In this document: positions 1 through 64,000 of the stretch, piece by piece
How the letters are laid out: every line of letters starts with the position of its first letter
Numbering within the stretch: position 1 is the first letter of the stretch
Assembly (NCBI GenBank): GCA_019084245.1
Contig: JAHRFE010000007.1
Coordinates: 62,001 to 126,000, forward strand
DNA: 64,000 nt
Source: Hoeflea sp.
Lineage (GTDB): Bacteria; Pseudomonadota; Alphaproteobacteria; Rhizobiales; Rhizobiaceae
Direction of reading: 5' to 3'
The notes under the pieces: generated by a model
Databases searched by the model: none
Told to the model about the DNA's origin: nothing
Seen by the model: only the letters and a program-made list of their open reading frames with translations
Made by a program: the position numbers and the translations under genes

Positions 1-175
1 GTATGGTGTCAAGGACATGTATGTCGGCGTGCCTTGCGTCATCGGCGAAGGCGGCATCGAGCGCGTCATCGAGATCGAGCTCAACAAGACCGAACAGAAG
101 GCCTTCGACAAGTCGGTGGAAGCCGTTGCCGGGCTCTGCGAAGCCTGCATCGCGATCGCCCCGAACCTGAAGTAG
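1..175 (+). CDS. mdh: Malate dehydrogenase, C-terminal end (partial)
   Basis: An open frame enters from the left edge and stops at TAG 173-175, giving about 57 residues. The segment contains [18 protein letters not shown] and ends with [11 protein letters not shown], which matches the C-terminus of the LDH-like bacterial malate dehydrogenase (malate to oxaloacetate, NAD+-dependent, TCA cycle). In Rhizobiales mdh is the first gene of the mdh-sucCD-sucAB cluster, and sucC follows here after 133 bases, which supports the call. The catalytic part lies outside the window. An imperfect hairpin (arms near 191-198 and 211-218, no T-run) lies between this gene and sucC and may be a processing or attenuation structure; this is weak. 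Confidence 0.9.
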
Positions 176-308
176 GCGGCCAGGGTTATCGAACGGAAGA
201 CAAACCGGCTTTCCGTTCAGACTTGCGTAAGAACATCGGGTTAGAGCGTTATCAGGCTTAACGAAACGTCAAGATGCTCTCGACCGTTCAACCAATCCAG
301 GAGTTCCC

Positions 309-1502
309 ATGAACATCCATGAATACCAGGCCAAGGCACTTCTGAAGTCCTATGGCGCGCCGGTGGCCGACGGGGTCGCCATCTTCTCCGCCGACGAGGC
401 GGAAGCGGCAGCGAAGACGTTGCCCGGTCCGCTTTATGTGGTCAAGAGCCAGATCCATGCCGGCGGCCGTGGCAAGGGCAAGTTCAAGGAACTCGGTCCC
501 GACGCCAAGGGCGGCGTGCGGCTGGCGTTTTCGATCGACGAGGCCAAGGCGCATGCCAAGGACATGCTCGGCAACACGCTGGTGACCAAGCAGACCGGCG
601 ATGCCGGCAAGGTGGTCAACCGGCTTTATATCGAGGACGGCGCCGACATCGAGCGCGAACTCTATCTGTCGATCCTGGTCGACCGCACCGTCGGCCAGGT
701 GGCCTTCGTGGTCTCCACCGAAGGCGGCATGGACATCGAGGCGGTCGCCCATGACACGCCCGAGAAGATCATCACGGTGGCCATCGATCCGATGGAAGGC
801 GTCACGAGCGCCGATCTCGCCAAGCTCAACGGCGCGCTGGAACTCAAGGGCGATGCCGCCAAGGATGGCGAGACGCTGTTTCCGATCCTCTACAAGGCCT
901 TCGTCGAAAAGGACATGGCGCTTCTGGAGGTCAACCCGCTGATCGTCATGAAGACCGGCCGTCTCCGCGTGCTCGACGCCAAGGTGTCGTTCGACAACAA
1001 CGCGCTGTTCCGCCACGCCGACATCGTCGAGCTTCGTGATCTCTCCGAAGAAGACGAGAAGGAAATCGAGGCCTCCAAGCATGACCTCGCCTATGTCGCG
1101 CTCGACGGCAATATCGGCTGCATGGTCAATGGCGCGGGCCTGGCGATGGCGACCATGGACATCATCAAGCTCTATGGCGAGGAGCCGGCGAACTTTCTCG
1201 ATGTCGGCGGCGGCGCATCCAAGGAAAAGGTCACCGCAGCGTTCAAGATCATCACCGCCGACCCGGCCGTCAAGGGCATCCTGGTCAACATCTTCGGCGG
1301 CATCATGAAATGCGATGTCATTGCCGAGGGCGTGGTCGCGGCTGTGAAAGAGGTGGGACTGAAGGTTCCGCTGGTGGTCCGGCTCGAAGGCACCAATGTG
1401 GCGCTCGGCAAGAAGATCATCAACGAAAGCGGCCTCGACGTGATCGCCGCCGACGATCTCGACGACGCGGCGCAGAAGATCGTCAAGGCAATCAGGGGAT
1501 AG
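309..1502 (+). CDS. sucC: Succinyl-CoA synthetase beta subunit (ADP-forming)
   Basis: The 397-residue product is full length for SucC. With SucD it converts succinyl-CoA plus ADP/GDP to succinate plus ATP/GTP in the TCA cycle. An ATP-grasp domain occupies the first ~240 residues, with [11 protein letters not shown] near 50-60 and the metal-binding EVNPLIV near 210. The C-terminal ligase domain carries [11 protein letters not shown] near 275, FLDVGGGAS near 295 and [15 protein letters not shown] near 325, which form the CoA/phosphate side of the active site. The ATG is preceded by AGGAG. Normally sucD follows directly; here the two are 1.08 kb apart because of inserted genes. Confidence 0.98.
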
Positions 1503-1505
1503 GGT

Positions 1506-1742
1506 TTGTATCGTGGCCTAACTGTTGCCGTTCTTCTCGCGGTTCTATCAGGTCTCATAGGGCTCCAATTGGCCTTGCCCAATTGCTCCGGCTTGAATGA
1601 AACTGACTGGATTTATTGTCAGGAGAGCGGGATGTTCATCGGACTGCTTCAGATAGGGCTTGTGATGGTTGGCGCGCTCCTGATTGTTTCAGCAATGGTC
1701 TGGCGTCGATTAGCGAATCACAACGTTGAACCGAAAGGATAG
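1506..1742 (+). CDS. Small two-helix membrane protein, unknown
   Basis: This 78-residue frame begins with TTG four bases after the sucC stop and has no family I recognise. Residues ~5-25 ([20 protein letters not shown]) and ~44-66 ([21 protein letters not shown]) are hydrophobic and probably span the membrane. The intervening loop holds two cysteines (NCS and YCQ) that would lie on the same side and could form a disulfide. The C-terminus is short and polar ([12 protein letters not shown]). Local base composition is more AT-rich than in sucC or sucD. The tight spacing suggests co-transcription with sucC. Because it uses a TTG start and is short, coding status is likely but not certain. Confidence 0.55.
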
Positions 1743-1835
1743 TCATTTTCGATGTCCATTCTCATCGACAAGTACACCAAGGTCGGTTCAGGCTTGGCCG
1801 GCAACTTTCACACCCGTGGTGACAAGGGGTTTATT

Positions 1836-1864
1836 TTGACTTTTTCGCCTCCACATAATATGTG
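1836..1864 (+). promoter_or_regulatory. Probable promoter of the vapBC-type module
   Basis: TTGACT at 1836-1841 matches five of six -35 consensus bases. It is followed after 17 bases by TATGTG at 1859-1864, a weak -10. The element lies in an AT-rich patch 24 bases before the antitoxin ATG and would let the module be transcribed independently of the suc operon. The -10 overlaps the palindromic half-sites described separately, as expected for autorepression. Confidence 0.45.
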
Positions 1865-1873
1865 TAGCACATA
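1852..1873 (+). promoter_or_regulatory. Alternating half-site operator upstream of the antitoxin
   Basis: Three 6-base half-sites alternate in orientation: CACATA (1852-1857), TATGTG (1859-1864) and CACATA (1868-1873), separated by one and three bases. Each neighbouring pair is a perfect inverted repeat. Ribbon-helix-helix antitoxins bind such short arrays to repress their own operon. Location over the putative -10 and just before the antitoxin gene fits that role; binding is inferred. Confidence 0.55.
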
Positions 1874-1887
1874 ACCCGTGTAAGGCC

Positions 1888-2145
1888 ATGACCAAGAACA
1901 TCACGCTCGCCATCGACGACGACCTGCTCGACAAGGCCCGGGTGCTTGCCGCCATGCGGCGGACAAGCGTCAACGAGATGGTGCGCGGATACCTGGAGCG
2001 GGTTGTTCGTGAAGAGGCCGAGAAGGATGAGGCGCGCGAAGAGCTTTTGAAGCTCATCGACGAGTCCGATGCAGATCTGGGTGACTGGCGCCCATCGCGC
2101 GCGGAGACCTATTCCGGAGAACCGCGATTTGACCGTTGGCGCTGA
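1888..2145 (+). CDS. VapB-like ribbon-helix-helix antitoxin
   Basis: The 85-residue product starts MTKNITLAIDDDLLDKARVL and continues with RRTSVNEMVRGYLERVV. This beta-strand/helix/helix pattern is that of ribbon-helix-helix antitoxins paired with PIN toxins (DUF6364/VapB type). The N-terminal ~45 residues should dimerise and bind the operator at 1852-1873. The acidic middle (EEAEKDEAREELLKLIDESDADLG) and the aromatic/basic tail (WRPSRAETYSGEPRFDRWR) would neutralise the toxin by occupying its active site. The toxin gene overlaps its end by 17 bases. It lies between sucC and sucD, an unusual place for such a module. Confidence 0.85.
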   Translation: MTKNITLAIDDDLLDKARVLAAMRRTSVNEMVRGYLERVVREEAEKDEAREELLKLIDESDADLGDWRPSRAETYSGEPRFDRWR

Positions 2146-2548
2146 TGTCCTGCTTGACACGAACATACTCATCTACGCCGCGCAGGGCGCCAAGGCCGAG
2201 CCGGAGAAGCGTGGCCGCGCCCGCCAGATCGTGGTCGAGGAAAACTACGCCACGTCCGCGCAAATCCTGGCTGAGTTCTATGCCAATGTCGTCAAGAAGG
2301 GTCTGCGCCCACTCGATCCGGAGCGCGCCGCGCACTGGGTCCGGGTGCTGGCCAAGAAGCCGTGTCAGGCGGTTGATTCCGCATTGGTGCGGGCCGGAAT
2401 CGAAATTGCACAGCGCTACAGGATTTCCTACTGGGACGGAGCGGTCATCGCTGCGGCCGAGCGCCTGGGATGCAAGACGCTCTATTCCGAAGATCTCAAT
2501 CATGGACAGATATATGGGTCTGTCAAAGTCATAAATCCTTTCCTTTGA
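2129..2548 (+). CDS. VapC-like PIN-domain ribonuclease toxin
   Basis: From a TTG start the product is 139 residues, the usual length of a VapC toxin. The PIN fold is shown by LLDTNILIYA near the N-terminus and by acidic residues spaced as in the family: D10, E49, D103 (in SYWDGAVIAAA) and D122 (in YSEDLNHGQ), which coordinate Mg2+ for RNA cleavage. I chose TTG 2129 because GGAG at 2116-2119 lies nine bases upstream and the PIN domain begins at once; an ATG at 2069 would add 20 residues with no family counterpart. The 17-base overlap with the antitoxin implies coupled translation. VapC toxins cleave tRNA or rRNA; the target here is unknown. Confidence 0.85.
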   Translation: MTVGADVLLDTNILIYAAQGAKAEPEKRGRARQIVVEENYATSAQILAEFYANVVKKGLRPLDPERAAHWVRVLAKKPCQAVDSALVRAGIEIAQRYRISYWDGAVIAAAERLGCKTLYSEDLNHGQIYGSVKVINPFL

Positions 2549-2578
2549 ATACCGAGTAGCTGGAGGCAAAAGCCCTAA

Positions 2579-3481
<903 letters not shown>

Positions 3482-3498
3482 AATCAGGGGCTGGAAGA

Positions 3499-3912
3499 AT
3501 GAGCGACGCCGTGCGCGAGATCCTGGACCGCTATTACGCCGCGCTGAAAGCGGGCGACGAGGCGGGCCTGCGCGGCGTCGTGTCGGACGATATTGAGGTC
3601 CATTACCCGGCGCCCGAGGGGCTTCTGCCCTGGGCCGGGGACTGGTCCGGAATTGAAGGCTTTCTCAAGTTCCTCAAGACCCTGGGCGATCATCTGGCGA
3701 TCGACAGGGTCGAGCCGCTTGCAGTCCATGTCGCCGGCGACACCGTGATCACGGTGCTCAGGGGCGAATGGACGGTGAAGGCCAGCGGGCGCACCGTGCG
3801 CACCGAGACAGTCAACATGTTCACGCTGCGCGACGGCAGAATCGCGCGATACCAGGTCTTCAGCGACACTGCAGCGCTGGCTATCGGGTTGGGAAGGCTT
3901 GCTGCGGCGTAA
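3499..3912 (+). CDS. NTF2-like / SnoaL-fold protein
   Basis: The 137-residue product has the pattern of the SnoaL-like NTF2 superfamily. It opens with helix VREILDRYYAALKAGDEAGL, then has a strand with DDIEVHYPAPEG, a W-rich turn (LPWAGDWSGIEG), and ends with the strand motif VNMFTLRDGRIARYQVFSDTAAL typical of the family. Such folds serve as small-molecule isomerases, hydrolases or binding domains, and the substrate cannot be told from sequence. The gene begins 17 bases after sucD behind GGAAG and lies 62 bases before sucA, so it is probably part of the suc transcript. Confidence 0.8.
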   Translation: MSDAVREILDRYYAALKAGDEAGLRGVVSDDIEVHYPAPEGLLPWAGDWSGIEGFLKFLKTLGDHLAIDRVEPLAVHVAGDTVITVLRGEWTVKASGRTVRTETVNMFTLRDGRIARYQVFSDTAALAIGLGRLAAA

Positions 3913-3974
3913 AGGTCGCACAAGCCTTAAAGTCTAGGGAGAGGGCCACAAAGGCCCGCAAAAAGGTGAGATCC

Positions 3975-6962
3975 ATGGCACGCAACGACGAAGCCAACGA
4001 CATCATGGCAAAGACCTCGTTCCTGTATGGCGGCAACGCCCAGTATATCGAGGAGATGTATGCCCGGTTCCAGGACAATCCGGGCAGCGTGCCGGCCGAA
4101 TGGCAGTCGTTTTTCGCCGAGTTGAAGGACGATCCGGAGCAGGTGCGCAAATCCGCCGCCGGCGCCTCCTGGAAGCAGGCCAACTGGCCGGTACAGGCCA
4201 ATGGCGAGCTGGTCTCGGCGCTCGACGGCGACTGGGGCAAGGTCGAGAAGATCGTCACCGACAAGCTTACCGGCAAGGCCCAGGCCAAGGGACAGCCCGC
4301 AAGCACTGCCGACGTGACGCAGGCCGCGCGCGATTCGGTGCGCGCCATCATGATGATCCGGGCCTTCCGCATGCGCGGCCATCTGCACGCCAAGCTCGAT
4401 CCGCTGGGCATCGCCACCCCGGTGGAGGACTACAACGAGCTTTCGCCCGAGGCCTATGGCTTCACCGAGGCCGATTACGACCGCAAGATCTTCATCGACC
4501 ACGTGCTCGGCCTTGAATATGCGACGATCCGCGAGATGATCGACATTCTCAAGCGGACCTACTGCTCGACGCTCGGCGTCGAGTTCATGCACATCTCCCA
4601 TCCGGAAGAGAAGGCCTGGATCCAGGAACGCATCGAGGGCCCGGACAAGGGCGTCGAGTTCTCCACGCGCGGCAAGATCGCCATCCTGCAGAAGCTGATC
4701 GAGGCCGAAGGCTTCGAGCAGTTCATCGACGTCAAGTACAAGGGCACCAAGCGGTTTGGCCTGGATGGTGGCGAATCGCTGATCCCGGCGCTCGAGCAGA
4801 TCATCAAGCGCGGCGGCACCATGGGGCTCAAGGAGATCGTCTTCGGCATGGCGCACCGCGGCCGGCTCAACGTGCTGACCCAGGTGATGGCCAAGCCGCA
4901 CCGGGCGGTGTTTCACGAGTTCAAGGGCGGTTCGTTCAAGCCGGACGAGGTCGAAGGTTCGGGCGACGTCAAGTATCACCTCGGCGCCTCGTCCGACCGC
5001 GAGTTCGACAACAACAAGGTGCACCTGTCGCTGACCGCCAACCCGTCGCATCTGGAAATCGTCAATCCGGTGGTGATGGGCAAGTGCCGCGCCAAGCAGG
5101 ACATGATGGCCACCTATCTGGAGGGCGACATCGTGCCGCTCAAGGAGCGGGTCAAGGTGATGCCCTTGCTGCTGCATGGCGACGCGGCCTTTGCCGGCCA
5201 GGGAGTCGTGGCGGAAATCCTCGGCCTGTCGGGCCTGCGCGGCCATCGCGTCGCCGGCACCGTGCATTTCATCATCAACAACCAGATCGGATTCACCACC
5301 AATCCCGGCTTCTCGCGCTCGTCGCCCTATCCCTCGGATGTGGCCAAGATGATCGAGGCGCCGATCTTCCACGTCAATGGCGACGATCCGGAAGCTGTGG
5401 TCTACGCCGCCAAGGTCGCCACCGAATTCCGCATGACCTTCCACAAGCCGGTGGTCATCGACATGTTCTGCTACCGTCGCTTCGGCCACAATGAAGGTGA
5501 CGAGCCGGCGTTCACCCAGCCGAAAATGTACAAGAGCATCCGCAGCCACGAGACCGTGGTGACGCTCTATTCGCGCCGGCTGATCGAGGAAGGTGTCATC
5601 ACCGAAGGCGAATTCGAGAAGATGAAGGCCGACTGGCGCGCCCATCTCGAAGGCGAATTCGACATCGGCCAGAGCTACAAGCCGAACAAGGCCGATTGGC
5701 TCGACGGGCAATGGTCGGGGCTCAGGACTGCCGACAACCAGGATGAGCAGCGCCGCGGCAAGACCGCCGTGCCGCTCAAGCAATTGCGCGAAATCGGCAA
5801 GAAGCTTTCGGAGGTGCCGGAAGGCTTCAACGCCCACCGCACCATCCAGCGCTTCATGGACAACCGGGCGAAGATGATCGAAACCGGCGAGGGGATCGAC
5901 TGGGCCTTCGCCGAGGCGCTGGCCTTTGGAACGCTGGTCCAGGAAGGCACCAAGATCCGGTTTTCCGGACAGGATGTGGAGCGCGGCACCTTCAGCCAGC
6001 GTCATTCGGTGCTCTACGACCAGGAAACCGAGGAGCGCTACATTCCGCTCGCCAATGTGGCGCCCAACCAGGCGCGCTACGAGGTGATCAACTCGATGCT
6101 GTCGGAAGAGGCGGTGCTGGGCTTTGAATATGGCTACTCGCTGGCGCGGCCGAATGCGCTGACGCTGTGGGAAGCCCAGTTCGGCGATTTCGCCAATGGC
6201 GCGCAGGTGCTGTTCGACCAGTTCATCTCATCGGGCGAACGCAAGTGGCTTCGCATGTCCGGTCTGGTCTGCCTGCTGCCGCATGGCTATGAGGGCCAGG
6301 GCCCGGAGCATTCTTCGGCCCGGCTCGAGCGCTTCCTGCAGATGTGCGCCGAGGACAACATGCAGGTCGCCAATTGCACCACGCCGTCCAACTACTTCCA
6401 TATCCTGCGGCGTCAGGTGAAGCGCGACTTCCGCAAGCCGCTGATCATGATGACGCCGAAATCGCTGCTCCGCCACAAGCGCGCGGTGTCGACGCTGGCG
6501 GAGATGTCGGGCGAAAGCTCGTTCCACAGGCTGCTTTGGGACGACGCCGAACTGCTCAAGAACGAGCCGATCAAGCTCGTCAAGGACAACAAGATCCGCC
6601 GTGTGGTGATGTGCTCGGGCAAGGTCTATTTCGACCTCTATGAAGAGCGCGAGAAGCGCGGCATCAACGACATCTACCTGCTGAGGCTGGAACAGCTCTA
6701 CCCGTTCCCGGCCAAGGCGCTGATCAACGAATTGTCGCGCTTCCGCAACGCCGAGATGGTGTGGTGCCAGGAGGAGCCTAAGAACATGGGCGCCTGGTCC
6801 TTCATCGATCCCTATCTGGAATGGGTACTGGCGCATATCGACGCCAAGTACCAGCGCGTGCGCTACACCGGCCGCTCGGCCTCGGCGTCGACGGCAACCG
6901 GTTTGATGTCGCGCCACCTTGCGCAGCTTGAAGCCTTCCTTGAGGATGCGCTGGGCGGCTGA
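3975..6962 (+). CDS. sucA: 2-oxoglutarate dehydrogenase E1 component
   Basis: The 995-residue product is the thiamine-diphosphate-dependent E1 decarboxylase that feeds succinyl groups to SucB. It starts MARNDEANDIMAKTSFLYGG, as in other rhizobial SucA proteins, at ATG 3975 behind AAAAGGTGAG; the frame is open further upstream but that part is not conserved. The N-terminal FLYGGNAQYIEEMYARF segment docks E2. GMAHRGRLNVL (~291-301), GDAAFAGQG (~402-410) and INNQIGFTTNP (~434-444) form the ThDP/Mg2+ site, HNEGDEPAFTQP follows near 505, and the transketolase-type pyrimidine-binding domain and C-terminal domain fill the remainder. Confidence 0.98.
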   Translation: MARNDEANDIMAKTSFLYGGNAQYIEEMYARFQDNPGSVPAEWQSFFAELKDDPEQVRKSAAGASWKQANWPVQANGELVSALDGDWGKVEKIVTDKLTGKAQAKGQPASTADVTQAARDSVRAIMMIRAFRMRGHLHAKLDPLGIATPVEDYNELSPEAYGFTEADYDRKIFIDHVLGLEYATIREMIDILKRTYCSTLGVEFMHISHPEEKAWIQERIEGPDKGVEFSTRGKIAILQKLIEAEGFEQFIDVKYKGTKRFGLDGGESLIPALEQIIKRGGTMGLKEIVFGMAHRGRLNVLTQVMAKPHRAVFHEFKGGSFKPDEVEGSGDVKYHLGASSDREFDNNKVHLSLTANPSHLEIVNPVVMGKCRAKQDMMATYLEGDIVPLKERVKVMPLLLHGDAAFAGQGVVAEILGLSGLRGHRVAGTVHFIINNQIGFTTNPGFSRSSPYPSDVAKMIEAPIFHVNGDDPEAVVYAAKVATEFRMTFHKPVVIDMFCYRRFGHNEGDEPAFTQPKMYKSIRSHETVVTLYSRRLIEEGVITEGEFEKMKADWRAHLEGEFDIGQSYKPNKADWLDGQWSGLRTADNQDEQRRGKTAVPLKQLREIGKKLSEVPEGFNAHRTIQRFMDNRAKMIETGEGIDWAFAEALAFGTLVQEGTKIRFSGQDVERGTFSQRHSVLYDQETEERYIPLANVAPNQARYEVINSMLSEEAVLGFEYGYSLARPNALTLWEAQFGDFANGAQVLFDQFISSGERKWLRMSGLVCLLPHGYEGQGPEHSSARLERFLQMCAEDNMQVANCTTPSNYFHILRRQVKRDFRKPLIMMTPKSLLRHKRAVSTLAEMSGESSFHRLLWDDAELLKNEPIKLVKDNKIRRVVMCSGKVYFDLYEEREKRGINDIYLLRLEQLYPFPAKALINELSRFRNAEMVWCQEEPKNMGAWSFIDPYLEWVLAHIDAKYQRVRYTGRSASASTATGLMSRHLAQLEAFLEDALGG

Positions 6963-7022
6963 CGCCGCCCATGACGCCCGCCCTGCGACCTGTTTGAGAG
7001 ACAAAGAACGGAAAGAAACATC

Positions 7023-8306
7023 ATGGCCACTGAAGTCCGCGTTCCCACACTTGGCGAATCCGTCAGCGAAGCCACCATCGGCACATGGCTCAAGAAGGTC
7101 GGCGACACCGTCAAGGTCGACGAGCCGCTGGTCGAGCTTGAAACCGACAAGGTCTCGATCGAGGTGCCGTCCCCGGTCTCGGGTGTCTTGAGCGAAATTC
7201 TCGCCGCCGACGGCGAGACCGTCGAGGTCAATGCGCTGTTGGCGCAGATCACCGAGGGCAAGGGCGAGGCAGCTCCGGCCAAGGCCGACAAGGCCCCGGC
7301 CAAGGCCGAGAAGCCGGAAGCGGTTGCCCAGGCCTCGGACAGCGCCGGCGCCAAGTCGACCGGCGAAGCAGCGGAAAAGACCGCCAAGATCGCCGGCGGC
7401 AGCGAGATCAGCGAAACCAAGATGCCGGCCTCGCCATCGGCGCAGAAGATGATGACCGAAAAGAACATCGACGCCGGCGACGTGTCTGGCTCGGGCAAGC
7501 GCGGCCAGGTGCTCAAGGGCGACGTGCTTGACGCCATCGGCAAGTCGTCAGCTCCGGCTGCGGAAGCACCGAAGGCGGCGCGTCCGGCCTCCAGCGGCGA
7601 TGATGCGTCGCGCGAGGAGCGGGTGAAGATGACGCGCCTGCGGCAGACCATCGCCCGTCGCCTCAAGGAAGCCCAGAACACGGCCGCGATGCTGACCACC
7701 TATAACGAGGTGGACATGAGCGCGGTGATGGATCTGCGCACACGCTACAAGGACCTGTTCGAGAAGAAGCATGGCGTCAAGCTCGGCTTCATGGGCTTCT
7801 TCACCAAGGCGGTGACCCATGCGCTCAAGGAAATCCCGGCGGTCAATGCCGAGATCGACGGCACCGACCTGATCTACAAGAACTACTGCCATGTCGGCGT
7901 CGCCGTCGGCACGGACAAGGGCCTGGTCGTGCCGGTGGTGCGCGACGCCGACCAGATGACAATCGCTGAGATCGAGAAGGAAATCGGCCGTCTGGGTCGT
8001 GCCGCACGCGATGGCGAGCTGACGATGGCCGACATGCAGGGCGGCACCTTCACCATTTCCAATGGCGGCGTCTACGGCTCGCTGATGTCCTCGCCGATCC
8101 TCAATTCGCCGCAGTCGGGGATCCTCGGCATGCACAAGATCCAGGACCGCCCGGTGGCTGTCGGCGGCCAGGTGGTGATCCGGCCGATGATGTATCTGGC
8201 GCTTTCCTATGACCACCGGATCGTTGACGGCAAGGACGCCGTCACCTTCCTGGTGCGGGTCAAGGACAGCCTGGAGGATCCCGAGCGGCTGGTGCTCGAT
8301 CTCTGA
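7023..8306 (+). CDS. sucB: Dihydrolipoyllysine succinyltransferase (E2 of OGDH)
   Basis: The 427-residue product moves the succinyl group from E1 to CoA via lipoate. A single lipoyl domain covers residues 1-80, with the modified lysine at K43 in [14 protein letters not shown]. An Ala/Lys/Pro-rich linker follows (~82-130). A peripheral subunit-binding domain is seen near 137-175 ([21 protein letters not shown] is its start). The catalytic domain ends with [16 protein letters not shown], including the active histidine (~398) and aspartate (~402). It begins 60 bases after sucA behind GGAAAGAAA and precedes the E3 gene after two small genes. Confidence 0.98.
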
Positions 8307-8379
8307 GTGTGCCAGCATGGCGCCACATTTGCGCAGATCGCGTGCGGCGCACCAGGCAAGCTGACCAAAGGAGGGCGTG

Positions 8380-8835
8380 ATGACAGGCTCGATTGAATGG
8401 ATTGCCGTCAAAAGCTTCAAACCCGCTCCGCTCGGCGCGGTCGGGTTTCTGGACAACAAGGCCGTGGTCATCGCCGCGTTCTATGATGACGCGGATGCCA
8501 ATCAGGATGGCAAGATCGAAGGTTTTGGAGAGAGAGTTGCGGCAATGATCGGCCTGAAGGGCAGGGTCATTGCCGACATCGCCATGGAAGCCAGGGTTAA
8601 TCCGGACATTGTCAGGCGGGACGCCAATTTTGCACAGGAAGCTCCACGAATCTGGCTCAGCTTCGCCAAGGGGCTTTTGATTCAGGGCGTGTATCAGGCC
8701 TATTTCGCCCGCGGCGTCGGCATGGTCGGCAATGGCGTTGCCAAAAAGATCACTGGCGGGATGGTCAAGCAGCTCGTCGTGCGCAAGGGGTTTGAGACGG
8801 TTGTCAGGAACGCCTTCATGGCTGCGGTCAGATGA
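8380..8835 (+). CDS. Hypothetical protein with one EF-hand-like loop
   Basis: No family is recognised with confidence in this 151-residue protein. Residues ~34-46 read DDADANQDGKIEGFGE, which resembles a calcium-binding EF-hand or dockerin loop (Asp at 1, Asn at 3, Asp-Gly at 5-6, Ile at 8), although the last ligand is shifted by one. The second half is rich in glycine and small hydrophobics and could form amphipathic helices (GMVGNGVAKKITGGMVKQL). There is no signal peptide. ATG 8380 lies behind a strong AAAGGAGGG; a GTG one codon upstream is possible. It overlaps the next gene by four bases (ATGA), so the two are probably translated together between sucB and lpdA. Confidence 0.6.
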   Translation: MTGSIEWIAVKSFKPAPLGAVGFLDNKAVVIAAFYDDADANQDGKIEGFGERVAAMIGLKGRVIADIAMEARVNPDIVRRDANFAQEAPRIWLSFAKGLLIQGVYQAYFARGVGMVGNGVAKKITGGMVKQLVVRKGFETVVRNAFMAAVR

Positions 8836-9338
8836 AGACGCGCGCGGCTGCGATTGTCACCGCAATGTCCGTGCTGGCGGCGTGCCCGGTTGAAGCCGCC
8901 TGCTTCCAGGAACTCGCCATCTATGGCGAGGCGCAGGCGGGCGCCGAGATCACGTTTCAGAGCGAGCTGCATCCCGCCGAGCCGTCGCTCAACCGCTTTT
9001 CGGTGACATTCCCCGAGCATGCGGTCAGAATGGACGGCATCGTGATGCTGGCCGGCGAGCCGTCGCGGCCCTGGGCCATGGTCATGCACAACTGCCCCGA
9101 GGGCGATGCGACAGGCGCCGAAATCGACGCCTGCATGATCTGGGAAGGGCCGATCTACGGGATTGATGCGCTGGGCAATGTCAGCGCCGTGCCCGAGGCC
9201 GGTTTGGGCGAAGACGCGATGGCAACCATCCTTCTGCCGGATTTCGGCCCGTCGGTCAGGATGTCCTCGGTCTGGGGGGCTGAGGGACTGTCCGTCGCGC
9301 CCAGGGACGATTTTCGCCTCAAGGCGTGCCAGGAATGA
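8832..9338 (+). CDS. Secreted protein of unknown function
   Basis: The 168-residue product has a clear Sec-type leader (MKTRAAAIVTAMSVLAACPVEA, cleavage likely after AEA/VEA near residue 22). The mature part starts CFQELAIYGEAQAGAEITF and contains cysteines near 23, 92 (HNCPEG), 102 (DACMIW) and at the end (KACQE), suitable for two disulfides. I cannot assign a family. Its start overlaps the preceding EF-hand-like gene by four bases, and lpdA begins 24 bases after its stop. A cotranscribed periplasmic protein in a TCA-cycle operon is unexpected. Confidence 0.7.
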   Translation: MKTRAAAIVTAMSVLAACPVEAACFQELAIYGEAQAGAEITFQSELHPAEPSLNRFSVTFPEHAVRMDGIVMLAGEPSRPWAMVMHNCPEGDATGAEIDACMIWEGPIYGIDALGNVSAVPEAGLGEDAMATILLPDFGPSVRMSSVWGAEGLSVAPRDDFRLKACQE

Positions 9339-9362
9339 ATTTCTGATCATAAGGACAAGACC

Positions 9363-10769
9363 ATGAGCTACGACGTCATCATCATCGGTTCGGGACCCGG
9401 CGGCTATGTCTGCGCCATCAAGGCGGCGCAGCTCGGCCTCAAGGTCGCCGTGGTCGAGAAGCGCGCGACCTTTGGCGGAACCTGCCTCAACATCGGCTGC
9501 ATCCCGTCCAAGGCGCTGCTGCATGCGTCGGAGATGTTCCATCATGCCGGGCATGGCATGGAGACGCTGGGCGTCGAGGTCGGCAAGCCAAAGCTCAATC
9601 TCGAAAAGATGATGGCGCACAAGGACGCCACGGTGAAATCCAATGTCGAGGGCGTCGCCTTCCTGTTCAAGAAAAACAAGATCGACAGCTTCATCGGCCA
9701 CGGCAAGGTGCTGGGCGAGGGCAAGATCTCGGTGACGGACAATGACGGCAAGGAGACCGAGCTCGAGGCCAAGAACGTGGTGATCGCCACCGGCTCGGAT
9801 GTCGCGGGCATTCCCGGCGTCAAGGTCGATATCGACGAGAAGGTGATCGTCTCGTCGACCGGCGCCATCGCGCTCGACAAGGTGCCGGAGCATATCGTGG
9901 TGGTCGGCGGCGGCGTGATCGGGCTGGAGATGGGATCGGTCTGGGGCCGGCTCGGGGCCAAGGTCACCGTGGTCGAGTATCTCGACAAGATCCTCGGCGG
10001 CATGGATGGGGAAGTCTCCAAGCAGTTCCAGCGGATTCTCGGCAAGCAGGGCATGGAGTTCAAGCTCGGCGCCAAGGTCACCGGCGTGGAGAAATCCGGC
10101 AAAGGGGCGAAAGTCACGTTCGAACCGGTCAAGGGCGGCGATGCCGAAACCATCGACGCCGATGTGGTGCTGATCGCTACCGGTCGCAAGCCTTTCACCG
10201 AGGGCCTGGGGCTCGAGGATGCCGGCGTGGTGCTCGACGAGCGCGGCCGGGTGCGTACCGACAAGCACTACCAGACCAATGTTCCGGGCGTCTACGCCAT
10301 CGGCGACGTGATTGCCGGCCCCATGCTTGCCCACAAGGCCGAGGACGAGGGCGTGGCGCTGGCCGAGATCATGGCCGGCCAGGCGGGGCATGTGAATTAC
10401 GATGTCATCCCGGGCGTGGTCTACACCCAGCCGGAGGTCGCCGCTGTCGGCAAGACCGAGGAAGAACTCAAGGCCGAGGGCGTCAAGTACAAGTCCGGCA
10501 AGTTTCCGTTCTCGGCCAATGGCCGGGCGCGGGCGATGGCCGCTTCGGACGGCTTCGTCAAGGTGCTGGCCGATGCCGAGACCGACCGGGTGCTGGGCGT
10601 CCACATCATCGGCTTCGGCGCGGGCGAGATGATTCACGAGGCAGCCGTGCTGATGGAATTCGGCGGCAGTTCCGAAGATCTCGGCCGCACCTGCCACGCG
10701 CACCCGACCATGTCGGAAGCGGTTAAGGAAGCAGCGCTGGCGACTTTTGCCAAGCCGATCCACATTTGA
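9363..10769 (+). CDS. lpdA: Dihydrolipoyl dehydrogenase (E3)
   Basis: A full-length 468-residue E3 that reoxidises dihydrolipoamide on SucB with FAD and NAD+. The FAD motif GSGPGGY is at 9-15. The redox-active disulfide [12 protein letters not shown] places cysteines at 41 and 46. The NAD-binding motif [19 protein letters not shown] is near 181-199. The dimerisation domain ends with [13 protein letters not shown], giving the catalytic His (~447) and Glu (~452) that act across the dimer. AAGGAC precedes the ATG. Genomic position after sucB indicates this is the copy serving 2-oxoglutarate dehydrogenase; other E3 genes may exist elsewhere. Confidence 0.98.
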
Positions 10770-10802
10770 CCCGATCCCCAACCGGCAGGGAGTTCCGGCG
10801 CG

Positions 10803-11273
10803 ATGAAGGCTCGGGAGATCACGGTCCTGTTGCCGCATCCGGCGCTGCCTGATGCGGATTGGGGCGATTGCTTCGAAGTGGTGACGGATCAGGCCGGACT
10901 GACGGCGGAGCAGGCGGCACGGCTGGCGTTTGGCAAATTGCCCGCCTGGACCGGCGCGCTGATGGCCGTGCGCAATCTCGTTGTCCTGCCGTTCGGCCTC
11001 AAAGGCGACCCGGAGGCGGCAGCGGCCAAAGACCGGCGTATCGGCATGTTTCCGATCGTGGCTCAAGGCGAGCGCGAGTTGGTTCTGGGGTTTGACGACC
11101 GGCATCTCGATTTCCGGATCGTGGTTCAGACGGAGCCTGCGGGCAGTCTCACAGGGGTGCGGTTGATGACGCTGGTCCAGCGCCACAACCGGCTGGGCCG
11201 CGTCTACCTGGCCGTGATCATGCCGTTTCACAAGCTGATCGTGGCGAGCACGCTGTCGCGGGTGGCAGGCTGA
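10803..11273 (+). CDS. DUF2867 family protein
   Basis: The 156-residue product resembles the DUF2867 family: an acidic N-terminal segment (HPALPDADWGDCFEVVTD), a central strand pair (MFPIVAQGERELVLGFDDRHLDFRI), and the ending TLVQRHNRLGRVYLAVIMPFHKLIV, which is typical of the family and probably membrane-associated or buried. Members are often next to redox or oxidoreductase genes, but no activity is established. The gene follows lpdA by 33 bases in the same direction and may be the last gene of the suc transcript. No terminator for the plus strand is obvious after it. Confidence 0.65.
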   Translation: MKAREITVLLPHPALPDADWGDCFEVVTDQAGLTAEQAARLAFGKLPAWTGALMAVRNLVVLPFGLKGDPEAAAAKDRRIGMFPIVAQGERELVLGFDDRHLDFRIVVQTEPAGSLTGVRLMTLVQRHNRLGRVYLAVIMPFHKLIVASTLSRVAG

Positions 11274-11310
11274 TCCTTGCCGGGCCGGGAATCGGGCGGC
11301 CGGGCGGGCT

Positions 11311-11350
11311 GGGGAAAAAGCGTAACCGCCCGGTATGGGGCCGGGCGGTT
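11311..11350 (-). terminator. Intrinsic terminator after the Ala/Pro-rich membrane gene
   Basis: A perfect 10-base-pair stem, AACCGCCCGG (11324-11333) with CCGGGCGGTT (11341-11350), has a 7-base loop. Read on the minus strand it is followed by a five-T run (11315-11319), as expected 40 bases after the stop of the minus-strand gene at 11391. On the plus strand there is no T-run, so use for the suc operon is doubtful. Confidence 0.7.
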
Positions 11351-11390
11351 CGCGTGCTTCCATCAGGGAGGGTGATGGGAAGCCCGGGCC

Positions 11391-11816
11391 TTAGCCGTCG
11401 GTGGCAGGCGCCGTGGGAGCAGGCGTTACCGGAGCCGGCGTTGCGGGAGCAGGGCTGTTCGGGTCAACCGGAACTGTTTCGGTCCCTGAGGACGGAGCCA
11501 GTTCAACGGGCTGTTCCGCGGTTGGGGCCACTGGGGTGGGCTGGTCTGCCGCCGGTGCGGTGTCAATGTTGTTTTCGATGGCCGGGGCCGTGGTTTGAGC
11601 CACATCATCGCCACCGGTCAGGAAGAAGTAGCCCGCGATGGCCAGAAGAACGACCAGCACGACGCCGGCAATCATCCCATTGGAACTGCCGGATTTGACA
11701 ATCGTTGTGTCGCGGGTGGTTTCGCGAACATGATCACTCTGGCGGGCCGCGGGATCAACCGGGGTGGTGTAGGGCGCGTTTTCAACGGGGCGCTTATATG
11801 GGGTGTTTTCAACCAT
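11391..11816 (-). CDS. Single-pass membrane protein with Ala/Pro/Thr-rich tail
   Basis: This 141-residue protein has an N-terminal soluble stretch (~45 residues, tyrosine/proline-rich, starting MVENTPYKRPVENAPY), one strong transmembrane helix (MIAGVVLVVLLAIAGYFFL, ~48-66), and a low-complexity C-terminal region rich in Ala, Pro, Thr and Glu (for example PAPATPAPVTPAPTAPA). The topology suggests an inner-membrane anchor with a flexible periplasmic extension. No enzymatic domain is visible and no function is proposed. Its promoter region is shared with nothing; the TraB/GumN gene lies 90 bases upstream in the same direction. Confidence 0.7.
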   Translation of the reverse strand: MVENTPYKRPVENAPYTTPVDPAARQSDHVRETTRDTTIVKSGSSNGMIAGVVLVVLLAIAGYFFLTGGDDVAQTTAPAIENNIDTAPAADQPTPVAPTAEQPVELAPSSGTETVPVDPNSPAPATPAPVTPAPTAPATDG

Positions 11817-11906
11817 GAGACATCTCCTTTTCAGTCAGTCATGTGGTCGAAACGCCTGAGGTGGCCATAGGTTCCGGCGCTGGCGGTTGCCGGAGGTCAC
11901 GTTGTG

Positions 11907-13007
11907 TTACCGGACGGGACTCACCGTGTAGCCAGCGTCGCTGAGCAATGAGACCAGGCCCTTTTCGCCGGGCAGGTGCAGCGCGCCGACGGCGATGAAG
12001 GCGTTGCCCTTTTCAAGGATCGGACCGGCGCGGTCCGCCATGACGTGATTGCGCAGGGTCACGATGCGCTCCTCGAACTCGGCGTAGCCGTCGAGATCGT
12101 CGCCCGTAACCGCTCCGGCGTCCTCAGGCCCGGCCGCCAGGATGACCGGCATGATCAGCGCGATCTCGCCGTCAAGGTAAAGTTCGGTCATGGTGGCCAT
12201 GATGTCGGGCATCAGGTCGGCGAGCTTGATGGTTTCGACCAGGCCACGCATGTGGAACTCGATTGGCAGGTCGGCCATGGCGGTCATCTGCTCGCCGATG
12301 CTTTCGAGCCCGAGCAGCTGTTTGCCCTGAGCCTTGGCGTCACTGGCGATCTTGATGTCGAGAAACTCGACGCCATCGGCCTTGCGGGCAAGCTCGCAGG
12401 CGGGCATCGCCACCATGCCGGCTATCATCCAGGGCTTCATGCGCGAGACCAGCGCCAGGGGAATGCCGCGGCGGGAGAGCTCGGCTTCGACCAGGCTCGC
12501 ATCTTCCGGGCTCAGACGCGAGGTCAGGGTGCTGCCGTCGGTGAACATTGTCAGTTCCGGATTGGTCAGCAGTGCGGCCTGCGCCTTGACCGGGTCGAGA
12601 ATGTCGATGGTCTCGATCACCACCGTATCCGCCGTGTCGAAGGCGGTGCGGGCGGCGTCGGGCATCCGGGTGACGCGCGGATCGGTGACGTGCATCGTGC
12701 CGAAGAGCCACGAGGGCTCACGGCCGTCCTTCTCGATCTTCCACAGCCTGCCCTGGCCGTTCGGGGTGGCTGCGGCCTCGTCACGCGCGCTTGCCAGCTT
12801 TTCAGGTGCAGTGGCCGAGAGCTTGCCCACAAGGCTGACGCCGTCGCAAACGGCGGGCTCTTCGGCGCGCGCGGCGCCTGCATAGACAAGACCCGCGGCC
12901 AGCAGGATCAGCAGCGCCCAGGGCAGGCCCGCAGCGATGGCGAACACCAGGTTCGGCAGCCGGGCGAGCCGGAGCCGGAGGTGGGAGAGTTCGGGATGAT
13001 GGTGCAT
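11907..13007 (-). CDS. TraB/GumN family protein
   Basis: The 366-residue product has an N-terminal membrane segment (PWALLILLAAGLVYAGAARA, ~29-48) that may be a signal-anchor or cleaved leader. The rest matches the TraB/GumN (Tiki-like) fold: WLFGTMHVTDPRVT near 100-113 with the conserved GTxH, VVIETID near 130, KADGVEFLDIKIASDAKAQGK, ESIGEQMTAM, and the C-terminal signature AFIAVGALHLPGEKGLVSLL with the second conserved histidine. Family members are putative metalloproteases or surface proteins; GumN is encoded in xanthan clusters. No partner gene suggests a substrate here. Confidence 0.85.
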   Translation of the reverse strand: MHHHPELSHLRLRLARLPNLVFAIAAGLPWALLILLAAGLVYAGAARAEEPAVCDGVSLVGKLSATAPEKLASARDEAAATPNGQGRLWKIEKDGREPSWLFGTMHVTDPRVTRMPDAARTAFDTADTVVIETIDILDPVKAQAALLTNPELTMFTDGSTLTSRLSPEDASLVEAELSRRGIPLALVSRMKPWMIAGMVAMPACELARKADGVEFLDIKIASDAKAQGKQLLGLESIGEQMTAMADLPIEFHMRGLVETIKLADLMPDIMATMTELYLDGEIALIMPVILAAGPEDAGAVTGDDLDGYAEFEERIVTLRNHVMADRAGPILEKGNAFIAVGALHLPGEKGLVSLLSDAGYTVSPVR

Positions 13008-13137
13008 GCGCGGCCATTCCTCTTGCAGCGCCTCCCGTCACACGAGGTGAGGGACGCTGCCTCTGTATAGGGGTGCACGTCGGCTCTCGCCACGACAGCG
13101 GCTGAAGCCGGCACGCACTCGGTCTGATTCGGCAAAC

Positions 13138-13165
13138 TAACCCGACAGATCACACAATCGGGTTA
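13138..13165. promoter_or_regulatory. 8-bp inverted repeat upstream of the TraB/GumN gene
   Basis: TAACCCGA (13138-13145) and TCGGGTTA (13158-13165) form a perfect inverted repeat with a 12-base spacer. It sits in the 240-base gap between the end of xerC and the start of the TraB/GumN gene, both on the minus strand. It may be an RNA hairpin (weak terminator for xerC) or a protein-binding site; the T-content after it on the minus strand is modest. Confidence 0.35.
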
Positions 13166-13246
13166 ATTTGGACGGGCGGTTTCAGCCATGGTGAACAAGA
13201 CGCTAATCACCCTGTCCCAGGCGTGCATCCGGCCGGTCTTGTGGGC

Positions 13247-14197
13247 TCAGGCCCTGGGGTGGGCGCGGTCGTAGATCTCGATCAGGCGGCGCGAATCCAC
13301 GCCGGTATAGACCTGGGTTGTCGACAGGCTGGCATGGCCGAGCAGTTCCTGGATGGTCCTGAGGTCGCCGCCGCCGGCCAGCAGGTGGGTGGCGAAGGAG
13401 TGGCGGAGCGCATGCGGGGTGGCGCTTTCGGGCAGGTCGAGGGCCGAGCGCAGACGCCGCATTTCCTTCTGCACGATGGCCGGCTGCAGCACGCCGCCGC
13501 GCGCGCCGCGGAACATCGGCTCATTGGGGCCGGGCGAGAACGGGCAGAGCTTGCGGTAGGCCTCGATCGCCGCGCTTGCGATGGGCAGCAGCGGCACGAT
13601 CCGTGTCTTGCCGCCCTTGCCGGTGACGCGCAGGGTCTCGCCGTCGCGCGGCAGGTCGCCCGCTGTCAGCGACAGGGCTTCGGAAATGCGCAGGCCGCAG
13701 CCATAGAGGAGCGTCAGCACGGCTGCGGTGCGGGCGGCGATCCAGGGCTCGTCTGCGAGCTGCAGATCGCAATCGACCACGCGCAGGGCGTCGCGCGCGC
13801 TCAAGGGTTTGGGCAGGGATTTGGGCTGGCGCGGAGCGCGGGTGGCAGAGGCGCCGGCGGCATTGGCCATGCCCTTGCGCTCGAGATGCCGGAGGAACGA
13901 CCTTATGCCCGCGAGGCCCCGTCCCAGCGTGCGGGCGCCGGCGCCGCCGCGCCTGCGCTCGGCCATGAAGGCGCGCAGGTCCAGCGGCCTGAGATCGGCG
14001 AGATCGGCGATCTTGGGCGGCCCGCCCAGATGCATGGTGAGAAAACCGAGGAACTGGCGCAGATCGCGCTCATAGGCGTCGGCGGTCTTGGGCGACAGGC
14101 GGCGCTCGTCGATCAGTTGCCTGAGCCAGTTCTGCTGCTCGTGAATCACATCAGGTGCTGCAATGACAAGCGGTTGCTGCATGATGGTTCCGTTCAT
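13247..14197 (-). CDS. xerC: Tyrosine recombinase XerC
   Basis: From ATG 14197 the product is 316 residues, the normal XerC length; an alternative ATG lies at 14182. XerC with XerD resolves chromosome dimers at dif. An N-terminal SAM-like core-binding domain (IHEQQNWLRQLIDERRLSPKTADAYERDL...) precedes the catalytic domain. The catalytic residues are visible: Arg in LLYGCGLRISEALSL, Lys in RVTGKGGKTRIVPLLP, His-x-x-Arg in HALRHSFATHLL, His in ELLGHASLSTTQ and the nucleophilic Tyr in VYTGVDSRRLIEIY. The location beside priA and fsa is that of the chromosomal housekeeping xerC in rhizobia, so it is not a phage integrase. Confidence 0.93.
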   Translation of the reverse strand: MNGTIMQQPLVIAAPDVIHEQQNWLRQLIDERRLSPKTADAYERDLRQFLGFLTMHLGGPPKIADLADLRPLDLRAFMAERRRGGAGARTLGRGLAGIRSFLRHLERKGMANAAGASATRAPRQPKSLPKPLSARDALRVVDCDLQLADEPWIAARTAAVLTLLYGCGLRISEALSLTAGDLPRDGETLRVTGKGGKTRIVPLLPIASAAIEAYRKLCPFSPGPNEPMFRGARGGVLQPAIVQKEMRRLRSALDLPESATPHALRHSFATHLLAGGGDLRTIQELLGHASLSTTQVYTGVDSRRLIEIYDRAHPRA

Positions 14198-14389
14198 CGA
14201 GGCCGCCTTTGGCTGGCGGAAACAAGTGCCGCATCGTGAAAATTCCCGCGAAACGCACGTGATTGAGCCCGCAGTGATTCGGGTTTTCGAGGGCTTGTGC
14301 CGGCACACACTATTGCATTCATGCCTTAGCGGGGAGTAAACGGGGGGGTGGAACGGCGTGGTTTTGGCTCGCCCTCCGCAGTTTTTCAC

Positions 14390-14406
14390 GATGTCATCAT
14401 GACATC
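14390..14406. promoter_or_regulatory. Inverted repeat in the acyltransferase upstream region
   Basis: GATGTCA (14390-14396) and TGACATC (14400-14406) form perfect 7-base arms around a 3-base spacer. The site lies 53 bases before the acyltransferase ATG in the divergent gap with xerC, where a regulator could act on either gene. No regulator gene is adjacent, so its role is speculative. Confidence 0.35.
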
Positions 14407-14458
14407 ATATTCTGTTGCCATAGGTTTGTGACAACGCGAGACCAAAGGGGTCGAGTCC

Positions 14459-15367
14459 ATGGCATATGTGGCGGAGATTTCAGATCGATTGCACGTTCTT
14501 GCCCATGGCCGGCCGGGGCATATCATCGACCGGCTGATTGCCGAGCGCGGCGGCCGGCTCGTCGATCATCCGGCCTGGCCGATGATCCGCCCTGTCGTCT
14601 ATGCGACGCTGAAATATGGCGCCGCAGTGCGCATGGCCGATGACATCGCAGCGATGTCGGGGCACGAGGCCTTTCAGTATATCAGCAAGATCCTCAAGCT
14701 CGACATCCAATCCCGTGGTGCGGAGCGGATCCCGCGCAAGGGCGGGTTCCTGCTTGTCGCCAACCACCCGACCGGAATGGCGGACGGCGTGGCGATGTTC
14801 GATTTTCTGGCGCAGTCGCGGCCGGACATGATGTTCTTCGCCAATCGCGACGCGGTGCGAATCAGCCAGCGATTTGACGAAATCATCATTCCGGTGGAAT
14901 GGCGCGAGGAATTCAAGAGCCGGGACAAGACGCGCCAGACCCTGCAGCTGACCAACCGCGCGGTCCAGGACGGCAAGGCCACGGTGCTGTTTCCCTCGGG
15001 CCGGATCGCCTTCTGGAACGAGGGCCGGCTGACCGAACGGCCGTGGAAGGCCTCAGCCATCACGCTGGCGCGTCGCCACGACCTGCCGGTGGTTCCGGTC
15101 AATATCTCGGCGCGCAATTCCGGCCTGTTCTACTGGCTGTCAAAGCACTCGACGGAATTGCGCGACATGACGGTGTTCCACGAGCTCCTGAACAAGAAGC
15201 ACCACACCTTCCGCTTCACCGTCGGCCAGCCGATCCTGCCCGAGGCGCTCGACGGCGATCCGGCCGAAGCCGTCAAGGCGCTCGAGTATCACACCGTGCA
15301 CGGCCTGGCCGCGAACCCCGACCGGGCGTTCGAGCCGGCGCCGAAGGGCTGGAGCCAGGCTGCCTGA
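14459..15367 (+). CDS. Lysophospholipid acyltransferase family protein (PlsC-like)
   Basis: The 302-residue product carries the PlsC-type acyltransferase motifs: LVANHPTGMADGVAM near 97-112 (a variant of the N-H-x4-D box), NRDAVRISQRFDEIIIPVEW, ATVLFPSGRIAFWNEGRL (the E/PEGxR-type block) and DLPVVPVNISARNSG. Enzymes of this family transfer acyl groups from acyl-ACP or acyl-CoA to lysophospholipids or related glycerolipids at the inner membrane. The first 90 residues form an extension without a predicted membrane helix. The exact acceptor, for example lyso-PA or an ornithine-lipid precursor, cannot be assigned from sequence. Confidence 0.85.
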   Translation: MAYVAEISDRLHVLAHGRPGHIIDRLIAERGGRLVDHPAWPMIRPVVYATLKYGAAVRMADDIAAMSGHEAFQYISKILKLDIQSRGAERIPRKGGFLLVANHPTGMADGVAMFDFLAQSRPDMMFFANRDAVRISQRFDEIIIPVEWREEFKSRDKTRQTLQLTNRAVQDGKATVLFPSGRIAFWNEGRLTERPWKASAITLARRHDLPVVPVNISARNSGLFYWLSKHSTELRDMTVFHELLNKKHHTFRFTVGQPILPEALDGDPAEAVKALEYHTVHGLAANPDRAFEPAPKGWSQAA

Positions 15368-15450
15368 GGCGAACCTGTCGTGATCCAAGTCAAGCCCAAA
15401 GAAGACAGCCCGGGCATTGCCGAGCCTAACCGATGACAAAACCCCTTAAG

Positions 15451-15471
15451 GACAGCTTCCTGTCGTTTTTT
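15451..15471 (+). terminator. Possible terminator after the acyltransferase gene
   Basis: A short stem GACAG-CTTC-CTGTC (15451-15464) is followed by G and six Ts (15466-15471). It lies 84 bases after the acyltransferase stop. The stem is only five base pairs, so efficiency may be low. Confidence 0.45.
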
Positions 15472-15490
15472 GGTGGCAATCCATCAGTAG

Positions 15491-15603
15491 CCGTCATGCC
15501 AGCGAAGGCTGGCATCCAGCGCGATCAAGTCCTTGATCGTGAAAGACTCTTTCACGGCGCGGACGCGCCGTGGCTGGATGCCGGATCAAGTCCGGCATGA
15601 CGG
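15491..15603. repeat. Composite palindromic repeat made of five consecutive hairpins
   Basis: Five hairpins follow one another: ATGCCAGC/GCTGGCAT (loop GAAG), GATCAAG/CTTGATC (loop TC), GTGAAAG/CTTTCAC (loop ACT), ACGGCGC/GCGCCGT (loop GGAC) and ATGCCGGA/TCCGGCAT (loop TCAAG). The outermost sequences CCGTCATGCC and GGCATGACGG are also complementary, so the whole 113-base unit can fold back on itself. Its ends resemble the dispersed palindromic repeats common between genes in alphaproteobacteria. It has no coding potential and lies in a gap between converging genes, where such elements accumulate. Confidence 0.8.
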
Positions 15604-15637
15604 GGCATCGTCCATCCCTTGCATGACTTTGTAAACA

Positions 15638-15670
15638 CGCCAACGGCCCGGGATGACCGGGCCGTTGGCG
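15638..15670 (-). terminator. Strong hairpin terminator after the fsa gene
   Basis: A perfect 14-base-pair stem, CGCCAACGGCCCGG (15638-15651) with its complement (15657-15670), closes a 5-base loop. On the minus strand it is followed by TGTTTAC. It lies 51 bases after the aldolase stop codon and is the obvious place for minus-strand transcription to end. Confidence 0.65.
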
Positions 15671-15721
15671 TCTTGTGAGCTTAGATGTTCCGGTTCAGGC
15701 GCCCCGATCAGGAACCGCTGG

Positions 15722-16375
15722 TCAGGCGATGGTCTGGCCGGTCTTTTTCCAGTCGGCCAGAAACGCGTCCAGGCCCTTGTCGGTGAGCGGGTGCTTGACC
15801 AGCGCCTTGATGGTGGAGGCGGGGATGGTCGCCACGTCGGCGCCGATGAGGGCCGCTTCCTTGACATGGCCCACTGTGCGGATCGAGGCGGCGAGGATTT
15901 CGGTATCAAAGCCGTAATTGTCGTAGATCTGGCGGATCTCGCGGATCAGGTCCATGCCGTCAAGGCCCATGTCGTCGAGACGGCCGATGAAGGGAGAGAT
16001 GAAGGACGCGCCGGCCTTGGCGGCGAGCAGCGCCTGGTTGGCGGAGAAGCACAGCGTCACATTGGTCATGTGGCCATCGGAGGTGAGCGCCCGGCAGGCC
16101 TTGAGGCCGTCGAGTGTCAGCGGCAGCTTGATGCAGATATTGTCGGCGATCTTGGCCAGCACCGCGGCTTCCTTCATGATCGTCTCGTAATCGGTGGCGG
16201 CCACCTCGGCGGAGACCGGCCCGTCGACGATTGAGCAGATCTCCTTGGTGACTTCGCGGATGTCGCGGCCGGACTTCATGATCAGCGACGGATTGGTGGT
16301 GACCCCGTCGATCAGGCCCAGATCGTTGAGTTCGCGAATTTCGCTTACATCGGCGGTGTCGACAAAGAACTTCAT
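15722..16375 (-). CDS. fsa: Fructose-6-phosphate aldolase / transaldolase-like protein
   Basis: From ATG 16375 the product is 217 residues, the size of the short transaldolase/FSA subfamily; full transaldolases exceed 300. [26 protein letters not shown] and CIKLPLT are family hallmarks, with the Schiff-base lysine at K83. [30 protein letters not shown] completes the TIM-barrel phosphate side. Short enzymes of this group either cleave fructose 6-phosphate to dihydroxyacetone and glyceraldehyde 3-phosphate or act as transaldolases; sequence alone does not decide. An in-frame ATG four codons upstream is a less likely start. Confidence 0.9.
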
Positions 16376-16471
16376 GTGAGCCTCCAAATTCGCGCCAGCC
16401 GGGATGCCCCGGCGCGCTCTAGAACAAATCCGGGTTCCCTTTAGCCCAATCCGGGGGCAAGGTCACGCCAA

Positions 16472-18712
16472 ATGGAAAAAGATTCGCGAGCAAGACAAGA
16501 CCGGGGACTTAACGCGGGAGGGGCCCGGGAGCAGGAAGGTCTGTTCCCGCGCAAGGTCGTGCCTGTGCTGATCCCGATGCCGGCCGAGCGGGCCTATTCC
16601 TATGCGCTGCCGCAAGGCACGGATGCAAAGCCAGGCCAAATCGTGCAGGTGCCGCTGGGGCCCAGGCTGGTGCCGGGCATTGTCTGGGACGGCGAGGCCG
16701 ACCAGGTGGATCCGAAGAAACTGCGCGAGATCGCCCAGGTGTTCGATTGTCCGCTGGTCAATGAGCCGATGCGCCGCTTTATTGATTGGGTCGCGGCCTA
16801 CACGCTGTCGCCGCCGGGGCTGGTGGCGCGGATGGCGCTGAGGGCGCCCGCCGCGTTCGATCCCGAGCCGATGATCGATGCGCTGAGGCTGAGCGGTGTG
16901 CAACCCGAACGGCTGACTTCGGCGCGCGAGCGGGTGCTCGAGCAGGCGGGCGACGGGCTGGCCTGGACCCGCAGCGGGCTCGCCCATGCGGCAGGCGTGA
17001 CCGCCAGCGTCATCGACGGGCTGTCGGCCCAGGGTGTGTTCGAACCGGTGCGGCTCCGGCCGCCGCCGGTGGTGGCCGCCCCCGATCCGGACTACCAGCC
17101 GGCTCAGCTCGAGCCCGGTCAGGCGGAGGCGGCGGACGCGCTGCGCAAATCCGTGTCCGAAGCCGGGTTCAGCGTCACGCTGCTCGACGGCGTTACCGGC
17201 TCGGGCAAGACCGAGGTCTATTTCGAGGCGATCGCCGAGACCGTGCGGCAGGGCCGGCAGGTGCTGATCCTGCTGCCCGAGATCGCGCTGACGGCAGCCT
17301 TTCTCGACCGCTTTCATGAGCGGTTTGGCGCGCGGCCGGCGGAATGGCATTCGGAAGTCACGCCGAAGATGCGCGAGAAGGTCTGGCGGCAGACCGCGGA
17401 AGCCGGTGTTTCAGTGGTGGCCGGCGCGCGCTCGGCGCTGTTCCTGCCGTTCGCCGATCTCGGCCTGATCATCGTCGACGAGGAGCACGACCCGGCCTAC
17501 AAGCAGGAGGACCGGGTGTTCTACAATGCCCGCGACATGGCGGTGGTGCGCGCAAGGCTCGCGAACATCCCGGTGGTGCTGGCCTCGGCCACGCCGTCGA
17601 TCGAGAGCCGCGTCAACGCCCAGCAGGGCCGCTACCGGCATCTCAAGCTCGAAAGCCGCTATGCCGAGGCGGTGCTGCCGGACCTGAAGCTCGTCGACAT
17701 GCGCCGCCATGCGCCGGCGCGCGGCGGCTTCCTGTCGCCGGTGCTGCTCCATGCGATGGCTCAGACGCTCGAACGCAAGGAACAGTCGCTGCTGTTTTTG
17801 AACCGCCGCGGCTATGCGCCGCTGACGCTGTGCCGGGTCTGCGGCCACCGCTTCGAATGCCCGGATTGCTCAAGCTGGCTGGTCGAGCACCGCTTCCGCG
17901 GGCAGCTGCAGTGCCACCATTGCGGGCACAACGAGCCCACGCCGCAGGCCTGCCCCTCCTGCGGCACGCTCGATCATCTCACCGCCTGCGGGCCGGGGAT
18001 CGAGCGGATCGCCGAGGAGGCGGACAAGCATTTCCCCGACGCGCGCGTGATCGTGCTGTCGTCCGACATGATGGGCGGCACGCGGCGCTTGAGGATCGAG
18101 CTCGAGGCGATCGCCAAGGGCGAAGCCGACATCGTCATCGGCACGCAGCTGGTGGCCAAGGGGCACAATTTTCCGCTGATGACGCTGGTGGGGGTGGTCG
18201 ACGCCGATCTGGGGCTCGCGAACGGCGACCCGCGCGCCGCCGAGCGGACCTATCAGCTCTTGTCGCAGGTGACCGGCCGGGCCGGGCGCTCGGGCCACAA
18301 GAGCCTGGGCCTGATCCAGACCTACCAGCCGCAGCACCCGGTGATGCAGGCGCTCGCCTCGGGCGACGCGGAGGCGTTCTACGAGCGCGAGACCGACGAA
18401 CGCAGCCGCGCGTTGCTCCCCCCCTTCGGCCGCCTCGCCTCGGTGATCATCTCGGCGGCCACCCGGCTCGAGGCAGAAGGCCATGCCCGCGCGCTTCGCG
18501 CGGCCGCGCTGCCCACGCCCGGCATCATGGTGCTCGGCCCCGCCGAAGCGGCGCTGGCCCTGATCCGCGGCCGCCACCGCTTCCGGCTGCTCATCCACGG
18601 CGAACGCGGGCGCGACATGCAGGGGTTCGTGCGCGAAATGCTCGCCAAGGGACCCAAGGCGCGGGGCTCGGTGCAGGTGCAGGTGGATATCGATCCGCAG
18701 AGTTTTCTATGA
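16472..18712 (+). CDS. priA: Primosomal protein N' (replication restart helicase PriA)
   Basis: The 746-residue product restarts stalled replication forks by 3'-5' unwinding and loading of DnaB. The 3'-DNA-binding domain lies in the first ~100 residues (VPVLIPMPAERAYSYALP, VPLGPRLVPGIVW). Walker A GVTGSGKTEVY is near 240-250, and the DEEH box within IIVDEEHDPAYKQED is near 336-339. The zinc-binding insert carries paired cysteines (CRVCGHRFECPDC, CHHCG, CPSCG). Helicase motifs V-VI appear in GTQLVAKGHNFP and QVTGRAGRSG. The N-terminus has an ~28-residue charged extension before the first conserved strand, so a later start is possible. Confidence 0.96.
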   Translation: MEKDSRARQDRGLNAGGAREQEGLFPRKVVPVLIPMPAERAYSYALPQGTDAKPGQIVQVPLGPRLVPGIVWDGEADQVDPKKLREIAQVFDCPLVNEPMRRFIDWVAAYTLSPPGLVARMALRAPAAFDPEPMIDALRLSGVQPERLTSARERVLEQAGDGLAWTRSGLAHAAGVTASVIDGLSAQGVFEPVRLRPPPVVAAPDPDYQPAQLEPGQAEAADALRKSVSEAGFSVTLLDGVTGSGKTEVYFEAIAETVRQGRQVLILLPEIALTAAFLDRFHERFGARPAEWHSEVTPKMREKVWRQTAEAGVSVVAGARSALFLPFADLGLIIVDEEHDPAYKQEDRVFYNARDMAVVRARLANIPVVLASATPSIESRVNAQQGRYRHLKLESRYAEAVLPDLKLVDMRRHAPARGGFLSPVLLHAMAQTLERKEQSLLFLNRRGYAPLTLCRVCGHRFECPDCSSWLVEHRFRGQLQCHHCGHNEPTPQACPSCGTLDHLTACGPGIERIAEEADKHFPDARVIVLSSDMMGGTRRLRIELEAIAKGEADIVIGTQLVAKGHNFPLMTLVGVVDADLGLANGDPRAAERTYQLLSQVTGRAGRSGHKSLGLIQTYQPQHPVMQALASGDAEAFYERETDERSRALLPPFGRLASVIISAATRLEAEGHARALRAAALPTPGIMVLGPAEAALALIRGRHRFRLLIHGERGRDMQGFVREMLAKGPKARGSVQVQVDIDPQSFL

Positions 18713-18877
18713 GGGGGGTGGGCTGAAAGGGGGTCGGTTGCAGACTGGCAAGTTTTGGCGGACGGCGTGAGTCAGGCAGATTTGGCAGAGGTGATGGAAC
18801 TGCAACGAAGGCGAAGCGGACATGCACCGGGAACTCACAGGCGTCTGAAAGCGCCGAGGCGACACGATCGCCGCGAA

Positions 18878-19552
18878 CTAACCCAAAACCCAGCCGCTGA
18901 CCTGCGCCTGAACACGGCTGCCCGAATTCTCGCTGTTGGACGACACGGCCAGCGCCACCAGATTGCGCATTTCGACCCCGAACACGCGCGGGAAATCGCG
19001 GGTCAGGTCAACGCTTTCGCGGAACTCGCCCGTCGCGGGGCGGCGCTGCACGATGTTGCGCAGACGGTCAGGCGCGTGCGGGCTGGGGATGACTGTACCC
19101 TGCGGATTGTCCCCGCCCCATGTATACATCAGCACCTGCACATTGCGGTTGCGCAACAGGCTGGAAATTGACGTGCCGGGGCGGACGCGCGCGGCGACAT
19201 CATCGGTCGCGTTCACAAAGAACACACCCAGGTTGCGGTCGTCATTGCCAATGGTCGTCAGGTCGGACGGGGGCACGGAACTGTCCACGCGCCATGTCCA
19301 CTCGGCGCGGCGGCTGGCAAACAGGTCACTGGGCAAGATGCGATACAGGATCGAGGATGTCCCTTCGGCAACAACTGTCAGGCGGTTGGGTCCGGTGCCG
19401 AAGGTGTTGGGCTTCAGGCGGCGAAAGGTCAGATGCTCCCACCCTTGATCGAAGGTGATCGTATTGGCGCGGGTTGCGCGCGGCAGGGCAGCAGCGGCCA
19501 GAGTCCCAAGGCCAAGTGACAGTGCATTTCGGCGGGTCAGGTGAGCAGGCAT
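18878..19552 (-). CDS. DUF3047 family exported protein
   Basis: The 224-residue product resembles DUF3047: an N-terminal leader with twin arginines (LTRRNALSLGLGTLAAAALPRATRA), then a beta-rich domain with WTWRVDSSVPPSDLTTIGNDDRNLGVFFV, a VLMYTWGG motif, and a late segment VDLTRDFPRVFGVEMRNLVALAVSSNSENSGS that matches the D-x3-DF and S/D-N-S-type features of that family. The RR plus hydrophobic stretch suggests Tat export. Function of DUF3047 is unknown. The gene converges on priA with 165 bases between them and no clear terminator. Confidence 0.75.
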   Translation of the reverse strand: MPAHLTRRNALSLGLGTLAAAALPRATRANTITFDQGWEHLTFRRLKPNTFGTGPNRLTVVAEGTSSILYRILPSDLFASRRAEWTWRVDSSVPPSDLTTIGNDDRNLGVFFVNATDDVAARVRPGTSISSLLRNRNVQVLMYTWGGDNPQGTVIPSPHAPDRLRNIVQRRPATGEFRESVDLTRDFPRVFGVEMRNLVALAVSSNSENSGSRVQAQVSGWVLG

Positions 19553-19816
19553 GAAAACTCCGTGAAGCAGGGATGTCAGGCAGCGGTGTCTGGTCTGCGA
19601 TAAACCTCAGATAGGCGAGATGTTTCATCTGTCCATGCACTCTCCGGTGACGGCATGAAAAAGCCCTCCCCGCCCTGTCAGGCCCTTGGGACGAAGGCTC
19701 GAATGGCTGCATTCGGGACTTGCAGCCAGGACTGTGAACGTTCGCAATGGAGGCGCAAAGCCGCCACTGTCAGCCATGGCTTCGGCGCAGCGCAGACGGC
19801 GATTCGCCGCCCGCCG

Positions 19817-22108
19817 TCATTCCCCGCTCTTGTCCGGGGCTTTCCCGGACGCTGCGCCGACCTGCTCCATCCTCACCGGAAACTCATCCGTCCGCCCCTC
19901 CTTGTCCCGGCCCAGATACAGCGTCGTGTGCGGGAACGGGATCTCGATGCCCTTTTCGTCCATCACTTCCTTGACCAGTTCGGTGTAGGCGCGGCCGACG
20001 CTCCATTGCTGGCCGGGGGCGGTCTTGATGCGGGCGCGGATCAGCACGGCTGAGTCGCCCAGGCCGGTGACGCCGTGCATTTCGAGGGGCGCCAGGATGT
20101 CGGGGTTGTGCTCGGTCTGCTTGAGGCGGTCGAAGGCCTCCTGCATGGCGGCCTTGCCGTCGCTGACGTTTTCCTTGTAGGCGATGCCGACTTCCTCGAC
20201 ATGGTAGGAGAAGGTGCGCATGTAGTTCGACACCGCATCCACCGAGCTGAACGGGATGATGTGGTAGACGCCCGAGAGATCGCGCAGCGACACCGAGCGG
20301 AGCGTCAGCCGCTCGACCACGCCGGTGATGCCGCCGGCGCCGACGACGTCGCCGACATTCATGGCGTTTTCGAGCTGGATGAAGACACCCGAGATGATGT
20401 CCTGGACGAGCTTTTGCGCGCCAAAGCCGATGGCGAGGCCGAGCACGCCGGCGCCCGCCAGCAGCGGGCCGATGTCGAGCCCGAGCTCGGACAGCGCGAT
20501 CATGCCGCCAAACACCACCAGCGCCACGGTGAGCGCGTTCTTGGCGAGCGAATAGAGCGTGCGGTAGCGGGCATTGGCCAGTCCCGTGCCGTTGCCGCCG
20601 TCCATGCGGTAATCGATCCAGGAGGATGCGGCGGCCCAGACCACGAAGCTGACGATCAGCACGACGAGGGCGCTCACCAGCCCGGCAATGATGGCGCTGC
20701 CGCGCTCGCCCTCGATCCAGGCGCCGATATCGAGGATCGCCCAGGCGTCGAGCACCACGGCGAGGATGGCGAGGCTCAGCAGGAACCACACCAGCCGGAG
20801 CAGGACCGGCACGAAGGAGGTCAGCCGCGCCGACAGCGCCTTGTCGTCAAGCGGCAGGAAGGCGGGCGCCCGGATGCTGAGCGTCGCGAGATAGCCGCAG
20901 CCGCGCAGCACCAGCCCGCCGACAATCAGCGCCAGAGCGGTCTTGAGCGTCGCGCCGCCGACGAAATCGACAAAGAACGCGGGCTGCGACAGGGCTATGA
21001 CATAGCTCACGCCGACATAGGCATAGGCGATCAGCGGCCAGATCTGCATGAAGGCCGACTGCACCGGTTCGGGCAAAGCCTCGTCGACGGCGGCGTCGCC
21101 CTCTTCCTGCGGCTCGTCCTCGGGCAGTTCGGCGGTGGCCTGCTGCAGGCCGGAGATGGCGCGGATGGCCTTGACCGCATAGATCGCGGCGATGGTGTAG
21201 ATAACGACCCTCAGGCTTCGCCCGACGGTGAACGAGATCAGCGAGTTGGCCGCGGGCACGACGAAGGCGATGCCGAAGATCAGGATGCCGGACAGCCGGA
21301 TGCCGCGCTCACGCATCATCTGCCGCACGGGGGGCGCGAGCCTGAGGACGGCATAGTCGCCATTCACGATGCCGGTGACGACGCGGATGATGATCGCGGT
21401 GACGCCGAGGATCAGGAATGCATTGAGATAGAGCGTCTGGTAGATCGAGACGCCTTCCGTGCCGAACAGCATGGCGGCAAGCGCGCTGGTGGAGAAATAG
21501 GCGAGCGCCAGCGCGAGGATCTCGGCCAGGAAATAGAGGCCCACCAGCGCCATGGCCGCGAAGGGGCCGCGATCGTGCAGGCGCCTGGAGACATTGCCCA
21601 GCCCGCCGCGCAGCACCCGCTTGGCAAGAAAATACACCGCCAGCGAGATCGCCACGGTCGCCAGAAGCGGCGCCAGCATGGTTGCAAGATTGCCCCAGTC
21701 GAGATTGGTCCGGCCGTTGAACAGGGTGGTGAGCCCCGATATGTCGGTGACGAACTTGCGGCCGATGGCCAGGGTTTCGTTGATGGTGGTCCGCGTGATC
21801 GCGGCCAGCCGGGCGGCCAGCGTGGTCGGGCCGGCTTCGGTCTCGGCGGCGTCCGGTTCGCCATCTGGCGTGCTCTGCTCAAGCGACCGGATGAGCCTTT
21901 CCCGCCCCGCGTCATCCCTGAGCACGTCGAGCAAAGGCCTGATCACCGCGTCGGTGGATTCTGATTCGGCTGGTTCGGCGTTTTCGGCCGGGGCGGCGGT
22001 CAGCGCCGACTGCGCCCAGGCGGGGCTGGTCAATGGCGTGGCGGCAAGCAGGAGGGTGAAGACAAGCAGGAGGGCGCTGTTCAGCAGCGGACGGCAGGCG
22101 GCGGGCAT
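19817..22108 (-). CDS. Large MscS-type mechanosensitive channel
   Basis: The 763-residue product has an N-terminal leader (~1-33), a glutamate-rich periplasmic region (~35-110), many transmembrane helices between ~150 and 560, and a C-terminal MscS core. The pore and beta-domain are recognised by LLAGAGVLGLAIGFGAQKL, VQDIISGVFIQLENAM, VGDVVGAGGITGVVERLTLR and HIIPFSSVDAVSNYMR. The Gly/Ala-rich pore helix is typical of MscS. Channels of this size (MscK/YbdG-like or MscM-like) release osmolytes on hypo-osmotic shock. It stands alone in the minus direction with DUF2061 upstream. Confidence 0.9.
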   Translation of the reverse strand: MPAACRPLLNSALLLVFTLLLAATPLTSPAWAQSALTAAPAENAEPAESESTDAVIRPLLDVLRDDAGRERLIRSLEQSTPDGEPDAAETEAGPTTLAARLAAITRTTINETLAIGRKFVTDISGLTTLFNGRTNLDWGNLATMLAPLLATVAISLAVYFLAKRVLRGGLGNVSRRLHDRGPFAAMALVGLYFLAEILALALAYFSTSALAAMLFGTEGVSIYQTLYLNAFLILGVTAIIIRVVTGIVNGDYAVLRLAPPVRQMMRERGIRLSGILIFGIAFVVPAANSLISFTVGRSLRVVIYTIAAIYAVKAIRAISGLQQATAELPEDEPQEEGDAAVDEALPEPVQSAFMQIWPLIAYAYVGVSYVIALSQPAFFVDFVGGATLKTALALIVGGLVLRGCGYLATLSIRAPAFLPLDDKALSARLTSFVPVLLRLVWFLLSLAILAVVLDAWAILDIGAWIEGERGSAIIAGLVSALVVLIVSFVVWAAASSWIDYRMDGGNGTGLANARYRTLYSLAKNALTVALVVFGGMIALSELGLDIGPLLAGAGVLGLAIGFGAQKLVQDIISGVFIQLENAMNVGDVVGAGGITGVVERLTLRSVSLRDLSGVYHIIPFSSVDAVSNYMRTFSYHVEEVGIAYKENVSDGKAAMQEAFDRLKQTEHNPDILAPLEMHGVTGLGDSAVLIRARIKTAPGQQWSVGRAYTELVKEVMDEKGIEIPFPHTTLYLGRDKEGRTDEFPVRMEQVGAASGKAPDKSGE

Positions 22109-22239
22109 GAAGCTTCCAGTTCAGATACACTCAGTCTGGCCGCGCTGTTGCGATGGCCAATCCGGGTTACCATAGGGCGTTGAGAGGCAGCATCAACCCG
22201 AAGAGGCGTTGACGGGAAGGGAAGGAGGCCCAGGTTCCG

Positions 22240-22452
22240 TCAGCCCTGGGGCCGGCGAAGGCCCCAGTTGACCCGCGCCCAGATGCGCTCGTGCACCACG
22301 AAGAAGGCGAGACCCGTGGCAGACGTCGAGAGTGCGAAGCCGAGCGCGCCCAGCACCGAGCCGGTATAGATCCAGGCGAGCAGGCTGGTCGACGCCAGGC
22401 CGAGCGCCTGCCAGGTCACGGCCTTCACGATGGTTCTGAGGTTGGAGTCCAT
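22240..22452 (-). CDS. DUF2061 membrane protein
   Basis: The 70-residue product fits DUF2061: it opens RTIVKAVTWQALGLASTSLLAW, continues YTGSVLGALGFALSTSATGLAFFVVHERIWARVNWG, and has two membrane helices. The VHERIWARVNWG ending is the family signature. Members are small inner-membrane proteins, sometimes fused to sulfate or APS-kinase genes, but without known function. The ATG at 22452 is preceded on the minus strand by weak purines only. Confidence 0.85.
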   Translation of the reverse strand: MDSNLRTIVKAVTWQALGLASTSLLAWIYTGSVLGALGFALSTSATGLAFFVVHERIWARVNWGLRRPQG

Positions 22453-22573
22453 GGTCTGCGATTGTGTCCGGCTGGAGTTGCGGTCTGATGTGGCGATAAG
22501 GTCTTTCTAGGCGCTTTGGCTCCCTGCGGGAATTTGGTGTCTTCGCTGCAGAAAGCCCCTTATGTTGATAAAA

Positions 22574-22598
22574 ATCACCAAATGTGCGATTAATCACC
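22574..22598 (+). promoter_or_regulatory. Direct repeats before the XRE-type regulator gene
   Basis: AATCACC occurs twice just upstream of the regulator ATG at 22600 (ATCACC at 22574-22579 and at 22593-22598), 19 bases apart, each preceded by GAT. Two copies on nearly the same helical face close to the start would suit autoregulation. Inference only. Confidence 0.3.
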
Positions 22599-22599
22599 G

Positions 22600-23448
22600 A
22601 TGCACAAGAATGACCGCGCCGACTTGTTCCGCACCCGGCTGGCCGCCCGCATGGCGCTTGCCGGCCTGAGCCGCAGCGCGCTGGCGCGGATTGCCGGCGT
22701 GGACCGGTCGACGATTGCGCAATTGCTGGCGCCCGACGAGGTGCGGCTGCCCAATGCCCATCTCGCCGCCGAATGCGCCGCGGCGCTCGGCGTCAGCGCC
22801 GACTGGCTGCTCGGCCTGTCGGACCGGCCGGAACCGGCGGCCGAGGTGCTGTCGGCAAATTTCCGGATGGCCACCGCGCATCGCACGCCGGCCGACGAGC
22901 AGATCATCGCCTGGCACCGGGAGGCAGCCGGCTACAAGATCCGCCATGTACCGGCGACGCTGCCGGACATTCTCAAGACCGAAGCGGTGCTTGAATGGGA
23001 ATATGCCGCGTTTCTCGACAAGACGCCGGAGCAGGCGCGCGGCGCCATGCGCGAGACCGTCGACTGGCTCAGGGCGCCGGGATCCGATTATGAAATCTGC
23101 GTGTCGATCGACAAGGTCCGCTCGCTGGCCCGGGGCGAGGGCTACTGGGAAGGGCTCGGCCGCGATGTCCGCGCCGCGCAGATCGCGTTCATGGCCGACA
23201 GCTGCGCCCGGCTCTACCCGTCGCTGCGGCTTTACCTGTACGATTCGAAAAAGCTGTTCTCAGCCCCGGTGTCGATCTTCGGACGATTGCTGGCGGCGGT
23301 CTATGTCGGTCAGTTCTACCTGGTCTATCGCGACAGCCGCCAGGTCAGCGCCCTGACCGAGCATTTTGACGCGCTGGTGCGCGATTCGGAGGTGGATGCA
23401 CGCAGCGCCGCCACAGTGATTCGCGCCATGCTGGACGAGACCGGCTGA
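22600..23448 (+). CDS. XRE-type helix-turn-helix regulator with a C-terminal sensor-like domain
   Basis: The 282-residue product has a Cro/C1-type HTH at ~8-70 (LAARMALAGLSRSALARIAGVDRSTIAQLL with ALGVSADWLLGLSD at its end). Residues ~85-280 form a domain I do not recognise, which contains VLEWEYAAFLDKTPEQARG, ICVSIDKVRSLARGEGYWEG and VGQFYLVYRDSRQV; it has no membrane segment and could bind a ligand. The gene is monocistronic in appearance, divergent from DUF2061. Targets are unknown. Confidence 0.75.
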   Translation: MHKNDRADLFRTRLAARMALAGLSRSALARIAGVDRSTIAQLLAPDEVRLPNAHLAAECAAALGVSADWLLGLSDRPEPAAEVLSANFRMATAHRTPADEQIIAWHREAAGYKIRHVPATLPDILKTEAVLEWEYAAFLDKTPEQARGAMRETVDWLRAPGSDYEICVSIDKVRSLARGEGYWEGLGRDVRAAQIAFMADSCARLYPSLRLYLYDSKKLFSAPVSIFGRLLAAVYVGQFYLVYRDSRQVSALTEHFDALVRDSEVDARSAATVIRAMLDETG

Positions 23449-23581
23449 GCCTCCCGCGCCTGTAGCCTGCATGTTCAGGAAGCGGTTGTGGCGCCTGAGG
23501 CTTTGACATGGGCGAGTGTGCGGTGCATGAAACTGCTGTCCATGCCGCTAACGCCGCGCGAAGCTTCACAGGAACCTTGCC

Positions 23582-24508
23582 TTGGATTTGAAACCAGACC
23601 GGCCCGTGCGGCATGACGTTGACCGTGAAGCCATGCCGCCTTTGGCGATGGTGCTGGCGCTTGGCACCTTCATGGGGTTTGCGGCTCTCGACACCACGGC
23701 CAAATATCTTGTCACCATGGGGTATGCGGCCGTGTTCGTGGTCTGGTGCCGCTTTCTCAGCCATGCGGTGATCTCGTTCGTCATCTTTCAGGGCTGGCGC
23801 CGGGCCGACATGTACCGGATGAAGAACATGCCGCTTCAGGTCGTGCGCGGTTTGTTGCTGCCGGCCACGACGTTGTTCAATTTCCTGGCCTTGCGCGACC
23901 TGCAGCTGGCGTTGACAGTCAGCATCTTCCTGTCGACGCCGATGCTGGTGACGGCGCTGGCGGGGCCGATGCTGGGCGAATGGGCCGGGCGGCGGCGCTG
24001 GGCGGCGATCATGGTCGGCTTCATCGGCGTGCTGATTGTGGTGCGGCCGGGCACGGACATGTTTTCGCCCTCCGTCATCTGGTCGATTCTCGCGGTCATC
24101 ACCCATTCGCTCTATTCGATCCTGACGCGCAAGCTGGTGCAGCACGAGAGCCAGAGCAGCCTGATCTTCTATTCCTGCATCTTCGCCACCGTGCTGATGG
24201 CGCCGCCGGCGATGATCTACGGCCAGATGCCGCAATCGATCATCGAGGTGGCGCTGCTCGCGGGCCTCGGCTTCTTCGGCATTGCCGGCCATGCGATGCT
24301 GGTGCGCGCCAGCAGCCTGGCCAGCGCCTCCAAGGTGGCGCCCTTCATCTACAGCCAGTTGCTGTGGATGACGCTGCTGGGCTTCATCGTGTTTGGCGAC
24401 ATTCCCGACCTCTGGACGCTTGTCGGCGCCGCAATCATCTGCATGAGCGGCTTCTACATCATGAACCGCGAACGCCAGCTTGGCCGCAAGCCGTCGGCGC
24501 CGGTCTGA
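23582..24508 (+). CDS. EamA/DMT family transporter
   Basis: Ten hydrophobic segments in 308 residues and two EamA repeats identify a drug/metabolite transporter-type permease of the inner membrane. Conserved features include VVWCRFLSHAVISFVIF in the first repeat, LALRDLQLALTVSIFLSTPMLVTAL before the midpoint, and APFIYSQLLWMTLLGFIVFGDIP in the second. The TTG at 23582 is chosen because AGGAA lies seven bases upstream; ATG 23633 would still keep all helices. Substrate is not predictable. No operon partner is evident. Confidence 0.8.
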   Translation: MDLKPDRPVRHDVDREAMPPLAMVLALGTFMGFAALDTTAKYLVTMGYAAVFVVWCRFLSHAVISFVIFQGWRRADMYRMKNMPLQVVRGLLLPATTLFNFLALRDLQLALTVSIFLSTPMLVTALAGPMLGEWAGRRRWAAIMVGFIGVLIVVRPGTDMFSPSVIWSILAVITHSLYSILTRKLVQHESQSSLIFYSCIFATVLMAPPAMIYGQMPQSIIEVALLAGLGFFGIAGHAMLVRASSLASASKVAPFIYSQLLWMTLLGFIVFGDIPDLWTLVGAAIICMSGFYIMNRERQLGRKPSAPV

Positions 24509-24636
24509 CCGGCCCGAGAAAACGTAACACGGTTTGACGCCGTGGCGCCCTTGCCCGCTTTGGCGCGGCAGGCGCGCATGGTATTGGCGGAGCGCGGGAT
24601 GATTTGCAGCAGGCAAACCGGAGCGGAGATGCGGGA

Positions 24637-25026
24637 ATGATCGAATTCTACTGGCCATCAACACAGGGCGAATGGCTGGCCTGGTCCTCGGCAGCCGTCA
24701 CGGTGGTGTTCGGCCTGATGCTGCTGTTTGCGCCGCGGACGTCGCTTCGTATTCTGAGATTGCAGACCGCGCCGGATCATCCCGAAGCGCTGTCGGAGGC
24801 GCGGGGCACGATGGCAGGGTTCTATCTCGGCGTGGGCATCTGCGCGCTTCTGTTCGCGCAGCCGCTGATCTATCTGGCGCTGGGCGCCGGCTGGGCCTTC
24901 ACCGCCTTCGGGCGGATCGTTTCGATGCTGTCGGATCGCGGCGTGACCGGATTCAATCTCGTCTCGGTGGCGATCGAGATCGTTCTGGCGGCGCTGCCGC
25001 TCCTGTATGGGCTGGGGCTGGTCTAA
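24637..25026 (+). CDS. DUF4345-like membrane protein
   Basis: The 129-residue product contains four probable membrane helices (WSSAAVTVVFGLMLLFAP, GTMAGFYLGVGICALLFAQ, PLIYLALGAGWAFTAFGRI, LVSVAIEIVLAALPLLYGLGLV). Its layout, with a RGTMAGFYLG motif after a polar loop and GWAFTAFGRIVSMLSDRG, resembles DUF4345. Function is unknown. ATG 24637 lies behind GGAGATGCGGGA. It stands 128 bases after the DMT transporter gene and ends 244 bases before atpH. Confidence 0.65.
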   Translation: MIEFYWPSTQGEWLAWSSAAVTVVFGLMLLFAPRTSLRILRLQTAPDHPEALSEARGTMAGFYLGVGICALLFAQPLIYLALGAGWAFTAFGRIVSMLSDRGVTGFNLVSVAIEIVLAALPLLYGLGLV

Positions 25027-25270
25027 CCTTTGTCCGGAGGCGCACGGCTGCGAATGCATTATTGCCCAACTCATCCTAAAGCAGGTGCTTTAGCCGGGCC
25101 GGGCGTGTTGCGAGTCCCCGCGCTCTATGCTAGACGGACCGCGCATTTGGGGAAAAACAAGCTTTCGGGCTTTGACGCCTCAAATGTTACCGCAACAAAA
25201 TCAAAGGCTTGCCTTTCCGGCTTTCGGTCAAGTGCAGGCTCTTGGATGCCAATGAGAGATAATCCCGCCC

Positions 25271-25830
25271 GTGGCAGATAACTCCCATCTTATTTCCGGT
25301 GTCGCCGAGCGCTATGCGTCCTCGCTGTATGAACTGGCGGCCGAGGCCAAGGCGGTCGATGCCGTGGCGAAGGATCTCAACCGTTTCCAGGCGATGATCG
25401 ACGACAGCACCGATTTGCGGCGTCTGGTCGAAAGCCCTGTTTTTTCCGCCGAGGATCAGTCCCGTTCGATCGTGGCGCTGATCGCGAAGGCGAACATTAC
25501 CGGCCTGGTCGGCAACTTCCTCAAGGTCGTTGCCCGTAACCGCCGGCTTTTCGCCATGCCCGCAATCATCCGGTCCTATCATGAGACCGTCGCCCGCGAA
25601 CGCGGCGAGGTGAGCGCTGACGTGACCTCCGCCCATGCGCTGTCGGCAGCGCAGGAAAAAGAATTGATGGCCTCGCTTTCGAGCGTGACCGGCAAGACCG
25701 TGACGCTCAACGTCTCGGTGGATGCGTCGCTGCTGGGCGGCCTGATCGTCAAGATCGGCTCGCGTCAGGTAGACACATCGCTTCGCACTAAACTTTCCAC
25801 CCTTAAGCATACACTGAAAGAGGTTGGCTG

Positions 25831-25831
<1 letters not shown>
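25271..25831 (+). CDS. atpH: ATP synthase F1 delta subunit
   Basis: The 186-residue delta subunit joins the F1 head to the peripheral stalk. It begins with a GTG codon ([23 protein letters not shown]) and shows the family's all-helical N-terminal domain and the C-terminal signature [32 protein letters not shown]. The stop overlaps the atpA ATG by one base (TGATG), so translation is coupled. As in other Rhizobiales the F1 genes form their own operon without the F0 genes. Confidence 0.97.
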
Positions 25832-27360
<1,529 letters not shown>

Positions 27361-27387
27361 CGGCAGCAGACCGAGGACGGATAACGG

Positions 27388-28266
27388 ATGCCTTCACTCA
27401 AGGATCTGAAAAACCGGATCGCCTCCGTCAAGGCGACGCAGAAGATCACCAAGGCGATGCAGATGGTCGCCGCGGCGAAGCTTCGGCGTGCGCAGGAGGC
27501 GGCCGAGGCCGCACGGCCCTATTCGCAGCGCATGGCGGCGGTGATGACAAACATCGCCAATGCCGTGGGCAGCGGCGATGATGCGCCGAAGCTGATGACC
27601 GGCACCGGCAAGGATACTACGCATCTCCTGGTGGTCTGCACCGCCGAACGTGGCATGTGCGGCGGTTTCAACAGCCAGATCGCGCGTTTTGCGCGCGAAC
27701 ATGCGCGCCGGCTTCTGGCTGACGGCAAGAGCGTCAAGATCTTGTGCGTCGGCAAGAAGGGCTACGATATTCTGCGCCGCGATTACGCGTCGTTGATCGT
27801 TGAGCGTGTCGATTTCCGCGAAGTCAAGAGAATGAGCTTCGCGCAGGCCGAGACGGTTGCCGACAAGGTCATGCAGCTGTTCGAAGAAGGCCAGTTTGAC
27901 GTTTGCACCCTGTTCTACTCGGAGTTCAAATCAGTCATCAGCCAGGTTCCGACCGCGCAGCAGCTGATCCCGGCATCGACCGGCGCTGCGGATGCGGAGG
28001 CGAGCGCTTCGGCGATCTACGACTATGAGCCGAGCGCCGAGGAAATCCTCGAGGATTTGCTGCCGCGCTCGATCAAGGTGCAGATCTTCAGGGCGCTGCT
28101 CGAGAATGTTGCAGGTGAAATGGGAGCGAAGATGTCCGCGATGGACAACGCAACCCGCAATGCTGGCGAGATGATCGACAAGCTGTCGATGAGCTACAAC
28201 CGCCAGCGGCAGGCCCAGATCACCAAGGAACTCATTGAAATCATTTCGGGCGCAGAAGCGCTCTAA
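27388..28266 (+). CDS. atpG: ATP synthase F1 gamma subunit
   Basis: The 292-residue gamma subunit is the rotating central shaft. The N-terminal helix reads [20 protein letters not shown] followed by [16 protein letters not shown], and the C-terminal helix includes [20 protein letters not shown] and [22 protein letters not shown], both diagnostic. The middle Rossmann-like part is conserved ([14 protein letters not shown]). It sits between atpA and atpD with 27- and 24-base gaps. Confidence 0.99.
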
Positions 28267-29874
<1,608 letters not shown>

Positions 29875-29952
29875 ACATGAAATTGCCCGCGCGGACAGGC
29901 CAGGGCCTGTCTGCGCGGCGCACGGAAACAGCACTGCGATAAAGTGAACGTC

Positions 29953-30351
29953 ATGGCTGACAGCTTCAATTTTGAACTCGTATCTCCGGAACGGCTGCTC
30001 CTATCGGCAACCGTGAACGAAGTCGTCATTCCCGGCATGGACGGTGAAATGACGGTGATGGCGCATCATGCCCCGACGATGACCACCATCAAGCCGGGCG
30101 TGGTCACCGTGGTGACGACGGACGGCAGGACCGAGCGCTTTGTGGTGTTTGGCGGCTTTGCCGACATCGTTCCGGACGGCTGCACGCTTCTCGCCGAATC
30201 TGCCGTTGCGGTGGCCGATATCGACCGCGCCGACCTTTCCCAGCGTCTGCAGAATGCGCGGGAAGACTATGCCGACGCCACCAGCGACAACGCCAAGCAG
30301 AAGGCGCAGCAGTATCTCGACCAACTGACCACGCTGGAAGCGGCGCTCTGA
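29953..30351 (+). CDS. atpC: ATP synthase F1 epsilon subunit
   Basis: The 132-residue epsilon subunit begins MADSFNFELVSPERLLLS, the usual start in this order; a GTG three codons upstream (29944) is an alternative. The N-terminal beta-barrel includes VVIPGMDGEMTVMAHHAPTMTTIKPG and a conserved FGGFADIVPDGCTLLAE segment; the C-terminal helical pair follows (DRADLSQRLQNAREDYADA). It is the last gene of the operon and is followed after 26 bases by a good terminator. Confidence 0.97.
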   Translation: MADSFNFELVSPERLLLSATVNEVVIPGMDGEMTVMAHHAPTMTTIKPGVVTVVTTDGRTERFVVFGGFADIVPDGCTLLAESAVAVADIDRADLSQRLQNAREDYADATSDNAKQKAQQYLDQLTTLEAAL

Positions 30352-30377
30352 TCCGGGCTGGTGACAGCAAGATTATA

Positions 30378-30403
30378 AAAGGCGGTCCATGGGCCGCCTT
30401 TTT
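30378..30403 (+). terminator. Intrinsic terminator of the atpHAGDC operon
   Basis: AAAGGCGG (30378-30385) pairs with CCGCCTTT (30394-30401) around an 8-base loop, and the 3' arm merges into a run of five Ts (30399-30403). Location just after atpC and the absence of another plus-strand gene make this the operon terminator. Confidence 0.85.
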
Positions 30404-30457
30404 CATGTCTGGAAGATGTCCTGACAGCTCAAGCGCGGTTTCAGCGCGCGATGAGAA

Positions 30458-30985
30458 TCAGTTCTTGGCCCTGGCGACGGCCAGATAGGCCTCGGGATAA
30501 TCGAGCGGCCCGCTCCACCGGGCCAGCGCGCCCGCTTCAAGTTCCAGCGCCAGAAACCGCGGTCCCTGCCAGGAAACGTCGGCGCAGTCGGCGGTACGGG
30601 ACCTGAAGCCGAAGCGGCGATAATAATCTGGCTGACCGTAGACAAAGACCGAGCGCCAGCCCCGGTCCCGGGCCAGCTTCAAAGCATGGCGAACCAATTC
30701 GGTGCCGATCTGCATGTCGCGCCAGGCGGGAAGGACCGCATGCGGCGCGAGCGCAAGGGTGCGATCCGGGCCTGTGACCGGGGTGAGGAGGATGTGGCCG
30801 ATGACCTCCCCGTCGAGCTCGGCCACCAGCGACAGCGTCTCCGCCGGTGAGGAGATCAGGGCTTCGCAAACCCCGGCCATGGCGCTGTCGTAGACCGAGG
30901 CCTGCAGCGCCCGGACATGGGCCCGGTCCGATGCGCCGGTCTCGCGGTAGGTGACCTTCGCCGCGATGCTCTTGTGTTCAGCCAT
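30458..30985 (-). CDS. GNAT family N-acetyltransferase (YhbS-like)
   Basis: The 175-residue product has the GNAT fold: a strand VAELDGEVIGHILLTPV, the motif-A region LAPHAVLPAWRDMQIGTELVRHALKLARDRGW (Q/R-x-x-G/A acetyl-CoA loop, here RDMQIGTEL) and VYGQPDYYRRFGFRSRTA, typical of the YhbS-like subfamily. The final part (ALELEAGALARWSGPLDYPEAYLAV) also matches. The acceptor is unknown. It lies at the 3' end of the long minus-strand block, 18 bases from the RppH gene. Confidence 0.85.
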   Translation of the reverse strand: MAEHKSIAAKVTYRETGASDRAHVRALQASVYDSAMAGVCEALISSPAETLSLVAELDGEVIGHILLTPVTGPDRTLALAPHAVLPAWRDMQIGTELVRHALKLARDRGWRSVFVYGQPDYYRRFGFRSRTADCADVSWQGPRFLALELEAGALARWSGPLDYPEAYLAVARAKN

Positions 30986-31003
30986 GGTCTTCCCCGGTGT
31001 TCG

Positions 31004-31546
31004 TCATTCCGCGCTTCTCCCGAGATGGGCGAAGGCGGCGACGACCTGATCATAGGCCTTGCGCTTGAAGGGGACGATCAGGCCGGGCAGATCTGCCATC
31101 GGCTTCCATTCCCAGGCGTCGAATTCCGCGCTGTGACCTCCCGGGGGCGGATTTATCCGGATCTCGGTCTCATCCCCGGTGAAGCGCAACGCAAACCAGC
31201 GCTGCCGCTGGCCGCAATACTTACCCTTGAGGCCAATGCCGATCATGTGATCGGGCAGATCGTAATCGATCCAGTCCGGGGCTTCGGCCAGCACTTCGAC
31301 CGAGCTAATGCCGGTCTCCTCATAGAGTTCGCGCAAGGCCGCCCGGTAGGGATCCTCATCGGCGTCGATGCCGCCCTGCGGCATCTGCCAGAGTTGCGGC
31401 GAGCCGTCATACTCGGTGTTGCCTTCCGAGATGCGGCGGCCGGCCCAGACAAGACCGTCCTTGTTGAGCACCATGATGCCGACACAGAGCCGGTAGGGAA
31501 GATCCAGGGGAGGTGCGGCGGTCTGCTTGTTCTTGGTCATGGCCAT
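31004..31546 (-). CDS. rppH: RNA pyrophosphohydrolase
   Basis: The 180-residue Nudix hydrolase removes pyrophosphate from the 5' end of mRNAs and so triggers decay. The Nudix box starts [16 protein letters not shown] at residue 58 and continues LYEETGI to 80, with all metal-binding glutamates present. The preceding LWQMPQGG and the later [23 protein letters not shown] are RppH features. A second in-frame ATG two codons in is possible. It overlaps neither neighbour; the deacetylase gene ends six bases upstream, so the two are probably cotranscribed. Confidence 0.94.
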
Positions 31547-31551
31547 CCTGC

Positions 31552-32790
31552 TTATTTTCTTTCCGGATCGTCGGCGGTTGCCGATACCGAAACAATCTCG
31601 ATACCCCGCGCCCTGGCCTCCTCGGCCCAGGTGGCGATGGCGTCCACGCTCACCTCAAAGGCGGAGGCGACGCCGACGGCCACGCCGTTGCGCCGCGCGA
31701 TCCGCTCAAGATCATCAAGCTTCGAGAGAATGTAGCCGCGCTCCTGGGTGGCGTCGAGCACCATGTCGGAGGCCGCGAAGGGAATGGCAAGCGTCCTGGC
31801 GAACTGGCCGGTCAGGGATCGCGCCGAGGTGCCGTCATCGACGAACATGATGCCGCGGGCGGCGATATCCCGCATGATAGGCTCCAGCGCCTCGGGATCT
31901 GCCAGAAACCGGCCGCCCATGAAATTGGTGATGCCGGTGTAATTGGTGATGCGGGCCATCGCCGTGTGCAGGTCGTCAAGGTTGCTTTGCGGACCGGCGG
32001 CAACGGTGAGCGTGCCCACGCCTGGATCGTTAGCCGGGTAATCAAAAGGCTCGAACGGGATCTGCAGCAGGATTTCATGGCCTGCGCGCCGCGCCTCCTG
32101 CATCCAGCGCTGCAGGCTGTTGCCGTTTGCGGCAAAGGCCAGTGTGATGTCCTCGGGGAGCGTCTGGATGGCATATTGCGTTCCGGTCTGGCTGAGACCC
32201 AGGCCGCCGACAATGATCGCCACCCGGGCGCCGCGGGCTCCCGACCAGGGCCGCGCATAAATGTCGAAGGCCCGCTCGCCATCGGGTCCGCGCACCGGCA
32301 GTGCGCCTTGCGGCGTGTCCTGGATGACCGCGGGATCGGGCAGATGCGCAAGCCGCGCATCCTGGCCGACACGGCCGGGCGGTGTGAGCAGGACCGGCCG
32401 GTTATCAGGACGCTGCACCGGCGCAATCTTGGAGATCTCCTCGCCGTTTTCGCCCAGCGTGGTGGTGATCTCGGCGCCGGACTGGCCATGCAGGCTGTTG
32501 ACAGTGTCGGGCGTGTTGTCCTGAAGACTGGCGGTATCCTCGGCACCGTCCGGCCCCGACGGACCCTCAGTATTTGCAGCCTCGGTTTCGGCTTCCGCAG
32601 GTGCTTCCAGAACAATGGCGGTTTCGCTGGTCGCAATATGGGCGCCTGAATACGCCATCCAGCCTGCGCCGCCGAGCACGGCGCAGAGAGCAGCCAGCGT
32701 CAGCAGTGGCACGGTCCAGCCGCGCTTCGCCGCCGGGGGCGTGCCCGGTCGGCGGTCCTGCCCCAGAGGCTTATGAATATTGTCGCCCAC
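31552..32790 (-). CDS. Divergent polysaccharide deacetylase family protein
   Basis: The 412-residue product begins with GTG and has a cytosolic/proline-rich start, a membrane anchor ([22 protein letters not shown], ~26-47), an acidic variable region, and a C-terminal divergent polysaccharide deacetylase domain (DUF610/YibQ-like). The latter shows [71 protein letters not shown] and [12 protein letters not shown]. Members sit beside CtpA and EnvC in many alphaproteobacteria and are thought to act on peptidoglycan or envelope glycans, but activity is unproven. The key histidines of true deacetylases are largely replaced. Confidence 0.85.
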
Positions 32791-32830
32791 GATCTATTGC
32801 CCGAATCCGATGCGGCCCATTGAATCAGGA

Positions 32831-32874
32831 CGCCGCCCCGCTGGCAAGCCGGATGGCCTGGCAGCGGGGCGGCG
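32831..32874 (-). terminator. Long stem-loop after ctpA
   Basis: CGCCGCCCCGCT (32831-32842) and AGCGGGGCGGCG (32863-32874) are perfectly complementary over 12 bases, and the inner 20 bases pair partly. It lies between the ctpA stop at 32930 and the deacetylase start at 32790 on the minus strand. No T-run follows, so it may act as a partial terminator, an mRNA 3'-end stabiliser or a processing site, not a simple intrinsic terminator. Confidence 0.55.
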
Positions 32875-32929
32875 TATCAATGGGTTTGACATGTATGTTG
32901 CGCTCAATGGATTTGGAGCGCGGCATGCA

Positions 32930-34252
32930 TCAGTTCTTGATCGCGGCCTGATCAGGGTTGGGCGGGAATGCCGGATCGGTCCTGATGCCGCGCAGCAGAT
33001 CCATGGCATAGCCGAGCTGGACGTCGTCCTTGGGGTCCGGCGGCACATAGGCGATGGAACCCGAGCCTTCGTCGCTCTCGTTCTCGCCCTGGATATGGCC
33101 GCGCAACTCGCTTTCGCCGGCGGGCTTCACGCGTCCGCGCAGTTCTTCCGGCACCGGTTCCTCGACACGGATGTCGGGCTTGATGCCGGTGCCCTGGATC
33201 GAGGTGCCGGACGGCGTGTAGTAGAGCGCCGTGGTCAGCCTCAGCGCCGTCTTGGCGTCGAGCGGGATGATGGTCTGCACCGAGCCCTTGCCGAACGAGG
33301 TGGTGCCCAGGACGGTGGCGCGGCGGTGATCCTGCAGCGCGCCGGCGACGATTTCCGATGCCGAAGCCGAGCCGCCATTGATCAGCACGACGACAGGCTT
33401 GCCGCCGGTGAGATCGCCGGGACGCGAATTGAAGCGCCGGGTTTCCTCGGGATTGCGGCCACGGGTGGACACGATTTCGCCGCGATCCAGGAACGCGTCG
33501 GACACGCTGATGGCCTGGTCGAGCAGACCACCCGGGTTCAGCCGCAGATCCAACACATAGCCCTTGAGCTTGTCCTTGCCGATTTCCTTGGCGATTGTTT
33601 CGATCGCGTCGGAGAGGTCATCATAGGTTTTCTCGGTGAACGAGATGACGCGCAGATAACCGACATCTTCCTCGACCCGGAAGCGCACGGCCTTGACCGC
33701 GATGATGTCGCGCACAACCTTGATCTTGATCGGCTGGTCGGCGCCTTCGCGCAGCACCGTGAGTTCGATGGCGGTGTTGACCGGGCCACGCATCTTGTCG
33801 ACCGCTTCGCCAAGCGACAGGCCGCGGACTGGCTCGCCGTCGATCTCCGTGATGAAATCACCTGCGAGAACGCCCGCGCGGGCCGCCGGTGTTTCGTCGA
33901 TCGGGGTGATCACCTTGACCAGTTCGTCTTCCATGGTGACCTCGATGCCGAGACCGCCGAATTCGCCGCGGGTCTGGGTTCGCATGTCATCGGCGGCTTC
34001 CTGGTTGAGGTAGCTCGAATGCGGATCAAGCGAGGTCAACATGCCGTTGATCGCGCTTTCGATCAGCTTCTCTTCCTCAGGCGGCGTGACATATTGCGCG
34101 CGCACGCGCTCGAACACATTGCCGAAAATGGCAAGCTGCCGGTAGGTCGCAGTGCCCGCCGCTTCGGCCGAACCGCCAAAGGAATTGATTGCGCTTACCG
34201 ATGTCGCGCCCATCAAGGCGCCGACTGCCAGAAGTGTGACCTTACGTATCAT
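32930..34252 (-). CDS. ctpA: Carboxyl-terminal processing protease (S41 family)
   Basis: From ATG 34252 (MIRKVTLLAVGALMGATSVSA) the 440-residue product has an export leader, a PDZ domain near 90-170 (GGLGIEVTMEDELVKVITPI, AGDFITEIDGEPVRGLSL) and the S41 protease core. The catalytic serine lies in NGGSASASEIVAGALQD and the lysine in TSFGKGSVQTI; both are present. CtpA proteases act in the periplasm on peptidoglycan hydrolases and other envelope proteins. The upstream part of the open frame overlaps envC and is not conserved. An 11-base overlap with envC and the RBS-like AAGAG fit an envC-ctpA transcriptional unit, a common pairing in alphaproteobacteria. Confidence 0.94.
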   Translation of the reverse strand: MIRKVTLLAVGALMGATSVSAINSFGGSAEAAGTATYRQLAIFGNVFERVRAQYVTPPEEEKLIESAINGMLTSLDPHSSYLNQEAADDMRTQTRGEFGGLGIEVTMEDELVKVITPIDETPAARAGVLAGDFITEIDGEPVRGLSLGEAVDKMRGPVNTAIELTVLREGADQPIKIKVVRDIIAVKAVRFRVEEDVGYLRVISFTEKTYDDLSDAIETIAKEIGKDKLKGYVLDLRLNPGGLLDQAISVSDAFLDRGEIVSTRGRNPEETRRFNSRPGDLTGGKPVVVLINGGSASASEIVAGALQDHRRATVLGTTSFGKGSVQTIIPLDAKTALRLTTALYYTPSGTSIQGTGIKPDIRVEEPVPEELRGRVKPAGESELRGHIQGENESDEGSGSIAYVPPDPKDDVQLGYAMDLLRGIRTDPAFPPNPDQAAIKN

Positions 34253-35672
34253 CTCTTGCCTTTCTCGAAGACATCTCGTCTTTCCACCATGGGCGTGGAT
34301 CGACCGGTTGACCGTCTTTCCTGATTTCAATGTAGAGCGTTGGACGCTCCGAGGCCAGTGTCAAAGCCGCAGAACCTGCAAATCTCGTCTGCCCCATCGT
34401 CGCCAAAGGCTCTCCGGAGACCACGAACTGCCCGGCGGAGACCTTGATCTTTTCCATGCCGGCAAGAACCACGTGGTGTTTTTCTCCCGTATCCAGAATG
34501 ACCACTTCGCCATAGCTGCGAAAAGGCCCGGCATAGGCGACCCAACCATCGGCTGGCGCATGGACCGGCGCACCCGCCTCGGTGGCCACAACCTCGCCTG
34601 CCAAAAGATGCCCGGTTCCATCATCATCGCCAAAAAAGCGGATGGTTTCGCCTGCAGCGGGCCGGGCCAGCGCTCCCGTCAATTTCGAGAAAACATATGC
34701 GGGCATAATGCGGTTTTTGTCGGGCAGGCTCACCGCCGCGAAGGCGCGGGCGCGCTCGAGTTGCTCGGCGAGTTCGCGCTGGCGCTCTTCCTCGGCCAGG
34801 CGCGCCTCTTCGGCGGCATCGCGCAGCGACGTGATCTCTTCAGCGAGCGAGCCGATCACGGTTTCGAGTTCGCCGGAGCGGACCGACAAGGCCTCGGCGC
34901 GCGCCCTTTCCCGTTCAAAGCGGCGCTGGCTTTCTGCCTGAAGGGCGACCTTTTCGGATGCCAGATTGGCGAGCCGCTGTTCCTCCGCAGCGTTCTGCTC
35001 AAGTGCTGTGGCGAGCGATCGACGTTCGATCGCTATCGCCTCGCGCAGGGCGGCCAGTTCCTTGAGATCGGCGGCGAGCGCTTCGGTTTCGGCGCGGATT
35101 TCCGGCACCACCGCACCCAGCAGAATGGCGCTGCGCACCGAAGACAGGGCGTCCTCGGGACTGACAAGCAGCGCCGGCGGCGGGTCGCGGCCGATCCGCT
35201 GCAGGGCCGCCAGCACTTCGGCCAGCACCGAGCGGCGCGACATCAGCGACAGCCGAACCGCTTCCTGGCGCTCCGACAGATCGGTCATGGCACGCTCGCC
35301 ATCGGCGATCTTCTGGTCGAGGCTCGCCCGCCTTGATGCGGTTTCGGCGATCTTGTCGTCCAGCGCCTGCTGATCGGCCCGGAGTGCTGCGATGTCGTTT
35401 TCGAGCGCCGACAGCGCCTGGGCCGCGAGCGCCGCCTGATCGGCGACCGACTGCAGCTCGAGACGACTGGCCTGCTCCTGCTGTTCGAGTTCCCTGGCCG
35501 CAGCTGTGGACTCCGGATCGGCCGGACCGGTGGCGTGGGCCGGGCTGACCATCATCAGAAAAGACAACAGAACAAGCGAAAGCATACCCGACGCAGCCCG
35601 ATCGGGCGCGGGCCGGGCAAACGAGGTCCGGGTCAGGCCGGACCGGACCGATTCGGGCCGAAGGCTCCACAT
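34242..35672 (-). CDS. envC: Murein hydrolase activator EnvC-like (degenerate M23 domain)
   Basis: The 476-residue exported protein has an N-terminal leader (MLSLVLLSFLMMVSPAHA within the first 50 residues), a long coiled coil (~55-290, rich in Glu/Gln/Ala/Leu heptads) and a C-terminal LytM/M23 domain (~350-470). The LytM domain shows APADGWVAYAGPFRSYGEVVILDTGEKHHVVLAGMEKIKV but lacks the usual Gly-His and second zinc-binding positions, as in EnvC, which activates amidases at the septum and does not cut peptidoglycan itself. The start codon could be internal (around MLSLVLL), since residues 1-29 are basic and not leader-like. Confidence 0.88.
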   Translation of the reverse strand: MWSLRPESVRSGLTRTSFARPAPDRAASGMLSLVLLSFLMMVSPAHATGPADPESTAAARELEQQEQASRLELQSVADQAALAAQALSALENDIAALRADQQALDDKIAETASRRASLDQKIADGERAMTDLSERQEAVRLSLMSRRSVLAEVLAALQRIGRDPPPALLVSPEDALSSVRSAILLGAVVPEIRAETEALAADLKELAALREAIAIERRSLATALEQNAAEEQRLANLASEKVALQAESQRRFERERARAEALSVRSGELETVIGSLAEEITSLRDAAEEARLAEEERQRELAEQLERARAFAAVSLPDKNRIMPAYVFSKLTGALARPAAGETIRFFGDDDGTGHLLAGEVVATEAGAPVHAPADGWVAYAGPFRSYGEVVILDTGEKHHVVLAGMEKIKVSAGQFVVSGEPLATMGQTRFAGSAALTLASERPTLYIEIRKDGQPVDPRPWWKDEMSSRKARDDT

Positions 35673-35829
35673 CGCAATATTGTACCCAATCCGGCGTTAA
35701 AGCGCCATGAAGCTTGAGGAGGGCGGCATCACATCTCTGCGAGACCGGTTCTTGTCCAGCCGGGCTGGTCCTGACAGGCAGACTGCCGGGGAGGCGTTCG
35801 GTTCAAGCGCAGTGCTTGAATGGCGGGGA

Positions 35830-36312
35830 TCAGGACCGGTGATAGGGATGGCCTGACAGAATGGTCACGGCGCGGTAGAGCTGCTCGGCGGCCATGATGC
35901 GCACCAGCTGGTGCGGCCAGGTCATGCGGCCAAAGCAGATCACGGCGTCGGCCTTCGCGTGCAGGTCGGGATCCAGCCCGTCCGCTCCGCCGATGGCCAG
36001 CACCAGGTCGCGGCGGCCCTCGTCGCGCAGCCGCGCCAGCAGATCGGCGAAGCCGGGCGAATCAGGCGTCTTGCCGCGCTCGTCAAGCAGGATCAGCGCC
36101 GCGCCATCGGGCAGATTGCGGGCAAGCTGCGCCGCTTCGTCCTTCTTGCGCAGCTCCGCGGTGGCGGCCCGGCTTTCCACGACTTCGATGGTGCGGGTGA
36201 AATCCAGCCCCAAAGCGCCGCCGGCCTTGGCGAAACGGTCCAGATAGCGGCTGGTGAGCTCGCTTTCGGGCCCGGCCTTGAGCCGTCCGACGGCAAAGAG
36301 CGTGATGCGCAT
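35830..36312 (-). CDS. rlmH: 23S rRNA pseudouridine-1915 N3-methyltransferase
   Basis: The 160-residue product is a SPOUT methyltransferase that modifies pseudouridine 1915 in helix 69 of 23S rRNA. It starts MRITLFAVGRLKAGPESEL, and ILLDERGKTPDSPGFADLL, LAIGGADGLDP and FGRMTWPHQLVRIMAAEQLYRA trace the knotted SAM site; the C-terminal ILSGHPYHR is the family ending. ATG 36321, three codons upstream, is an alternative start. Confidence 0.95.
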   Translation of the reverse strand: MRITLFAVGRLKAGPESELTSRYLDRFAKAGGALGLDFTRTIEVVESRAATAELRKKDEAAQLARNLPDGAALILLDERGKTPDSPGFADLLARLRDEGRRDLVLAIGGADGLDPDLHAKADAVICFGRMTWPHQLVRIMAAEQLYRAVTILSGHPYHRS

Positions 36313-36430
36313 GGTGTCCATATCCGGTCGTCAGATCAGCGCAAGATCTTCCTGCCGCCCTGTCAGTCCTGACCGGGCGGCCTTGCCAAACTGATCTCTT
36401 CAACCGGACCGGCCCGTCAGGCCGTGCCGG

Positions 36431-36895
36431 TCAGTGCAGCTTTCCGTCCTCGATCTCGGGGGTCTGCCACATCTTCTCGATGTTGTAGAACTCCCGGATT
36501 TCCGGCCGGAAAACATGGATGATGACATCGCCTGCATCGATCAGCACCCAATCCCCGGTCGCCAGACCCTCGACCCGCGGATTGCCGAAGCCGGCATCCT
36601 TGAGTTCGGTGATCAGGTGATCGCAGATTGCCGCCACATGGCGGTTCGACCGGCCCGAGGCCACGACCATGTGGTCGCCCAGCGCCGATTTGCCCGCGAT
36701 GTCGATAATAACGATGTCTTCTGCCTTGGAGTCCGCCAGACTTTCGCGGACCTGTTCGAGCTGGCGCAGAGCGGCTTGATCGCCACTGCCCGCCGCTTGT
36801 GAGAAGTCGCTTGCGGCGATTCTCTTTGCGTGTGCTGTTCTCAGGGTGGTTCCTTTCCTCTTCCTGAACAGTCCAACTTTCGCCGCGATCTTCAA
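36431..36895 (-). CDS. rsfS: Ribosome silencing factor RsfS (Iojap/DUF143)
   Basis: The conserved core spans about residues 45-150: LADSKAEDIVIIDIAGKSALGDHMVVASGRSNRHVAAICDHL, GDWVLIDAGDVIIHVFRPEIREFYNIEKMW. RsfS binds L14 and blocks subunit joining in starvation. The start is uncertain: the longest frame opens with TTG 36895 and has no clear ribosome-binding site, and no ATG or GTG occurs before the core. A CTG at 36844 follows AGGAAAGGAA by a suitable distance and would give a 137-residue protein starting LRTAHAKRIA, which resembles relatives better. It lies 62 bases after the nadD stop. Confidence 0.9.
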   Translation of the reverse strand: MKIAAKVGLFRKRKGTTLRTAHAKRIAASDFSQAAGSGDQAALRQLEQVRESLADSKAEDIVIIDIAGKSALGDHMVVASGRSNRHVAAICDHLITELKDAGFGNPRVEGLATGDWVLIDAGDVIIHVFRPEIREFYNIEKMWQTPEIEDGKLH

Positions 36896-36956
36896 CGCAA
36901 CCGCAACGTACGCCCAAGATAGTCATGGACAGAGGTGTTTTTCAAGATGCGGAGTG

Positions 36957-37583
36957 TCAGATGCCGGCGCGTTCGCTGCGGATTGCGCTGGAGGACAGCG
37001 ATGAGCGCGGACCGTGGATGAAAGTCCATGCCGGCGCCGGAAGAAACGGCAGCACCGCCGCATCCTCCTCGTCGATGCGCGCGTGGGCGTAGGTCTTGGC
37101 CATTTTCGACGACAGATAGGCAAGCGTCGAGCCCGGCCGGTCGATGACGGCGATCGGGAAGGTCTCGGCGATGCCGCGCCAGTCCTGCCAGAGATGGAAG
37201 TGCTTGAGATTGTCGGCGCCCATGATCCAGACGAAGTGGATGCCGGGGTTGCGCGCCTTGACGAAATCCAGCGTCTTTGCGGTGTAGTGCAGATTGTGCG
37301 CGGCCTCGAAGGCGGTGACCTTGACCTTCGGGCCAGGCGCCAGTTGGCGGCTCAATTCCACGCGCTCTTCGAGACTTGCGAGATCGGTGCGGTTCTTGAG
37401 CGGATTGCCGGGTGTCACCATCCACCACAACTGGTCCAGGCCCAGGCGTCTCAGCGCGATTTCGGCGACCAGTTCATGGCCCCGATGCGGCGGATTGAAC
37501 GATCCGCCGAACAGGCCGACGCTCATGCCGCGCTCGACATAAGGCATCTTCAGAAAGGCTGGCGTGTGGGCGCGTAACACCAT
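36957..37583 (-). CDS. nadD: Nicotinate-mononucleotide adenylyltransferase
   Basis: The 208-residue product makes deamido-NAD from nicotinate mononucleotide and ATP. GLFGGSFNPPHRGH near 24-37 is the nucleotidyltransferase T/HxGH motif, WWMVTPGNPLKNR and VWIMGADNLKHFHLWQDW follow, and SSLSSSAIRS at the end is the second substrate motif. ATG 37583 overlaps the proA stop as TGATG, which indicates coupled translation. Confidence 0.95.
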   Translation of the reverse strand: MVLRAHTPAFLKMPYVERGMSVGLFGGSFNPPHRGHELVAEIALRRLGLDQLWWMVTPGNPLKNRTDLASLEERVELSRQLAPGPKVKVTAFEAAHNLHYTAKTLDFVKARNPGIHFVWIMGADNLKHFHLWQDWRGIAETFPIAVIDRPGSTLAYLSSKMAKTYAHARIDEEDAAVLPFLPAPAWTFIHGPRSSLSSSAIRSERAGI

Positions 37584-38866
37584 CAAGGCCGGATCTGGCC
37601 GGTGCCATGCACACGATAGTTGAACGAGGTCAGTTGCTCGACGCCGACGGGTCCGCGTGCATGCATCTTGCCGGTGGCGATGCCGATTTCGGCGCCCATG
37701 CCGAATTCGCCGCCATCAGCGAACTGGGTGGAGGCATTGTGCAGCAGGATGGCCGAATCAAGTTCCGCGAAAAACCGCTCGACGACGCTCGGATCTTCCG
37801 CAATCACCGCCTCGGTGTGGTTGGACGACCATTGCGCGATGTGCTCGATGGCGCCACCAATGCCGTCGACAAAGCGCGCCGCGATGATGGCGTCGAGATA
37901 TTCGGTGCGCCAGTCCTCCTCGGTCGCAGCGATCGCCGCGGGCAGAAGCTCCCTGACGGTCTCGTCGCCGCGAATCTCGCAGCCGGCCGTGGCGAGATCA
38001 GCGAGGATTTCGGCGGCCAGCGCGCGATCCATGGACGTGTCGAGCAGCAGGGTCTCGGCGGATCCGCAGATGCCGGTGCGGCGCATCTTCGCATTGACGA
38101 CGATGGAGCGGGCCATCGCGGGACCCGCGGACTTATCGACATAAACGTGGCAGAGGCCCTCAAGATGGGCAAAGACCGGCACGCGGGCATCCGACTGCAC
38201 CCGGGCGACCAGGCTCTTGCCGCCGCGCGGGACGATGACATCGACCGTGCCGCCAAGACCGGTGAGCAATTCGCCGACGGCCGCGCGGTCGCTGACCGGA
38301 ACCATCTGGATGGCGTCCGCGGGCAGGCCGGCGGCTTCGAGCCCCTCGACCAGGCACTGGTGGATGGCGCGGGAGGAATGGAAGGAATCCGAGCCGCCGC
38401 GCAGGATCACCGCATTGCCGGCCTTGAGGCACAAGGCGCCGGCGTCGGCAGTGACATTGGGGCGGCTTTCATAGATCACGCCGATGACCCCAAGCGGCGT
38501 GCGGACCCGCTCGATCTTCAGCCCGTTCGGCCGCTCCCAGGCGGCAATGACGCCGCCGACGGGATCGGGCAGGCCGGCGATGGCGCGGATGCCCTCGACC
38601 ATGCCCTCGATGCGGCCGTCGTCCAGCCTGAGCCGGTCAATGAAGGATGCGGCCATGCCGCTGGCCACGGCGGCTTCCAGATCAATTGCGTTGGCGGCGA
38701 GAATCCCGGCCTTGTGATCGAGGATGGCCTGGGCCATGGCGTCAAGTGCCTGGTTCTTCTGATCGGTCCCGGCAATCGCCAGGGGTCGCGCCGCAGCCTT
38801 CGCGCGACGGCCGATCTCGGCCATCAGGGCGGTGATGTCGGTCTGGGTCCTGGTCTTTTCCAGCAT
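37583..38866 (-). CDS. proA: Gamma-glutamyl phosphate reductase
   Basis: The 427-residue product reduces glutamyl-5-phosphate to glutamate semialdehyde in proline synthesis. [38 protein letters not shown] is the cofactor-binding signature; the catalytic cysteine is ~267 in [15 protein letters not shown]; the C-terminal [20 protein letters not shown] is conserved. It lies 96 bases after the proB stop and overlaps nadD by one base. Confidence 0.98.
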
Positions 38867-38961
38867 GGCGGCTCTCCGGGCATACGATCAGTCGGTTTTC
38901 TTACGCAATCGGTGCGACGGCGTAAAGCCGGGTTGCGGGAGGCCCGAGACCCAGGCCTATC

Positions 38962-40104
38962 TCAGACGCCCGCGCCTTGGCCCGAAGTGATCACCATGTC
39001 GTCGCGATGGATCATCGCGGCACGGCCCGAATAGCCGAGGATGGCTTCGATATCAGCTGATTTGCGCCCGGCGATGCGCCGCGCCTCGACGGCATCATAG
39101 GCCGACAGGCCACGGGCGATCTCACGGCCGTTTTCATCGCACACGGCGACCGGGTCGCCGCGATGAAACTCGCCGGCGACCGCGCGGACGCCGGCCGGCA
39201 ACAGGCTCTTGCCCGAGCGAAGCGCGGTCTCCGCGCCCGCATCGATGGCGAGCCGGCCTGCCGGTTCGAGCTGGCCCGCGATCCAGGTCTTGCGCGCGGT
39301 CTGCGGCGTGCCCGAGGGCTGGAACCAACTAGACCGGGCGCCCTTGTCGATGGCGGCCAGCGGGTGGTCGGTCTTGCCCGAGGCGATGATCATGGCGCAG
39401 CCGGCGCCGGTGGCGATCTTGCCGGCGTCGATCTTGGTCTTCATGCCGCCGCGCGAGAGCTCCGAGCCCGCGTCGCCCGCCATCGCCTCGATCTCGGGCG
39501 TGATGGCGTCGATGAAATCAAGGAACCGAGCGTCCAGGTCCAGATGCGGCGGCGCGGTGTAGAGCCCGTCGATGTCGGACATCAGCACCAGCAGGTCGGC
39601 GCTGACCATGGTGGCGACGCGGGCGGCGAGCCGGTCATTGTCGCCATAGCGGATCTCGCTGGTGGCCACCGTGTCGTTCTCGTTGATGATCGGCACCGCC
39701 CCGTGCCGCATAAGTTCGGCGATCGTTGCGCGCGCATTGAGATAACGCCGCCGTTCCTCGGTGTCGCCGAGCGTCAGCAGGATCTGGCCGGCGACGATCG
39801 AATGGGTCGACAGGCTCGACGACCAGGCCCGGGCGAGCGCGATCTGGCCGACGGCGGCGGCCGCCTGGCTTTCCTCGAGCCGCAGGCTCCCTTTGGCAAG
39901 GCCGAGCACGGTGCGGCCCATGGCGATGGCGCCTGACGAGACCACAAGGACCTCGGCGCCGGAGCGTTTGAGTTGGGCGATATCGGCGCAGAGCGATTCG
40001 AGCCATGCGGTCTTCAGGCCATGATCGCGGTCGACGAGCAGCGCCGAGCCGATCTTGATGACGATCCGCCTGTGGGCGGACACCGGTTTGCGCGACGCTG
40101 TCAT
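38962..40104 (-). CDS. proB: Glutamate 5-kinase
   Basis: The 380-residue product phosphorylates glutamate, the first and feedback-controlled step of proline synthesis. The amino-acid kinase domain includes [62 protein letters not shown] and [24 protein letters not shown]-terminal PUA domain follows (~280-370). The ATG is two bases from the obgE stop, so translation is probably coupled. Confidence 0.98.
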
Positions 40105-40106
40105 GG

Positions 40107-41249
<1,143 letters not shown>

Positions 41250-41281
41250 TCAAAGCCTATTGCAGCGGAGAATGGCGCGTA

Positions 41282-41830
41282 TCAGGGCCTGATTGCGTCC
41301 GCGCCTGCCAGCGTGCGGGCGAAATTGACCTTCACCCGCGCAATCGGGAGCGCGAACTTGGTCACCAGCGCCGTGTTGCGCAGGGTGCCGTCGGGCCTGA
41401 GTTCCAGCTTGTCGAAGAACCGCACGACATTGGGCTTGCCGGACGGATTGAGATCGACGCGGTAGCTGAAACGGGCGATGTTGCCCGACACCCGGACGGT
41501 GGTGGCGCCCAGCACATCCTCGCGGGTGCCGGAATAGGTGTTGGGTCCGGTGCGGGTGAAGATCCAGGTCTTGGTGTCGCGCTCGCCATCGTCGTAGCGG
41601 AAATCCTCGCGCAGCGTCAGCACTTCGCCACGGACCGTGCCGGTGAGGTCGACCCGGAAGGAGCGCTTGAGCCCGGTGATCGCGCCAAAGGAGCCATTGG
41701 CATAGGTCTTGCCCTTGAAGAAATCCTCGAGCCGCAGGTCGCCGGCCTGAACCGGAACCGCGGCCAGGAGGGCAAACAACGGCAGGGTGGCGACGAGATG
41801 GAAGAGGCGGCGCAGACGGATCATGGTCAT
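41282..41830 (-). CDS. DUF3833-like exported protein
   Basis: The 182-residue product has a Sec-type leader (LFHLVATLPLFALLAAVPVQA, cleavage near 29) and a beta-rich domain in the manner of DUF3833: LEDFFKGKTYANGSFGAITGL, LTLREDFRYDDGERDTKTWIF, NTYSGTREDVLGATTVRVSGN and a symmetric second half. DUF3833 members are lipocalin-like envelope proteins without known ligand; here the usual lipobox cysteine is missing, so it would be periplasmic. It lies between obgE and a GNAT gene, where other rhizobia have no such gene that I recall. Confidence 0.7.
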   Translation of the reverse strand: MTMIRLRRLFHLVATLPLFALLAAVPVQAGDLRLEDFFKGKTYANGSFGAITGLKRSFRVDLTGTVRGEVLTLREDFRYDDGERDTKTWIFTRTGPNTYSGTREDVLGATTVRVSGNIARFSYRVDLNPSGKPNVVRFFDKLELRPDGTLRNTALVTKFALPIARVKVNFARTLAGADAIRP

Positions 41831-41883
41831 TCCTTTCGGGTCATGATGCTTCTACGCGCCCAGGCCCGCGCCGGATTAAGCCA

Positions 41884-41905
41884 GCGGGCCGGTCTGCCGG
41901 CCCGC
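41884..41905. terminator. GC-rich hairpin after the RimJ-type GNAT gene
   Basis: GCGGGCCGG (41884-41892) and CCGGCCCGC (41897-41905) form a 9-base-pair stem with a TCTG loop. It lies 64 bases after the minus-strand GNAT stop. T-content after it is low, so termination efficiency is doubtful. Confidence 0.4.
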
Positions 41906-41969
41906 CGTCTTTGCACGCGCCCTGCCTGGGCATCCTTCGTTCAGGCGGCGCCGCCTGTCGACGTTTGCC

Positions 41970-42620
41970 CTAGGAGGCGCGCGCCCTGGTGTCGTTCGAC
42001 CAGCCGATCAGCGAGATCCAGGTCTTGCGGTCGAGCCGGAACCATTCGACCGCGACGCTGGCGTTGATCGACAGGATGTCGATCATGCCCGAGCCCTGGA
42101 ACTGGAAGCCGCTCTTCTGCAACACCCTTCGGGAAGCGGGGTTGATTACCCGGCAGCGGGCGTCGATGTGCTCGATCTCTCGGGTGCGGAAGGCCATGTC
42201 GACCAGCGCGTGCACGGCCTGGGTGGCGATGCCGCGCCGCCAGAAAGGCTCGCCGATCCAGTAGCCGAGTTCGAGCGAGCGTCCATCCTTGCCGGTTTCG
42301 AGCGAGCAACAGCCATAGAGCTGTCCGGTCTCGGCATCGGTGATCGCGTAGACGCAATTGCCATTCCCGCGTTTGGCGGAGGCGCGCACGAAGGTTTCGG
42401 CGTCACCGCGGCCATAGGGGTGCGGGATGCGCGACACCATGGTGGCGATGGCCGGATTGTCGGCGAGAATGGCAATTGCGTCGATGTCTTCGGCATGGGG
42501 CGGGCGAAGAACCAGGGATTCGGTCAGCAGGATCGGACAGTCGAAAGCGGGCGGCCGCTCAAGACTGTCGGCGCTGCTACAGGGCTCGCTCTTCGGTTCG
42601 CTTTCGGGGTCGTGTCTCAT
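41970..42620 (-). CDS. RimJ/RimL-type GNAT acetyltransferase
   Basis: From ATG 42620 the product has 216 residues. GGAGA six bases upstream decides this start; an ATG two codons earlier directly abuts the same GGAGA and is too close. The fold is RimJ-like: LTESLVLRPPHAEDIDAIAILADNP, then GRSLELGYWIGEPFWRRGIATQAVHALVDMAF (acetyl-CoA motif WRRGIA) and HIDARCRVINPASRRVLQKSGFQFQG. Members acetylate ribosomal protein N-termini or small molecules. In rhizobia a GNAT gene commonly sits between rpmA and obgE. Confidence 0.88.
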   Translation of the reverse strand: MRHDPESEPKSEPCSSADSLERPPAFDCPILLTESLVLRPPHAEDIDAIAILADNPAIATMVSRIPHPYGRGDAETFVRASAKRGNGNCVYAITDAETGQLYGCCSLETGKDGRSLELGYWIGEPFWRRGIATQAVHALVDMAFRTREIEHIDARCRVINPASRRVLQKSGFQFQGSGMIDILSINASVAVEWFRLDRKTWISLIGWSNDTRARAS

Positions 42621-42640
42621 GGTCATTCTCCGGTTTTGGA

Positions 42641-42675
42641 CAAAAAGAAAGGGGAGATGGCGTTCCATCTCCCCT
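42641..42675 (-). terminator. Intrinsic terminator of rplU-rpmA
   Basis: AGGGGAGATGG (42650-42660) pairs perfectly with CCATCTCCCCT (42665-42675) around a CGTT loop. On the minus strand the stem is followed by TCTTTTTG. It lies 79 bases after the rpmA stop. Confidence 0.8.
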
Positions 42676-42753
42676 GCCTTTATCCGGTGTTCCGGAGGAT
42701 GCCTGTCGCGGCCGGGTCGATGAGACGCCGGCCTGCAAAAATGCGATCCGGCT

Positions 42754-43023
42754 TTATTCCGCTGCTTCCGCTTTCGCGACAACGGACACATAGGTTCGGC
42801 CGTTGGCTTTCTTGCGGAAGTCAACATTGCCCGGCTGCACGGCAAAAATGGTGTGATCCTTGCCGAGGCCTACGCCGGTGCCGGGATGCCACTTGGTGCC
42901 GCGCTGACGCAGAATGATGTTGCCGGCAATGACGTTCTCGCCGCCGAACTTCTTCACGCCGAGGCGCTTGGATTCCGAATCGCGGCCGTTGCGCGATGAA
43001 CCGCCAGCTTTTTTGTGTGCCAT
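42754..43023 (-). CDS. rpmA: 50S ribosomal protein L27
   Basis: The 89-residue product starts [20 protein letters not shown] and has [27 protein letters not shown], the complete L27 pattern. L27 reaches the peptidyl-transferase centre with its N-terminus, which here needs no cleavage. It lies 80 bases after rplU in the same unit. Confidence 0.99.
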
Positions 43024-43102
43024 GGGTCTGCTCCTGTTTTCGCCTTGAGGGCGATTGTCTCACGTGCGGCTTTCGCCGCCAGGGCCCGAACGGGCGGTTG
43101 AA

Positions 43103-43729
43103 TTACTCGGCGAGGGCCTTGGCCTGATCGCGCCAATCGGAAATCTGATCGGCACTGAACGGCATGGCTTCGTCGATGCGGGCGATGTCGGCGTCGGAAA
43201 GAGCCGCCACCTGGGCGAATGTGGTGATGCCCTGCTCATTGAGCTGGCCGGCCGCGACCGGGCCGATGCCCTTGATCTTGGTCAGGTTGTCAGGCTCGCC
43301 CGCCGGAGCGGTGAACAGCGGCGCTGCGGTCGAGGCGGTGGCTTCGGTCTTTGCCGGAGCGTCAGCCTTCGGTGCGGCTTCCTTTTTCGCGGCAGCCTTC
43401 TTGGCGGGCTTGGCGCCGCCGGTCAGGATATCGGTGATCCTGACGACCGTCTGATGCTGACGGTGGCCGCGGATGCGCTTGGAGTTTTGCCGGCGGCGCT
43501 TCTTGAAGGCGATGACCTTGCGGGCGCGGCCCTGCTCGACAACTTCGGCGACGACCATGGCGCCTTCGACGAAGGGCACGCCAAAGGTTGCGCCGGCGCC
43601 TTCTCCAACCATCAGGATTTCGTTGAACTCGACGGTATCGCCGGCGGCGCCCTCGAGTTTCTCGATTGTCAGAACGTCATTGGCGGCGACGCGGTACTGC
43701 TTGCCACCAGTTTTAATGACTGCGAACAT
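43103..43729 (-). CDS. rplU: 50S ribosomal protein L21 with C-terminal helix-hairpin-helix extension
   Basis: From ATG 43729 the product is 208 residues, about twice a typical L21. Residues 1-103 are normal L21 ([51 protein letters not shown]). An Ala/Lys-rich linker (~108-145) leads to a helix-hairpin-helix-like domain, [20 protein letters not shown] and [19 protein letters not shown], of the type found in DNA/RNA-binding or DUF4332-like proteins. The open frame upstream of MFAV is not conserved. The extension may contact rRNA or another factor; its function is not known. Confidence 0.95.
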
Positions 43730-43909
43730 CTTTTGTCCTTTCGTGTTCGTCCGGCTCTCGCCTTGCGGCGGGCCGTCTTTTTGCCAGTCGGAACGGATCG
43801 GCCGATCCTTTGAGGGAGCGGCCGGGTGAAGCCCGGGCAGGATCCCGTCAATGGGAGCGTCCAGCCAAAGGCCAACGGCGCAGGAAGCCCCACGCCGCAT
43901 TCGGGTCGC

Positions 43910-43938
43910 GAGATACGTGAGGCGGGGGCAAGAGTCAA
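43910..43938 (-). promoter_or_regulatory. Sigma-70-type promoter of rplU-rpmA
   Basis: On the minus strand TTGACT (43938-43933) and TATCTC (43915-43910) are separated by exactly 17 bases. The predicted transcript would start near 43903, leaving a ~175-base 5' leader before the rplU ATG, long enough for L21-type autoregulation. Confidence 0.6.
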
Positions 43939-43991
43939 GCCAAATAGGCTTTTGCGGGTCTGGGTGGCGAACCCTGTTCCAAACTTATCTC

Positions 43992-44020
43992 TTGTGCAAC
44001 AAGCCCGCTCCGGTTATGGA
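43992..44020 (+). promoter_or_regulatory. Promoter of the tRNA-Ser gene
   Basis: TTGTGC (43992-43997) and TATGGA (44015-44020) are 17 bases apart. The predicted start lies near 44027, about 30 bases before the mature tRNA 5' end. The site diverges from the rplU promoter. Confidence 0.55.
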
Positions 44021-44056
44021 AGCGCCCGCGCACTGACTTGCGCCGACCAAAGACGC

Positions 44057-44146
<90 letters not shown>

Positions 44147-44310
44147 TTGCCCCAACCCGCCTGAGCCTTGGCGCCCTTCGGAATGGTCGGGTCTTGCGTC
44201 AACTCGTGCGGCATTAATTCCGGACGCTCAGCTATTTCAAGCCCAGAATGGCGCCTGCTACAAAGGCTTTGCACGGGCTGAGGATACGAGGCGTTATCGT
44301 TGAGGGTATC

Positions 44311-44757
44311 ATGCTGAAAAACAGTCTTGCCGGGCTCGGCATTGCCCTCCTTCTGCCGATCCTGCCCGTCTTCGCAGACGAGACCTGGCTTCTGCCGAAT
44401 GGCGAGGAAGTCACCTGGGATCAGGATATCGACGGGATCTCGGTGCTGAGTTATCCGGTCGGCCGCTCCCGGGAGAGGGTGCGGCTTTATGTACGCGGAC
44501 TGGCAGAGGCGATCGACAGCCGCGGCACTTTCCATGCCTACTGGATCGGCCCGAGCAGCGAGTCCTATTGTGATGCGTCGCTGACAGGCCCGGACGGAAC
44601 GACATCCGACAGTTTCGGCCAGGCGATCATCACCTTCGATAAACCGACATTTCCGTCGGGGTGGTCGGCGCTTCTCGGGCAGTGCTTCGATGCGCCTTCC
44701 GATGAGTTGCGGGCCAATGCGCTGTATGGCGATCAAGTTGTCGTGCCGCGCGATTAG
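44311..44757 (+). CDS. Secreted protein of unknown function
   Basis: The 148-residue product has a leader (MLKNSLAGLGIALLLPILPVFADE, cut near 22). The mature part has WLLPNGEEVTWDQDIDGISVLSYPVG and two cysteines (YCDAS, QCFDAP) that may pair. It has no recognised family. GAGGG precedes ATG 44311; the frame is open further upstream, but those residues are not leader-like. It is the first gene after tRNA-Ser. Confidence 0.6.
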   Translation: MLKNSLAGLGIALLLPILPVFADETWLLPNGEEVTWDQDIDGISVLSYPVGRSRERVRLYVRGLAEAIDSRGTFHAYWIGPSSESYCDASLTGPDGTTSDSFGQAIITFDKPTFPSGWSALLGQCFDAPSDELRANALYGDQVVVPRD

Positions 44758-44989
44758 GCAGGACATCGGACGATCGGTCGAAAGTTCCGGACGCCTGGAT
44801 ATGGCGCCCGGAGAGTGACGGGCTTATCTTGCCTGCCCGACGGTCGATGCAGAACTCCGGGCGGGTCGCCAGATCACCCCGGTACAGCCGGATCTGCGAT
44901 CGGGCAAGCTTGCTGCCGGATAGGGTTTTTCACTGCCCTGGCAGGCCAGGCGAAACGTCATCATTCATCTCAAGCGAAAGTCCGATTCA

Positions 44990-45376
44990 ATGAAATCACA
45001 ACTCGCCATCGCCGCCATTGCCTTCTCGGTGGTCGCTGGACCTCTTCTTTCTGCAGCTCCCGCGTCGGCGCAGAGCATCGTGGATGAATACTGCACCCGG
45101 ATCAGCGAGAACGACAAGTTTGCCTCCGACGGCTACCAATTGTCGGACGCCGCATCCATCCTGAGACAGGACCGCGCCAATTTTCACAAGTTCGCCATGG
45201 CCGATGATGAAGACCAGGGAGACAATAGCTTCGCCAGCACCCAGGCCCGCGCGCGCATTCCGGCGCTGCTTGACAATGGCGACTCCGATCAGGGCATTCT
45301 GAACAGCATCGTCAATCGCACGCCATTTGTCTGCGTCGAAATCTACAGGGACTACATGTACGTCTACGGAGGCTGA
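44990..45376 (+). CDS. Secreted protein of unknown function
   Basis: The 128-residue product has a clear leader (MKSQLAIAAIAFSVVAGPLLSAAPASA, cut near 27). The mature part, starting QSIVDEYCTRISENDKF, contains two cysteines (DEYCTR and FVCVEI) and several aromatic residues near the end (IYRDYMYVYGG). No family is recognised. It stands alone, 232 bases after the previous secreted-protein gene, in the same direction. Confidence 0.6.
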   Translation: MKSQLAIAAIAFSVVAGPLLSAAPASAQSIVDEYCTRISENDKFASDGYQLSDAASILRQDRANFHKFAMADDEDQGDNSFASTQARARIPALLDNGDSDQGILNSIVNRTPFVCVEIYRDYMYVYGG

Positions 45377-46144
45377 CCTGCCGCTGCGAGGGAACCCGAG
45401 ACCGACTTCGGCGTCAAAGGCCCGCGCGGCGCCATCCGGGTCGTTTCGGCGTGACCGGCCGCTGCCTTGTCGACACTGTCCGAATTCGGCTCGATCCCGG
45501 GTTTTTTCGCATCGTGCCCTGTCCCCGAGGCGGGGCTGACCAGTGTGGTTCTCGCATCCTCAGGCAGACCCCGCCTGATCTTGAGCGGTCTTGTTCATCG
45601 ATACGGCAGCCTGGCGGGCGCCAGCGTGCTGGTCGCGGCACCCTGGCGGCACCCTGGCGGCATCGGATGAAGGCGGCATAGGGGGCTGTGGACGGCGCGG
45701 GGGCGGAACCATCTGCGATCAATTCTCTCCGATCCATTTGCACATGATGCGCACCATCGGTTTTGCGGCAAGGCGCGGGGACGCACGGGAGCTTGTGTTC
45801 ATCTAGGCTTCGCCCCGGTGAGGCTTGGACTGCGCTTGTTGATTTAAACTGCTGCAAACTTCTGCTCTCAATCGATTCCGATATCGAGACCTATGCAGCA
45901 GCTTACAGATTGGCCCGTTCTCTTTCAAATCCCCCCGTTGCCGGGACATGCCCTACGGTCTGGAATTTCGGTCCCAGCGTCCTGACATGACACACGGGTT
46001 CGCGTGTGGGCGACGGCCTTGCTGCAACGGTGGGCTGGTGAATGGGAACTGTCGGGCAAAATCCAATAACATTCTGATTTCCGTTTTCTTTTTTTGGTAC
46101 TCAGCCTATCTAGTAGTGCGCGGCTGCGACGGGAGAGGCAGATC
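45377..46144. other. Gene-poor interval upstream of the araC-type gene
   Basis: No reading frame here has a credible start, ribosome-binding site and protein-like composition; short frames exist on both strands but look random. The left half is GC-rich and holds a two-copy 11-base tandem repeat (GCACCCTGGCG at 45638-45648 and 45649-45659) and an imperfect long inverted repeat (AGGCGGGG/CCCCGCCT). The right half turns AT-richer toward the araC-type gene (from about 46060), as expected for its promoter. It may be the remains of a lost gene. Confidence 0.5.
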
Positions 46145-47200
46145 TTGGAGACGAACGAGGTTGCCTTGAAGGAGAGCGAACGCCCGTTCATGCGGTTCTC
46201 GACTGCGGCCTTTGCTCCCGGAGATGGCTTTGACGCATACAGGACCCTTTATGCGGGAGGCAGCGACGTATCGCGCCTGGGCTCAGGTTTTGGCGCACAG
46301 CTGGAAGTCAGGCCGCTTGGCGATGTCGTGATCTTCCAGCGCTGGCTCAATGATGTCGCTCATGAGCGGTCATCGCAGCGTATCCGGCAGGACGGTTTCG
46401 AGCATTTTGTCCTGCAGATCCCGTTGGCCGGATCCCTTGTCACGCAGACGCCAGACGGCGTCCAGGTGGTCAAGTCCGGTGAAATCATTATCTTCGATGC
46501 GCGCAGGCCCTATCAAACCCGATCTCAAGGCGTGCACCTCCTTACCTTTTCGGTTGCGCGCTTTATTGTGGAGAGGGCATTTGCCGGTTCGGAAGAGCTG
46601 CACGGTAGGATACTGGCTGCCGAACGATCCGCGCTTCTTGGCGATTTCATGGGGTCCCTGACCCGTCACGCAGCGTCGCTTGCCGGAACGGCCCTGACAG
46701 ACTCCCTGAACGTGTTCTCCGACCTTCTCGCCATGACGTTGCGGCAGTCCGGGACACTGAGTGATGTCAGCGAAAGCATGCGCGGCAAACTCGATCTCGC
46801 CCGCAGGGTTGTCGAGAATGAACTGCACCAGCCCGGCCTCAATCCGGATCTGATTGCTGCACGCGTCGGGATGTCCCGCTCGCGGCTCTATGAACTGTTC
46901 AGACAATTTGGCGGTGTCGCGAGCTATATTCAGCTCCGGCGTGTGCAGCGGTTTCGGGCCTTGCTGAGCCAGGCGCGGGATGAACGCAGCATGGCGGAGC
47001 TTGCATTCGTCTGCGGCTTTACCAGCGAAAGTCACGCGAGCCGGACATTTCGCGACACATTCGGCATTCCGCCCGGGCAGTTTCGCAGGCGCCAGACCCT
47101 GGTTCTGAAGCCATCGGACCCGACAGGTTTCGAACAGGTTGGCGGCTTCAATGCGTGGATCGCTTCGCTTGGCCTACGGCCGCGCGCCGGCCGCGCGTGA
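46145..47200 (+). CDS. AraC-family transcriptional regulator
   Basis: The 351-residue product has an N-terminal AraC-binding-like domain (~30-190; FGAQLEVRPLGDVVIFQRW, EHFVLQIPLAGSLVTQTPDG, EIIIFDARRPYQTRSQGVHLL) similar to regulators of the FeaR/NitR type, and a C-terminal double HTH (~245-340; LNPDLIAARVGMSRSRLYELF, SMAELAFVCGFTSESHASRTF, RDTFGIPPGQFRR). TTG 46145 is selected because GGGAGAGG lies six bases upstream; another TTG at 46094 lacks this. The MFS gene overlaps its 3' end, so it probably controls uptake or export of a compound handled by that transporter. Confidence 0.85.
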   Translation: METNEVALKESERPFMRFSTAAFAPGDGFDAYRTLYAGGSDVSRLGSGFGAQLEVRPLGDVVIFQRWLNDVAHERSSQRIRQDGFEHFVLQIPLAGSLVTQTPDGVQVVKSGEIIIFDARRPYQTRSQGVHLLTFSVARFIVERAFAGSEELHGRILAAERSALLGDFMGSLTRHAASLAGTALTDSLNVFSDLLAMTLRQSGTLSDVSESMRGKLDLARRVVENELHQPGLNPDLIAARVGMSRSRLYELFRQFGGVASYIQLRRVQRFRALLSQARDERSMAELAFVCGFTSESHASRTFRDTFGIPPGQFRRRQTLVLKPSDPTGFEQVGGFNAWIASLGLRPRAGRA

Positions 47201-48465
47201 CATTTCAGGCAACGGCGTCAGGCCGCGCGTCCTGGTGCCTCGCGCTGTCATTGGCCTCCGTGCACCTGGTCTCCTCCGTTGATCGCCATATCCCGACGCT
47301 GGTCCTGAGCGCAATACAGCTCGAATTTTCGCTGACCGACACGGATCTCGGCTTCCTCCATGGCACCGCCTATGTGTTGTTCTATGCGATCGCCATCGTT
47401 CCTGTCGGCATCCTTGCGGACCGCTACGATCGACGGCGAATCGTCATGGGCGGATTGATCATCTGGACCATCGGGACGGCCGCATGCGGCCTGTCACAAT
47501 CCTATACGCAGCTGGTCGCTGCGCGCATGGTGGTCGGGTTGGGGCAGGCGGCGTTGGTTCCCACCGCCATATCGCTGATCGCCGAAAGCTTCGGCTCACG
47601 CCGGATGGGCCGCCCGATCGCGATCTTCACCGCCGCAGCGACGCTTGGCCGCGGTGTTGCGCTCTTCGGCGGAGGCGTGTTGCTGGCCTGGATCATCAAT
47701 CGCGGCATACCGTCGGCGCTGGCGCCGTGGCGTGCGCTGTTTCTGCTTTCCCTGGTGCTCAATCTTATTGCGCTGGCCTGGTATTTTACCACCAGGGCTG
47801 GTCCCCGGGCGCCAGGCGAGGTCGCCCCGACGCGGGATCTGGCGAGAGCCGTGGCCGCCCGGTGGCCGGTCTATCTGGCCTATTTTGGCGGTGCAGCCGC
47901 AAGCATCACGCTGGTCCAGATCATTGCGGCCTGGACCCCGACAATTCTCGTCCGCTCATTTGGCCTCACGGCTTCGGAGAGCGGCCTGCTATTCGGGCCC
48001 ATCGTTCTGAGTTTCGGCCCGGCCGGAAACCTTGTCGGCGGGTGGGTCGTCGACAGCCTTGAGCGGCGTGGCGTAACAGGGGCGCCTGCCCTGGCCAATG
48101 CGCTGTCCCTGATCGCCGCCATAGGGGCGGGGTCAATCCTGTGCAGCGCCCAAACCCTGCCGATTGCCGTGACGGGACTGATGGCAACAACCTTTTTCCT
48201 TGGCATGACGACACCCACGGGACTTGTCGGCATCCAGAACCTGACGCCGCCAGCCATCCGCGGGCGTGTGACCGCCCTGTTTGTCCTTTGCGTCACGCTG
48301 GTTTCGCTGGGCGCGGGACCGGTGGTCGTGGGTTGGCTGAGCGATCAATTCCATGATGGCGTCAACGGACTTCGACTGGCGGTCCTCGTCGCGTTCTGGG
48401 GCGTCGGTTGCCTCGGCGTCCTCTCGTCGGCCGCTGCAAATCGCCTTGATAGGACCGCGGTTTGA
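47155..48465 (+). CDS. MFS transporter
   Basis: A 12-helix major facilitator of 436 residues. Helices 2-3 carry the MFS loop GILADRYDRRRIVMGGLI, helix 4 has AARMVVGLGQAALVP, and the midpoint loop is basic. The second half includes GPAGNLVGGWVVDSLERRG and AIRGRVTALFVLCVTLVSLG. ATG 47155 lies inside the araC-type gene (46-base overlap); a GTG at 47197 overlaps its stop as GTGA and would remove only 14 non-membrane residues. Substrate unknown; sequence style resembles the spinster/ACS-like group. Confidence 0.88.
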   Translation: MDRFAWPTAARRPRVTFQATASGRASWCLALSLASVHLVSSVDRHIPTLVLSAIQLEFSLTDTDLGFLHGTAYVLFYAIAIVPVGILADRYDRRRIVMGGLIIWTIGTAACGLSQSYTQLVAARMVVGLGQAALVPTAISLIAESFGSRRMGRPIAIFTAAATLGRGVALFGGGVLLAWIINRGIPSALAPWRALFLLSLVLNLIALAWYFTTRAGPRAPGEVAPTRDLARAVAARWPVYLAYFGGAAASITLVQIIAAWTPTILVRSFGLTASESGLLFGPIVLSFGPAGNLVGGWVVDSLERRGVTGAPALANALSLIAAIGAGSILCSAQTLPIAVTGLMATTFFLGMTTPTGLVGIQNLTPPAIRGRVTALFVLCVTLVSLGAGPVVVGWLSDQFHDGVNGLRLAVLVAFWGVGCLGVLSSAAANRLDRTAV

Positions 48466-48710
48466 GCAAGACCATTCCTGGTGGTCTGAGCGAAACAGAT
48501 GGGAACCATCTGTCAGGATCGCACCACTCGTCCGGCTTTTGGCAAGGTCGGCGGGTCCGAAGCCGGACGCAGCTTTTGCCCCTGAATTGTCTCAGCGTCC
48601 TGTTTCTTGCGCCCAGCATCCATTTGAATATCGCAGGCAGCGTCTTGGCATTGATAAACGCTCACCGCGATTTTAGCGGTATTCACCTGTCGCGATGAAC
48701 TGGAGCTGCC

Positions 48711-49064
48711 ATGAACCGCCTGTTTTTTATTGCATTTTCAATCACTCTGATGGTCGCATCAGTGTCCGCCCGGGCAGACAATCTTCGCGACGATGACTGG
48801 AGTTTCAATTTCTTCAACGACTCGCGGCTTGCGGTCACGCAGATCAACACGATGAACCGGAACGGAAAATGGAGCCGCAACTGGTTGCGCACCCGCATGG
48901 ACCGCGGCACCGGGCTGACCCTGAGCTTTTACGACAAGAGCGACAATCGCTGTGAAGTCCGGACCTATGTCAAATTCACCGATGGTTCATTTTACGATGA
49001 GGTCATCGATTACTGCGGCATCGCGATTGTCCGGGTGACCAACCGGGAACTGACCACCGAGTGA
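48711..49064 (+). CDS. Secreted protein of unknown function
   Basis: The 117-residue product has a leader (MNRLFFIAFSITLMVASVSARA, cut near 22) and a compact mature domain with WSFNFFNDSRLAVTQINTM, WSRNWLRTRMDRGTGLTLSF and CEVRTYVKFTDGSFYDEVIDYC, with two cysteines that likely form a disulfide. The repeated pattern of aromatic and polar residues suggests a small beta sandwich. I cannot name its family. It lies 246 bases after the MFS gene; that gap shows no gene. Confidence 0.65.
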   Translation: MNRLFFIAFSITLMVASVSARADNLRDDDWSFNFFNDSRLAVTQINTMNRNGKWSRNWLRTRMDRGTGLTLSFYDKSDNRCEVRTYVKFTDGSFYDEVIDYCGIAIVRVTNRELTTE

Positions 49065-49147
49065 CCGGCAGCGCTCCTGGGGCAAACAATCACGCATCTG
49101 CGTTGCGCCATCGAGCCCGCCGAATTCTCTCACCTTGGAGTCAAGAC

Positions 49148-50080
49148 ATGATGATATGGCGCGCCCTGACAGTTTTGAGCGTGATGCTCGGTGCAGGTTC
49201 CGTGAACCCGGCCTCGGCGCAGGGGTTTGAGCCCGAATGCATGGCCAAGGTCGAGCAATTGTGCGGACGGGTGTCGCCGGGCCGGTGCTTTCAGGACGAG
49301 ACGCTTTGGGATTCGGTCTCCGCCCGGTGCTCGGGTGATATCCAGACGATGATCGAGATGGAACGCGAGGCCGGAGAGCAGCAGGCGCAAACTTCACGCA
49401 GCAAGACGCGCCGCGCCGATATCACTGATATGCGCGGCCAGTCCTATGGCGGCGTGCTGCGGAGCGGCCCGAGCATGAATTCGCGCAAGCTCGGCAGCCT
49501 GTATGAAGGCGACAACATCAACATTCTCGAAGACACCGGCGTCTGGTTCAATGATTACAAATGGTTCAGGATCGATTCTCCCATCGGGGTCGGCTTCCAT
49601 TGGGGCGGGATCTTCTGCACCGAAAGCGACCAGCGGCCCGAAGGTGTGTTGTCGACTTGCGGCGGTCAGCCCGACAATGAACCGGATCTTGTCGACGAAA
49701 CCGTCGATGCCTCGGATTATGTTCGCATCTTTTACACCGAACCGTCTCTCTCGGAGGGGGTGAGCCGCGAGAACGAAATCTTCTTCACCAATCCGGCGAT
49801 CGACGCGATCCGCTCCAACAATGCCGCTTCCGGTGGCTGCATCGACACCAACCCCTTCGTCAATGCCCAGGATTACGACATCGACGAGATCACCCGCACC
49901 TTGACCGTGACGGCCAATAGGGCGGCAAACGGCCAGATGCTTGTCGAAGTCAATTTCGACAGTTTCGGGGAGACGAAATACATCGTCTGGACCCTTGTCG
50001 GATCATCGGGCTACTGGCAGGTCTCTGATATCGAGGGATCCGACCCCGGCTCCCGCCTCGGCGCGATCCGCTGCAACTAG
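49148..50080 (+). CDS. Exported protein with SH3 domain and DUF3828-like C-terminus
   Basis: From ATG 49148 (GGAG upstream) the 310-residue product has a leader (MMIWRALTVLSVMLGAGSVNPASA), a cysteine-rich segment (~28-60, CMAKVEQLCGRVSPGRCF and RCSGD), a bacterial SH3 domain (~90-165; GVLRSGPSMNSRKLGSLYEG, NINILEDTGVWFNDYKWFRI) and a C-terminal part (~205-310) with NPFVNAQDYDI, VEVNFDSFGETKYIVWTLV and GYWQVSDIEG, which is reminiscent of DUF3828. SH3 domains of this type bind cell-wall peptides. Possible role at the envelope is inferred only. Confidence 0.65.
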   Translation: MMIWRALTVLSVMLGAGSVNPASAQGFEPECMAKVEQLCGRVSPGRCFQDETLWDSVSARCSGDIQTMIEMEREAGEQQAQTSRSKTRRADITDMRGQSYGGVLRSGPSMNSRKLGSLYEGDNINILEDTGVWFNDYKWFRIDSPIGVGFHWGGIFCTESDQRPEGVLSTCGGQPDNEPDLVDETVDASDYVRIFYTEPSLSEGVSRENEIFFTNPAIDAIRSNNAASGGCIDTNPFVNAQDYDIDEITRTLTVTANRAANGQMLVEVNFDSFGETKYIVWTLVGSSGYWQVSDIEGSDPGSRLGAIRCN

Positions 50081-50218
50081 CAGGCTTGTCGCCGCCTTTG
50101 GGGAAAAGTGGCGGGGGCTGAAATGCCCTGGGGTGCCGGACTCCGGATCATCGATGCAGCGCGCGACCGATGCTGCGCCGGGCCGGCAATGCGCCCCGAG
50201 GCCAGCCATAAGAGACAA

Positions 50219-50241
50219 CGCCCGCCGTGCAAGGGCGGGCG
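50219..50241 (-). terminator. Terminator-like hairpin after the RND operon
   Basis: CGCCCGCC (50219-50226) pairs with GGCGGGCG (50234-50241) around a 7-base loop. On the minus strand it is followed by TTGTCTCTT. It lies 63 bases after the permease stop codon and probably ends the efflux operon. Confidence 0.55.
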
Positions 50242-50303
50242 AGGTCGGGTCTCAAGCAGGTCCCAGGCCGGTCCAGGTGACGAAGACCCGGTCCCGGTTC
50301 CGA

Positions 50304-53426
<3,123 letters not shown>

Positions 53427-53442
53427 GTTCGTCTCCGCGGGG

Positions 53443-54573
53443 TCAGTTCTGTGCCGGTTGTTCGGCGCGCTCTTCGGGGGCAACCGTGGCTCCGGCCGCG
53501 ATCTTCTGCAGTCCTGCGACGATCACTTTTTCGCCGGCCTTTACGCCGTCCGTGACGATCCAGTCCGAACCGCGGTCGCTGACGATCGTCAGCGTGCGCT
53601 GCTCGACTATATTGTCGGGTCCGACGACCATGGCCGTGGGCGCGCCGCGACGGTCACGCGAAACGCCTTCCTGGGGGACGAGAATGGCGTTCTCGATGAC
53701 GCCCTGGGGCATCTCGACCTGGACATACATGCCTGGCAGCAGCATTTCGTCCGGATTGGGAAACTGCAGGCGCAGGGTTATGACGCCGGTCTGCTCATCG
53801 ACATGCGGTTCCGCCGCGGTGAGTTCGCCGGTATGGTCGAAGATCGTGCGATCGGCGAGCATCAGTTCGACCTTGGTGTCGATATTCTCGCCTGCCGCCT
53901 GCGGGCCCTGGCGCTTCCAGCGCACCAGATCTGCGGCCGACTGGGCGACGTCGACATAGACGGGATCCAGCTTGCGGATCACTGCCAGGGGGGCTGACTG
54001 GCCCGAGATGATGAGCGCGCCCTGAGTGGTGAGTGACCGTCCGATGGCGCCAGACAATTGCGCGCGGATCGTGGTCCTCTCGAGGTCGATATTGGCGGCA
54101 AGGAGTTGCGCCTTGGCGACCTGCAGGGCGGCATCGGCAATGTCGCGGGTGGTGACGGCGGCATCGAGCGCCTGCTCGCTGGCGACATTGCTCTTGCGCA
54201 GGCTTTCCATGCGGGTGAGTTCGCGGTTGGCCGACTTGAGGCTGACCTCAGCCTGGTTGACGGCGGCCTGCGCCGCCACGACCTGCGCCCGGTAGGTTGC
54301 CGGATCAATGCGATAGAGAATGTCGCCTTCGTTGACGGCCGAGCCTTCCTCGAACAGGCGTTCGATGATGATGCCGTTCACCTGGGGGCGAACTTCGGCG
54401 ACCCCGGAGGCGACGACGCGCCCTGGAAGCGTCGATGTGACGGTGACGGTCTGTGCCTTCAGCGTGACGACGGTCACGGCTGCCGGCGGGCGTTCCTGCT
54501 GCTGCGCCGGAGCCGCAGACGGCGTCAGGGCGACAAGCATGGAACAAAAGAGGGCGTAACGCGCTAACCTCAT
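53443..54573 (-). CDS. RND efflux membrane fusion protein (AcrA/MexA family)
   Basis: The 376-residue periplasmic adaptor has a leader ([23 protein letters not shown]) and the four MFP domains: lipoyl halves ([27 protein letters not shown] and LNGAIG-like [14 protein letters not shown]), an alpha-hairpin between (~100-165) with [23 protein letters not shown], and a beta barrel and membrane-proximal domain near the end. It has no lipobox, so it may be held by the pump alone. It shares the intergenic region with the divergent TetR gene. Confidence 0.95.
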
Positions 54574-54635
54574 TGAATATCTCCGTCAATTTTGGAGTAG
54601 CCGCTTGGCGGATGGACGCATTGCGACTAATATGG

Positions 54636-54649
54636 AAACCAAATGGTTT
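54636..54649. promoter_or_regulatory. Candidate TetR operator between the divergent efflux and regulator genes
   Basis: AAACCA (54636-54641) and TGGTTT (54644-54649) form a perfect 6-base inverted repeat with a 2-base spacer, in an AT-rich block. TATAAT (54650-54655) directly follows and could be the regulator's -10. Position 63 bases upstream of the MFP start and 62 before the TetR start suits repression of both. Confidence 0.5.
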
Positions 54650-54710
54650 TATAATTGCTTTTTTGCAATGCGCAAGCGAAACGCTGCACCTGCGAACAGA
54701 GAGGGTTAAC

Positions 54711-55361
54711 TTGTTGCCAAAAAGCCTCAATACGTGCCGCGGCCCCGGCCGGCCACGACAGCTGGATACCTCCGAACGCGAGGCGATCATCATCGACGCG
54801 GCCGAACGGGTGATCCTCTCCCATGGCCTGGGCGGCGCCTCGATGGCGGCGATCGCGCTGGAGGCAGGGATGTCCAAGCGCACGCTTTATGAGATCTTCG
54901 AATCCCGCGCAGCCCTATTCGCGGCCGTGGTCAGGCGTATTCGCAACAAGGTATCGCGGCCATTGAACGACAGTGAGCTCGAACTGCCGCTCGCAGAACG
55001 GCTGCGGCTGCTGCTGACGCCGGCGCGCGAGAAGTTCACGGACCTGCTTCCGCTCGCGATCCTGCGCGCGGTCATTGTCGAGGCAGACCGGCAGCCGGAT
55101 CTGGCGAGGGAATTCCTGCAGGAAGGGCCGCACGCGCTTTACGACATGGTTCGCCTGGAACTCGACCGGTCCGTTGCCCGGGGCGAGATTCGGATCAGCG
55201 ATACGAAAAGCGCGGCACGGCTGATGGCTGACATGGCGCATGAAAACGTGTTTGAACATCTCGTCTCCCCGAAGCCGGCCTGCGAGCGCCAGCAGGCCCA
55301 TGACCGCAGGCTCGATCTCGCCATTCGGGTGTTTCTCAGTGGAATCGGAGAAGCCGGTTGA
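54711..55361 (+). CDS. TetR-family repressor of the RND operon
   Basis: From TTG 54711 (or 54714) the product is about 216 residues; GAGAGGG lies five to eight bases upstream, and no ATG or GTG start gives a better fit. The N-terminal HTH reads AERVILSHGLGGASMAAIALEAG and MSKRTLYEIFESRAALFAAV, with the usual arginine/proline-rich lead (CRGPGRPRQLDTSE). The C-terminal ligand domain includes LPLAILRAVIVEADRQPDLAREFL. Divergence from an efflux operon is the standard layout of AcrR-like repressors, so it likely controls that pump and itself. Confidence 0.88.
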   Translation: MLPKSLNTCRGPGRPRQLDTSEREAIIIDAAERVILSHGLGGASMAAIALEAGMSKRTLYEIFESRAALFAAVVRRIRNKVSRPLNDSELELPLAERLRLLLTPAREKFTDLLPLAILRAVIVEADRQPDLAREFLQEGPHALYDMVRLELDRSVARGEIRISDTKSAARLMADMAHENVFEHLVSPKPACERQQAHDRRLDLAIRVFLSGIGEAG

Positions 55362-55615
55362 TCCGCCCCGCCGCAATCCAGATGTCCAGGCTCACCGCCC
55401 GTCTTGCCGACGGCATAATTCCGTCAAACTGACATGTTCCAGGGTTATGAACGGTCAGCCGATTCAGACTGAGAGACATCGTTCGCGCTTGGGGTTCCGT
55501 ACGCCTGATGCGTCAGGATCCGTGATCCCGCGTCCGCGGCTGTGTTCAAATCCATTCCGTATCCCGGAATTTTGCTGTAGGACCTCATCCAACGCCCTCC
55601 CGCCAGGAAAACGCC

Positions 55616-57907
55616 ATGAAATTTCGCTTCCCCATCGTCATCATCGACGAGGATTTCCGATCGGAGAATTCCTCGGGCCTGGGTATCCGCGCCATGGCCG
55701 AGGCCATTGAGAACGAGGGGTTCGAAGTGCTCGGCGTGACGGGCTATGGCGACCTGTCGCAATTCGCCCAGCAGCAGTCGCGCGCCAGCGCCTTCGTCCT
55801 GTCGATTGACGACGAGGAATTCAGCCCCGGGCCGGACGTCGATCCGGCGGTCGTCAATTTGCGCAATTTCATCGAGGAAGTGCGCTGGAAGAACGCCGAT
55901 GTGCCGATCTACATCTATGGTGAGACCAAGACCAGCCGGCACCTGCCCAACGACATCCTGCGCGAGCTGCACGGCTTCATCCACATGTTCGAGGACACGC
56001 CGGAATTCGTGGCGCGCCACATCATCCGCGAGGCCAAGAGCTATCTCGAAGGCATCAAGCCGCCATTCTTCAAGGCTTTGCTCAATTATGCCGAGGATGG
56101 GTCCTATTCCTGGCACTGCCCCGGCCACTCCGGTGGCGTGGCGTTCCTGAAAAGCCCGATCGGCCAGATGTATCACCAGTTCTACGGTGAAAACATGTTG
56201 CGCGCAGACGTCTGCAACTCGGTGGAGGAACTGGGCCAGCTGCTCGATCACAACGGCGCCATCGGCGCATCCGAGCGCAATGCCGCGCGGATCTTCAATG
56301 CCGACCATTGCTTCTTCGTCACCAACGGCACCTCGACATCCAACAAGATGGTCTGGCACCATACCGTGGCGCCGGGCGACGTGGTGGTGGTGGACCGCAA
56401 TTGCCACAAGTCGATCCTGCACTCGATCATCATGACCGGGTCGATCCCGGTGTTCTTGAAGCCGACGCGCAACCATTACGGCATCATCGGCCCGATCCCG
56501 CAGAGCGAGTTCGAGATCGAGTCCATCAAGGCCAAGATCCGCGCCAATCCTCTGCTCGAAGGCGTCGACGCCGACACAGTCAAGCCGCGCATCATGACGC
56601 TGACGCAATCCACCTATGACGGCGTTCTCTACAACACCGAGACCATCAAGACCCTGCTGGACGGCTATGTCGACAATCTGCATTTCGACGAGGCCTGGCT
56701 GCCGCATGCGGCGTTCCACCCGTTCTATGGCAGCTACCACTCGATGGGGCGCAAGCGCGAGCGGCCGATGCATTCTGTCACCTACGCCACGCAGTCCATT
56801 CACAAGCTGCTTGCCGGCATCAGCCAGGCAAGCCATGTGCTGGTGCAGGACAGCCAGGACACCAAGCTCGACCGGCACCTCTTCAACGAGGCCTATCTGA
56901 TGCACACCTCGACCAGCCCGCAATACTCGATCATCGCCAGCTGCGATGTGGCGGCGGCGATGATGGAGCCGCCCGGCGGCACAGCGCTGGTGGAGGAAAG
57001 CATCGCCGAGGCGCTCGATTTCCGCCGCGCCATGCGCAAGGTCGATGACGAATTCGGCGAGGATGACTGGTGGTTCCAGGTTTGGGGCCCGGCCAAGCTG
57101 GAGGAGGAAGGCATCGGCCACACCAAGGACTGGGTGCTGAAACGGACCGATGCCGAAGGCGTGCAGAAATCAGATGGCGAGGATTCCTGGCACGGCTTTG
57201 GCGACATGGCGCCGGGCTTCAACATGCTCGATCCGATCAAGGCCACGATCATCACCCCCGGTCTCAATCTTGACGGGCGATTCGAGGACACCGGCATTCC
57301 GGCCTCTATCGTCACCAAATACCTCGCCGAACACGGCGTCGTGGTGGAGAAGACCGGGCTCTACAGCTTCTTCATCATGTTCACCATCGGCATCACCAAG
57401 GGCCGCTGGAACTCGCTCCTGACCGAGTTGCAGCAGTTCAAGGACGATTACGACCAGAACCAGCCGATGTGGCGCATCATGCCGGAATTCTGCGCCAAGC
57501 AGCCGCGCTACGAGCAGATGGGTCTGCGCGATCTGTGCCAGCACGTGCATTCGCTCTACGCCAAGTATGACGTGGCGATCCTGTCGACCGACATGTATCT
57601 GAGCGATCACACACCGGCGATGAAGCCCAGCGACGCGTTTGCGCACATCGCGCACCGGACGACGCAGCGCGTGGCAATCGACGATCTCGAAGGCCGCATC
57701 ACCACGAGCCTGGTGACGCCCTATCCGCCCGGCATACCGCTCTTGATTCCGGGCGAAGTGTTCAACAGGAAGATCGTGGAATATCTGAAATTCAACCGCG
57801 AGTTCGCGCGCGAATGCCCCGGATTCGAGACCGATATCCATGGCCTGGTGCAGGAAACCGGCAGCGATGGCGTGGTGCGCTATTTTGCCGATTGTGTGGC
57901 CGGGTGA
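55616..57907 (+). CDS. Orn/Lys/Arg decarboxylase (PLP, acid-inducible type)
   Basis: The 763-residue product is a large prokaryotic-type basic amino acid decarboxylase. The N-terminal wing domain resembles a receiver (FPIVIIDEDFRSENSSGLGI). The PLP domain contains FFVTNGTSTSNKMVWHH, LHFDEAWLPHAAFHPFY (cofactor-binding aspartate) and TQSIHKLLAGISQASHVLVQD with the Schiff-base lysine near 397. The C-terminal domain (PYPPGIPLLIPGE) is typical. The choice between arginine, lysine and ornithine cannot be made confidently; size fits AdiA/CadA. No amino-acid antiporter gene is adjacent. It may make agmatine or cadaverine for acid resistance or polyamine synthesis. Confidence 0.9.
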   Translation: MKFRFPIVIIDEDFRSENSSGLGIRAMAEAIENEGFEVLGVTGYGDLSQFAQQQSRASAFVLSIDDEEFSPGPDVDPAVVNLRNFIEEVRWKNADVPIYIYGETKTSRHLPNDILRELHGFIHMFEDTPEFVARHIIREAKSYLEGIKPPFFKALLNYAEDGSYSWHCPGHSGGVAFLKSPIGQMYHQFYGENMLRADVCNSVEELGQLLDHNGAIGASERNAARIFNADHCFFVTNGTSTSNKMVWHHTVAPGDVVVVDRNCHKSILHSIIMTGSIPVFLKPTRNHYGIIGPIPQSEFEIESIKAKIRANPLLEGVDADTVKPRIMTLTQSTYDGVLYNTETIKTLLDGYVDNLHFDEAWLPHAAFHPFYGSYHSMGRKRERPMHSVTYATQSIHKLLAGISQASHVLVQDSQDTKLDRHLFNEAYLMHTSTSPQYSIIASCDVAAAMMEPPGGTALVEESIAEALDFRRAMRKVDDEFGEDDWWFQVWGPAKLEEEGIGHTKDWVLKRTDAEGVQKSDGEDSWHGFGDMAPGFNMLDPIKATIITPGLNLDGRFEDTGIPASIVTKYLAEHGVVVEKTGLYSFFIMFTIGITKGRWNSLLTELQQFKDDYDQNQPMWRIMPEFCAKQPRYEQMGLRDLCQHVHSLYAKYDVAILSTDMYLSDHTPAMKPSDAFAHIAHRTTQRVAIDDLEGRITTSLVTPYPPGIPLLIPGEVFNRKIVEYLKFNREFARECPGFETDIHGLVQETGSDGVVRYFADCVAG

Positions 57908-57939
57908 GCCTGGCCCGCGCAATGTTGTAGGGACCGCCG

Positions 57940-58716
57940 ATGCCGCGCTTTGCCGCCAACCTGTCGATGATGTTCACAGAACATGCGTTCCTGGACCGGT
58001 TCGAGGCCGCGGCAGAAGCGGGCTTTGGCGCGGTCGAGTTTCTTTTTCCCTATGATTATCCGGCTCAGGAGATTGCCCTGCGATTGACTGCAGCGAGCGT
58101 CGAGCAGGTGTTGTTCAACCTGCCGCCGGGCGATTGGGCGAAAGGCGAGCGCGGACTGGCGGCCCTGCCGGAACGCAAGGCCGAATTCCAGCAATCCGTC
58201 CGCAGCGCACTCGAGTATGCCACGGTCATCGGGGCGTCGCGGCTGCACATGATGGCAGGCCTTGCCGATCCGGGCAGCCAACGGCATCGCGCCGCCTACC
58301 GGGACTCCCTGGCGTTTGCGGCAGATGCGGCCGCGGAGCAGGGGATCGACGTGCTGATCGAACCCCTCAACGGTCGCGACATGCCGGGTTATTTTCTCAG
58401 GAATTTCGATGACGCCGCCGATCTGATCGCTGATCTTGGCCGCGAGAACATCAAGCTTCAATTTGACATCTATCATCGGCAGATCCTGCATGGCGATGTG
58501 ATCCGGGGACTTGAAAGCCTGCTGCCCGTTATCGGCCATGTCCAGATCGCCTCCGTGCCTCACCGAAATGAGCCGGGATCGGGTGAACTCGATGATTTCC
58601 GGATTCTCGAGGTGCTGGATGAACTGGGGTACAAGGGGTTTGTCGGATGTGAATACCGGCCAAGGGGCGCGACGTTGGACAGTCTGGCCTGGATGACCAA
58701 GGCGGGGTCGGGCTGA
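57940..58716 (+). CDS. Hydroxypyruvate isomerase family protein (Hyi/OtnI)
   Basis: The 258-residue TIM-barrel protein starts MPRFAANLSMMFTEHAFLDRFEAAAEAGFGAVE, as in Hyi and the related 2-oxo-tetronate isomerase OtnI. EPLNGRDMPGYFL near 141 and LQFDIYHRQ near 178 carry metal-binding Glu and Asp, IASVPHRNEPGSGELDD and GFVGCEYRP close the site. Both activities occur in this family; lacking otn partners here, hydroxypyruvate/tartronate-semialdehyde interconversion or a related sugar-acid step is only a guess. It follows the decarboxylase by 32 bases and may share its transcript. Confidence 0.85.
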   Translation: MPRFAANLSMMFTEHAFLDRFEAAAEAGFGAVEFLFPYDYPAQEIALRLTAASVEQVLFNLPPGDWAKGERGLAALPERKAEFQQSVRSALEYATVIGASRLHMMAGLADPGSQRHRAAYRDSLAFAADAAAEQGIDVLIEPLNGRDMPGYFLRNFDDAADLIADLGRENIKLQFDIYHRQILHGDVIRGLESLLPVIGHVQIASVPHRNEPGSGELDDFRILEVLDELGYKGFVGCEYRPRGATLDSLAWMTKAGSG

Positions 58717-58731
58717 CATCGCCCTGGCGCG

Positions 58732-59931
58732 TCAGCTTGCCACCCGGTCGGCATGGCGCATCAGGCCTGAGAACGCCAGCGCAATGGCAATGAAGACCGG
58801 GATTGCAAGATAGATCGGCGCGAAGCCCGTATGCTCGGCGATGAAGCCGATCACCGACGGTGCGAACAGAAGGCCGGAATAGCCCATGAAGGTGACGATC
58901 GAGATCGCCATGCCTTGAGGCAGGCCAGGCAGGTTGCCTGCGGCCGAAAAAGCGATCGGGACGGTGTTGGCAAGTCCCAGACCGGCGACCGCAAATCCTG
59001 CCACAGCCCATTCTGCGGAAGGCGCGAGGCCTGCGGCGCCAAGCCCGATCATCGCAAGGGTTGCGGAAATCTGGAAGGTTCTCACCGCACCGAGCCGGTC
59101 GCGCACCAGGTCGCCGAGGAACCGCATCAGCGCCATGGCGGCGGAAAAGGCGCCGAATGCCAGCCCCGAGAGCGCCGGGCTGGCCGCCAGTTCCTGGCGC
59201 AGGTAGAGAGCACCCCAATCGAGAACGGCTCCTTCCGGGGTCATCATGATCAGACAGATGATGCCGGTCAGCCATACCGTGGCGCCGGCGGTCAGCAAAC
59301 CGGGCCGGGGAGCCGCGGTCATGTTCGGGGAAGTATGATCAGGATGCACCGGCGGCGGATCCGCAAGCAAACGCGGCCAGGCTAATGCGAGTGCGAGCAC
59401 GACCAGAAGGGAGGCCAGCAGGGCATGAACATGGACCCCGAAATAGGCGATCAGCAGTCCCCCCAAGGTTGCGCCGGCGACGCCGCCAAGGCTCCAGAAT
59501 CCATGACAGGAGGACATGATGGCCCGGTCGAGGCGTTTTTCCACCTCGACGGCGTTGGCGTTCATGGCGACATCCATGCCGCCGATCATTCCGCCGAACA
59601 GGAACAACGCAATCGCCGCCGTCCAGATCGAGGGCGCGAGCGTGACCAGCGGCAGGCTGGTCACCGTCATGGCCGCAAGCCACAGCACCGGCATGCGCGA
59701 CCCGCTTCTCGATATCAGCAGCCCGACCAGCGGCATGGCGCAAAGCGATCCGATGCCGAAACACATGATCATCAGGCCCAGAGCGCCCTCATCGAGATCG
59801 AGCCTGATGGCGAATTCGGGGATTTTCGGCGCCCAGCTGCCGATCAGAAAGCCGTTGGCCAGAAACATCAGGGAGACGGCAAAGCGTTCGGGGGACAGAA
59901 AGGGGCGCGCTGCAAGACTCGGGGATGACAT
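58732..59931 (-). CDS. MFS transporter (YbjJ/fucose-permease-like)
   Basis: The 399-residue product has twelve membrane helices. It shows GFLIGSWAPKIPEFAIRLDLDEGALGLMIMCFGIGSL, SRSGSRMPVLWLAAMT, MDVAMNANAVEVEKRL with the following CHGFWSLGGVAGATLGG, and SGLAFGAFSAAMALMRFLGDLVRDRLG; these are diagnostic of the YbjJ-like MFS subgroup, which is close to sugar/proton symporters of the FucP type. Substrate is unproven. A LacI-type palindrome lies ten bases upstream of its ATG. It converges on the Hyi gene. Confidence 0.88.
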   Translation of the reverse strand: MSSPSLAARPFLSPERFAVSLMFLANGFLIGSWAPKIPEFAIRLDLDEGALGLMIMCFGIGSLCAMPLVGLLISRSGSRMPVLWLAAMTVTSLPLVTLAPSIWTAAIALFLFGGMIGGMDVAMNANAVEVEKRLDRAIMSSCHGFWSLGGVAGATLGGLLIAYFGVHVHALLASLLVVLALALAWPRLLADPPPVHPDHTSPNMTAAPRPGLLTAGATVWLTGIICLIMMTPEGAVLDWGALYLRQELAASPALSGLAFGAFSAAMALMRFLGDLVRDRLGAVRTFQISATLAMIGLGAAGLAPSAEWAVAGFAVAGLGLANTVPIAFSAAGNLPGLPQGMAISIVTFMGYSGLLFAPSVIGFIAEHTGFAPIYLAIPVFIAIALAFSGLMRHADRVAS

Positions 59932-59941
59932 GATGTTTCCG

Positions 59942-59957
59942 TTTAAATCGATTAAAA
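59942..59957. promoter_or_regulatory. LacI-type operator-like palindrome upstream of the MFS gene
   Basis: AAATCGATT at the centre sits in a 16-base palindrome (59942-59957) with one mismatched pair, the pattern bound by many LacI/GalR-family repressors (central CG, AT flanks). It lies 10-26 bases upstream of the MFS start codon, where binding would block transcription. No LacI-family gene occurs in this window. Confidence 0.45.
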
Positions 59958-60016
59958 ATTACCGTTACAGAGATTTCCGATTGGGGTAAATTACCATGCG
60001 CTTCACATTCACAGTG

Positions 60017-60033
60017 ACGATGTGACACATCGT
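60017..60033. promoter_or_regulatory. 17-bp palindrome between the MFS and desaturase genes
   Basis: ACGATGTG (60017-60024) and CACATCGT (60026-60033) are perfect inverted arms with a one-base centre. CTTCAC (60001-60006) and GTGAAG (60032-60037) add an outer pairing. A smaller GGTAA-A-TTACC palindrome lies at 59985-59995. Location 127 bases before the desaturase ATG suggests a regulator site for it; no regulator is adjacent. Confidence 0.45.
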
Positions 60034-60160
60034 GAAGTGTTAGAGCCAGGCAGAAAAGGGTGCCGTTTCGACCGACAACGTGTTAAGCCCGCCCATCCAC
60101 TTGCAAAAGGCAAGGCCACGGGCCACGCCTGACACTACAAAAAGATCGGGAGAAGTACGC

Positions 60161-61183
60161 ATGACGACAGGATCGGCGCGGGAATGGGTGCGACGTTTGC
60201 AGCCTTACAGGCTGCCCAGCAACCGGCGCAGCGCGTTTGAAACAGTCCTTACCTTCGGGCTTCTGGTTTCGTTGTGGGTTCTGATGTGGTTTGCGCTGTC
60301 CTACAGCATCCTCCTGACATTGTTGTTGTCCATCCCGGCCGCTTTGATGATGGTGCGGCTTTTCATCATTCAGCATGATTGCGGCCATCAGTCGATGTTC
60401 ACGACGGCCAAATGGAATGACCGGGTCGGCCGCGCGCTCGGTGTGCTGACCCTCACCCCCTATGATTATTGGCGCCGTTCGCATGCGATCCATCATGCCG
60501 GATCGGGAAATCTCGACCGGCGCGGCGTTGGCGACATCGATACGCTGACCGTGAAGGAATATCTGGCGTTGTCGCGGATCGGGCGGCTCAAATACCGGCT
60601 CTACCGTCACCCGCTGGTGATGTTCGGCATCGGGCCTGCCTTCATCTTCATGCTGCAGCACCGTTTGCCGGTCGCGGCCCTGAAGGACGGGGTCATGTCC
60701 TGGACCAGCGTGATGGTGACCAATCTGGCGATCGCGGCGATGTGGATCGGACTGGGGATGCTTGTCGGCTTCAAGGCCTTCCTGATCATTCACCTGCCGA
60801 TCATGCTGATCGGCGCGTCGTTGGGCGTGTGGATGTTCTATGTCCAGCATCAGTTCAATCCGACCCATTGGGATCACGCTCCGGAGTGGGAGCGTGAACA
60901 GGCCGCCCTGCACGGAAGCTCGTTTTACGATCTGCCCAGGCCGCTGATGTGGGTGACCGGCAATATCGGCATCCACCATGTGCACCATCTTTCAAGCCGG
61001 ATTCCGTTTTACCGGCTGCCGCAAGTGCTCAAGGACTTCCCCGAGCTCGGCCAGATCGGCCGGCTGACATTGTGGGAGAGTTTCAAGTGCGTGCCGCTTG
61101 CCCTGTGGGACGAAGATCGCCGCCGGCTGGTGCCGTTCCGTGCGGTCCGCGGCCGGTCGGCAGGAGCCGCGGCGGCCGCTTGA
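60161..61183 (+). CDS. Membrane fatty acid desaturase
   Basis: From ATG 60161 (GGGAGAAG upstream) the 340-residue product has two pairs of membrane helices (~33-70 and ~180-225) and three histidine boxes: HDCGH at 72-76, HAIHH at 108-112, and HHVHH at 272-276, which bind the di-iron centre. The sequence style (FIIQHDCGHQSMFTTAKWND, WMFYVQHQFNPTHWDHAPEW) matches bacterial delta-12/omega-6-type acyl desaturases. It would introduce double bonds into membrane acyl chains and keep membranes fluid in cold. Regiochemistry is not settled by sequence. The cold-shock gene follows directly. Confidence 0.92.
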   Translation: MTTGSAREWVRRLQPYRLPSNRRSAFETVLTFGLLVSLWVLMWFALSYSILLTLLLSIPAALMMVRLFIIQHDCGHQSMFTTAKWNDRVGRALGVLTLTPYDYWRRSHAIHHAGSGNLDRRGVGDIDTLTVKEYLALSRIGRLKYRLYRHPLVMFGIGPAFIFMLQHRLPVAALKDGVMSWTSVMVTNLAIAAMWIGLGMLVGFKAFLIIHLPIMLIGASLGVWMFYVQHQFNPTHWDHAPEWEREQAALHGSSFYDLPRPLMWVTGNIGIHHVHHLSSRIPFYRLPQVLKDFPELGQIGRLTLWESFKCVPLALWDEDRRRLVPFRAVRGRSAGAAAAA

Positions 61184-61271
61184 CCCGGGCTTATACGATG
61201 CCGTCCTGACGGGGCACGCCTGCCCGGGCCCCCGTCTCCTGCGGTGTGTTTTTGCCTGCTATCGCTTTTGC

Positions 61272-61300
61272 TTGTGCAGAGCGAAAAAACAGTGTATAGA
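61272..61300 (+). promoter_or_regulatory. Promoter of the cold-shock gene with long leader
   Basis: TTGTGC (61272-61277) and TATAGA (61295-61300) are 17 bases apart. The predicted transcript starts near 61307, about 150 bases before the csp ATG at 61459. A long 5' leader with hairpin potential (AGCGCT repeats near 61398-61415) is a hallmark of thermoregulated cspA-type mRNAs. Confidence 0.6.
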
Positions 61301-61458
61301 TGACCCATCGATTTTTGACCGGACGACTTGGTTGCTCACCGCCAGAGGCGGAGACAGGCTCAACACTTCACTTAAATTCGATGACGAACGCCTGCGCCGA
61401 GCGCTTTAAAGAGCGCTTGCGCCGGAAAATGCATTCATGGACATAAAGGACTCCCCCC

Positions 61459-61668
61459 ATGAAAACCGGTACTGTCAAATTCTACAACGACCAAAAGGGC
61501 TTCGGCTTCATCGCACCTGACGACGGCAGCAAGGACGTGTTCGTACACGCCACTGCACTTGAGCGCGCTGGCATGCGCGGTCTGGCCGAAGGCCAGAAGG
61601 TGTCTTTCGACACCGCTGAAGACCGTCGCACCGGCAAGACTGCCGTTTCGACCATCCAGGCTGACTGA
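61459..61668 (+). CDS. Cold-shock protein (CspA family)
   Basis: The 69-residue OB-fold protein starts [30 protein letters not shown] is RNP-1 and VFVHATAL is RNP-2. It binds single-stranded nucleic acid and melts RNA structure. The strong promoter, long leader and tight UUCG-loop terminator indicate an independent, highly expressed transcript. Whether it is cold-induced cannot be seen from sequence, since many rhizobial Csp paralogues are constitutive. Confidence 0.97.
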
Positions 61669-61718
61669 AAAGTCAAACCTGAGACCGGCTGGCTAGGCTG
61701 GTCGCTGTGATTTGATCG

Positions 61719-61748
61719 CGCCCGGAAGCTTCGGCTTCCGGGCGTTTT
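61719..61748 (+). terminator. Intrinsic terminator of the cold-shock gene
   Basis: CGCCCGGAAGC (61719-61729) pairs perfectly with GCTTCCGGGCG (61734-61744) around a stable TTCG tetraloop, followed by four Ts (61745-61748). It lies 50 bases after the csp stop. Confidence 0.9.
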
Positions 61749-61807
61749 CGTGTGGCGTTCCGGCAGAGTGGATCGGATCAGCTGTTTGCTTGCGCGTTGC
61801 GCACAAA

Positions 61808-61839
61808 CGCAAAAAGCCGGTCCGCGATGGACCGGCTTT
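61808..61839 (-). terminator. Intrinsic terminator of rpmF
   Basis: AAAGCCGGTCC (61813-61823) pairs perfectly with GGACCGGCTTT (61829-61839) around a 5-base loop. On the minus strand the stem runs into TTTTT (61811-61815). It lies 26 bases after the rpmF stop. Confidence 0.88.
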
Positions 61840-61865
61840 CAAGCCTCGACAAGCTTAGAGAAAGC

Positions 61866-62051
61866 TTATGCGGTTTCCTTCGGCGTCAGAACCTGGCGGC
61901 CGCGGTACATGCCTGTCTTCAGGTCGATGTGGTGCGGGCGGCGCAGTTCGCCGGAATTCTTGTCCTCGACATAGGTCGGGGCCTTGAGGGCGTCAGCCGA
62001 GCGGCGCATGCCGCGCTTGGACGGGGAGGTTTTACGCTTCGGAACAGCCAT
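61866..62051 (-). CDS. rpmF: 50S ribosomal protein L32
   Basis: The 61-residue product starts [22 protein letters not shown] and continues with CxxC-less alphaproteobacterial L32 features ([22 protein letters not shown]). The zinc-binding cysteines of some L32 proteins are absent, as usual in this order. The open frame upstream of MAVP is not conserved. Preceded by GGAG, followed by its own terminator. Confidence 0.97.
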
Positions 62052-62230
62052 GACGAACTCCAGTTCAACATTTAGACATGATCGACGGCCGACCCGGGGG
62101 CCGAAACTGACGCATGCCGATTTCGGAAATTTGACGGGCTTATACATGGCAATTGCGGGTTTGACCAGCGTTGGCGCGCATTTTTTTGCCACCGGAAACC
62201 CGCTCGGGCTCTGCCGCATCAGCCACTCCC

Positions 62231-62878
62231 TCAGGCCTCGTCTTCCTCGACGACCCATGGTTCGGCGCGGCCGGCCGCTTCCCACTCGCGCCACGCCGGC
62301 AGCTGCTTCATCCGGGACATGTAGCCCGCCACATCGGGCCGGGTTTCGAAGGCATAGACGTCAAGACGGTTGACCACCGGCGCAAACATGGCGTCGGCGA
62401 TCGAAAACCCGCCCAGCAGGAACGGTCCGCCATGCTGCTCGAGGCACTCGCTCCACAGGGCCTGGATGCGAGCGACGTCGGCGAGAATGGCGGGTGTCAG
62501 GGCGATTGGCCGGCGCTCGCGCCGCATGTTCATCGGGCAGGCGGACCGCAAGGCCTGAAACGAGGACACCATCTCGGAACTCATCGCCATGGCCTTGCTG
62601 CGCGTTACTGGATCCTCGGGCCACAGGCCCGAGCCCGGATGCTTGCGGGCGACATGATCAAGGATGGCCAGGGATTCCCAGATGGTGGCGCCATCGTCGA
62701 CCAGGACCGGGACCTTGCCGGTGGGCGAGAATGCCTTGAACGCGGGATTGCCTCGGGCCATGTCGAAAGGGACCAGACTTTCCTCGAACGCAATGCCGGT
62801 CACGCGCATGCCGATCCAGGGCCGGAACGACCAGGAGGAATAATTCTTGTTGCCAATGTAAAGGACCGGGCCGGCCAT
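62231..62878 (-). CDS. Glutathione S-transferase family protein
   Basis: The 215-residue product has a thioredoxin-like N-terminal domain ([19 protein letters not shown], with SSWS at the active-site position; [20 protein letters not shown], the glutathione-binding VP and ES pairs) and an all-helical C-terminal domain ([25 protein letters not shown]). It matches the YfcF/MaiA-like zeta or unclassified GST groups; the exact substrate is unknown. It lies 74 bases downstream of mtgA on the same strand. Confidence 0.9.
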
Positions 62879-62952
62879 GGGCGCACCTCACGATGATGGG
62901 AGTTCAATCCCTTGCATGCGCAGCAAGGCGGGAAAAGCCAATTCCCTTGAAC

Positions 62953-63702
62953 TCAATCATAAAGGCATTTGATGTAGGCGCCGGACTGGGCGGCTCTCTT
63001 TTCAATGATGCCGGCCAGGCGTGTCATGCCGCGCGAGGGGTTGGCGGCATTGCGCTTGATCGGGTTGGGCAGGGTGACGGCAAGGAGCGCGGACTGGCGG
63101 GCCGAGAGTTTGGCGGCCGGCACGCCGAAATAGGCCTGAGCGGCGGCTTCGACGCCATAGACCCCCGGCGCCCATTCGGCGATATTGAGATAGATTTCCA
63201 TCGTACGCCGCTTGGTCCAGAGCATATCCATCCACATGGCCAGCGGGATCTCCAGCGCCTTGCGCACCACTGAACGGGTTGATGGGAGAAACAGGTTCTT
63301 CGCGGTCTGCATCGGTATCGTGCTGGCGCCGCGGGTGGCTTCGCCGACCAGCGCGTCATCGATCACCAGATTGAGCTCCTTCCAGTCGATGCCGGAATGG
63401 GTGCAAAACTGACCGTCTTCCGACATCATCACCGACTGCACCAGAACAGGGGCGATGGCATCGAAATCGACCCACTGGCGCTCATAGGCCCGGCCCGACA
63501 TCATCTCGCCCAGCATCAGGGTGGAGACCGGACGGATCTGCGGCATGGCATAGAGCGGAATCAGCAGATAGGGCAGGCCGACCGCCAGGACCACGAGGAC
63601 GAAGGCCCATGACAGAACGCGCCGGAAAATCGACCGGCGGCGGGGCGGTCGGCCTGTGTCCCGCCTCTCTCCGACAATATCGCTGGAATCCTGTCTGGTC
63701 AC
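62953..63702 (-). CDS. mtgA: Monofunctional peptidoglycan glycosyltransferase
   Basis: The 249-residue product begins with GTG 63702 (AGGGAAAG upstream) and polymerises lipid II into glycan strands. It has a membrane anchor ([25 protein letters not shown], ~28-52) and a GT51 domain: [15 protein letters not shown] (~95-109, catalytic Glu), [45 protein letters not shown] and [16 protein letters not shown]. There is no transpeptidase domain. It is divergent from the probable polyprenyl synthetase gene, a layout also seen in rhizobia. Confidence 0.95.
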
Positions 63703-63917
63703 CTGACTTTCCCTGGATGAAAGATGCCGCCTGCCGAGGCCTGGCTCATGTCCTTATCTAGCTTGCGCGCGGATGGCCAGTCCAAAGCCGCGCTCCCCGC
63801 GCCATTCCCGCCGTGGCTCATTCATCCCGACGGACGCTGGTCCGCCCATCGCGCCGGGGATTTCTTCGGGGCAAACAAGCCATTGCCGCGCGCTGCACGG
63901 CATGGCAAGAAACCGGC

Positions 63918-64000
63918 ATGGACCGGGTTCACACAGACAGCTTCGCCGCGCGGCTCGACGCTGCGGCACAGGATGTGGCGGCGCTGCTTGCGGCACTGCT
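63918..64000 (+). CDS. Probable polyprenyl synthetase, N-terminal fragment (partial)
   Basis: ATG 63918 opens a frame to the window edge: MDRVHTDSFAARLDAAAQDV, then AALLAAL. This amphipathic start resembles that of farnesyl/geranylgeranyl diphosphate synthases, and in several rhizobia a polyprenyl synthetase gene is divergent from mtgA. No catalytic motif is inside the window, so the call rests mainly on position and N-terminal style. Confidence 0.45.
   Translation, partial: MDRVHTDSFAARLDAAAQDVAALLAAL

Follow-up and report, generated by a model that had tools for sequence, protein, structure and literature searches.

The window analysed here is a 64,000-nt stretch of DNA that starts within the mdh–sucCDAB region of a rhizobial genome, in which sucC and sucD, encoding the two subunits of succinyl-CoA synthetase, are separated by 1,076 nt (Table 1). 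A sequence-only reading had placed a VapBC-type pair with its own promoter, together with a small membrane-protein gene, between them. The first part of this description is borne out, as an RHH gene and a PIN gene with a plausible promoter of their own part sucC from sucD. The second part stands less firmly: a hydrophobic 78-aa open reading frame (ORF) is present, but it is an orphan that hits nothing in Pfam or NCBIfam at E ≤ 0.1 and has just two weak matches among 120 other genomes (E = 0.0013 and 0.005), and it may, for want of convincing relatives, not be a true gene. Nine nucleotides downstream of its stop codon lies a feature absent from the earlier reading, a decayed copy of the start of sucD (local alignment score 64, against a maximum of 22 over 100 shuffles), the encoded similarity of which possibly extends to about position 1820. 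The window sucC terminates in AIRG-stop, compared with AIKGS-stop in two relatives lacking the toxin–antitoxin (TA) pair (G004 and G005). On its other side, sucD is separated from sucA by a SnoaL-like gene (3499–3909).

Table 1. Features of the sucC–sucD interval and its flanks (window coordinates)
Feature	Position	Strand	Basis
sucC, succinyl-CoA synthetase beta subunit, left flank	309..1502	+	Pfam ATP-grasp_2 and Ligase_CoA
Orphan 78-aa ORF, TTG start, hydrophobic by eye; uncertain as a gene	1506..1742	+	ORF list
Decayed copy of first ~56 nt of sucD	1752..1804	+	Local alignment
Candidate sigma-70-type promoter, TTGACT-17 nt-TATGTG	1836..1864	+	Read from sequence
Operator-like inverted repeat, TATGTG-tag-CACATA, then ACCCGTGTA	1859..1882	+	Motif count across loci
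Probable RHH antitoxin, 85 aa, DUF6364-type	1888..2145	+	PF19891 above cut-off; alignment with 12 homologues
Probable PIN-domain toxin, 139 aa	2129..2548	+	PF01850; acidic residues; structure model
30-nt spacer containing GGAGG	2549..2578	+	Sequence
sucD, succinyl-CoA synthetase alpha subunit, right flank, anchor of the cassette	2579..3481	+	Pfam CoA_binding and Ligase_CoA

The toxin–antitoxin pair and its expression

The PIN protein matches PF01850 at 42.1 bits (cut-off 23.6) and retains, in alignment, the four conserved acidic residues (D10, E49, D103 and D122). The RHH protein matches PF19891 (DUF6364) at 30.5 bits (cut-off 27.3), while the RHH_1 and VapB_antitoxin models score under their cut-offs (13.6 bits on PF09957 VapB_antitoxin, cut-off 23.4) and no NCBIfam antitoxin model matches. 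This gene for a DNA-binding-type antitoxin sits directly upstream of the toxin gene; alignment suggests that the toxin starts at a TTG codon (2129) within the antitoxin gene, and the overlap of the two genes hinges on this start.

Among solved structures, the only sequence match to the toxin at E ≤ 1e-5 is PcrIIC1 (PDB 8wmm, E = 1.2e-9), a Cas9-associated PIN-fold protein. PcrIIC1 is also the closest structure to the predicted toxin fold (model pLDDT 93.7), with a TM score of 0.81 at 24% identity, followed by VapC and FitB structures (VapC20, VapC11 and FitB). It differs in its setting, the 8wmm chain having been solved within a Cas9 complex. Membership of the pair in a defence system was considered and rejected, since neither protein matches any PADLOC defence-system family at E ≤ 1. 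With VapBC/FitAB-type systems, the pair shares the antitoxin–toxin order, the overlap, an RHH antitoxin, a PIN toxin with four acidic residues, an operator-like repeat and a predicted fold that fits VapC20, VapC11, FitB and other VapC structures. It differs from them in having a DUF6364-type antitoxin that no curated VapB model reaches above its cut-off, and in being tied to a single operon junction across several orders. The pair is probably a VapBC-like, autoregulated type II TA system, in which the RHH protein would neutralise the PIN ribonuclease and repress the candidate promoter with its overlapping operator (1836–1882).

The hexamers of the candidate promoter have identical spacing in the window and in two congeners (G013 and G010). 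A consensus promoter scan listed two minus-strand sites as its sole entries and left out the candidate, because its second hexamer fails the rule of the scan. Upstream of the antitoxin gene, the motif TATGTGNNNCACATA occurs with at most two mismatches in 34 of 81 loci at the sucC/sucD site versus 0 of 23 loci elsewhere (shuffled sequences average 5.2 mismatches). Mesorhizobium-type loci carry, by eye, CACAGTTACACATATACTGTG in its place. The same CACAGTTACACATATACTGTG can be seen by eye in Acidobacteriota TA relatives that lie away from sucCD (L134, L140, L153, L156, L158 and L159).

Transcription is likely to read through the TA genes into sucD, because the spacer ahead of sucD is too short to hold a separate promoter and the scan listed no terminator-like site on the plus strand between 1480 and 2620. 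Transcripts begun upstream would thus run through the cassette into sucD, perhaps joined by transcripts from the TA promoter, and TA autoregulation might in this way act on sucD expression.

The sucC–sucD junction in related genomes

Both genes were located in 121 genomes, of which 113 have a measurable gap, taken from the last sucC sense codon to sucD. The count omits five genomes in which a gene is missing, partial or represented only by a paralogue (G007, G086, G088, G097 and G105) and three with the genes on different contigs (G079, G080 and G119). Within the genus, 14 of the 17 genomes with both genes placed show a gap of 9–10 nt, and the exceptions are the window (1079 nt), G010 (1437 nt) and G013 (809 nt). 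In the nearest TA-free congeners (G004 and G005), sucC ends in AAGGGATCCTGA and sucD begins after a further 7 nt; it is within this final stretch that the window and G013 part from them. By the comparison with relatives that the sequence-only reading had proposed as its refutation, the arrangement is an insertion, and the clean junction in 14 of 17 congeners rules out an ancestral state for the genus. A plasmid origin was rejected (the best listed plasmid match among 122 records has 37% identity, and all are under 60%), as was a phage origin (no phage match at E ≤ 1e-5). No mobility gene was recognised within the window interval and no integrase among its ORFs.

Beyond the genus, a gap of more than 150 nt occurs in 21 of 55 genomes from other genera of the family and in 17 of 41 from other families of the order. 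Overall, 41 of 113 relatives exceed 150 nt and 33 of 113 exceed 300 nt, and just 12 of the 41 hold this TA. The other occupants include a cupin (21 loci) and a DUF1579 protein (9 loci), counted in a set of 126 intervals that is enriched for TA carriers and includes 110 longer than 150 nt. All 17 Mesorhizobium-type intervals examined (L205–L210 and L096–L166) are occupied (388–1653 nt), six of them by other cassettes in place of this TA, with inserts of 388–1410 nt. Two loci (L109 and L110) combine the TA with a DUF1579 cassette adjoining sucD.

The neighbouring junctions offer a comparison. Outside the genus, sucC–sucD exceeds 300 nt in 30 of 96 genomes versus 7 of 93 for sucD–sucA; within the genus, sucD–sucA exceeds this length in 16 of the 17 genomes measured, compared with about 145 nt in most other genera. 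As this ordinary spacing lies close to the lower limit, sucD–sucA appears no emptier than sucC–sucD at 150 nt (59 of 110 versus 41 of 113). The sucA–sucB gap, compared in 85 genomes after dropping matches that start deep in sucB, exceeds 300 nt in 11, for which longer sucB N-termini are one reading. The sucC–sucD junction is prone to insertion and has several kinds of tenant, of which the TA is one; in the genomes of the order, no TA of comparable similarity was found at another place.

Within the interval, the TA keeps close to sucD. A median of 23 nt, stop codon included, separates the last toxin codon from the sucD start in 80 loci, the distance staying within 100 nt in 75 of them and measuring 516–1010 nt in the other five. 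On the opposite side, sucC and the antitoxin gene are a median of 437 nt and up to 1842 nt apart (77 loci, 27 of them at or below 150 nt), so that accessory genes mostly gather on the sucC side.

Site fidelity of the toxin

When the window toxin alone was used as a single-sequence query against the 121 genomes, 28 matches were listed, of which the 13 best (its own included, E up to 7e-26) adjoin sucD by their coordinates and the other 15 lie elsewhere. A profile built from those 13 toxins, all from the sucC/sucD site, was then run against the order, in 397 genomes, at E ≤ 1e-15, with no more than 10 candidates scored in most of them; such a profile favours site toxins, a bias from which the single-sequence search of the 121 genomes is free. 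It returned 80 matches in 66 genomes with a bimodal distribution of scores, 20 at 165 bits or more and 60 at 113 bits or less. All 20 high-scoring matches lie beside sucD (15 in newly fetched loci, L165–L179, and five known from earlier searches: the window, G120, G117, G037 and G079), while none of the 25 loci fetched among the 60 weaker matches is near sucC or sucD. Carriers of the cassette thus make up 20 of the 397 genomes. In G079 and G459, the stretch with the toxin does not include sucC, and in G227 a stop codon interrupts the toxin frame. In the 2.3-Mb genome G079, the TA lies beside sucD with tolQR-like genes upstream and sucC on a separate contig (L083).

A wider search covered 84,980 named species genomes, and the best 80 of 385 relatives were kept. 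Of these 80, 62 flank sucC and/or sucD (56 both, four sucD only and two sucC only), 61 of them from Alphaproteobacteria and one unclassified. The 61 divide into 40 Hyphomicrobiales, 16 Caulobacterales, one each from Rhodobacterales and Maricaulales, and three without a named order. The remaining 18 of the best 80 come from Acidobacteriota (13), Gammaproteobacteria (three), Planctomycetota (one) and a short alphaproteobacterial contig (L149), which is the sole relative from this class among them without sucC or sucD. Among 337 genomes sampled across the class, no match but that of the window itself reached 165 bits, and the 16 other matches listed have no sucC or sucD within their loci of about 3.4 kb; the cassette is therefore rare or absent in many orders.

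The near-exclusive placement of close relatives within Alphaproteobacteria suggests that the TA spreads by swapping with that spot and not by free jumping. The earlier idea of a module bound to its locus thus holds in spirit, and to a degree well beyond what the sequence alone could reveal, with 20 of 20 high-scoring matches beside sucD and 62 of the best 80 at sucC/sucD. The related proposal that the TA locks the locus in place finds no support in that form: the junction of close relatives is clean or holds a different cassette, and at an unchanged site one toxin has given way to another.

It could be argued that the junction is a general hotspot for accessory genes, with the TA an ordinary occupant and nothing special in itself. 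The recurrence of the cupin and DUF1579 families and the small share of TA carriers among the long intervals fit this account, which explains the place but not the absence of the toxin clade elsewhere in the same genomes, and we regard it as somewhat doubtful. The hotspots described by Oliveira et al. 2017 (PMC5635113) lack mobile elements and are exchanged via flanking core genes. The sucC–sucD junction shares with them variable content between fixed core genes, a lack of recognised mobility genes and exchange. It differs from them in being a single small operon junction, kept over several orders, to which one toxin clade is confined, and in having flanks with no local rise in identity near the junction.

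Exchange of toxins and spread of the cassette

The window toxin is 70% identical to a toxin from Fulvimarina and 69% identical to one from Brevundimonas, which belongs to another order than the window genome. Its identity to the toxins of its congeners is 41% (G013) and 42% (G010), against 97% and 92%, respectively, for the sucD N-termini. Across 79 loci, toxin identity correlates weakly with identity over the first 140 residues of sucD (Spearman 0.31; the pairs are not independent). At the DNA level, the window and G013 are 92–100% identical over 1859–1978, where the operator and the DNA-binding end of the antitoxin are encoded, 48–75% identical over 1979–2578, and 90% identical again in sucD. 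This mosaic suggests that the toxin was replaced together with the toxin-binding part of the antitoxin, behind a promoter that was retained; the G013 genome is 9% contaminated, and the sucC and sucD of the contig in question fit the genus. Taken together, these comparisons show that toxin variants have been exchanged while their place remained unchanged. Pairs of TA carriers show no special likeness of their flanks near the junction, either in the window's genus or in Mesorhizobium, and imported flanks were rejected for lack of a local rise in identity. The Mesorhizobium carriers are more alike along much of sucC too, and all six TA-free genomes there carry other inserts.

In a toxin tree that omits seven duplicates and 14 of 25 weak matches, site and non-site labels change four times, compared with a mean of 26 after shuffling. 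A group of five site toxins, with those of G010 and G013 among them, stands on a separate long branch next to non-site toxins, so that one or several arrivals at the junction are possible.

We consider it probable that the TA is a VapBC-like cassette belonging to one genomic place and travelling with the start of sucD by recombination. The unit that spreads would consist of the TA plus the sucD start, moved by housekeeping recombination in which sucD supplies the right arm, and the left arm comes from sucC, from the operator region or from an illegitimate join. In the history of the window, an accessory ORF would have stood ahead of an older sucD start, before the TA arrived with a new one and left the older start as a remnant (1752–1804). 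Several points tell against this reading: no import tract shows in the flanks, the search profile was made from site toxins, the five toxins on the long branch leave room for more than one arrival, L149 carries neither gene, and G013 is contaminated.

Such a second sucD start is clearly above shuffles in four of the 110 intervals over 150 nt and in none of the other 106. The four carriers come from three orders (the window, G010 (L031), the Brevundimonas locus L085 and the Rhodobacterales locus L141). All four intervals bear the TA, as do most of the 110. Each remnant begins at the ATG and is nearest to the sucD of its own host, the simplest reading of which is that in these four lineages a second sucD start came along with the TA, which left the original one behind.

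The repeats could also be attachment-site-like, in which case a recombination system encoded elsewhere would insert, near nt 53 of sucD, a cassette that brings a replacement sucD start. Their occurrence in three orders fits this, as do the two well-preserved copies, which under stricter scoring stop at sucD nt 52 (L085) and 53 (L141) and on which a site-specific break may be founded. The decayed copies end at 56 (window, with gaps) and 66 (L031), and laxer scoring moves the ends to 163 (L085, with a weak tail), 53 (L141), 75 (window) and 71 (L031). Because the decayed copies end differently, a common end is insecure; moreover, no integrase was found in the intervals looked at, and 106 of 110 intervals lack a remnant. 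Site-specific insertion is, on this evidence, unlikely, and its stronger form, with the first ~53 nt of sucD as the attachment site of a dedicated recombination activity encoded elsewhere, is quite unlikely. If true, an essential TCA-cycle gene would be rebuilt at every insertion and would come under the influence of the TA promoter.

Vertical inheritance, with a single entry into the junction in an early alphaproteobacterium and mostly losses since, would suit the few label changes on the tree, the starred branches compatible with one origin and the similar toxins within the Mesorhizobium and within the Brevundimonas groups, but it is very improbable given the greater toxin identity to another order than within the genus, the mosaic inside the TA, the weak correlation with sucD and the need for losses to restore a coupled 9–10 nt junction repeatedly.

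Chromosomal TA modules are usually viewed as drifting selfish elements or as relics of plasmids and phages. In the genomes examined here, one toxin clade is confined to the operon junction of an essential heterodimer over several orders while its toxins are exchanged, and no description of a TA between sucC and sucD was recognised in the open-access PubMed Central literature. The persistence and spread of chromosomal TA systems thus become testable at one known address, with the clean, TA-free junctions of sister species as natural controls. Over six groups, dN/dS values of 0.06–0.21 for the toxins and 0.06–0.24 for the antitoxins indicate that both are under purifying selection, and synonymous divergence is higher in the toxin than in sucD in all six.
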